A stretch of 48,915 bases of DNA from Chromera velia (lineage: Eukaryota > Sar > Chromeraceae), in NCBI GenBank assembly GCA_018398765.1, contig JAHBMJ010000105.1, forward strand, positions 7,501-56,415, written 5' to 3'. This document shows, one piece after another, positions 1-48,915 of this stretch. The first letter of the stretch is position 1; every line of letters starts with the position of its first letter. Made by a program: the position numbers and the translations under genes. The notes under the pieces were generated by a model. The model did no database searches, was not told where the DNA came from, and saw only the letters and a program-made list of their open reading frames with translations.

Positions 1-1270
1 TACTAGTTTGCCAGGGTAAGATAACACTGACATTGTCTGGCAGTCTAAATTGTTACAAAAATTGGCAGAATTACGACTAGAATTGCGACTTCTTCAGGCT
101 GTTAGCTTGCAAAGTACTTAATTAGCAAAGTGATACTTGGCTCGTAGGTGAGTGCCTTTTAGTATCTAGGCTTAGGGTTTTTTAGAGTTTCTATCTAAGA
201 TACAAAACTGTTAGCCAGATCGAAAGAAACAGTCAAATCAACTAGCAAGCAAGTTAATCTAGAAGTTAATCGGAAAAAACCTAGGAAAAGACCCAAGAAA
301 TTATTTTCAAAGAGATCGCGGCAGGTCGCCAAAGAGGGCGCAAACTGACAGAAATTGTCACAGAATTAAGAAGATGTCGGCAGACATTTTCTCACAGACA
401 CTGTTCGGGCACTGGCAGCAGACAGTCTGAGACAGACAGACTATCCGTTAATTTCTCTTTCTCCCTCCTTTTCTTCATGTACACAGCAAACAGAGAGAAA
501 GAACAGACAGACAGACAGACAGACAGACAGACCCCTGTAGACAGACCGACAGACAGATAAAGCCTATTAAAGACCTAGCCTAAGACAGAGCGTAAGGCAT
601 ACTGTGTCACTTGCGCTTTGAGCCCTTTCTGCGTGTTTTCAGAACATACATAGAGACAGTCTCAAACTACGTCTCAAAGAAACTATGTCGGACTGTATGC
701 ATGTTCTCACAGAGACAGACAAGTAGGAACACCCTCACGGGCAGACAGCCAAACCAGCAAACATTATTACCACACACACGTTCTTCGTTTCTTTTTGTGT
801 CAAATCTACAAGACGTAGAAAGGCATGCAGAAGACAGACCGGCAGACATATCAAACAACAAACAGCCAAATGACTTCGCTTCGCCTCTTTGTCGACAAAA
901 TCAATGAAATTCGACACACACGGAGCGACAGGTAGACTGTCCGATCGACTTCTTTGATTTCTCTTACTTACTTCTTGGTCTTGCTCAACAGGAAGACGTG
1001 CAGATCAGAAGACAGTCATGCAGACACGCACACAGATTTACTCATGAGGTGGCGTGTGCCATACAGTCGGGGAGCAGCGGAAACCGTGATACTAAAATAG
1101 GAGATTACGCATTAACTGATCATGTAATCAAGACAGCCGGGTGTGCTTCCACAATCACTTTGACCCTCACCTATGTGCACTCCCCCGAACACTCAGTGTC
1201 TGTCACTCAAGAAATCTAGTCCACTGTTGTCTCTACACATTCAATTTCTTGACTCTTTCTTTCCTCATTC
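1..1270. other. Intergenic, no gene recognised
   Basis: No open frame here has a recognisable motif. The short ORFs are in low-complexity sequence. The stretch contains scattered ACAG/CAGA microsatellite (a clean run at about 503-532) and, at 452-488, an inverted copy of a short purine-rich core that recurs at 4361-4396 and 39596-39629. Confidence 0.6.
503..532. repeat. (ACAG)n microsatellite
   Basis: About seven perfect tetranucleotide units, followed by degenerate CAGA-type sequence to about 560. On the other strand it is the same (CTGT)n motif that is expanded at 39345-39560 and in BUD13 intron 2. Confidence 0.8.
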
Positions 1271-1328
1271 CATCCATCCATCCATCCATCCATCCATCCA
1301 TCCATCCATCCATCCATCCATCCATCCA
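1271..1328. repeat. (CATC)n microsatellite
   Basis: Roughly fourteen tandem CATC units lying just beyond the stop codon of the uroporphyrinogen-III synthase gene, so probably within its 3' untranslated region. A shorter array of the same unit lies at about 5331-5353 in a BUD13 intron. Confidence 0.9.
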
Positions 1329-1333
1329 GGCCC

Positions 1334-2467
1334 TCACTTCTCTCCCACAATCAACTCCTCATCTGATGCTGCGTTTCCAGAATGGTCTGCAGCCTGAGGA
1401 GACGCATTTAGTAACGCTCTAGAGGCATCATGGGGGGATGATTCAGAACCGTTTCGCCTTCTGTGTGCCACCACGAGATCTGCAGTCAGACGCGCCCACG
1501 CGTCCATGCCCGGTTTCTCAGGCCAGACAACCTCCCTGAATACCTCCATCTTCTCTGCCGCCCTGCCGCTTGTCTCACCTATACATGCGGCGGCCTGCGA
1601 GGACAATAACTCTCTCCCCCCCTCCCGCAACGACAGCTTCTCCACCCAATTCCTCACTGAGCTAGGACTCCCGAAAGTCGCTATCTGGGTTCTTGCAGCG
1701 CTTTGCGTCTTCTCTTCATCCCACTGCGCTGTCACAGTGGCGTAGGTCTCCAGTCTCGTCACTTCGAAGCCGCGTTCCTTCAGCAATCGCTCCAAGGTGC
1801 CCAGAGAGAGGTTGGAGGTAGGGTACAATACCCTGCCGGGGCAGGAAGAAGAGGACAAGGAGGAGGAGGAGGAGGAAGATGAAGAAGACGTGGAAGAAGA
1901 AGAAGACACGGAAGGAAGTTCAGCTGCAAGAGTCTCTGCAGTTGCCTTCGAAGGTACAAATACAGGCTCAACCCCCGCTTTGGCCAAAATTTCAGCTGTA
2001 GATTTTCCAACAGCCGTGACAGGAATCGGGCATTTGGTCAGACTGGCCGACCGTAAGCACTCCAAGAACACGTTCGCACCTTCTGGAGAGGTCACCGCTG
2101 CGTATTCGAATCGAGGCTTCTCCCCAGCCCCGACCCGTCTCCCCTCTTCTGCGAGTGTGTCGACCAACCGCTCACGGTCTGGTCCTGCCTGGGCAGCGAT
2201 ACACGGCACCTCCACGAATTCAAAGTCTTCAGGGGCAATAATGTCACTAAGCGCCTTCTTGAGCTTCCCGTTCTTTGACTCTTCTCGTGTCCCTGCCACC
2301 ACTACACACGTTCCCGTCTCTCCCCTTGGAGGCGCTGCCTCTCCCGGTGAAGGCTGACTGCTTTCCGTCATCAAGGCACACGCTCTTCGAGCGGCGCGCT
2401 TGCCAAGAAGGCTGTGTCCAGAACTGGACGGGCAGAGGAAAGCCAACCAGGGGATCACCGACACCAT
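1334..2467 (-). CDS. hemD: Uroporphyrinogen-III synthase (UROS, HemD)
   Basis: The enzyme closes hydroxymethylbilane with inversion of ring D to give uroporphyrinogen III, in heme and chlorophyll synthesis. The protein has the two-lobed UROS pattern: a first lobe starting [11 protein letters not shown], ending around the [14 protein letters not shown] segment, then a second lobe with RVLYPTSN and the family-typical [12 protein letters not shown] followed by [11 protein letters not shown] long Ser-rich run sits between the lobes, so the protein is longer than bacterial HemD. The frame is open to 2662, but I prefer the ATG at 2465-2467: it starts a hydrophobic stretch ([17 protein letters not shown]) followed by a Lys/Arg-rich segment, as expected for ER signal plus plastid transit peptide. 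The gene is intronless, ends in TGA, and is head-to-head with BUD13. Family call is strong; plastid location is inference. Confidence 0.88.
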
Positions 2468-3050
2468 CACACCCGCACTTTGCAAGTAGAGACTGTGAGT
2501 CAGTAAGTCTGTCTCCGGAGAGGCGTCTCCTCCTGTAGGCGTGCAAAAATGCACTTCTTCGACCCTGTCTGCACGAAGTTCCTTGCTCGGGGTAGAAGGA
2601 CGACAGTTCAGCAAAAAAGTGAAACAGCTGAAGTTCATAGAGGTATTCTGACGCGGTGACAAGTCTCAAAGTTGGCGGCTCAAATCGTCTCTTTCGCGGG
2701 TCCGTCTCTTACAGAGCTCGGAATAGCTCGATCTTGTGCATGCGATCTCGGAACGGCTGATTTGTGTGTTGCTCATGCATTGTTGCTTCAAGGTTCTCCT
2801 GTTCTCTCTGGTTGGGGTTCTCAAGAATCAGACCAAATTGATGCTCATCAAAAATCTCCAGGTGTTTCCATTTGACTGAGAGTCTTGGCTTCTGAGCGGC
2901 CGTACACAACTCCCTGTGTTTGAGCGATCGGAGGAAAAGTGATTTTTCCGCACAGAGGCCGGGCAGGTCGCAGCACTGCATACTGTCTCGGCCAGCTGTT
3001 GTAGTAGATAGCTTTGCCAACCTTTTCAGACTGTGCCGAGCAGAGAAAAG
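2468..3050. promoter_or_regulatory. Shared divergent promoter region (UROS / BUD13)
   Basis: About 580 bp lies between the chosen start of the synthase on the minus strand and the BUD13 start on the plus strand, and must hold both 5' ends. I see no clear TATA box or known element. If the synthase uses the upstream in-frame ATG at 2660-2662, the shared region shrinks to about 390 bp. Confidence 0.4.
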
Positions 3051-4413
3051 ATGGCTTCAAAGGCAGAGCTGCTTGCGAGGTACACGAAGGGTTCTTCTGG
3101 TCAAGCCCCCCAAAAGAAGAAGAAAAGAGATTCCTCAGGGCCTGCGGGCGGCTTCACCATTCGGGATGACGAGGATGTCTTGATGAATCAGGAAAGACTG
3201 AGCGTTTTGGAGAACGATGACTCGATGGACCAGGAGGTTATGCGCAGACACTACGAGGCAGTAGGAGGGGGTGAGGAGGATGGAGACGGAGAGGACGAAC
3301 CGATGATTGCTGACGGCACAGACGCTCAGCTTATTGCTGAGTATCGAGTGCAGAAGGCCACCAGAAAGTGGGAGTATCCGGAGGAGAACGAAGGTCTCCC
3401 TGCAAGTTCCCATCCATCCAAAGAGGTGAGCGAATTCCCCCCAGCAGATTGCAGATAGCGCTCTGATTGTTTTTTTAATATTTGCAAGTGGTGAACAACC
3501 TCTTTCCCCCCTTCCTTCGTTTCTGCAGAACCGCGATCGTCAAGAGCTCCACAAAGGATTACCAAAGAGTAGCGCTCCAAACCCGACAATAAAAAAGGAG
3601 CCGGTTGGCTTCGCTGTGAGGAAGATCGACAGGAGAAAGCAGGAAGATCAGTCACCGCCCAGAAGAGGGAGAAGAGACGATGACAGAGATCAGTCACCGC
3701 CCAGAAGAGGGAGAAGAGACGGTGACGGAGATCAGTCACCGCCCAGAAGAGGGGGGAGAGACAGGGACGGAGATCAGTCACCGCCCAGAAGAGGGAGAAG
3801 AGACGATGACAGAGATCAGTCCCCGCCCAGAAGAGGGGGGAGAGACGGTGACAGAGATCAGTCACCGCCCAGAAGAGGGAGAAGAGACGATGACAGAGAT
3901 CAGTCACCGCCCAGAAGAGGGAGAAGAGACGGTGACGGAGATCAGTCACCGCCCAGAAGAGGGAGAAGAGACGGTGACGGAGATCAGTCACCGCCCAGAA
4001 GAGGGAGAAGGGACGGTGACGGAGATCAGTCCCCGTCCAGAAGAGGGGGAAGAGACGATGACGGAGACCAGTCCCCGCCCAGAAGAGGGGGGAGAGACAG
4101 GGACGGAGATCAGTCACCGCCCAGAAGAGGGAGAGGAGACGGTGACGGAGATCAGTCACCGCCCAGAAGAGGAGGGAGAGACAGGGACGGAGATCAGTCA
4201 CCCCCGAGGAAAATGAAAAAGGAGGAAGGCACAATGGGTTCACCCGCAAGACACAACCGGGGCGACAGGGACGAAGACATTCCGCTTCCCCGTGTGAAGG
4301 TCTCTGTGTGTGTGTGTGTGTGTGTGTGCGTCTGTGTCTGTCTTTCTTTCTTTTTGTCTGTTGTGTTCATGAAGAAAAGGAGGGAGAAGAAGAACAAACA
4401 TGTAGTCTGTCTG

Positions 4414-4466
<53 letters not shown>

Positions 4467-4470
4467 GTGT

Positions 4471-4510
<40 letters not shown>

Positions 4511-6583
4511 AATCAAGAGTTTCTACGAATGGAAACAAAGTCTTTTCCGGGTGATGGCAATTCTTCCTCACGACTGAAGCTTGGACATCTTGATCTCAGT
4601 CAGAGTCATCGAACAAGTCTGACTCAGTCTGACTCAGTATCATGTACGTGTCTGAGTGAGTGAGCCTTCCTGAGCGAGACTGGGACTATTCAACCTCTCT
4701 GCAAATGCGGCACCTTGCATGGATATGGAAGAAAATTGAGCAGCGAAAGATGGCGGGAAGAAAGGCAATCGTCATACGGACTGCAATTTTCTCTTTCTTC
4801 CTGCTCACTCTCTTTTGCATGCTTCGTTTGTTCTCTTTTGCGTGCCTTCGCAGGAGGAGGAGAAAGCAGAAGTCAAAAAAGACAGAGAGGCGGGGAAGAA
4901 GAAGATGTCCTCAGGTCACTCTGCTGGGTTGGTGGATGCCGCCACCCTGAGGCGAGAACAAGAGGAGTTGAAGCGAAAGAGAGAGGAAGACTTGGAGGGC
5001 ATGGACCCCGACAAACTAGGTCGGTCAGTCGGTGAGATCACTGTCTGTGGTTTCAGTTGTTCACCGGTCACTGAGACGTCAGATTGTGGAAGAGTGCAGA
5101 GCAACACAGAGGAGTCAGTTGTGGTGTTTTCTTTTGACAGCCAGATCGTGGCTGCATTGACGTCCTTTTCCGTTCCTGGTGTTCATTTTCATTCGTTTAT
5201 TCATTCGACTCCCTTTTTTCGTTTGCCCTTCTCCCTCTCGCCCTTTCGACGCTTTCGTGGAGACAAGAGATCGCGACATGTTGCAGTCTGCATTTACAGA
5301 ACTTTGCTTCATCGGGGAATACACTTAATCCATCCATCCATCCATCCATCCATGACCTTGCCCCGTCGCCACTAGAGACACCAGAAAGTGTCTCCTCACT
5401 TCTGAACTGGTCTGTCTGTGCATGGTGAATGACGTCCTTCACTTTCCATCCTCTGTTTAATCGAACGAACAGTCACTCGCTGTCTGTGTGCAGGTCGGAA
5501 CGCAGATGTCATCTACAGAGACAAGCAGGGAAGGAAAATCACGCAGGAAGAGTGGCAGAAGCAGAACGAAAAAAAACGAAAGCGGGAGAAGTCGCCACCG
5601 CAAGTAAGTCTTTTTTTTCGTTTATTCGATTGGGAGAAGAAAAGGCAATGTAGCGATTCGAGAGGCTTGCCATGAGGAGTTGTCCGAAAGATCCTGCAGA
5701 CTGCACTAGAGAAAACAGTTTCAGCACTCCCTTTTCTCTCTGCAGAGGTGCGCGTGAGTGTAGTCTTCTTTCCGTCCCCTTTCGTGCTGGTCCCATACGT
5801 TGCTGGACTTTTTCTCCAACACTCAATCAACAATGCAACATTCGTTTTCCTTCCTTGTTGCTGGTGCAACACCCATTTTTTTTTTCGGATGACCCGATGG
5901 AAAATGCCTCATTGCAAGTCTGGATCCATTCGTATTCATGTTCAGGTCTGTCCGCGTGTACATCTTCGCCTCTGCAGTTTGTACTTCGAAGGTACGACAA
6001 GCAGAATTTGCCGTCAAACAAATGTTCATTTTGTTTTTGCCTCTCCTCCCCCCTTCCTTCCTTTCTCCGTTCGTTGTGCAGAAACTAGAGTGGGGCCGTG
6101 GGCTGGTTCAAAACAAGAAGGACGAGGACAAGGCGGCAGAGGAGGCACGCATCGCGGCGCAACCCCTCGCGAGGTCTGTTCACACAAAGCACGCCTGCAT
6201 AGATCGTGGGGATTAGAAGGTCGAATAAAGAGATCGAACTACTCTGGTGGGAGTGAAATGTCGCTTTTACCATGAGGCAACTGTGAAGAGACCAGACATA
6301 TCGATTCGCAGAAGAGAAGAGAAAGAGAAAGACGAAGAGGAGGAGGATGAGACGAAGGTCGAGCGAACCGTCGAGAAGAGGGAAGTGCACGGACACAGAT
6401 ACAGATACAGATACAGACAGGCAGACTGGGCAACAGGGAAGCAAGGAGGCGAGAGCGATAGACGAGCAGGGAAAGGGGAACGAGAGGAACCCAACAAACA
6501 CACACACACATACACTCACACACACAGACACGCACACATACAGACACAGACACACACTCACATACAGACACACACGCACACGC

Positions 6584-6620
<37 letters not shown>

Positions 6621-7201
6621 AATCGAGAGCCAGAGAGAGGAACAGAATTTGTTCGCCTGTGTCTCTGCCTGGTATGATGAGTGTCCCGCTGAAGCCTATC
6701 CTCCTTTCCCTCCTTTCCCTTTTGCAGGTATGACATTGATGATGCTCTCGACATGGACCTGAAGCAACGCGGGCGTTGGGGGGACCCTCTGGCTAACCTC
6801 GGGGGAGGGGGGGAAGAGGGGGACGAGGATTTGGATCCCTCTCAAACTGGAGGTCGGTTGCTTCGTCGGGTTTTGGTACTGAAATATTATCATTATTTTC
6901 TATTGAGTCGATTGGGCAGGAAATTGGAAGAGTGGAGGAAGCTGTGTGCGATGGAAGGGTGCTGTCGTGTGTGCATGCTTTTTGTCTGTGTACGTACAGA
7001 TCCATGGTTGTTGAAATGAACGACCTAGAGAGGTCAGTCAATGTCTACATGCAAAGAGGGACGGATCGAACGTCGGATAGATGAGAAGGTGATGTAGATG
7101 GATGGCTCGACTTTCGCTTCGTCTCTCCATTTGCATATTGAATGTGCATGTATGGCGCACGAGCATTTTTTTGTGCCGCGGGGCGGATTCGTTCGGGCAA
7201 T

Positions 7202-7242
<41 letters not shown>

Positions 7243-7987
7243 TACACACACATATGTATATACATGGAGGGAGAGAACCATAACTTCTCTCGGCAATCAT
7301 AGAGCACAATCAGAACGCCGCCTTTCCACACCACAATACATTTGCAAGCGTCAGACAGAGCAAATTATCTCTTTGTTTGTCTCCTCATGTACCTCTTCCT
7401 TCCTTTCTCCCTCCCTCCCTCCGGGCTGATCTGCAGAAGGGGCCTCAGCAGCGGCGGAGAGGCCAAGGAAAGCCGAACCGAGGTGTCCCCACCCGAGCCC
7501 CCCCAACAGATTCGGGATCCCTGCAGGCTATCGGTGGGATGGGCAGATCCGGGGGAACAAGTATGAGGAGAGGTGGATCGCGGTGAGTGAGTGAGTGAGT
7601 GAGTGAGTGAGTGAGTGAGTCTGTGGGCGGGCGTTGAATGAGATGTGCACAGGCGAAGAATGTCTCTTTCCCGATGGTGAAGAATTCCAGGCCCGTTCCC
7701 TTTCCGTTCCACCCTGCCAGCAAAGTCTGAGAATGCGTCCTGTGGTGTGTGTGGCTGCAGCATGGCGTCCTTTTTGTGTGTTTGAGTACTTGATCCGGGA
7801 TCCGACCAGCTGCATGCATGTGCTCTCTCAGATATATTTCAAGTTTGCCATCAAAGGACATTCATGCGTGTCTCTCACTTTCGTTGAATACAGAAAGCAA
7901 GTGTTTGTCCCCTCGTCTGTGCAGGCCCGGCATCGTGATCAGGAGAAGAGAGACGAAGCCTATAAAGCGCAGATGGAAGGCATTTGA
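3051..7987 (+). CDS. BUD13: BUD13 homologue, RES-complex pre-mRNA splicing factor
   Basis: BUD13 is part of the nuclear RES complex that binds the activated spliceosome. Exons that keep one frame: 3051-3425, 3529-4299 (or to 4293), 4854-5019, 5494-5603, 6082-6173, 6728-6852, 7437-7582, 7925-7987; 616 codons with a TGA stop. The order of motifs matches the family: N-terminal [12 protein letters not shown]; a long [11 protein letters not shown] repeat like the RHDSPDPSPPRR repeats of animal BUD13; [41 protein letters not shown] with GDPLANL; and near the C-terminus [14 protein letters not shown] followed by a short basic tail. Introns are 103 to 584 bp with GT-AG ends; several donors lie in microsatellite. 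The exon 3/4 join (donor GTCGGT at 5020, acceptor CAG at 5491-5493) is chosen because it restores the conserved LGRNADVIY reading. Confidence 0.9.
3646..4191 (+). repeat. 42-bp coding minisatellite in BUD13 exon 2
   Basis: Thirteen full 42-bp units, each encoding a 14-residue unit of the type [14 protein letters not shown] or [14 protein letters not shown], with a fourteenth partial unit after 4192. As the period is divisible by three, two further frames (one on each strand) are also open across the array; these are shadows. The positions that vary are mostly G/A changes that swap Arg/Gly and Asp/Gly/Arg. Confidence 0.93.
4304..4508 (+). repeat. Composite GT / CTGT / CT microsatellite in BUD13 intron 2
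   Basis: The intron begins within a GTGAAGGTCTCT sequence that runs straight into (GT)n, followed by the purine-rich dispersed core at 4361-4396, then (CTGT)n, (CT)n and a second (GT)n to about 4508. The low-complexity reading frames across it are not genes. Confidence 0.85.
4361..4396 (+). repeat. Dispersed purine-rich core repeat, copy 2 of 3
   Basis: Contains TTCATGAAGAAAAGGAGGGA plus a short GAAGAA tail. The same core occurs at 39596-39629 (direct) and about 452-488 (inverted). Each copy is flanked by CTGT/ACAG microsatellite, suggesting a small dispersed repeat that carries or seeds the microsatellite. Confidence 0.6.
6500..6616 (+). repeat. (CA)n-rich microsatellite in BUD13 intron 5
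   Basis: Interrupted CA repeats with CACATACA and CACACG variants, between the exons ending at 6173 and starting at 6728. Long apparent ORFs on both strands across it are low-complexity His/Thr or Cys/Val strings. Confidence 0.85.
7583..7620 (+). repeat. (GTGA)9 array starting at the BUD13 intron 7 splice donor
   Basis: The intron opens with nine GTGA units, so the exon end at 7582 is followed by a string of overlapping GTGAGT donors spaced 4 bp apart. Only the first keeps the reading frame into the last exon at 7925; others would add 4, 8 or more bases. Confidence 0.85.
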
Positions 7988-10334
<2,347 letters not shown>

Positions 10335-10917
10335 GGCCTGGCACTTATATTGGGTTACAGGTTTCAATACCCCCTATACATAAGGGTATGCCCCCCTGTA
10401 ATGTTATCCTTACTTCAAAAGTGGTCCCAATTGATCAATCTCATCAGGGTACGTCTAAAAATATTGAAAACATCTTCTGTTGATTGAGGTTACATGAGAA
10501 ACTGACGAAAAACGATGTGTCCCTTTCACTTTGTAGCCAAACCCCTTATAACCTTGTAACCTGTAACCTAAAATGACCCTCTTCAAAAGTGATATAACCT
10601 TCGTCTACATGCATTTTAAAGTGTTTTTGAAGTGATTTGAAGAGTTTTTGAAAGTTGACTTTTTGGTCGGTTACGGACCTCAAGACCGCTTGTAACCTTG
10701 TAACCTGTAACCTTACAAGGGGACATATATAATAAGAGGTGTAACATCATGTAATCACATAAGCTATACAGTAAAAGTGATTGATTTTGAAATAACTCAA
10801 CATGCCGGACCTCCAGCTTGTGTGAAAAGCTCGTCCAAATGTTTTTTAGTTCATTTTTTATGTCATTTTTGCACTTGTAACCCTATATAAGCCTAAGAGT
10901 GCCCCCCCCCTAGGCCG
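10335..10917. other. Non-coding spacer with GTAACC-type repeats
   Basis: No gene. The 19-base word ACCTTGTAACCTGTAACCT occurs at 10551-10569 and again at 10695-10713, and a related GTTACAGGTT lies near 10354. Could be remnant ends of a mobile element; boundaries not resolved. Confidence 0.4.
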
Positions 10918-12394
10918 ATGTGCTCGATGGATGCAGGTGGAGAGCAGACAGGAAGGAAGAGGAAAAGAAGGACCAAAAGGGATAGAAGATGAAAGAGGCA
11001 GCAGCAGCCCTAGCCAAGAGCGAAAGGCTAGCCGGTAGACAGCGGGGGAGGAAGGAAGAGGAAGAAGACGAGTCCTACATGGAAGACAGTGACACAAAGA
11101 GCATGCCGGGGGCGGTAGTCTCTGACGCAGACGACTCAGATAGAGAGGAAGAGGAGGAGGAGAGATGAGGAGAGGAAAAACAGGAGGAGGCACGATACGG
11201 TGACAGCACGAGGCCCTACAGCCCCCGCAGCCTCCCCTTACACATGTAAAGAGGCAACCCAAAATGAATGCTGCGACCTAGGCTGCGACTGCCATAGAAA
11301 AGGAAATAAACGAGCGAGGTGTGTCAGTTGTAGATGTGTGCAAGTTGAACTCGGGGGTTGCAATAGAGGGGGTAACTCAGTGACCCCGTAGAGATGCGCA
11401 TGTACCCAGCGGATAAACGACAGTATGTATGTGCACAGGATGAGCAGAGTATTGAAGGAGGGCACAGAAAAGGATCAGGGGGGGAAGGCCCAGAGGATGG
11501 GGGTAACAGACAGGAGAGAAACAAAGAAAGGCCCCCCCAGAGTCAGGGCCCAGCTGCCTCCGGGCAGTCGAGGAGAGACAGGACTGCAGGCAACCCACCT
11601 ACCCAAAGCCAGGGCAGAGGAGAGAGATGAGCAGACAAGCGAGACGTGTGCCTCGTTCGAGCGACGGCCTCGCGAGGGGGGGTCTCTATGTTGGAGAGGT
11701 GATACACGTTATACACCGACAGATAACACTCTAGCTGCTTGGCACAATGGAAAGGGAGGGGGGGCAAGCAAAAAAGGCGTGCAAAGGCGTGGAGGCCGAA
11801 GGACGCATCCAGAGACCAGCAAGCGAAGGACTTCTATCGATCCCTCGTCTTTGTGGGAGCACAGCCGGAAGGTCACACAGCGGCGCTAGAAACGTTCTCC
11901 AGGGAGAAACTTCCGAGAAAGGGGTGGTGTGCGTGAACCTCCCCGAGGCAGCAAGAGAGGCAGACATGAGGGGGGAGGAAGAAACGCTGTAGGCAGGAGT
12001 GGTAAGGGCCGCACAAAGATAGTGGGAGGGAGAGGGAACAGACATAACACTGCAGGAGGCCGCAGGGCAGGGGAGAGAAAGGGAAGGGGGTCAAAGGAGC
12101 CGAGAGGCCTCAAGAAAAGGAAAATAGGGGGGATCAGGGCTACAGACAGGAGGGAGGAAGACAAGTCAACGGGACATAGCTAGGGCTGTAGGGGAGGGCG
12201 AGAGCCTGAGAGAAAGTCCCAGGGTCACCAGGGGGGAGGGAAGGGGCAGAATTAAAGAGATGAACGGTTAACCTAGCCAAGCCGCACCCTAGGCCGTACC
12301 GCAGAAGCAGGAGCAGATACGTCAGAGGGAGGCAGAGGGGCGCAAACAGTCACAGCAAAGGGAGGATAGACAAGACAGGGGGGGGGGGGGGGGG

Positions 12395-12395
12395 N
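12395..12395. other. Ambiguous base in a poly-G run
   Basis: A single N in a run of G from 12378 to about 12401, probably a sequencing problem in a homopolymer. The local reading frame is not reliable here. Confidence 0.9.
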
Positions 12396-12455
12396 GGGGG
12401 GGAGAGGCAACGGGAGGCCAAGGAAAGGGGGAGAGGGGAGACAAATGACGCCGTT

Positions 12456-15400
12456 ATGACAGCAGAGGAGAGTCAACGCCTCATAGAGGAGGCATACGGG
12501 AGGAGGCGACAGACAGGGGGGGAGGGGAGGAATTTTAAAGAAGAATGGAGGGGGTGGAGGCAACAGTGGGAAGAAGCCATGAAGTATACCCAGACAGGGC
12601 ATTATGTGATGCTCCGAAGGGGACTGAGGAGAGAGATAACAAAAAAGCTGGCAGAATAGGGGTCTAAAATTGCTATCACAACACTCTATGAAGGAGCGTT
12701 GTCGGCTTTGCATCTATATAGCGCCTCGGGGGGGGGGTGTTGGCCTCCGGCCAACGGCTATATACAACGCTCCTGTAGAGGCGTAGCAGGTTGTAGGTGG
12801 GCGTTGGGAGAGCGCTTTCCACGGCAATGGACAAACGTTTAAAAGCTGTTTCATTCAGACATATATGCTGATAAGGACGTTCTTCTATCTTCTTTCACAA
12901 CAGATAAGAATGAATGAACCATATTTGATTTTTTAATTGATTTAACAACTAGATTTTGATATATTAAAGGGTGTAGGCTAATACATATTCGTGAGTTTAG
13001 CTCAATTTTTTGTTAATGAAGGATAATGAAGGGGTGTAGCCTGTCTAAGACCTTATACAACACAACACCCTAGGGGCGTTGTGCCTTGGGCAAAACGCCT
13101 TTATATACAACGCTCTTAAGGCGTAGCCTCTCGGCACGTCTCTGTATACTATGCCACCCCTCCCTCCCCGTATCTAGACCCCTATCTGGCGGAGTTAATT
13201 GTGGAAGTTTGGAGAGGGGAGTGGCCCAGCGAGGCCCCAATACTATTCCTTAACCTCCTGATGCGACGGGACCCCAGGCTAAAGGGAAACACGGCAGTGA
13301 GGCAAAAGTTGGAGGAAAAAATGAGGAAATAGGACAAAGGAGAAGGAGGGAGGAAACAGCTGATGAAAGAAGCAAAACTGTTGAGTAACAGGGTGAGGGA
13401 AACAAAGAGGAGAGGGCGCAAACGCGAGCAAGGAGAAGATGAAGAAGAGAGAAGGAAGATCAGACATTTTCAAGATCTGATGTAAAAAAGAGAGATTCGG
13501 CGTGCTCTGCGAGGGCTGACGGAGAGGGAGAAAGGAGGGGTGCTCGATGCAGGGGACACGTTCTAGATTGGGAATGGGCCCATATAGACAGCTACAGCCA
13601 CACTAGAGATGAAGCACCCAGACAGCTATAGCCCCCACACGGATAGACTCATCTTCCCCCCCGAAGGGGAAGCCCTCCCTCTGTTTGAACACATAGTGAT
13701 CACTCCCGACGGAATCGAGGAAATGGCTAGAAGACTGCAGGACAGCGCAGGCCCCTCCGGGTTTGATAGCGCTAATCTACAGTCTGCTCTTCTTCGGTAC
13801 GGCCCCTGGCCGCCAGTGACCAGCTGAGAGAGGAGGTGGCAAGGCTGATAGAGGATATGGCAAACGGAATATGGGGGTAGGAGAGAGTGCGAGCCCTCAT
13901 GGCATGTTGGCTGGTTGCCCTCGATAAGTGCCCAGGCGCCAGACCAGTAGGCATCGGAGAGTCCATGAGGCGACTGATGGCTAAAACCATCATGCATGAG
14001 ACTAAAGAGGAGCTTGCAGCTGCGTGTGGGGCAAAACAGCTAGCAGAGGGTCAGCAGGGCGCCATCGAGGCGGCAATCCATGCAGTGGGGGGGGTATGGG
14101 AGGAAATGGACAGGGCTGCAGGCTAGGCTGCAGGGGATGACCCATGCTTAGCGTTCGGCCCTAGTGTTCGGCCTACTAGAAGTAGACGCCTCCAACGGCT
14201 TTAAGGAGGCAGGGAGGATCGCAGGACTCTGGAATATCAGAGTCAAGTGGCCGCGAGCGGCACAGTTCATCTTCAATTATTACAGGGGAGATGCCAAAAT
14301 GTTCTTACGGGGGGGAAACAGGACGACAGTTCTCCAGAGTAAGGAAAGATGGACACAGGGAGACCCTCTAGCGATGGGGGGCTATGCGATCACTTAGCTG
14401 CCCCTTGTGTGGGCACTGTGAGATACCACTACACACGTCAGGGCGGGGAGAAGCGGAAGGGACGAACAGGGAGAAAGAGCAAGCAGTGAGAATGGGGAGT
14501 GAGGAGAGGGGGGACAGGAGGGGGATGAGCGCGGCGGGGAGGACGACCGGGAGGCGCCCAACTGAGAACTGTAGAGAGAAACAGACCCGTGGATCCCCCC
14601 TCCCAGACCTCTAGATGCCTCAGCCGAACCAGCAGCCCCCTCACAAAAAGTATGACGGCAGGTATGGTACGCAGACGATGTGTCCTGCCTCGGCAGGCTA
14701 GTGATGATCAGGGAATAGTACCGCATAGTGCTGCAGAGGGGTCCAACTACAGGCTACTTCCCTAAGCCTGATAAAACAATTCTCGCAGTCCCAGCACGGT
14801 TTGTGGAAGAAACCAAGAGGGTGTTTGCCGAGTTTTTACCCAAGGAAAAGAGGGGAAAAGGAATGACCATAGTGATAGGGTGTAGACTCCGAGGAGGATT
14901 TGTGGGAGATGAAGCGGAGAAAGAGAAATGGGTGGGAAAGAAGGTGGAAAAGTTTATGAAAAGAACGGAGAAAGTGGTTGAAACAGCTGTGCATGCGCTC
15001 TAGGAAGCGTACACGGTGTACGTTAAGTCATAACAGCAGGAGTGGGGGTTCTTGCAGAGGGTTACACAGGCAAGAGAGGAACAGTTTGATCCCCTCGAGG
15101 CAGCCATTCGAGATAGACTGCTCCCAGCCTTGCTATCCGGGAGGCCCCGCAACAGCCCCCCGCACCGCCGCAAAGCAATAGATGCGAGAGGTCAGTGCAC
15201 TGCCAGCGACTGCCAGTTAGACTGGGGGGGATGGGGATTGACAATCCCAAGATAGAAGGGGAGGAAGCGAGAGCGACGTCTCAAGCAGCAACTAAAGAGC
15301 TTACACAGGCCATTCGAGAAGGAAGAGAGGTAGAGGAGGAAAAAGAAAGAGAGGAAAGGAAGGAGGCTCACAAAGAGCACAGCCAGAGGAAGAGGGCGAA

Positions 15401-16250
15401 GGAGAAAGAGAGATAGGAAAGGGTGAAAGAAATGGAAGTTCTGGGGGTAACGGGAGAGCAGAAGAGAGCAGTCAGAGATGCAAAGGCAAAGCGACACTTG
15501 GGATGGCTCAGTATGGTCCCACAAGAAGCGGACGAAATGCTCATCAGCCTGGAAGAGTTTTGAGATGCCCTCACCCTGCGCTACCAATTTAAGGCGCAAG
15601 CAGATAAAAGGAATTGCGAGGGGTGTGGGGGCAGTTGAGGGCTGCAGCATGCCCTCAATTGCAAGAGAAGGGGACATGTCGGGAGGAGATACAACGAGGT
15701 AAACCAGGTGTGGTATGATCTGGCAGAGCTGGCGTTCGCGTCGGCAGTAGGAAGGGGGGAGCCAGTAGTGAGGGCAGAGGGAGAGGTACCGGATCGACCG
15801 GCCCTCTATGGGGACTTCTCAGTGCGGGGACTCTGGGCAAGGCAGAGGTAGGCAATCCTAGATACAAGGGTGGTTAACACCTAGGCTAGCACCCAGGCTG
15901 CCTCCTATGTACAGGGTGACTGGCAGAAAGTTCTTACCTAGTCAGCCACGGGGAAAAAGGAGCAGTATGCCGAGCCGTGCAGGGAAAAGGGATACGATTT
16001 CATGCCCCTCATCAGCAGTATAGATGGGGCCCTCAAAAAGGATGCCGAGATGTTCCTAAAGAAGGTAGCGCATCTTGTGAGTCTGAAGTGGGATAGGACA
16101 CACGAGCAGGTGTGCGCATATACATAAAGGCAAGAATGCAGGCAGTGCACCACAGAGCAGCCAGCGGGTGCCTGCGGAGCACCAGGAAAGAGGTGCGAAG
16201 AGTGAGCGTTGAGGGAGGGGCAGCGGCAGCGGTAGCACTCGGATAGAAGG
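12456..16250 (+). mobile_element. Decayed non-LTR-type retroelement: reverse transcriptase plus zinc knuckle and endonuclease-like domain
   Basis: Segments in order: a charged N-terminal part (12456-12655 continuing at 13186); the ITPDGIEEMARRLQ region near 13700; LDKCPGARPVGIGE near 13922; DASNGF near 14186; TQGDPLAM near 14353; the catalytic WYADD with YADD at 14668-14679; GYFPKPDKT near 14754; then an LGGMGIDNPK segment near 15227; a CEGCGG...HALNCKRRGH zinc knuckle near 15615-15675; and a GLWARQ...ILDTRVVN segment near 15830 that resembles a PD-(D/E)XK nuclease core. This order fits RT proteins with a C-terminal restriction-like endonuclease. The frame is broken by about a dozen TAG, three TAA and two TGA codons plus frameshifts near 13800, 14130 and 15200, and by a nested element at 12656-13185. 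Sequence from 10918 upstream is similarly purine-rich and may be its 5' part. Ends and target duplication not found. Confidence 0.75.
12656..13185. mobile_element. hAT-like non-autonomous element nested in the retroelement ORF
   Basis: Terminal inverted repeats ATAGGGGTCTA (12656-12666) and TAGACCCCTAT (13175-13185) are flanked by near-identical 8-bp direct repeats CTGGCAGA (12648-12655) and CTGGCGGA (13186-13193). An 8-bp target duplication is typical of hAT elements. The retroelement frame left of the insertion runs into a TAG formed by the element's own terminus; to the right, the frame resumes in phase at the second copy of the duplication. Inside, a TATATACAACGCTC..GGCGTAGC motif appears at about 12760 and 13103. 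There is no transposase, so it is a MITE-type element. Confidence 0.75.
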
Positions 16251-16259
16251 AGTGGCGAT

Positions 16260-16617
16260 CAGCTGCTCTTAACGGAAAAGGCAAGGCCATGGGAAGACAT
16301 GGAGAGCTTATAGGTGGTTGAGGTCGAGGGTTTAGAAGGTTTTGATGTAGGTTTTGATCATAACAGCCCGAAGGGGAAAAAACTTGACTAGATTGAAAGT
16401 CTAACTCTTATAAGTATAATATCGGATTTTATATACCGGTCTAGATACCGGTTCTTACATTCATACGTTTATGTATTCTATACATTTTTAGCTATATGTA
16501 TTTTCTCACTAGTTTTCTTATTATATCTTTAGAAAGATACTTATTAAAGCTAATACAACATAATACGAGTAGAGTTAATATGCTACCTGCTAGCAGCTGC
16601 TTAAACTCACTGCATGC
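16260..16617. other. AT-rich spacer
   Basis: No gene seen. It ends in CTGCATGC (16610-16617), the left copy of the target duplication of the next element. Confidence 0.5.
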
Positions 16618-17455
16618 CTAGGGGTAATTTTTTTTTAAAAAAAAAAAAGGTCTCAGGAACAATTTTTTTTTTTTTTTGCTTTTCGATCATGATGACCTCA
16701 ACCAAGACGTAACAACCATATGCAACACCTTGCAACTTAGCTTACAACACTAAAGCAACACTTGTATAACAGTGCAACACCATTCATTTATTATCATAAT
16801 AAAGAAACAATAGTATAATAACCTAAATAACAACACCTAAACAGCACTTGTTGATTCGTGCTGTTAAGGTCTAGTAGAAGAGGTTGGCGCTGGTAAGTGC
16901 TTGCAGAGGTTCAAGGGTCTTCAGGGCTTGATGTCGCTGGAGTAGTTCAGGTCGATCCCTAGTGACAGACTCGATCAGTGTCAGGAGCATGAAGCTTTTT
17001 TGTGATTCGGTGATCGATCTGATTTCATTGTAGTCTTCCAGAAAGTCTTTCGGAAGTCTTTCATATGATTTCGATCGAAGTGTGATATGCCAACATCTGT
17101 ATATGATAAACGTCCTACATCTCCTTTCTTTGATACTTAAAAGGGATATAGTGAGGATTAAACCCATGACCTTCTGCTTGTTAGTGCTGTATGCAGCATG
17201 CTAACCACTAAGTCATGAAAGCAAGCGGCGTATATGATCTTCTTTTGCTTAGTGCTCAGGCTACTTTAAACTAAAACTAATTCATTTAATTTCTATCTTC
17301 TTTCTAGCTATGCCGAGCTATGCTTAAATAGCACATAGCAGTGCAACACATGAACAACACTTAAACAACATATTTTTCAGCTTGACACCAGAAAAAAAAA
17401 AAGAAAAAGATGAAAATGACCAACTTTTTTTTTTTTTTTTGAAAATTACCCCTAG
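16618..17455. mobile_element. hAT-like non-autonomous element, 838 bp
   Basis: Terminal inverted repeats CTAGGGGTAATTTT (16618-16631) and AAAATTACCCCTAG (17442-17455) are perfect over 14 bp and flanked by an exact 8-bp direct repeat CTGCATGC (16610-16617 and 17456-17463). Long T/A tracts lie just inside both ends. The termini share TAGGGGT with the element at 12656-13185, so the two may use the same transposase. No transposase is encoded; a 98-codon minus-strand frame at 16871-17167 has no recognised motif and overlaps the tRNA-like part. Confidence 0.8.
17151..17221 (-). ncRNA. tRNA-like (SINE-like) sequence with A and B boxes inside the hAT-like element
   Basis: Read on the minus strand, TGACTTAGTGG (17205-17215) fits a Pol III A box and GGGTTTAATCC (17155-17165) fits a B box, at tRNA-like spacing of about 40 bases, with the AACAAGCAGAAGG stretch typical of tRNA anticodon and variable arms between them. 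I cannot fold a proper acceptor stem or a 7-base anticodon loop, so this is a tRNA-derived relic or SINE head and not a functional tRNA. Confidence 0.4.
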
Positions 17456-17463
17456 CTGCATGC

Positions 17464-18347
17464 GCATAACAGTGTACCACCATAACTATATTGACTATGT
17501 ATGGCATTTGAAATTAATTGAATGCGAAAATGGATCATGAAGGAACTGTCAGGCAGGCTTCACAAGTCTACGGCATTCCGAGGCCCCACTGCATGACCTC
17601 CGGGTCACCTGTCCCCGCTGGCTGGGACTTTTGGCTTGGCCGTACGCCCATTCGCATGCACAAACTCTCACACACGCGCATCCCATCCCAGGAACGAATG
17701 CAGGCCCAAAAAGCCGACCGAGCCCCCGCCTACCAGACCCTGAAATGCTGTCATGGCACAAATACACCTCCCCCCCCCAATCCCTGTAAATTTCCCACCC
17801 CGCCCGCTGCACAAGGGGAGCGACACTCGTTTGATCGTCCTGATCAAGCCCATCCGCAAAAGACATTCAGTCTAACAAAAAGACCAGCACACCTTACAGA
17901 CGGAGGGAACGCTGTGAGGCACTCCCGTTCTTCTGTGTGAAACACACGCCGGCTAGGACGCCACAAAGACTTCTTTCCCCCTCCATCTCTCTCCCCGTGA
18001 GGAACAGTCTGCTTGAAAACGCCGATAGAGAAAGGGAGAAGTGAGCACTTGATCTCGATCCCTCTCCTTCTTCAGTAGGGCGCCCCTCTTCCCCGACCCC
18101 TGCAGAGAGATGGAAAAGAAAAGAAAATAAGACAAGCGAAGGGGAGAGATGATGTGGGCTGTGTTTTTGTTTTGGTTGGCCTTTTCTTCCATTTGTCTGC
18201 AGATGCCTGAAAAAAACGGAAGATGTCCGGCCCTTCCCATTCGCCTGCAGGCAGCCAGGTCGGCAGGAATTTTGCCATTCAGAGAGGAAAGGGTAAAACA
18301 AAGTGTGCTGCCTAACTGACTGAGTTCCATCTGCCGCCTGCCTGCGA
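17464..18347. other. No convincing gene; probably 3' flank of the PABPN1-like gene
   Basis: Open frames on both strands (for example 17518-17940 plus) have no family motif. If the PABPN1-like gene has a last exon after the donor at 18414, it would lie here; possible acceptors exist near 18180-18250 but none restores a recognisable tail. Confidence 0.35.
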
Positions 18348-19364
18348 TCATCTGACTGGAATAGACTGACTGACTGACTGACTGTGTGACTGACTGACCG
18401 ACTGACTGACTGACCTTCCACGAGGAAAGTAGGGCCTTCCAAAGGCGCCCCCAAACCCCCCTCTGCCTCCCATCATGGGCATCGGCATCATATAGGGCAT
18501 CATCATCGGGAACCCCCCTCCCCTGAAGCCCCCCCTCCCTCTTCCCCTTCCGCGTCCCCGTCCCCTATTATACCCATGGATGTTAGTGCGCTTTCTGACG
18601 ACCTTGATCTGCCGTCCCCTCAAAGTCGTGTTGTCCAACAGCACGGCGTTGTCCACAGCTGAGGAATCTTGGAACTCGATGTAGGCAAATCTGCAGGCAG
18701 GCAGGCATTCGTCGGAAGGGGGAGGAGGACATGCAGAGGGATGAGTGAAAGAAGAAAGACAAGGTGTCGGATGGAAGGCGCGCAGTCAGTCAAATGACTT
18801 CAAGCACCCGAGGAGTCAACAGAGGAAATGACAAAGAAAATCAGAAGAAAGAGATCTTCTCTCGACTTTCAAGCGGAGTGGACGAAAGGAAGAAAGCGAC
18901 CATCCCGCTGTACGCAAGAGTGCTTTCTGGGCCCAGAAAAGTACCGACACTACACGGCGTTTTCAGTATCGGGGGCTGGAGGGCCAACTGTCGGCTTTGC
19001 CTGTCTTTTCTTTCTTCCCCATTTGGAAGGGAAGGAGCGGAAAATAGAGCAAGACCGACACACAGCTGTAATAGCAAAGAAGGGCGGCATGCTGTGCATG
19101 TGGATGGACTGACACAGTGGAAGTGCTGTCTCTCCATGCAGACCACACGGAGGTTTTTTTTCGCTAGTCAAAACTATACGACCGAATGCGAACACAGAAG
19201 CAAAGACTGACACCACTACGCACACAGAGGCACAAAAACAACACACAGAAAGACTCCATGTCTCATTCTTTTCCCTCCTTCATGGGCGTAGCAGACAAAG
19301 AAGAAGGGAGGATCCAAACACACACAGACGCACACACACCCACACGCCCACACGCACACACGCA

Positions 19365-19396
<32 letters not shown>

Positions 19397-19398
19397 CG

Positions 19399-19450
<52 letters not shown>

Positions 19451-20072
19451 GAGAGAAAGAGAGAGAGTAGTAACTTGAGTTCTTCGACCTGAAAGACTGA
19501 CTCACCCTTTTGGCATTCCTGTGTACTTGTCAACTATGATTGTGATCCGATTGATTGCCCCACAGGTTTTGAAGTGCTCCTGCACCTCTTCTGGAGTTGC
19601 TTCATAGTCAACCTGCGATGGAGACGTGCAAACAATGAGAACACAAAAGAGAAACCAGAAATTCGTAGGTCGACGACAATTTACAAAACGCAAGGAATCC
19701 GATCGATCGAGGGAATCGGGTGGAAGTCGACAGAAAGGTACAGAGACTGCCGAAGCGGAAAAACAATAAGGCGGACTCACTCACATTTCCAACAAATACT
19801 GAGTTTTTGTCTGCTTCATCCTGGGCTGCCTGGTCCCCCTCCTGCCCTGCCGCTCCGGCCGTTCCGTTTTCTCCCAAGTGATGCGACGCGGCTGCGTGGA
19901 CCTCGTGGGCCTTCTCTGCCTCCTCTTGGGCCAGTTGCTGGTCTGTGGCAGTCTGCTCTTCTCCCTCTGCCCCGTGTCCGTACCCTTCATAATGTTCTTC
20001 TGCGCCGGTTGCGTATGCAACTGCAGCCTCTGCTTGTGCGTCCTGCTGCTGCTGCTGCGGTTGTGATGACAT
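18348..20072 (-). CDS. PABPN1: Nuclear poly(A)-binding protein, PABPN1/PABP2 type (single RRM)
   Basis: Binds growing poly(A) tails in the nucleus and controls tail length. Exon 1 is 20072-19785 (96 codons): a Gln/Ala-rich acidic start and the first RRM strand, NSVFVGN. Exon 2 is 19612-19506: [14 protein letters not shown], then [20 protein letters not shown], the typical PABPN1 wording. Exon 3 begins at 18690: [10 protein letters not shown] (RNP1), [16 protein letters not shown], then a GRGRGRGRG tract and Met/Pro/Gly-rich tail as in PABPN1. Phases agree across both introns (0 and 2). Exon 3 either splices at 18414 (GTCAGT, within GTCA repeats) to an exon I could not identify, or reads through as Ser-Val-Ser-Gln repeats to TGA at 18348. 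The gene is head-to-head with RPB12. Confidence 0.87.
18361..18414 (-). repeat. (GTCA)n array at the PABPN1-like exon 3 donor
   Basis: On the minus strand the array starts exactly at the candidate splice donor: AG|GTCAGTCAGTCAGTCGG and on for about 50 bp with one GTGT-type interruption. If not spliced it codes for Ser-Val-Ser-Gln repeats. Confidence 0.75.
19320..19467. repeat. (CA)n and (GA)n microsatellite in the PABPN1-like intron 2
   Basis: CACACA-rich stretch at 19320-19365 followed by GAGA repeats to 19467, wholly inside the intron between 18690 and 19506. Apparent ORFs over it are Arg/Glu or Ser/Leu strings. Confidence 0.85.
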
Positions 20073-20300
20073 TTCGAAGAGAAGAAAAGAAAATGCAAAA
20101 GAGTCTTCTTTCGGCTTAGCCGAGCGGCTTAATCAAGCGATGAAGTCCTCTTTGAAAGAGGGGGGCAGAAGGAAAGCGAAAGACCTGCTTGTCTGCGTCC
20201 TCTGCCTGTCACAAAAACGACCGAAAGAAACGAATTCAGTTTTTTCGTCCAGGCATCCCAGACGGACTGCAAGACTTCTCACGCGTGTGTGCTGAGTTCG

Positions 20301-20633
20301 TCAACTATGTATATACTTCCTGCGCGAAGGCTTATGATGTACAGCTGCCGTTTCATGTCCGGGCAGTGACTTGAACGTTTCTGTTGTGATCTTGCAGTCA
20401 CAAATCAAATTCGTGATTTCTGCGTAGATGGAGACGGCAAAATTAAGTTGGGGCATGCCGTGGCCATCCAATCTTTGCCGTGGCCGCGCGATCCGGCCCT
20501 CGACGCCGACACTTTTTTCGATCAACTCGAAAATGTGGTCCACAAACGCCTGCCACGTCCTAGCTTGTGCTTGTTCATTGTGAGTGCATGGACCAAAAGC
20601 AGACGTTCCCAGAGCTGGTAACCTCAAACCCAC
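20301..20633 (-). CDS. Possible coding exon, unrecognised
   Basis: A 110-codon minus-strand frame between the two divergent genes. The middle part (AFVDHIFELIEKSVGVEG, then MPQLNFAVSIYAEITNLI) looks like ordinary globular helical protein and not like low-complexity noise, but no family is recognised and no neighbour exon could be assigned. It may be an upstream exon of another gene or a chance frame. Confidence 0.2.
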   Translation of the reverse strand: MGLRLPALGTSAFGPCTHNEQAQARTWQAFVDHIFELIEKSVGVEGRIARPRQRLDGHGMPQLNFAVSIYAEITNLICDCKITTETFKSLPGHETAAVHHKPSRRKYIHS

Positions 20634-20871
20634 GCGTGCTGAACATAGGAGCCCCCCTCAGTCGACACCACCAGCGACGCTTCTGAGAGACGGCAACTTC
20701 TTTCCGGAGGTGAAGCCTTGACAGAGATCGAGGGTCCCAGTTAAGGCACCCTTCACGCATAGAGCATCCCAAAGACACATCCCCTTTCTTAAAGACTGTC
20801 GCACTCAGGGGGAAGGGACAGACGCGCTTCCTTGAAATCTTAGCCTGGCGAGTTCTCTTGACTTTGGAGTG

Positions 20872-21132
20872 ATGACAGACGTCGAGCCTGCCCAAGTGGC
20901 AGTCGTGTATTTGTGCGGCCGTCAGTTTACTTTTTCTGTTCTTTCTTTTTTTCAATGCTGTGTGTGTGTGCGCGTCGTTCGGACTCTTTGTGCGTTGACT
21001 GACTTCCGCATGTTTGCAGAGTGCGGGAATGACGTCAGGCTGAAGCCCCAAGATGCGATCCGCTGTCGTCGCTGTGGCTGTCGAATTCTCTACAAGAAGC
21101 GGACAAAGAAACGTTCGTTAGTCAGTGCATGA
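20872..21132 (+). CDS. RPB12: RNA polymerase I/II/III shared subunit RPABC4 (RPB12)
   Basis: A small zinc-ribbon subunit common to the three nuclear RNA polymerases. Exon 1 is 20872-20920, exon 2 is 21020-21132, joined in phase 1 by a 99-bp intron (GTCAGT...TTTGCAG), giving 53 residues against 58 in human. The product reads VVYLCGQCGND, then [25 protein letters not shown] and a short tail: the four zinc Cys (two CxxC pairs), the DAIRCRRCG and the YKKRTK signature are all present. The junction codon becomes CAG (Gln), where human has Glu. Confidence 0.92.
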
Positions 21133-21854
21133 CTTTGAAAAAATGAAGGAACAGATAGGCTGTCGGCGTATCTGAGAGATAAATTGCGCCACGCAGATTT
21201 AGTGCTTTTCATTGTTCTGCCTGATCCAATACGCACCCAAGACTCCCTCAGTGGGAAACCCCTGCGTGTCTTTCACCCCTGCCGGCTCCCTGCTTGCTTG
21301 TTTGCCTGTCAATCTGTCTATCTGCCTGCCTGCCTGTAGGAAAGAATATATAGGCTGTCTGTAAGGAAGAAGTTGGCGCAGGAAAAGCAATCCCCTTGCA
21401 GAGAAACAAACAAACGCGCTCAAGTAAAAGTGCAGTGGATGCGAGTCAATGTCGCTTTGTTTGACGGAATATGTAAACCTTCCTGTCTGTGTCTCTGTTT
21501 GAGGTGTGCCTGCGTGTGTCCACCCCCCCCGCCCTATCTCCCTATCATCCACCCCTCCCTCGTGTGTGTCTCTGTGTCAGTGTGTGTGAGCCTGCATCTC
21601 TCTTGCTCTTTCCCTCTCTGTGTGTGTGTGTGTCTCTCTCTCTTGTTTGTTTGTAAAGAAAAAAGAAGAATCTCTTGTGGCTGTGAACCTGCTCCGTTTG
21701 TCTATACCGTCACCCCTTTCACCGCTGCCCTTCCCAACTTTTCCTTTTCTTTCTGTCTCTCTCTCCTTCTTTCCGTTATGCAGCTTTGATTTTGAAGGGT
21801 AGATCTTTCTTCACCTGTGCGTTTGATGTTTGCGTGTCTGAGGCTGTGAATTTC
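21133..21854. other. Intergenic with pyrimidine-rich and GT-rich sequence
   Basis: No gene recognised. Reading frames here are dominated by Ser/Cys/Val from simple repeats. Confidence 0.5.
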
Positions 21855-22054
21855 TCTCTCTCTCTCGTTCTCTCTAACTCTCTCTCCCTCTCTCTTTCTC
21901 TCTCTCTCCCCCTCTCTCTCTCTCTCTCTCCCTCTCGTTCTCTGTCTCTAACTCTCTCTGTCTCTAACTCTCTGTGTCTCTGTCTCTCTCTCTAACTCTC
22001 TCTGTCTCTGTCTCTATCTCTGTCTCTGTCTCTGTTTCTGTCTCTCTGTCTCTG

Positions 22055-22132
<78 letters not shown>
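21855..22132 (+). repeat. (CT)n / (TCTG)n / (GT)n composite microsatellite
   Basis: Nearly 280 bp of CT repeats with CTAACT and CTCTGTCT variants, ending in a (GT)15-type run at about 22101-22130. Confidence 0.9.
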
Positions 22133-22439
22133 TCCCCCGATCCCTATCTCTATGCGTCTTCCTCTGCCTCTCCTCGCCCCCCCCTCTGCGTATGTCCATG
22201 ACCCTGTTTGTGTCTTGATACTTGAGCATATTCACTGCCACGCAGTCTTGCGTAGTTCTCTAATTCTGCCTTCATTCTGTGCGTCTCTCTTCTGTTCTCC
22301 GATCTTGCAGCCATGCAGTACGAGGCGAGATAGCTATGCAGATTCAATCTGCGACTTCGACCGGTCCAGGGACTTTTCTGTGGGCACCTACACTCATTTG
22401 TACGCGCAGCATGATCGATGCACAGTGATTTCATTGAAG

Positions 22440-23466
22440 GAGTGAGTTCTAGAGTGAATTAGTCGATCGGCCGTGAAGTGTTCTAGAAGCCTGAATGACA
22501 ACATACAGTATACTTGAATGCGCGTTTTTTTATTAGTTGCTATACTATTCACTTGAGAGACCAATAAATGTTTTTTACTAGGTTTTTTACTATAGGTTTT
22601 TAAAAGAAAACACAGTTTTATAAAAACTGTCAGTGTTGAATATCACTGTTCATATTATACAATAATATACAATTTCGATCACAGTTATTGCCGGTGTCAA
22701 CGGTGTTGTATTAAACTAATGTTGTAACAATGTTGTTTGAGTAATACACTGATGAAACACTATAGATTTTAAGTACTATACGTACCTCCTAGTGATAAGT
22801 GAGTGATAAGTGATAATTTTATTAATGTTATAAGTAATTTATTTACTAGTTTGGTTATTGGTTAGACTGGCTCAGACTAAGCTAGTAATTAAATATGGTT
22901 ATTTGTCTAATTAATAAATTTAATACTAGATCAACCCAGCTTTGCATCGATTCTTGTCAGTCCCTGGGGAGACGGCCTGAGAGCAACCACGAGAGACAGT
23001 TTGCCCCCTTACTTGTGGAACAACCAGTTTAGCTCGACAATTGGCATCGAAGATCCGTCGTTCGATAGCCGACGATAGGGAAGCAGGTCTCACTTCCATA
23101 CAATGCCGTTCTGAAACCTTTTGGCCAGGAAGAAGACAGCGCTTACATTTGAGGAAGAAGATGGAGAAAGATGGAGAAGGAGACGGGAAATAGTTTTGGC
23201 AGTTCTGCGAACCCGCCCGGGGAACAGACGCCAGTTCTTAAGGGTTCCTCACCAACCTGCGGTTGGACAGCACAAGCAGTCGGCGCGCACACCTGCCAAT
23301 TGCGAAAAACTGGTGACGGGGTCAGACGGATGAGGTTTTCTCCCTTTTTAGGAAGTGGATCGCTGGATGGGGATCAAGCCAAGCCAGGCTACCACGCTTT
23401 TGCCCGTCTCCTCAGCCGTCTCCATCCTAGTCTCCATCATTCTACCACCGTCTACCTTAGAACAGG
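22440..23466. other. AT-rich spacer, no gene recognised
   Basis: AT-rich to about 22960 with repeated GTGATAAGTGATAA words, then mixed sequence. The frames at 23121-23333 and 23171-23491 overlap each other and show no family motif. Confidence 0.45.
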
Positions 23467-23471
23467 CAAGG

Positions 23472-23874
23472 TGGCGAAGTACAAGATTTAGCTATGTGCA
23501 GCGTTGGGTGATGAGAGTTCTCAAATCAGCCCCTGCTGTCGGTTTGTTCTACTTCTCGTACATCGCCTCCTTTCCTACTAGTCAGAAGGAGTACCAAACG
23601 ACGGTCTGTCCACTTTCTGCTCCATCTACGTCCAGAAAAGACATCTGCCGGTCGATCGATCTGTACCGTTAAACGATACATACATACCGATGATGCAACT
23701 GATTCTCTCTATCGGTGAAATAGAACAATTAACTCAGCCGTATCGATAAATCGACGCGTGCGCTCACACTTGCGCGCGCTGCCTTTGCGAGCCACCCCAA
23801 TTTCTTCAACTTTTTGCGCTCCGGCCAAGCTGTCTCTTCGGCGGTCTCACAGACAAGCCCTTAGGACTTCATCA
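23472..23874. repeat. Left LTR
   Basis: 403 bp, TG...CA. By manual alignment it aligns to the right LTR without any indel and with 15 differences (96.3% identity). All 15 are A/G or C/T. Confidence 0.8.
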
Positions 23875-25111
23875 GTGCATCCTTTTCTTTTGCACGAAGT
23901 GCGCACCTTACTTCTTCTCTTCCTGTTTTTGAACAAAACACCGCACTTTTGAGGACTAATATTTCCTTCTTTCTCTGGTTCCATTGATATGAAGCGCGCT
24001 GATATCATACAGGGAAGAGGTTTCTTAAATCTCCTACGAGTCAGTCTATAAGCAAGATGAGAGAGATCTCTGATATTCTGTCTGATGCAAGAGAGGTCTT
24101 AAATTACATTCCAGACAAAACGATCGACTCTTGCTTTCACGTCATGAATGCATCAGATTAATAAAAGAAATGTGTCTCCACAGACAAAGAAGGTACGGGA
24201 AAGAATTCTGCAGTCTTTGCATCCTTTTTTATTCTTGAAGCTTTTCTTCCCCTTTTCCATCATGGTGTCGTTCAATTCTCTTCTCAACTGAATCACGTTC
24301 TTTCTTTCCATCCACCCCGTCTCTGTTCTGCTCTGTTGTCTTTCGATTTGTGTACACGCCCGTACTCGCATGAACAGATCAGGTTATCCTTCTCTCAGCT
24401 TTCTGCCTCATACAGTGTACTAGGCAGTGTACCTCTATGAACGCATTCACGCTTTCCTCCCACCTCTCTTGCTTTTTTCTCCTTTCCTCTTCCCCCCGAT
24501 GCATGCATCCCAGCAAGAACGAACAAGAAAAAGAGGCATGCACGAATTCCGCACAGTCATACCCAACACACACAGGAGCCCTTTCCATCTGAACCTTTCG
24601 ACTTCATATGACGGAGCGGTCGCTTCGTTAACCTGCACGTGCATGAGTACTGCTCTTCTCTCCAGATGTTTACCGCAAACCCCTCTCCTTGCTCCTCCGA
24701 AGACTCTTGGGGACCGTTTGTGAGGTGGATGATCATGTGGATGCCGATCGGTCTTCTGTCGTGTCCTTTGCATGGTCGATCCGTGTGCGAGAGGTCTCTG
24801 AACGAACGGACGCCAAGTTGAACGTCTCCTTTTTCCTCATCGATGTTCTGTTCGACTCGCGAGCTGTCCGGGGATCCTCAACTGGACATCTCGAACAGAG
24901 GAAAGAAGACATGCTACACCGATATAAACTCTGGCACTCTGTATTTGGATTCTTGCCAGATCGGAAGCAAAGATTTGGACAGGAAGAAGATGAAGAACAA
25001 AAGACTGTGACAAGAGACCGATGGCTTTGCTACTAGCTGATTGGAGAAGAAGCCATCTTGGAAGAAAGTTTTGGAAGCAAGGGCTGGCTGCCCCCCACTT
25101 CCGTCACCACT

Positions 25112-25514
25112 TGACGAAGTACGAGATTTAGCTATGTGCAGCGTTGGGTGACGAGAGTTCTTAAATCAGCCCCTGCTGTCGGTTTGTTCTACTTCTCGTA
25201 CATCGCCTCCTTTTTTACTAGTCAGAAGGAGTACCAAACGACGGTCTGTCCACTTTCTGCTCCATCTACGTCCAGAAAAGACATCTGCCGGTCGATCGAT
25301 CTGTACCGTCAAACGATACATGCATGCCGATGATGCAACTGATTCTCTCCATCGGTGAAATAGAACAATTAACTCAGCCGTATCGATAAATCGACGCGTG
25401 TGCTCACACTTGCGCGCGCTGCCTTTGCGAGCCACCCCAATTTCTCCAACTTTTTGCGCTCCGGCCAAGCTATCTCTTCGATGGTCTCACAGACAAGCCC
25501 TTAGGACTTCATCA
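25112..25514. repeat. Right LTR
   Basis: 403 bp, TG...CA, followed at once by the CAAGG target duplication. Differences from the left LTR are concentrated at CpG and CpA steps. Confidence 0.8.
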
Positions 25515-25519
25515 CAAGG

Positions 25520-26979
25520 CCAGAAGGAGCTTTGGGGTGAGATATGAAAATAAAAAGGCATAATCTAGCCTAGCCTATCAGAGTGAAGTTCTCTGGCTCT
25601 TCTTCTTTTCTGATTGAGCTATATTTCGGTAGAAAGAGGACAAGGCCACGCGTTCCTTGTGAGGATGTAAGACTACTCTGCCTTACCACAGGAATTCAGT
25701 GAGTGGCCGTCATGGGAAAACCGTTCTTGCCTGTGTTATCTTCCTTCGTGGGAGAGGACTGCCCTAGCAGTGTGTCCAGCTGTGCATTGAACCAGGCCCT
25801 ACCGAACGTCAGATGCTCATTTATGGGCCGATGGCGATGGTGAATGATGATGATGATGATGAATACTAGTCTAGATCCAAATTCTAAACTACTTGAACAA
25901 GTATTTGAACTAGTTAGATATGAGTAGACGTTCACCGATTTGATTTGGTAAGTCAGACTATTCATAACATTTCGTAACCTTCCAAGTTAATTTAGGCTAG
26001 GAGCTATCTCTGGTAACTAGTAAGGAGGGTAGCAGGCTCGAGGGCACCAGTAACTCACTTATTACTTATCACTTATCTAAGATTATAGTAAGATATTTGA
26101 ATTGTATTGAATCGTCAGTGATAAATAACTATAATATGTATGGCTATAAATTACTTAAAATGACTGAATCATTCAATCATTGATCAAGTCCATGTCAGAT
26201 AAATCTGAGATGATATCAAATTGAATGAATTCAATCCATCGTTTGCATGCAGCATGCTAGTTTGCATGACGACTGCAAGAAGATTACAAAAAATGGGAGG
26301 AAATCAGAAGACTTGATTTATCAAGTCTGTTTGAACATGTTTGACTCCGTTGTACGACCTTGTCTGTTCATTCCACAATCAGGTGAGACTGATGCGACAG
26401 CGTTGCACGATAGCCGACGAGCCGTGGCAGACGCCATCGCGCCGGGGCTCTTTTCAACTTAGTTTTCAACAACGCACTGGATGAGTGAGTCCCCGCTAAT
26501 TCAGCCCAGAAACGCAACCCCTCGGTTCTGCCCTTTAAAGCGGCCTCATTGGCATCTCATTGGCACAGGCGACACTCTGTCTGTGACAACGTAGTGCCAT
26601 GGTGACCCTCAACAGGCCACACGCAAGTCGGCCTTCCTACAGCCCCTTTGACCTCCATGCAGGCAAAGACCTGGCATGCACCCGGATAAAACTTTAAGCC
26701 AACTCGCGCCCTCGATATCCGTCCCACCAGGCCTCCAGAGCCGTCACAAGGCACCCTCGGCTCTTTCCCTTTGTTCTCCTCTCCGCTTTCTCGATATCGA
26801 GTCTGCCTTCCCACCCCAATCCCCACCCCCCAACATGATCCCCCTCTGCATGCGTTCTGTCGATCAAGCCCCAAGAGTTCTCATGTTTAAACCAAGACAG
26901 GACCCAGATCCATCCCAACAGAAAGTTCTCTCTAAAGTCACAGGACTCTCAAGAGAGGACCCAGATGCACCCTATGCAT
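25520..26979. other. No gene recognised
   Basis: Includes a short (GAT)n run at about 25842-25860 and AT-rich sequence to about 26240. The frames at 26247-26462 and 26557-26990 have no family motif. Confidence 0.45.
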
Positions 26980-27026
26980 GCCCTTCATGATCCTTAAAAA
27001 AAAAAAAAAAAGCCCTTCATGATCCT
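26980..27026 (+). mobile_element. Bare poly(A) tract between 15-bp direct repeats
   Basis: GCCCTTCATGATCCT at 26980-26994 is repeated exactly at 27012-27026, with T plus sixteen A between them. This is the footprint expected of a very short, 5'-truncated retroposed insertion with target-site duplication; tandem duplication with A-tract slippage is an alternative. Confidence 0.5.
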
Positions 27027-27191
27027 CCGGGGTCTCTGCAGACCTCCCGGGCGAGAACCAATTTCTAATACTAACCTCTAAGAGAGTGTTCCCACCGAGA
27101 AGATCAAAGCAGCTCGACGAGCTGTCGATGCTGAACTTTATAAAACCAGAGCTCGAATTAAGAGCTCTCCCCGCCCACCCTGTCGTCCCCT

Positions 27192-27197
27192 NNNNNN
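27192..27197. other. Assembly gap (six Ns)
   Basis: Unknown bases in the middle of a region without recognised genes. Confidence 0.95.
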
Positions 27198-27540
27198 CCA
27201 CGTTGCTGTAGTCCGACGTGTTTCACATAAAGGTCCCTGGCAGCACTCTCGATCAAAGGTGCATGGAGAAAAGTTCCAGGTTCCAACCCGATCTCTCATC
27301 CTGACCGAACCTCGCTGAGACAGATCTACTCGCTGCGTAGACATGTCGCCTTACCAATGAGTGCTGTGCGCATCAAGATTGGCCTGTCTACTTGTGCCCC
27401 ACCATATTTTTGAAGTCCCCTGTCCTGTGACTGGGCTCTTGCGTCATGTACAGTCACGAGGACCGCACATCGTCGTATTTCAATACCAGCCGCCTTGCTG
27501 AACGGCGTGACGGTCTCCTGTCCATTGAGTGGATTCGAAA

Positions 27541-27690
27541 ACTCTCAGGGCGCCAACTCTCAGGGCGCCGACGTGAACGCAAACTCTCAGGGCGCCGGCG
27601 TGAACGCAAACTCTCAGGGCGCCGGCGTGAACGCAAACTCTCAGGGCGCCGACGTGAACGCAAACTCTTAGGGCGCCGACGTGAACGCAG
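27541..27690 (+). repeat. 27-bp minisatellite
   Basis: About five units of CTCAGGGCGCCGACGTGAAC plus seven bases, after a shorter 16-bp partial unit. In one frame it encodes repeats of KLSGRRRER; the frame is open on both strands as the period is a multiple of three. Whether it is translated is unknown. Confidence 0.85.
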
Positions 27691-27699
27691 GTGCTGACT

Positions 27700-29261
27700 T
27701 CGATGAACTGTTACATGTGCTTAACGTTGTACGTGGCCGAGTGTGCACGGTTTCTTGAAGCCTGCAAGTAGGAAAAGATGACGGGGGAGGAGGAAAGGTA
27801 CCGAGGACTTCGGACCAGAAATATATAATACCATGATAGATTTGTGTGTGAGTGGAAACTTGACACAGAGAGAATGAAGAGCATATTAAGCAAAAAAAGA
27901 ATACAGACGGCTTTGATCGATCGATTGGATCCATTCATGTCAGATCGAGAGGGCAATGCATGCATGTTCACTTAACTGCATGGCGATGGCTGCATGCGGG
28001 CGTCTCTTTTCAGGCATCTCTACTCAACCTGGTTCCTCCATGGAGTCAGCAAGGAAAGAGGGCAATCGGAATCTTGAGAAACTGACTTGTGACACACAAT
28101 CCTTCGGGAAGCTCTTAAGGCAAAACGAGGCGCTGCACGAGGGAGGTCCTGGAGACAGATCGAGACTGGGCGGCTCGCACCAAATCGTATGGACGTTTCG
28201 GGGACGCTCGTCAAGAACGCTGAGCCCTGGCCCGCCCCAGTCTCAGATGAAGCACCGATTGAGGATGAGGAACGCCCGTAAAGACTGTGCTGCACTCAAA
28301 GGAAGAGGAAGGGTGAAGGTAGTGATCGACCGTTCTTGCGGAGTGATATTTCTTGTGTGCTCTTCACGGTCTTTCATTCCTCATCCGCTTTAAGAGATCT
28401 TGAGATTGGCCAAAAGGCTATCGGGACCGTCCTGACAAGGCGTGTATGGTTTGGGACAGATGCAGGGAGAAACGAAACTGCCTCTCAAAGTTAATGGACT
28501 CCAAAAAGAAGTTTTCGACAACGCAAGAGAGTTCGAAATTCCCCCAAAGAACCGCACTGCAGAGGCCTACCCGTTGCGTGCAGAGCTGTGTCGCATGCAG
28601 AGCCCCGTTCGATCGAACATGCACCAAACGGTCCCCAAATATGGGCTGCCTCCAAGCACTTCCCGTCTCCATGCAAAAGGAGACTGTCTCCGAACATCTC
28701 AATTCAGTCCACAGGCCGCAATGTCGCACCAAACTATGCAGTGCTATCAAGGAGCCCAGTGATGACGAAACCCTCAGAGGCTATAGAGACACCTCGAAAG
28801 GATGGATGAAAGGCTTTCAATCGTCTGAAAACTACGGTCAGAGACGTCAATTAAATTGACAAAACGCGATGATCATCGGATGATGGATCGAGACACGACC
28901 GACACGACACCGCGCGGCGCACGCGCGCGCGCGCTCTGGTGGCCCCCTGCCCCCGCGAGACGGCCGGTGAGACACAAATTTGGATAATTTTACCTTTGCT
29001 TGGATCTGCAAGGAGCTCGCTAGTGCGTCCACGCCTTTTGTTTGTCGTCCCTGCGCTCATGACTTTCCTGTCCAGGCAATTTCACTTGACTTGAGGCGCT
29101 CCATCCCCTTTCGAGAGGATCTGTTTGTCCATGCTCCGCAAATTGTGCCCGTATTTCGTCTCCGTCGGCTAAGTTTGCCGTCTCCCAGCTTGGAACCACA
29201 ATACCAGCTGCCGTAGATTCCCTCAGAACCTCCTGTCGCTGCTTCATAGGCAAAGAAGAAA
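27700..29261. other. No convincing gene; GC-rich tract before the phosphoesterase gene
   Basis: Overlapping frames at 28442-28859 and others show no family signature. At 28895-28965 there is a CG-rich tract with an alternating GCGCGC run, possibly part of the upstream region of the gene at 29262. Confidence 0.4.
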
Positions 29262-30923
29262 ATGCTGCGCCCTTTTCACTTCCTTCCCGCTGTCCTGGTC
29301 AGCGTGCTTTGCACTGCCAAGCCTGCGGTTGACCATGTTGTCGTTTTGGTGATGGAGAACCGTCCTTTCGATCATTTTTTCGGCTTTTCACAGTCCGAGC
29401 TCCCAGGCATAGACGGCCTCAATGGTGATGAATTCTGCTACTATGACGTTAAAGACCCTGACCAGGGTCGTGAATTTGTGGGAAAGGGAAAAGCACGGTA
29501 TGTGTGCAACTTGGGCCCCTCCCAAGACTTCTCTGTGTGGTGTGGAGATTTTTTCGGTCCCAATGTTACGGATTGTTCGCACGGTCCCTACCCCCCTCAA
29601 GACAAGAGCGGTTTCCTGCAAATGAATTTGAAAAATCCAGAGGTCATGTGGTCCTTCTCCCCCGACCAACTCCCCATCAAAACCGCCCTCGCGAAGGAGT
29701 TTGCCATTTTCGATAAATGGCACTCCTCCTTTCCTGGTCCGTCTACGCCCAACCACCTCTTCCTCCAGATGGGCACTGCAGCTGGGTGCACCAACACCGA
29801 TGAAGCCTACCAATGCCACAAAGGCGTTCCCTACCCCCAGAAAACGATCTACGAGGCCCTGGAGGACCACAGTCTCTCCTGGGCAGTGTACTACAACGAC
29901 AGTGCCTGGAACACCTTCATCGATTGGTTTGAGACCCCCAGGGGCCAGAGGGGCATGCACACTTACGACACCTTCTACCATGCAGCCTCGACGGGTTCCC
30001 TCCCGAACTTCTCCTGGATAGTTCCCCGACAGGGGCGCAACTCCACCTCGGGGGACGGGAGTAACGACGATCACCCCTGTCACGATGTTGCCCTAGGAGA
30101 GCGTTTGTTGAAGGACACGTACGAGGCCTTGAGGAGCGGGCCGGGGTGGAATCGCACTCTGTTCATCGTCACATATGACGATGCAGGGGGGTTCTACGAT
30201 CATGTCGACCTTCCCACTGAAGGTGTGCCCCCCCCCGATGACATCCCCTCCTGTTCCCACAAAACCTCCTTCGACTATCTCGGAGCCCGAGTGCCCACTT
30301 TGATGGCCTCTCCTCTGATCCCCAAAGGCACAATCATCAAAGAACCCACAGGGCCCAGCGGGACAGTGGCCCGCCCAACCGAGACCTCACAATACGAGCA
30401 CACGAGCCTGCTCGCGTCCCTGAAGGAATTGTTCGGCCTTCCTTCATTCCTCACCAAAAGAGACGCATGGGCAGCCACCTTTCTCGACTTCCTCTCTCTC
30501 CCAGAGCCCCGCACAGACACACCCATGCACATGCCTGAGCCCCCTCCGAAGACAGAGGGAGAGGCGGCAATGCATTCTTGTGTGAGTGACCGAGAGGCCC
30601 TCAGCCGTCGGCACCGTCGCCGAGCAGAGCACTACGCCCGGGTGCACGGCGTGTCCTCCCCCGTTTGTTCTGTGCGGGATGAGGGCACGGGTGTGTGCCA
30701 GAGTGATGCAACGGCGAGTGAGGTGGAGAGCTGGATTCTTCAGCATGAGAGCGAGAGGAGACAGCGCATCATTATGAGAGGAGAGGGGGAGGGTCGCACA
30801 GAGAGAGCTGGGCAGAAAGCAGCAGGCCAGTCTGAGAGAAAAATCAATTCCGGAGAGGTTTCCAGTGGGAGAGACGGAGACACAGGAGCTGTAGGCGGAT
30901 TTCTCAGTCCGTCTGTTGCCTGA
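29262..30923 (+). CDS. Secreted phosphoesterase-family protein (non-specific phospholipase C / acid phosphatase-like)
   Basis: Member of the phosphoesterase family PF04185, which in plants and bacteria includes non-specific phospholipases C that cleave phospholipid head groups. Intronless, 553 residues. An N-terminal signal peptide (FHFLPAVLVSVLCTA) is followed by VVVLVMENRPFDHFFG near residue 31 (metal and nucleophile region), PGPSTPNHLFLQMGTAAG near 158, VTYDDAGGFYDHVDLP near 305, ARVPTLMASPLIPKG near 341 and YEHTSLLASLKELFGL near 377, all in the family order. The last 110 or so residues are Arg/Glu/Ser-rich and not part of the domain. The product probably acts outside the cell or in a vacuole. 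The exact substrate cannot be told from sequence. Confidence 0.87.
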   Translation: MLRPFHFLPAVLVSVLCTAKPAVDHVVVLVMENRPFDHFFGFSQSELPGIDGLNGDEFCYYDVKDPDQGREFVGKGKARYVCNLGPSQDFSVWCGDFFGPNVTDCSHGPYPPQDKSGFLQMNLKNPEVMWSFSPDQLPIKTALAKEFAIFDKWHSSFPGPSTPNHLFLQMGTAAGCTNTDEAYQCHKGVPYPQKTIYEALEDHSLSWAVYYNDSAWNTFIDWFETPRGQRGMHTYDTFYHAASTGSLPNFSWIVPRQGRNSTSGDGSNDDHPCHDVALGERLLKDTYEALRSGPGWNRTLFIVTYDDAGGFYDHVDLPTEGVPPPDDIPSCSHKTSFDYLGARVPTLMASPLIPKGTIIKEPTGPSGTVARPTETSQYEHTSLLASLKELFGLPSFLTKRDAWAATFLDFLSLPEPRTDTPMHMPEPPPKTEGEAAMHSCVSDREALSRRHRRRAEHYARVHGVSSPVCSVRDEGTGVCQSDATASEVESWILQHESERRQRIIMRGEGEGRTERAGQKAAGQSERKINSGEVSSGRDGDTGAVGGFLSPSVA

Positions 30924-32080
30924 TCTGCATTTCAGCAGCATCCTGCCTGAGGCGGCCTTCATGATGTGTACCTGTTTCTCTATTTGTCTGTAGTCCCTTC
31001 ACCGTGCAGCCAATACGGTGAATCGATAGACACTTTCATTGTGTCTATATACATTTTATCGGATCTGCCTGTTGTGTGACACAACTTGCATGTGTCCGTT
31101 TGGCGTATCTGTCAGGCTAGCTCTGTTGCTTGAAGCTCTGTCTATCTCTGTCTATCACCACTGCCCACCATTTAGAGAACCGGGCAGAAAAGTGCAAGAA
31201 AAAAAGAAATACAAATCCTCGAAACTAAATTAACATTTGAATAATTAAATTGTTACATTTCTAAAGATAAGTACTGGCTGAGCTGGAATCCATTAATTCA
31301 AATGATTGTAACTGTCCACTCCCCGGTGCAAGTACATCTGAACTCTTCATCCGTAATGTCATTCGATCGCTTCTACGCTCGCATCCGGCCTGTCTCTTTG
31401 ATGTCTGTCTCCGAATTCTAGAAAGTGATTAACTGATCAACTCCACCGGCGACTTAACAAACAATAACCATGCATGTATGTGCCGCCCGGGAGCTTAGCG
31501 CTCCAACTGGGGTTAGGCATCCTCTAACTAACTAACTAACTAACTAACTAGTACCAAGTAATAATGGCAAGTATGTACCATTACGTTATTATTATTATTT
31601 TTAAAATTTAAAATAATGCCTTTTGAAGGGCGGCAAGCCAGTTCAAGGTAATATTGAAGGTATCGATGTATGGTTCGGTGGTTTGCTAGATTGTTTGCTA
31701 CCAATATATTATGAATTTCATTTACATTTAGATCTACGTAGTTTGTACGTTTTACACCAATCCTGTACTAAGTACTAGTGTTACATAAAGTTAAATGTGT
31801 AACAATTACCCCTGACCCCTAGCCTGACCCCCCCCTTGTTACACATAAAAGTGTGTAACAATTAGTGTGCAATAATTCTAGATAAATCCACCGTCTCTCT
31901 CATGGCACCCCTTTGTTCCCGTCTCTGTTCTTTTTATCCGTGCCTCCAGTGCTCAAAATTTCTCCCTGCCGCGATGCTGACGACACCATTGCTCCAAAAG
32001 CAGTACCATCAAACCGTCTTAAAGAAGAAGAAGACGACGAAGATGAAACGTGGAATTAATACACACTAAAGTGTGTAATA
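30924..32080. other. AT-rich spacer with (AACT)n
   Basis: No gene. A tandem CTAA/AACT array lies at about 31523-31551, and TTACCCCTGACCCCTAGCC near 31806 resembles the TTACCCCTAG terminus of the hAT-like element at 17455, perhaps a fragment. Confidence 0.4.
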
Positions 32081-32125
32081 ATGCATTCGTAAAAGTGATA
32101 GTTTGAATTAATGCAGACTAAAGTG

Positions 32126-32796
32126 AGGAAGCAGAGATGTTCAGGAAAATAGAAGAGAAATGGGACAGCAAGATGGAAGAAAGAGCCAGAAAGGCAGCCA
32201 CAGAAAGAAAAGGGCTCAACAGAGAAGAAGGAAAAAGAGACAACTCGATGCTTTTCTGCTTTCTATTGAATGAATGTCATGCCGCATGCATGCAGTAGAT
32301 AAGTTTTTGGGATGGGCGTCATTCAGACGGAGGGTGTTTGAGGAGTGTCCAGGATGGTACGGACACATAGAGGGAGACGCTCTGGCGGCCAGACATGCAG
32401 GAATCACTGGAGGGCAGCGGGCGATCGAGAGACTAACAAAAGAATATGAGGAGACGATTGACAGCTTAGAGACAACCGAAGGAGCATTAGGGTGGGGAAG
32501 GAGGGAGCCACAGAAGAAGATTGATAAAGCGAATAAGAAGAGCGAGGAAGCCCAAATCGCATACCATTTCAGATCGATTTTTAGGTTAGAAAGCCAACAT
32601 GGATCCAAAGCCGTGGCTCAAACAACGAACAATCATGCAGCAGCGGCCAGGGCAACAGACTCTGGCGGGCCCCGAGGGCGGGGTCTGATACCTCAACTTA
32701 GGCTGGGGAACGCCCCGCCCTGCTAGCTCTGGCGATAGATAGACATAGCGGGAAGGCCCTAGGGTGGAATATATCAATCAATCAATCAATCAATCA
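32126..32796 (+). mobile_element. LINE-like 5'-truncated insertion with (ATCA)6 tail
   Basis: The segment ends in six ATCA units (32773-32796), a tail type known from some non-LTR retrotransposons, and is flanked by imperfect 45-bp direct repeats starting ATGCATTCGT (32081-32125 and 32797-32841, about six mismatches). It carries a 150-codon plus frame at 32274-32726 rich in Glu/Lys/Arg and without a recognised domain. The long flanking repeats may be a target duplication or a pre-existing local repeat. Confidence 0.45.
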
Positions 32797-32841
32797 ATGC
32801 ATTCGTGAAAGTGATAGTTTGAATTGCTACATACTAAAGTG

Positions 32842-33706
32842 TATACTAATTTATTCATCAAAATTCTATTAAAATATGTAACAAAACAATGTGTAACAAA
32901 ACATTTTGAAAAAACTGATTGTGTAACCCTACAGGATTGGTGTAGTACGTTTTTTTAGCTGATTTTTAAAGTTTTTTTTTCTACTGTATAGGTTTTTTAC
33001 CACGTTTTTAAACCATTTTTTTATTACTACCGTGACGTTTTACATGCACAGTAATCATTTGAGTAATGAGGATAGACTATCTCTTAAAAGTTTTTTTATA
33101 GTTTTCAAACTATTTTTTGAATAAGTGATAAGTGAACTAGTATGTGGATAAAATATAATAGAGACTACACTAGGCTCCAAGACCTACTCGTGCATGCACA
33201 GAAAGACTTGAATTCTAGCTTGAATTGCTTCCATACAATTAAGCAATTTATTTATTCTTATCGATTCTGACTTAATCAATGTTTTGCTCGATTAAAACCG
33301 TATTTACAGGGCCAGGAGCAATCAGTTCCATGACACGTTTAATCAGCGGTCCACGGGCGTGTCCACGGGCATGCTCGAGCTCCATCAGTCCGCTCAAAAC
33401 AACCGCGCGCTCTGACCACGACCCTTTTTCTGCAACCGAAGAGAGACGATCGACATCTGCTCCCATCTGCAGAGACATACAGTCTTACGCACAGATATGT
33501 GAACATGAAAATCCGAAACACACAGCCGAACTGGTAGAAGCATGGAACAAAGCGAATCAAACAGATACGCGCAAAGTTCGCCACGAGACGCCCCCACCCA
33601 CCCACTGGCACCCACCGAAAGAGAGAGAGATGAATGAAGACAGAGACCTTCAAAGATGGGGGGGGACACACATACTCACACGCACGCAGAGAGAGAGAGA
33701 GAGAGG

Positions 33707-33754
<48 letters not shown>

Positions 33755-33941
33755 CTTTCAGAAACAAAGAGACGGGAAGAGAGAAACACCGAGTTGAAAG
33801 AAAGGCAGAGAAAACCGTTGAGGGGGTCCAGGCTATAGAGCAGAAAGCTGATCTCTCATTTGTTCCAGCACAACTCAATTCGCTGCTTGCCATTTTCTTC
33901 TACGGCCCTTTCCCTCCCGCACACACCCCTGCACAAGCATG
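32842..33941. other. Spacer, T-rich then GA microsatellite
   Basis: T-rich sequence to about 33270, mixed sequence after that, and a (GA)n array at about 33689-33750. Downstream flank of the ankyrin gene; no gene seen. Confidence 0.45.
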
Positions 33942-36653
33942 TCACAGACTGACCTCCACGAGAGCGTTCACCATCTTCCATCTCTTCTCAAAGTTCCGGT
34001 CTCTCTTACAAAGTTCGAATAAAACAAATTCAAGAGGATGAAACACTCGCTTCCGAGGATCCGCGCGATCATCTGTGACGGTTTGAGACAGCCTTCCAAG
34101 TTGAATCCATTCCAAGAACTGCTCGGTGCCTTCCCGCCCCTGCCCCTCCCCATTCGGGTCTGCCCGCCCTTCCTCACACACATGACGCACAAACTCAATG
34201 TCCTGCGTTTCACAAGCAAGGAACAAGGGTGATGCTTTCATCACAGGCATGCGATACCCGGAGGCCTCGAAGGCTGCTTGCATTGCCTGAAATGTGGGCG
34301 CACTGGAAAAAGGGCAACGAGCCCCGTGATCAATGAGGAGTCTGGCGAGATCCACGCGCTGCTCGTTGTGCGCTCGCATCACGTCGGGCCCCTCTTCCTC
34401 GGACTGCACCGCGGACTGCGCAGGCTCGGCATATAGCGCCAGCTGCAGAGGGGTGACAGTCCAGAAGTATCCGCTGACTTTTGTGCACCCGATCTGGTTC
34501 GGGTCTGCCCCTCTTTCGAGGAGGAGTCGGAGTATGCGGCTGCGTACAGGGAAAGGGGGGGGCACTACCAGCTGTTCGGTGTCTGGGAGGAGTGTATCAA
34601 GGGAAGGGTGAATGAGTTCGAGAAGGGGAGATCTGGTAAGACGAAACCCAGGCGGTTCGCGGAAGTAATTTTCTCCCTCCTTCCCATTGGGGGAGGCGAA
34701 CTTGTCGAGTAGCACCTTGGCAGTCTTCTCTAAACCGTTGGCGCAGGCGAGGAACAGAGCGCTCAAGTTGTGCCTCATTCTCTCAGAAGACACACTCGTG
34801 ATTTCGAGATCAGCCCCACCCTCTGCTAGAACCTCCACAATCTCTGCTGCTGTCTCGTCCCTTGTCTCAGGGTGTCTCGAGGGAAATTGACTCACAGCAA
34901 GAAGAAGCGGGGCGTCTCGCTTCTCTCGGGCAAGCACCTCCCCCCACCTATTTGGATCAGCTCCTCCGTCTCTGCAGAGGAGACGCACGAGTCTGACATC
35001 ATGAGCTGCACAGGCGATGCCGAGAGGTGATAGCTGACTGAAAGTGGGATCAACCAGACTCGGGCCTTCTTGGAGTGAAAGTGGTCGGTCACTCCGGGCC
35101 CCTGCCATGATCAGACTCTTCGCAATCTCATGCGTTTCATCTGAAGTGAGTGCGTTCAGATCAAAAAGACGCAACAGAACCTGGAGAGGAGTCACCTTAC
35201 GTGACTCCTTTCGGGTGAAACCCGCTCTAAAGGCCGCGCTTCTGGTGACTGCCGCAGCGTTTGGATCTGCCCCCCCTTCCAAAAGCTTCTTCACAACGGA
35301 TGTCAGAACACTCCCAGTCCACCCAGAAGAAGAAGAAATGCCCCCACGCCCCAAAGCCTCAATCAAAGGGAGATGGACATGGGACTGACCCGGTCCTGAC
35401 GGGCGTAGTGTGTGCTTTGCATCCACACCTTTCTCAACCAACACCTCAACACACTGTTGCAGTCCGAGGAAACAAGAAAATGACAGGGGCGTGTGTCCCT
35501 TTGCTCTTTCTCTTTCAACCACTTTCCCTGTTTTATTCAGGTCTACACCTGCACCTCCAAGGGCCGCTAGAACCTCCGAACTCGGACCATCCTCGAGCCG
35601 TGAAATCAACCACCCCCCCCCCAGAGTCAGCATCGCGAGACTCGGCTTATCGCCCCCCTCTCCCCTGCCGACTGACGTCTCTGCCCCGGCGTCGAGGAGA
35701 ATCCTCACGGCTGCGGGCTCACGAGCCATGCACGCAAGTCCGAGTGCCGTCGCTTCCCTCGGCTCTGCTTTACCAAATTCACACGCGCAGGGGGATCCTG
35801 CGGTGCACACACAAACTCTTTTTATTCTCATCCACACACTTCCCTCCCAATTCAAACAGCCAGAATCCTTTGACACATTTGCAAGGCGCTTCAGTAGCAA
35901 CAAAGCGCTTTCTCGACCTGCCTGAGTCATTCGGAGCTCTCTCTTCCCCCTCTCAAGAACGTCGCAACGAGACTTTGTTGTCGCCGCTAGCTGCAACACC
36001 AGCGCTAGCAGAGGAGCGCGCCCGAAATCCAATGCACCCGACCGGGCTGACTCCATGTAACACTCAACCAAATCAACCCTTGCACCCGCATTGAGAAGCA
36101 TCTCTGCACACTCAAATCTGCGTGCGTCGATCAGCGCAGTCAAAAGGGGTTGCATGCTGCACTCACGCACACCTGGGTCATCCAACTCGATCCACGAGTC
36201 GGGACGGACGATGCGTGCCCGTAGCAGGCCCTCCAGCGACTCGTTAGTCAGAACGGAGACGGCATCCTTTGTCAAATCTCTACACACGAACGGAGGGTGC
36301 ACTTCTATCAAAAAATTGACACACTTCTGTGCCCTCTTTTCGAGAGCGCACCTCAGCAGAAGTGGATAGCGCGCAGCCACACCCCTGATGGCCAGCACCT
36401 GTCGTAGGGCCATTACATTATCGAAGGCCAAACATTGCTTTAGCACTTCCCATAAGTGGGCTCTTTCAGAGGCAAGATCAAAGCCAGAGATCAAACTTCC
36501 AAAACCAAGCGACGTGGAATCATCTCTCGCTTTAAGGAGACCCTTTGTGATGGAAGAGAGCTTCCAGAACTGACGCACCCCAACAACGCCGCTCCGAATG
36601 AGCAGCATTGGGATGTCAGTCTGAGAGAGGAGACGGCTGTTTGAGGGCATCAT
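33942..36653 (-). CDS. Large ankyrin-repeat protein
   Basis: Intronless. The frame is open from 36773, but the Met-Met at 36653 begins a better start (MMPSNSRLLSQTDIPMLL); from there about 903 residues to TGA at 33942. Degenerate ankyrin repeats are spread along the chain: TALGLACMAREPAAVRILLD with DAGAE, TPLSFSCFLGLQQCVEVLVE, VVKKLLEGGADPN, SPLGIACAAHDVRLVRLLCR with GGADPN, SALFLACANGLEKTAKVLLD, RILRLLLERGADPN, RVDLARLLIDHGA and SPLFLACETQDIEFVRHVCE with GRADPN. Loops between repeats are long. There is no kinase, channel or other domain and no signal peptide or membrane segment, so it is likely an intracellular scaffold; partners unknown. It lies head-to-head with the gene at 37395. Confidence 0.85.
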   Translation of the reverse strand: MMPSNSRLLSQTDIPMLLIRSGVVGVRQFWKLSSITKGLLKARDDSTSLGFGSLISGFDLASERAHLWEVLKQCLAFDNVMALRQVLAIRGVAARYPLLLRCALEKRAQKCVNFLIEVHPPFVCRDLTKDAVSVLTNESLEGLLRARIVRPDSWIELDDPGVRECSMQPLLTALIDARRFECAEMLLNAGARVDLVECYMESARSGALDFGRAPLLALVLQLAATTKSRCDVLERGKRELRMTQAGRESALLLLKRLANVSKDSGCLNWEGSVWMRIKRVCVCTAGSPCACEFGKAEPREATALGLACMAREPAAVRILLDAGAETSVGRGEGGDKPSLAMLTLGGGWLISRLEDGPSSEVLAALGGAGVDLNKTGKVVERERAKGHTPLSFSCFLGLQQCVEVLVEKGVDAKHTLRPSGPGQSHVHLPLIEALGRGGISSSSGWTGSVLTSVVKKLLEGGADPNAAAVTRSAAFRAGFTRKESRKVTPLQVLLRLFDLNALTSDETHEIAKSLIMAGARSDRPLSLQEGPSLVDPTFSQLSPLGIACAAHDVRLVRLLCRDGGADPNRWGEVLAREKRDAPLLLAVSQFPSRHPETRDETAAEIVEVLAEGGADLEITSVSSERMRHNLSALFLACANGLEKTAKVLLDKFASPNGKEGENYFREPPGFRLTRSPLLELIHPSLDTLLPDTEQLVVPPPFPVRSRILRLLLERGADPNQIGCTKVSGYFWTVTPLQLALYAEPAQSAVQSEEEGPDVMRAHNEQRVDLARLLIDHGARCPFSSAPTFQAMQAAFEASGYRMPVMKASPLFLACETQDIEFVRHVCEEGRADPNGEGQGREGTEQFLEWIQLGRLSQTVTDDRADPRKRVFHPLEFVLFELCKRDRNFEKRWKMVNALVEVSL

Positions 36654-36839
36654 TTTGAAACTTCGGCTAACTGTTCGACGGGGTCCTGAAGAAAGAGGCG
36701 GAAAGGATTCCGAGCCAGCAAAAACAGTTGAAGAGCACAAGATCTGGCATTGACTCCAGACATCTCCAGACACAGTAGGAAGGGTTCAGAAAAGTCGATC
36801 AGATCATCCGTTCAGTTAATGGCACACATGCACATGCGC

Positions 36840-36970
36840 GCAGCAAATTGCAGCAATGATGTCGTGCGCATGACTCGGCCGCGTCGCGCGGCCGGGACGC
36901 AGTCGGTCCGGGTCGGACCCGCCGAGCACGCGCGCAGCACCCCGGCACCGATACGACAGCGCAGCGACTT
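36840..36970. promoter_or_regulatory. GC-rich palindromic segment between divergent genes
   Basis: Two adjacent inverted repeats, CGGCCGCGTCGCGCGGCCG (36876-36894) and GGTCCGGGTCGGACC (36905-36919), sit in a CpG-dense patch between the ankyrin gene and the gene at 37395. A promoter or protein-binding role is inference from position and symmetry. Confidence 0.35.
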
Positions 36971-37058
36971 GATTGATGCTCTCGATCAGTATCTCTCATT
37001 CTGACACAGCCTGTGTTCATCAGATGATCAGAAGAAGAATCGCCACGTGTGCATACAC

Positions 37059-38317
37059 AACTCTCAAGCTTCAGTGCAGTCCAGCAAGTACTGATGCTTT
37101 GAAGTCCAGTAGCATCGACAGAAAGGTGTGAACATTCGTTGAAGGCAGCCCAGCGACAACTCATCAGGCGGATCGATTCTTTGACGGCCGTGGTTGCGTT
37201 GGCATTCGACCTGTCAAGTTGTCAACCAATCCCTGGCTGCCCTCACCTTTCCTCCTCATAGCGGGAACTTTGTGACACGTCTTAAATCTTTCTTCCTGTG
37301 TTTCTTACACAAACCTAAATTTCTGCTCAGTAGACGGAAAGGAAGTCGTCGTCTCTCGGCACTTTCGCGGTGTAGCTATCGATAGTTGGTGGAGATGACT
37401 TCGGTCCAGTCAGCACAGGAGGAGTTCGAGCACTGGAAATCTCTGTGCCGGCACCGCTTTCGGACTCCACCTGCTCATGCTGTGAAAAAGTCCACACCCT
37501 TCGATCAGAACCCTTTCGTCCTGGTGAACAAGTATGAAGAAGATCTCGACAAGATGTTTGATCAGATTTCGGAAGTGTTGCGCGAACTGAACGCCGCAGA
37601 GACTTCAGCGACTTTCATCCCCAAGGCACAGATGGCACTTCAACTCCTGAAGAGCGTGATGGATCTGGAGTCTCTCTTTGGCGACACTGATGGCCGATTC
37701 AAAGAACTCATGGCCGTGCACAACGAAGTAGTGGAAGCCATCCGGTGAGTCAGCAGACGGTTTGTGCGGGCTGTGAACTCGATGGAAGTTGAATTTGTTG
37801 CCGAAGTCAAAGATGCCAATTCACTGAACTCCCACTCGAACTGTTCCCATCTTACCTCAGCAAAGTGTCATGAAGCAACCGGAAAAACCTTAGAAGTCAA
37901 AACTGCTCAGAAGTCCTGAATAACATTGAAACCCTTTACTTTGCTTTTCTCTTCGTCCCTTTCCCTCCGCCCTCGCAGATCGCGCGCCAAGAGATACGCG
38001 GACACCCGTCACTTTTGGGCGTTTTTGATCCCCGAAGAACGAGAGATGTTTCGGCATCGCCACCTCGAGCTCTTCCAACGTCCTCTCCCCTCTCTCCCAG
38101 CCGAAGACTCCCATGACACTTCGGGCCCGATACTAAGGGGCACGAGGGACGGGGATGACAACCACAGAGAAGGGGAAAAAAAGTGGAGGGAAGAAACGAA
38201 AACACGAGCCCAGCCCAACAGAGGAGATGCCCGACCCAGTTCACTTCTTGCGTGAGGAGAATGAGAATGTCACTGTGTCGTCCTTTGAAAAGTGCAGGAG
38301 GAATTCCGTCAGGCAGT
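37059..38317 (+). repeat. Left arm of a gene-sized inverted duplication
   Basis: Matches, as reverse complement, 46102-47549. The match begins upstream of the coding start (CTCTCAAGCTTCAGTGCAGTCC and the mirrored sequence near 47523-47545), runs through exon 1, the intron and about 340 bp of exon 2, and stops near GTCAGGCAGT at 38317. Small indels and substitutions are spread along it. Confidence 0.85.
37395..38255 (+). CDS. Unrecognised helical protein, inverted-duplicate copy 1 (truncated)
   Basis: Two exons, 37395-37744 and 37979-38255, joined in phase 2 across a 234-bp GTGAGT...CGCAG intron: 208 residues. Exon 1 encodes a mostly helical segment (KYEEDLDKMFDQISEVLREL, later QMALQLLKSVMDLESLFGD). 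Exon 2 begins RSRAKRYADTRHFWAFLIPE. I do not recognise the family. Against copy 2 (45455-47207), copy 1 has four extra bases (ACTA, near 38131-38136), which shift the frame and end the protein at TGA 38255. Copy 2 continues in the other frame, and the same frame in copy 1 is open as 38155-38733. Copy 1 also lacks seven bases near 38300 and then loses similarity. It has an intact exon 1 where copy 2 has a TAG. It may be a truncated but expressed gene, or a decaying duplicate. Confidence 0.5.
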
Positions 38318-39340
38318 GCCTGTGCCCCATCCAGCTACCCCCATGCCCTCACAGCTCCAGCAGGGTAGTCCCAAAAGTCTGCTCGAATGTATGTGAAGCC
38401 AGTGACGGTGCTGAGGTCGACAGCAAGCTCGTGACAGATCTCTCAAGCCGCACTCTGCACATCTCTGACCGCGTGAAGCCCATATGTCCATCCCTCGAGG
38501 GATCTACAAAGACAGAGAGGGTGACAGGTCGCCAGACCGCTTCAATTTGCAATCGCTGTCGACGGGAGCGCAACGGTTACCTGTGCTATTGCGGAGACGT
38601 ACATCGAGTCGAACCCTGGCCCCCTCGGGCCGAACACGGTAAGTCTGAAGTATTTAGATACATGTGTGATCATGTGTGGAAATTTCCAATCGAAGATGGA
38701 GAGACGCATGCAAACAGCTCCATGTTGCAATGAACAGATAGACAAGTTGACGTCATAAGGCGTCGAAGAGAAGGAGGGCCGTCATGATGAAGAAAAGGTG
38801 TCAGGGGCAGCAGTGGGTGCATGTTGAACCAGGCGGGCGAAAAAAGAGAAGGTCTGCAATCTTCCTCCTTTGCAGCTCTGTTTCAGCTGAGATCAGTCTC
38901 TAATGTCCGCAGTTTCCTCTTGAGAATGAATGGTTCCCTGCGGATACAAACGCGCCCAAAATTCAGGGAGTTGGCAATATGAAATACATTTTCCTTCTCT
39001 GTCGACTCCTTTGTCCCTGCCTGCACAGAAGGCTGGAGCGAATACAAAAGAGCAGACTGAGCGTGATCCGCAGGATGCTCGCAGTGGACCGCGGTCCACA
39101 GAGTGAGAGAAAGATTCGTCACCTCTGTTGTCAACTCAGGCAAAGACACACTCGTCTGGACACCGGAAGACCACTCCCGGGGGATCCGTTGCCGCCGGTC
39201 GGCATGGCTGCACGCTTCCCTTTCGACTCCAGAATCCCTTGCCGTCCTCCAGTCACTTGCCAATGAGAAGGGCATCAGGAATTGGTGGGATCTTCCGACC
39301 TCCCTCCTTTTCCAGGGGTTTTATGCGTCGACTGGTCGGT
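38256..39340. other. Unresolved; open frames without recognised family
   Basis: The frame 38155-38733 continues copy 1 in a shifted frame and contains CNRCRRERNGYLCYCG, a Cys-rich segment of zinc-finger style outside the duplicated arm. Frames at 38979-39330 (for example NSGKDTLVWTPEDH) could be exons of a gene leading to 40448, but phases could not be joined. Confidence 0.25.
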
Positions 39341-39344
39341 CGCT

Positions 39345-39590
39345 CTGTCTGTCTGTCTGGCTGTCTCTCTGTCTGTCTCTCTGTCTGTCTCTCCGTCTGC
39401 CCCTCTGTCTGTCTGTCTGTCTGTCTGTCTGAAGAAACATATAGTTTGTCTGTCTGTCTGTCTGTCTGTCTCTCTGTCTGTCTCTCCGTATGTCTGTCTT
39501 TCCCTGTGTCTGTCTGTCTGTCTGTCTGCCTGTCTGTCTGTCTGTCTGTCTGTCTGTAGAAACAGATAGTCTGTCTGTCTGCCTGTTCTG
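39345..39590 (+). repeat. (CTGT)n composite microsatellite
   Basis: About 245 bp of CTGT units with CTCT, CCGT and GAAGAAACATATAGT interruptions. The interruption at about 39431-39446 repeats part of the dispersed core found at 39596-39650, so array and core appear to have been duplicated together. Confidence 0.9.
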
Positions 39591-39595
39591 TCCGG

Positions 39596-39629
39596 TTGTG
39601 TTCATGAAGAAAAGGAGGGAGAAGAAGAA
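39596..39629 (+). repeat. Dispersed purine-rich core repeat, copy 3 of 3
   Basis: TTCATGAAGAAAAGGAGGGA and flanking bases match BUD13 intron 2 (4361-4396) and, inverted, 452-488. It is followed by GAAACATATAGTCTGTC and preceded by CTGT microsatellite. Confidence 0.6.
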
Positions 39630-40447
39630 GAAACATATAGTCTGTCCGAAAGAAAAGAAGCGAAAAAGCAAAGTAAAGAAAAGACGATATAGTCTGTCTG
39701 AACATGATCTCGCTACATATTTCCATGCAAGACCTTGTGCACTATCTTTGAACGTCAATGGAGCTGCGTGCATGTGAGAAGCGGCAACGTCAGCAGACAT
39801 GGGTGGTTGTGTGTTCCGATTTCAGCACTTCATGCATGGCCAGCTTAGAAGCCAGTCTGCATGGCGTGCTCAAAACTTTCCTGGCGAGGAAATCGCTTTT
39901 TTCTGCTTGCCTGAGGCAACGCCTCTATCCTTTTTGTACTCATTTCAGTCATTCTTGTGCTTTTTGCTGCCCTGTTGATCGGCGTGCAGCGAGAAGTGAT
40001 TCAGATCAGGCAGGGACACCAGCAAACGGGAGAGCGGCATCCTCTGAACCCTCGGCACCCTTCAATAGTACTAGGTCAGTGAGTGCATAAGTGAATGAAC
40101 GGATGCCATTTTTGTGACTCAGACGCTTTGGGTAAATAAATTTGCGATCGACTCAGGATTCCAATGACGCGCTTGCACTACAGAAGTGCTACCAAGTTCG
40201 TGTGGTGCTGCACGTAACGCACGTGTCTTGTGTGAATAAGCGTATGAAAGTACATCTGGCTGAGGGCATATGAATTAATGCGTCAGCGTGCTTATTGAAT
40301 CTCCTTTTCTCCCAGCTCTTTCTCTCTTTTTTCCTTTGCCTCTTCCTAGGGTGCATGTCTTCAGTCAGTGCTTTTTGCTTCATTTTGTGGGCTGGCTTTG
40401 ACTCTCTTGCTTTTGCTTGACCATATCCCTACTGATGACCTTTGCAG

Positions 40448-40862
40448 ACGCCTCAGGAAGCCAGCCTGTCAGTGAGGGTGAGGGCGGATCGAAAGGGTGT
40501 CCCCGCGGAGGCTTCTCACTCACACAAAGAAAGGAGCCGGACGTCAGTTGGGGCAAACTTTCCTCCGGGTACAACCGGATACGGAGTCGGGGCTGAGTTC
40601 AGGGAAGACCCGGAGGACCAGCAGAGGTATCGGTGGCTGCAGCCGTATTCCATCACTGCGATTCTCTTCCGTCTGAAGGCGATGGAGACAGAGTTGAACG
40701 GAGTTGAACCGGAGGGTTGACGCATTGAGAACGGAGCACATTCAGTGCAGCAAGTGTGGGAAGGAGTTTCCGGGCCTCGAGATGGCCCGAGACGTGAGGG
40801 TGGACGAGGTGGAAGGCTTCGCGCGCTGTCCGCCAAGCTGCAACGGAAAATTAATCAACCTA
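40448..40862 (+). CDS. TFIIE-alpha-like fragment (helical segment plus zinc ribbon), frame-disrupted
   Basis: TFIIE-alpha recruits TFIIH to the RNA polymerase II preinitiation complex. The part seen matches the end of the winged-helix domain and the zinc ribbon: QQRYRWLQPYSITAILFRLK, then METELN, and after a frame change VDALRTEHIQCSKCGKEF, GLEMARDV and GFARCPPSCNGKL, followed by a GTGAGT donor at 40863. The spacing CxxC...F-x-C-x3-C after a tyrosine-rich helix is that of TFIIE-alpha, though the second Cys pair is C-x3-C. The frame change is caused by a 10-bp tandem duplication (GAGTTGAACG then GAGTTGAACC, 40691-40710); without it the two halves are in one frame. Upstream winged-helix exons and downstream acidic exons were not found. 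Pseudogene, allele or assembly error are all possible. Confidence 0.5.
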
Positions 40863-41165
40863 GTGAGTCAGTCAGTGGATTGAGGTTCCATCAGCTTCCT
40901 TTGAAAATTGCGCTTGTCGACGGAAGTCCAATCCATCCCTTTGAGCGACCGAACTCGATTGCAGTAACGCTCTTGTCTTTACTACCGAACCTGCAGTGTA
41001 CGATTCCCTCCACTCCAGTAGAGAACAACATTCCTTTCTCCCACTGCTCTCAATCAGCTGACTTGTTTGTTTGCATCATTCAGTCACTCAGTCCGACTGT
41101 CTGTTTGCCCTCTAAAAGAAAATGGAAGGAAACGGTGTCTGCCCGTGTCTGCCTCGCTTGTCTGT

Positions 41166-41571
41166 GTCTATTCCAGTACAAACATGCATAGGACGATCCG
41201 CCAACATGTGTTTTCAGCAGACGTGTTGCTTTGAAACATTGGTTTGTATGTGTTGTGCAGATCTATACATGCAACTGTGTATGTGCAGAGAGTCGAGATG
41301 CGACAGATACCGCGCTTCGCCCCGAAGGCCCTCGTCGCGCATTGCCAATGGGTCGACGGGGTCAGGGACACTCTGGGACTTCCGAGGCCGCTGTTGGTCA
41401 AGGTCCCAACCATGAAGAATAGGGACACGGCGCTTCAAGGAAAGGTTTTCCTTACCTTTTCAAAAGTAAAAGAGGCGGCTCAATGGAGGGTACTGGGGGG
41501 AGGCTTGTTCTTCGGCCCTGTACCTGTGAAAGTGGTACCGGTGAGAGAGGGGCAACCGCTTCCGACTGCCC
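41166..41571 (+). repeat. Tandem segment copy A (about 405 bp)
   Basis: Starts GTCTATTCCAGTACA and is repeated at 41879-42287 with a 713-bp period. It includes a probable 3' splice site (TGTGTATGTGCAG) and the coding segment starting VEMRQIPRFAPKALVA. Confidence 0.75.
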
Positions 41572-41900
41572 CCAAAAAACATGTGCGTAGAACTACTTCA
41601 GGGCAAATAGGGGACGGAGTAGCTGCAGCAAAGACAATTTCTGCAGCTGTTCTTGCGTTCCTGGAGGCAGAGAAAAACGCCTCCGAACAGCCCAAGCTCA
41701 CCTCAGGAGAGCTGACGGCTCTCCTGGACGCGCTTGTCAGCGCCAAGAGCATGGCCGGCGCTGGAGAAGGAAACGGAAGTTGTTTAGCAGAATCCTTTGC
41801 CAAGATCACTACACTTGCGATCACAATGGGAAGCGAGAATATCTCTTTAGACCTCTTGGTCAGTGAAACCTTGTCGGCGTCTATTCCAGTACATACATAG
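41296..41900 (+). CDS. Unrecognised protein segment with RRM-like strand pattern (copy A)
   Basis: Open from about the acceptor at 41289 to TAG at 41898-41900. The segment RFAPKALV, DTLGLPRPLLVKVPTMKN, GKVFLTFSKVKEAAQW and LFFGPVPVKVVPV has the strand-helix-strand order and the G-x-(V/A)-F-(L/V)-x-F look of an RNA-recognition motif, but the family match is weak. The C-terminal part is helical and Ala-rich. It may be an exon of a host gene or ORF1 of a retroelement. Neighbouring copy B at 42030 is broken. Confidence 0.35.
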
Positions 41901-42287
41901 GACGATCCCACAACATGTGTCTGAGCATGCAGACGTGTTGCTTTGAAAGATTGGTATGTAATATATGTTGCGCAGATCTATACATGGTATTGTAACTGTG
42001 TATGACATTGTGCAGAGTCTCAGAGTGGATATGCGACAGATACCATGGTTTGCACCCAAGGCCCTCGTCGCGCAATGGGTTGAAAGGGTCAGGGACACTC
42101 TGGGACTAGCGAGGCCGCTGTTAGTCGAGGTCCCATCCATGAAGAATAGGGACACGGCTCTTCAAGGAAAAGTTTTCCTTGCTTTTGTAAAAAAAGAAGA
42201 GGCGGCTTAATGGAGGGCATTGGGGGGGGGCTTGTTCTTTGGCCCTGTGCCTGTAAAGGTAGTACCGGTGCGAGAGGGGCAACCGCT
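41879..42287 (+). pseudogene. Tandem segment copy B, coding frame broken by TAA
   Basis: Repeats copy A with point changes. Its frame (VDMRQIPWFAPKALVA to KKEEAA) ends in TAA at 42208-42210, where copy A has CAA (Gln): a single C to T change. A second piece resumes as GGGLFFGPVPVKVVPV. Confidence 0.6.
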
Positions 42288-42441
42288 CCCTTTGCACTTT
42301 TTTGGAGATGCTCGAGTCCCACAAGGACCTCAGTGGGATCCTCGCTCAGAACTTTGGCGACTCCGTAGTCAGCCTCCTCATGTGCCCAAAGACCGCCGTG
42401 AACCGTTGCCGGGACATTCTTGACTTGGACCCTCTGCAGGT

Positions 42442-42963
42442 ATGTTTATGAAGGCCCAGCAGAAGCACAGCCTTGGAGGGCTGCTGTTGTGGGGGGCGGT
42501 GGGAGGCATCGTGGGGGAGGATGAGAGCATTGGGGTCGTGCTTGGCAGTTCGGCCTGCCAAAAAATGAACAAAGTGTTGGAAGATCTCCTGGTCATTTTC
42601 CGCTTTGGCCTCGAAGCCCCCACCGAGAATTGCACTGCTCAGAAGTGCCAGAGAGTGAGGAAAGATGTGGAAAAAAAGGAAAGGGGGGGACAGGACTTAG
42701 AAATAAGAAAAATCATCACATAACTCTGTGATGACCTGTCTGGGGCGGTAGAGTCGTGCGCCAACAAGATTTTGGCTGCCGCAGACAGAGTCATTCTCCC
42801 CCAAAGCCTAAACCACCCCAAAGAGGCAACGGGAGAAACTAGGGGAGAAAGAATTTCTCCCTTGGCTAAGGCCATAGTGGCAACAAAAACCATTCACAGA
42901 CAGGGAGTCAAGGCAGCGTGGAATGCAGAAAAGGCAAGAATTATGGCGAAAAAAAAAAGGTGA
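42442..42963 (+). CDS. Unrecognised helical ORF, continuing the tandem-segment gene
   Basis: Frame 42442-42723 ends in TAA at 42721, and the same frame goes on at once (LCDDLSGAVESCANKILAAA) to TGA at 42961, with similar Lys/Glu/Ala-rich helical composition on both sides, so the TAA looks secondary. No family recognised. It lies just after a GTGCAGG-rich junction and probably belongs with the segments at 41166-42287. Confidence 0.3.
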
Positions 42964-44485
42964 AAGCAAAGAGAAGGCAGGCCAGCAAAGCTCTATGCGT
43001 GAAAACGGATCTTTATGCTGAAGGATGAAAAGTGTTGGCAATAGAATTAACTCATTTTCAGTCTTAAGTATACATAAGTACGCTTAATTACTAAAGCTCT
43101 TTGCATGCAAAATTTGAGCTTCTAAGTCTTTATATAGTTCATAAGTCAGGATCAATTGGAATTTTTGAAAAATCTGAGTGAAAATCCCTAAATATACCAA
43201 AAATTCTAGTAAAATCTCCAGTAACTGCATAGAATAAGAACTGGGAATTCAATTCAAAAATTTATAGGGTTTAGTATAGGACCACTATACTTCATACGTT
43301 ATATACCTGAAACACAAATTCTATATTATATAATTTTACCTTATAACCTATAGGATTTATTTTTGAGTTTTTGCTCGATCATAAAAAAAAAAAGTGAACA
43401 TGCATGCAAGCCGATCTTTTTTTTTTAAGTTGAACAAATATGTTCGACGTTTGGTAATCTCCATCACTAGCTGTATTATTTATAATTGTTTATAAAAAAA
43501 TGTATATATAATGATAATATATCTTTATATAATTATTGGATAATCATCCGACCCTAGATTCTACCATGCTTTTCACTACTACTAGTAAGCAGCTACTTAA
43601 GCCTTGCTTAGTAGTATCAATTAATCATATTATGAAAGATGCATGATTAGCGTAGTAATAAATTTTGATAACTCATTATCTACTTAATTTGAGGTTCTTT
43701 CTAGTGTTCTTTAGATTGTTTAAAAGCATGATCGATTCATGATTCTACTCCCGGGCCGGCTATATGCCTAGAACTCTTCATAATTTTCAACATGAAAATA
43801 CATGAAAAGAAAGCAACAGCTACTCGATATGTATAATTAGTAGATAACGTAGAGATCACATTGGAAGTGGATGTACACATGCAGCCGGAGTATCACAATT
43901 AATTGCGTTCACAATCTCCCTCGCCATCTTTTTCCAAATCGCCAGATTTCTTTGTGTTTTTTCTAGCTCGAAAAGCTGCAAATTTGATTTTCGGTGGGCT
44001 TAAAGAAACCACAAGCGGTTGAACACACTGGACATCTGCTTTCCGTTGATATGTGTTGACATCTCCCAACGTACTACTTTCTTAACCACTCCCCTCGACG
44101 CCCCACAGACATCAATCAGCGCTTGCCAGACATACTTTGAATTGTTGCTTGATCGATTTTCCCCTTTCGAAATGCATGCATATGCTTTCAGTATGCCTTA
44201 GCAGCAGAACTGTTGCAGAAACAGTGCAGAGAAAGCTTATAGAGGGGGTCTCGCCAGGAATAACTGGAAGATCGAAAGGAAGGAAAGTGTGGTAAAGGAT
44301 CGAAGGGAGTTTGAAGAGAAAGTCTAACCCTGATCGGCCGACTGATCGCCTCTCTCTCCTCTTCTCATTGATCGAGTCAGACTGATCAATCCACTACGAT
44401 GATCGGAGAGCGTGCAAGAATCATGTGCTGCACTTTCATGGGGGCCTGGCTGCATGATCGGGAGTAGGGTGAGGGTGAGGGCGGG
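42964..44485. other. AT-rich spacer, no gene recognised
   Basis: AT-rich from 43030 to about 43900, with A and T homopolymers at 43382 and 43418. No RNA gene or coding frame of note. Confidence 0.5.
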
Positions 44486-44488
44486 CTT

Positions 44489-45283
44489 TCAGAGGGTGGA
44501 CAGACACGGCTGTTTTGGAAGGCTGCTGAGTATGTGGGGGGAAGGGGTCGAGAAGAATTCGGAGGATTTCCTCTCTCTTCGTCTGAAGGTTCTTGAGTAG
44601 GACTCCACGAGGATATGTGAGAGAAGTAAGGATGGGGGGTGGTGGGGTCGAGAGGAGACGCTGTGAAGGACTGTCGACATTCGGGTCTGTGTGAGAGAGT
44701 CGGTCACATGAGGGCAGCAGCAGATAACAACCTTCCCCCTCTCCTTCAATCCAGATTCCGAATCCATGCCTTCAACTCGGCACTTCCCCACATCCCCCAG
44801 CAACCCCCCCTCGAGGTCCAGTGACGACGAGTCAGTGCCACTCGGGCTAGCACTCGGGGCGGACAGAGGGGAGAAGAGGGGTTTGGGGAGCCGTTCGGTC
44901 AAGTGCAGCTGCAGTCTGTCAAGAATAGGATGCAGAAGGCAGTCGTCTGCATGGGAGCTGTCAGTGAGCGATGCCTCACGATCGACTGTATCGGAGCCAG
45001 TTGATGCCATGATCGGAGCATGAGGCCTTGACTCTTTGGGTGGAGGGGGGGGGGAGAAGGACCCGGACTGAGCGATGGAAGGATGAATGGAGGAATTAGG
45101 ATTTGAGTCGCGTTCTGCTGCTGGAGAGGGACAAACAGAGGGTGGAGGGAAATGGGTTATTCTCTGTGTTATTCTCTGTTGACAGCTTGCAGTCTGAAAG
45201 CGCTGCGCTCGGCCCTCCCGCCAGGCTTCGTACCATGAAACTGCTATGCGGAACATCTCTATTTGAGCTTCCGCGATGAGCAT
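44489..45283 (-). CDS. Hypothetical protein, 264 codons
   Basis: Intronless minus-strand frame that follows the duplicated gene copy 2 by about 170 bp on the same strand. It is rich in Ser and Pro with a few hydrophobic segments and no recognised domain. An internal start at MASTGSDTVD is also possible. No signal peptide. Could be a real gene, a last exon of copy 2, or chance. Confidence 0.3.
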   Translation of the reverse strand: MLIAEAQIEMFRIAVSWYEAWREGRAQRFQTASCQQRITQRITHFPPPSVCPSPAAERDSNPNSSIHPSIAQSGSFSPPPPPKESRPHAPIMASTGSDTVDREASLTDSSHADDCLLHPILDRLQLHLTERLPKPLFSPLSAPSASPSGTDSSSLDLEGGLLGDVGKCRVEGMDSESGLKERGKVVICCCPHVTDSLTQTRMSTVLHSVSSRPHHPPSLLLSHILVESYSRTFRRRERKSSEFFSTPSPHILSSLPKQPCLSTL

Positions 45284-45454
45284 CCGACGCTCCCACTTCT
45301 TTCACTCCTGGATTTCTATGTCATCATCGTCGTCGTTGAGTGTAGTGCGAAGAAAGAAAATGTTGTGCCGACGGACAGAGAATGGCTTTCTGAAGTCAGG
45401 CAGAAACTCAAACGGCGGAACCGCTGTCGAGGTGTCAACATTCTCTCTCTCCTT

Positions 45455-47207
45455 TTAGACTTTCTGTCGCATGACTTGCAGCACTCTCTGCAGCTGTATT
45501 GCATAATTGTGGTATTCCATGAAGCGCTCTAGGTTTTTGAGCCTAGAGATGATTGTCTGTAGATGTTTCTGTGCAGCGAGGGAAACAGCATGGAGGGGCT
45601 GCTGTGTTATACTGAGGGCAGCCTTGACGATGTCACAGAGTTCTTCTGAGGCCTCGTCAAACTCGTCCGCCCAGGCTGCTGCCCTCTGCCACTCCCCCCC
45701 TAAACGTATTTTCAACACCTCAGCTGATCTCTTCAAGGCTCTCAGCAAACGCTCGAAGGCCGAGATCTGCTCCTGAAAGCATTGTGTCAGCGCTTCTGCC
45801 TCCTGCATCAAAGTACAGTTGTGCTCAGCTAGCCAGTACATGACTCTGAGGGTGTCAGTCAGCCCGATGGGGGGAGGTTTTGCTGCTTTCAGTCTGAAAC
45901 CCCGAGGAAAATGGAGAGATCCTTCGGCCCCTCCCAACCAGAAGGACCAGTCTCACCCGACACCACCTCCTCGACTTCAAGATATCTGGAGTAGTAGTGG
46001 AAGTAAGTCTCGTCAATCGTCATCAGCTGCCTATGAACTCTTCTGAACAGGGAGAAAGATGGGCCTGTTTTCTCTCTGTCATACTGGGAGGCTACTGCTC
46101 TTACTGCCTGATGAAATTCCTCCTCTACTCTGCGCTTTTCAAAGGACAGTATAGTGACATTCTCATTCTTCTCACGCAAGAAGTAAGCTGGGTCGGGCAT
46201 CTCCTCTATTGGGCTGGGCTCGTGTTTTTGCTTCTTCTCTCCTCTTTTTCCCCCCTTCTCCGTGGTTGTCATCCCCGTCCCTCGTGCCCCTATCGGGCCC
46301 GAAGTGTCATGGGAGTCTTCGGCTGGGAGAGGGGGGAGCGGACGTTGGAAGAGCTCGAGATGGCGATTTCGAAACATCTCTCGTTCTTCGGGGATCAAAA
46401 ACACCCAAAAGTGACGGATGTCCGCGTATCTCTCAGCACGTGATCTGCAAGGGTGGAGGAGAAGGAAGGAACAAACAGAAAAGCAAAGCACGGGGTTTCG
46501 ATGTTATTCAGGACTTCTGAGCAGTTTTGACTTCTGGGACTTTTCGAGTTGCTTCATAAAACTATGCTGACGTAAGATAGGAACAGTTCAAGTGGGGGTT
46601 TGGTGAGTGTTGCAAGTCGGACTTCTACAGGCGGCATAAACGACCGGCACGTTCTGCTGACTCACCGGAGGGAAAGGAAAAGAAGCAGAGAGTTCGTTGT
46701 GCAGGACTTCTGAGCAGTTTTGACTTCTGGATCTATTGAATGGCTTCAGGAGACTTTACTGAAGTGAGATGAGAATATTTCGACTCGGGGCTTTATGAAT
46801 TGACATCATGACTTCGGTAACAAATCGGACTTTCATCGGCTTTCGTGGACAAGTATATACGCTCTGCTGACTTACCGGATGGCCATGAGTTCTTTGAATC
46901 GGCTATCAGTGTCGCCAAAGAGAGACTCCAGATCCATCATGCTCTTGAGAAGTTGAAGTGCCATCTGTGCCTTGGGGATGAAAGTCGCTGAAGTCTCTGC
47001 GGCGTTCAGTTCGTGCAACACTTCCGAAATCTAATCAAACATCTTGTCGAGATCTTCTTCATACTTGTTCACCAGGACAAAAGGGTTTTGATCGAAGGGT
47101 GTGGACTTTTTCACAGTATGAGCAGGTGGAGTCTGAAAGTGATGCCAGTACAGAGATTCCCAGTACTGGAACTCCTCCTGTACTGACTGGACCGAAGTCA
47201 TCTCCAT
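45455..47207 (-). pseudogene. Unrecognised helical protein, inverted-duplicate copy 2 (nonsense in exon 1)
   Basis: Exon 1 is 47207-46876, exon 2 is 46444-45957, exon 3 probably 45882-45455, with matching phases (2 and 1) and a TAA stop. Exon 1 differs from copy 1 by a CAG to TAG change (TAG at 47033-47031) and an in-frame 24-bp deletion before the donor. Exon 2 keeps the longer frame: RSRAERYADIRHFWVFLIPE, then FEKRRVEEEFHQAVRAVAS and ETYFHYYSRYLEVEEV. Exon 3 is strongly helical (CFQEQISAFERLLRALKRS, KHLQTIISRLKNLERF), suggesting a helical bundle or coiled coil. Family unknown. Copy 2 shows the fuller ancestral structure of the pair but carries the stop. Confidence 0.55.
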
Positions 47208-47549
47208 CAACTATCGATAGCTACACTACGAAAGTGCCGAGAGACGACGACTTCCTTTCCGTCTACTGAGCAGAAATTTAGGTTTGTGTAGGAAACACAG
47301 GAAGAAAGATTTAAGACGTGTCACAAAGTTCCCGCTATGAGGAGGAAAGGTGAGGGCAGCCAGGGATTGGTTGACAACTTGAAAGGTCGAATGCCAACGC
47401 AACCAAGGCCATCAAAGAATTGATCTGCCTGATGAGTTGGAGCTGGGCTGCCTTCAACGAATGTTCACACCTTTCTGTTAATGCTGCAGGACTTCAAAGC
47501 ATTATATTAATGTACTACTTGCTGGACTGCATTGAAGCTTGAGAGTCGT
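46102..47549 (-). repeat. Right arm of the gene-sized inverted duplication
   Basis: Reverse-complement match to 37059-38317. It is longer because its intron (46445-46875) is nearly twice the length of that in copy 1, from an internal duplication of about 200 bp: the word AGGACTTCTGAGCAGTTTTG appears at 46510 and 46703. Confidence 0.85.
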
Positions 47550-47780
47550 TCACCCTGCCGTGGCGATGCTTTTCATGTCAAAGTCTGTAGTTCTGATAGT
47601 GTAACACCCTCGGATGGAGACCAGCTCTGTGGTCTCCGTCTTCACCGCAGAGACCACCGATGACCACTAACAGCCTCACGGTTCTTGTTCTCTTCATACA
47701 TACAATCCGTTTTGAAACGTGTTTTTCCCATTAACATGATTCTTTTAGAGCGTTGAAAGTGTTGGAAGCCGTCATCATTT
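47550..47780. other. Short spacer / upstream region
   Basis: Separates the start side of copy 2 (minus) from the gene at 47781 (plus), so it is another divergent arrangement. It includes a GGAGACC..GGTCTCC inverted repeat at about 47616-47638. Confidence 0.4.
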
Positions 47781-48915
47781 GTGATGAGGCTCTGGTCTCT
47801 CATTTTTCTGTTTTGGACGTTGGTGGTGGTTTGTGATAGTAGTTGGCTGTCTCGCCTACAGAGCCTACGCTACTCTCGCATGCCGAAGACACTAGTGAAG
47901 ACAGCCAAGGGAGGTGCATATTGGGAGGATCGAATCGATGCTCTCGCAAAGGGTGAGCACACTGGGAAGTCCCATCCCAAGAGCGAACCGTGGAAGAGCA
48001 AGTATGAGAAGGTCAAGGACTGTCCTGCACGGACTAACTGGTTATCGAGATGTGTATATGGGCGCGACCATGACTAGTCCAACCGACTGCAGTCCTCCTA
48101 ATAGCATCGGCAGCCTCAGATGGTGCCCGCAAGCAAGAGCCAACCAACTATCTTGCAAGGTCTGTGATGGCCTGCTTCATTTTTCGACTCTGCTGGTGGT
48201 CTTCGTGTTGGTCTCCGTGTACAGCCCTCATGCGTCTACCTGTCTACACTGTCAATTTCACCCTGCTTTGTTCTTTGCAGCCTTCAAAGGAGGTCTACGG
48301 CAAGCCAGTGATGATCAAGGGGCTTCCTCCATCATCCCCCGTGCCCCAGGTTGGTTGCTTGTTATGCTCTCCGTACGGTGGTCTCCGCTTGGCTTCCTCC
48401 CTCCATTTTCCTCCTTCCTCCCCGTCGGGCCGCTTGCTTTTGCATTGGGCTACACTTTGCTTGCCGTCACTCTCGGACTCTCTCCCATGCATATTCACTT
48501 TCCCTCTGTCACCCTCTGTTTTGCTTTGCTGTCTTGCAGTTCCTGTTTTGGAAACACAGGAGAGTGACAGGAGCGCTGCTGCTGAACCCTCTGCGGACGC
48601 TGCTCCTGAAGTACAGGAGTCTCCCAACGTGGATCCCCCTACAGAGTCTCTTCGTAGCCGCTCTGATGTCCCTGTCGTTAGCATTGCTGTAGCAGCTGCC
48701 GCGCCTGCTGCAGTGCACTCTGCGGGAATTTCAGCAGCTGCTGCGTCCTCCTCTTCTTCAGCACCAGCCCAAGCACCTCCCCCCCAAGCACCGTTCCCCT
48801 CTGCTCCTACCCCCCCTTCTGCTCCACTTGACTCTGCGGGAATTTCAGCAGCTGCTGCGTCCTCCTCTTCTTCAGCACCAGCCCAAGCACCTCCCCCCCA
48901 AGCACCGTTCCCCTC
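47781..48915 (+). CDS. Partial secreted or plastid-targeted protein with Ala/Ser/Pro-rich repeats
   Basis: Family not recognised. The first exon starts with a clear signal peptide (MMRLWSLIFLFWTLVVVC) and goes on with a basic segment (MPKTLVKTAKGGAYWEDRID). A likely second exon is 48281-48349 (TTTGCAG acceptor, GTTGGT donor), and a third starts at 48540 (CTTGCAG acceptor) and runs off the window. With exon 2 ending in phase 1, exon 3 reads VPVLETQESDRSAAAEPSA and stays open to the end, through SAGISAAAASSSSSAPAQAP repeats. The end of exon 1 is uncertain; a GTGTAT donor at about 48054 would give the right phase. The frame of exon 1, if unspliced, stops at TAG 48075-48077. Confidence 0.5.
48717..48915 (+). 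repeat. 114-bp tandem repeat at the window end
   Basis: ACTCTGCGGGAATTTCAGCA at 48717 recurs at 48831 with almost identical following sequence; the second unit is cut by the window end. The period is 38 codons and in frame with the exon. Confidence 0.85.

Follow-up and report, generated by a model that had tools for sequence, protein, structure and literature searches.

A non-coding MITE-type element nested in a decayed retroelement copy of Chromera velia

Background

Transposons of the hAT superfamily are characterized by terminal inverted repeats (TIRs) of 10–25 bp and by 8-bp target site duplications (TSDs), as stated in PMC3942097. Examples of hAT-type MITEs are mar in Drosophila (PMC3517528) and the short elements derived from BuT2 (PMC3942097). 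Duplications of 8 bp are also made by Zisupton (PMC12730594).

The element described here lies in a window of 48,915 nucleotides of Chromera velia (the whole stretch analyzed; GenBank assembly GCA_018398765.1, contig JAHBMJ010000105.1, positions 7,501 to 56,415, forward strand). With hAT-type MITEs it shares the short length, the non-coding nature, short TIRs, 8-bp TSDs and the occurrence in tens of copies; it differs from them by an extra A preceding TAGGGG and in that no autonomous relative was found, the likeness being one of general features. The likeness to Zisupton/KDZ elements consists in the 8-bp TSDs (PMC12730594), whereas no transposase link to this superfamily was found for the window element.

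A word search of the main text of the Chromera velia genome paper (PMC4501334) yielded neither “MITE” nor “DNA transposon”; among the literature matches listed for MITE and Chromera velia, the sole one containing all terms concerns Amoebophrya. The nested MITE is real and ordinary, the phenomenon as such being standard, and MITE nesting alone changes no general view of transposons. At this locus, two families of mobile elements from the same genome can be cleanly ordered by their nesting, and the empty paralog makes it a reference site. In addition, the mutation spectrum of the non-coding copies can serve as a test for RIP-like decay or cytosine methylation in the lineage.

Results and discussion

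Element boundaries and reading frames

The following features delimit the element and the frames adjoining it:

12656..13185, no strand assigned: non-coding MITE-type element of 530 bp, delimited by inverted ends, duplication and other copies
12656..12666, plus strand: left TIR ATAGGGGTCTA, 11 of 11 bases complementary to the right end
13175..13185, minus strand: right TIR TAGACCCCTAT, 11 of 11 bases complementary to the left end
12648..12655, plus strand: left copy of the 8-bp TSD, CTGGCAGA, the same 8-mer being present singly in the empty site of contig C347
13186..13193, plus strand: right copy of the TSD, CTGGCGGA, agreeing with the left copy at 7 of 8 bases
12264..12659, plus strand: left retroelement open frame, ended by a TAG inside the element end
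13186..13332, plus strand: continuation of the retroelement frame from the second copy of the duplication onward, as given in the open-frame list

Insertion of a MITE at CTGGCAGA inside a retroelement copy, as proposed in a first-pass annotation of this DNA, is the favoured reading, with a probability of about 0.96. The inverted ends described there were recovered in full, and both 11-bp ends recur unchanged or almost unchanged in other copies of the MITE family. The described 8-bp duplication is likewise present, with one base differing between CTGGCAGA and CTGGCGGA. Assuming equal base frequencies and a single stated pair, the chance of matching ends is 4^-11 and that of flanks agreeing at 7 or more of 8 bases about 4e-4. 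The longest listed stop-to-stop frame wholly within the 530 bp comprises 72 aa.

The left retroelement frame stops, as had been claimed, in the terminal TAG of the element itself (12657-12659, within the left end). The open frame on the right spans 13120-13332, with CTG GCG GAG as its codons at the second duplication copy. Element and one duplication together amount to 538 bp, i.e., 1 modulo 3, which equals the frame shift between the left and right retroelement frames; the annotated rejoining of the frame upon their removal thus holds.

Such an arrangement is best explained by a transposase acting in trans and making staggered cuts 8 bases apart at CTGGCAGA, into which the non-autonomous MITE inserted; the target was a single copy of a retroelement that is older and probably of the non-LTR type. 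The 8-bp duplication would then stem from gap repair, and the element interrupts and shifts the retroelement frame. Cut-and-paste transposition in trans is indicated by the short perfect ends, the 8-bp duplication, the many non-coding copies and the empty site; a hAT-superfamily transposase would be its likeliest source.

Copies in the genome

Other copies were sought, a check named in the first-pass annotation, in the assembly from which the window derives (177.8 Mb, 4040 contigs), with positions 12648-13193 as query. At least 44 matching stretches were obtained, the window copy included (40 of 74 candidates scored), and the end 13-mer ATAGGGGTCTARA has 69 exact occurrences in the assembly versus 4 for the reversed control pattern. 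Fifty-nine loci were fetched, i.e., 37 holding the 44 stretches and 22 more from the pattern search with ATAGGGGTCTARA, and scanned for outward-facing end pairs with at most 2 mismatches per end. Pairs were present in 38 of the 59 loci and absent from 21; exclusion of L029, in which an internal chance site had been used, left 37 pairs to be counted.

The flanking 8-mers agree at 7 or 8 positions in 30 of these 37 pairs (8/8 in 14, 7/8 in 16, 6/8 in five, 3/8 and 2/8 in one each) versus none of 1332 cross-pairs of left and right flanks from different loci (mean match 2.19), with a mild bias from the pairing rule, which favoured high duplication scores among candidate ends. Since the 8-mers at the element flanks vary from copy to copy, the copies arose by separate insertions. 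L014 and L015 have common MITE flanks (87–89 % identity, matching orientation), which looks like one repeat duplicated with the MITE inside.

Two copies are interrupted by different LINEs with tails of 4-bp repeats (L028 565-3689, L032 504-3949); these lie in opposite orientation, and their insertion points are only a few bases away from one common AT-rich site at about element position 305. The LINE in L028 has an RVT_1 match, and that in L032 was identified by eye. The 3.66-kb and 4.0-kb versions of the element were rejected as parent transposase gene, their interiors being LINE insertions. A site-specific, MITE-targeting LINE was also dismissed: 40 of 337 candidates of the L032 type were listed, the 3' flanks were fetched for 20 of the remaining 39, and none of these flanks matches the MITE at E<0.05 (best 0.058, a 20-base match) or by eye, so the L032-type LINE is not MITE-specific. 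In L054 (886-9052), MITE ends are located 8.2 kb apart with a 7/8 duplication; the interior contains, by eye, an LTR-retroelement-like stretch on the minus strand.

Empty site and order of events

Both flanks of the insertion are covered at the DNA level by one paralog only (C347). Beyond itself, the left flank (12250-12655) matches C347:14524-14886 (75 %) and, with its first 264 bases only, C917; the right flank (13186-13600) matches itself and only C347:14879-15307 (81 %). The left match in C347 (ending at 14886) and the right one (beginning at 14879) share exactly 8 bases; these read CTGGCAGA, just as the left copy of the duplication does. The element is unmatched in the 4-kb C347 locus (L059) at E 1e-3. 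A 108-aa open frame passes through the empty site, to which the window peptides on either side match at 90 % and 78 %, in one frame (right match 40/48 residues). L059 is decayed as well: its reverse transcriptase (RT) part and an inversion of the stretch matching window 14618-14970.

For the 48 residues to the right of the site, the genome yielded 9 matches, among them self and C347. Three of five fetched relatives (L068, L070 and L071) align with both sides of the site in one frame, with 23–27 % identity over 30 residues on the left (E 0.0002 to 0.003) and 37–44 % on the right. Left and right alignments are separated by 12 bases in all three, i.e., four residues, as expected of an uninterrupted site. 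Deeper within the right peptide, L070 carries a stop and two additional residues. The peptides beside the site could not be usefully matched in L069 and L072. The element is absent from all five relatives (L068-L072), whose contigs are not among the at least 44 element matches.

An empty site and an alignment of relatives over the junction had been named in the first-pass annotation as checks; the former is provided by C347 with its single CTGGCAGA and no element, the latter by the three relatives collinear without it. The annotation had also named what would speak against it, namely the 530 bp as a normal part of related retroelement copies or a lack of other copies with these ends: the 530 bp are absent from C347 and the five relatives, and many copies with these ends exist.

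Alternatively, the 530 bp could represent an ancestral part of the retroelement, lost from C347 by deletion. While the coverage of both flanks by just one close paralog would be compatible with such a loss, the single clean CTGGCAGA in C347 would require a deletion of exactly the element and one copy of the duplication, three relatives at a greater distance are collinear without the element (held by none of the five fetched), and its copies elsewhere lie between other 8-mers. Ancestral presence is therefore considered extremely improbable. The claimed insertion of the MITE into a pre-existing retroelement, backed by C347, L068, L070 and L071, stands, and the order, retroelement first and MITE later, is regarded as established from these comparisons, since the empty site in C347 is accompanied by three of five more distant relatives that are collinear.

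For the window MITE, K is 0.059 relative to the consensus of its subgroup (522 sites; the window copy is part of the consensus) and 0.093 relative to the closest copy in the alignment. Between the retroelement flanks and C347, 94/779 and 127/926 ungapped sites are different. Both divergence figures fit an insertion after the split of the window and C347 retroelement copies.

From the close copy C221, the stretch around the site is absent, and the C917 copy stops before the site, so that neither of the two bears on the insertion. C221 matches window 10149-10330, 10924-11967 and, inverted, 13915-14330. L113 and L074 (C221:38100-41300) contain a rearranged copy of the window retroelement (81–82 % identity) with the RT part inverted. 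About 180 bp separate the end of the retroelement copy in C221 from a lone MITE-like end (C221:39951), beyond which a frame resembling a TYW1-type gene was noted by eye.

Test for splicing of the element

Introners are likewise transposons with a target duplication inside a coding frame, and PMC9860276 reports them from 5 % of the species surveyed. The 530 bp, a short TIR element with target duplication, might thus be spliced as an intron in the retroelement frame. It differs from introners in lacking splice signals that remove exactly element plus duplication: none of the 30 copies with a duplication of 7–8/8 contains a GT/GC..AG intron of exactly this extent on either strand. In the window copy (donors scanned at 12620-12699, acceptors at 13150-13259), each of the four phase-keeping GT..AG choices has its acceptor within the retroelement, past the duplication. 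An introner is accordingly very unlikely; a sloppy cryptic intron in the window copy is possible.

Host retroelement

The retroelement carrying the MITE is represented in the window by:

10163..14970, plus strand: decayed retroelement span with matches in C347, from DNA comparison with C347
13881..14397, plus strand: reverse-transcriptase-like fragments, including an 81-aa fragment with 47 genome matches, self included

Within this span, 10331-10901 has no match in the 4 kb of C347, and the part downstream of 13905 matches twice there. The window copy is broken at several places besides the MITE. Its fragments were not recognized by Pfam, apart from one sub-threshold match to an unrelated family (E 0.032). 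The RT regions of L068, L069 and L070 were unmatched in Pfam (including RVT_1), a relative of the host retroelement gave no Pfam, NCBIfam or phage match, and Rfam yielded no hit at gathering scores for 10000-17000. A 325-aa segment of one relative has weak PDB matches to proteins of R2 retrotransposons (E 0.0018, 0.049 and 0.051), and the longer frame of this relative contains a WYADD motif.

The RT region of this relative (E 0.0018 to 0.051) and its YADD motif resemble those of R2-like non-LTR retrotransposons, from which the host retroelement differs in that Pfam RVT_1 is unmatched. Taken together, the host is probably a decayed retroelement of the non-LTR type. Of the “retroelement ORF” in the first-pass annotation, the retroelement is retained; an intact ORF is not, the copy being a decayed pseudogene with further breaks and an RT unseen by Pfam. 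A poly-G run at 12378-12402, with an N at 12395, marks a weak spot of the assembly within the retroelement.

Superfamily assignment

Ends of hAT elements follow a start consensus of the YARNG type (TAGGG/CAGGG), and the target consensus of the Ac type is nTnnnnAn. The window element fits TAGGG from its second base only, with an extra A preceding TAGGGG. Among 30 duplications, symmetrized, T at position 2 and A at position 7 each have a frequency of 0.37, a weak signal compared to the Ac-type consensus.

Dimerization domains of hAT type occur at 7 places in the genome, none of them between ATAGGGGTCTA ends within the 4.9–9.5 kb fetched for each from this fragmented assembly. No transposase between ATAGGGGTCTA ends was recognized in end-pattern searches, long versions, lone ends and hAT-domain loci, searches which were not exhaustive; inspection by eye of four long versions (L044, L053, L073, L084) and ten lone-end loci revealed nothing recognizable. 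The label “hAT-like” therefore rests on the 8-bp duplication and the resemblance of the ends. As to this label in the first-pass annotation, the MITE kind and the 8-bp duplication are upheld; the hAT superfamily is consistent with the observations, with the first base off consensus and no linked transposase.

The other superfamilies with 8-bp duplications (KDZ/Zisupton, P, Merlin or a MULE variant) are a somewhat unlikely origin. In their favour count the lack of a linked transposase, the leading A, atypical for hAT, and the 8-bp duplications made by Zisupton (PMC12730594), against which stand the seven hAT-domain places and the possible CAGGGTTGC ends with a 7/8 duplication in L060. The KDZ profile PF18758 had 0 matches in the genome, and 0 in the controls too. 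Affiliation of the MITE to the hAT superfamily, as suggested by the 8-bp duplication and ends near TAGGG/CAGGG, is fairly likely.

L060 harbours a candidate hAT element (3350-7037), a 491-aa frame of which contains a PF05699 domain. The CAGGGTTGC ends (11/14 bases) form a 3.69-kb pair flanked by the duplication GAGTCATC/GAGTTATC (7/8). The limits are uncertain, since a second, overlapping pair with other ends (3403-6991) also fits. In L064 (781-1552), a sister MITE-like pair of 772 bp with the ends ATAGGGGTGTA/TACACCCCTAT and the flanks AAGTTCAT/AAGTTAAT is located about 3 kb from a hAT domain match.

Internal structure

Two subterminal regions stand out within the element:

12692..12774, plus strand: subterminal hairpin (AGGAGCGTTGT/ACAACGCTCCT plus inner stem), from DNA folding
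13061..13124, plus strand: right subterminal region sharing the GCGTTG/CAACGC words, from DNA folding and word recurrence

The left DNA fold (12676-12790) has a z of -4.1, with 0 of 200 shuffles equally stable; the right one (13040-13150) is weaker (z -2.9, 2/200). The words GCGTTG/CAACGC recur in both regions, and these hairpin words possibly represent putative transposase binding sites or a cruciform region.

Mutation spectrum of the copies

Twenty-five near-full-length copies were aligned, omitting truncated, interrupted or much longer ones. The spectrum was determined from repeat copies alone, for 19 copies (L009-L035) in three subgroups, without L019, L030, L036, L057, L058 and L086, and with the leave-one-out subgroup consensus as reference. 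C>T and G>A together account for 211/273 changes in subgroup A (9 copies), 133/216 in B (6 copies) and 98/171 in C (4 copies). The C>T rates are as follows:

Subgroup A: CpG 0.146, CpA 0.136, CpT 0.071, CpC 0.049
Subgroup B: CpG 0.150, CpA 0.134, CpT 0.047, CpC 0.044
Subgroup C: CpG 0.173, CpA 0.122, CpT 0.067, CpC 0.048

The CpA rate is thus about that of CpG and roughly two to three times that of CpC or CpT in each of the three subgroups, many CpC sites being located in poorly aligned C runs. A CHG pattern was rejected, because the triplets CAA (0.158) and CAT (0.140) exceed CAG (0.096) and CTG (0.090).

The plain reading of this spectrum would be methylation-linked deamination of the MITE copies, and matches to cytosine-methylase domains are present in the genome (4 on 3 contigs). 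A repeat-directed cytosine decay in a non-fungal eukaryote, RIP-like or driven by CpG/CpA methylation, would be doubtful and clearly unlikely. Five copies of the RT family display rates of 0.098 (CpG), 0.035 (CpA), 0.028 (CpC) and 0.016 (CpT), and this much weaker CpA effect speaks against a general repeat-directed CpA process.

Genomic surroundings

Likely host genes were recognized by Pfam in the window outside the nested elements:

1334-2662, minus strand: HEM4 (uroporphyrinogen-III synthase)
29262-30923, plus strand: phosphoesterase family
33942-36773, minus strand: ankyrin-repeat protein

At 9106-9718 the window contains a tandem array of 39-bp repeats in which CTCTTCCCCC is abundant.
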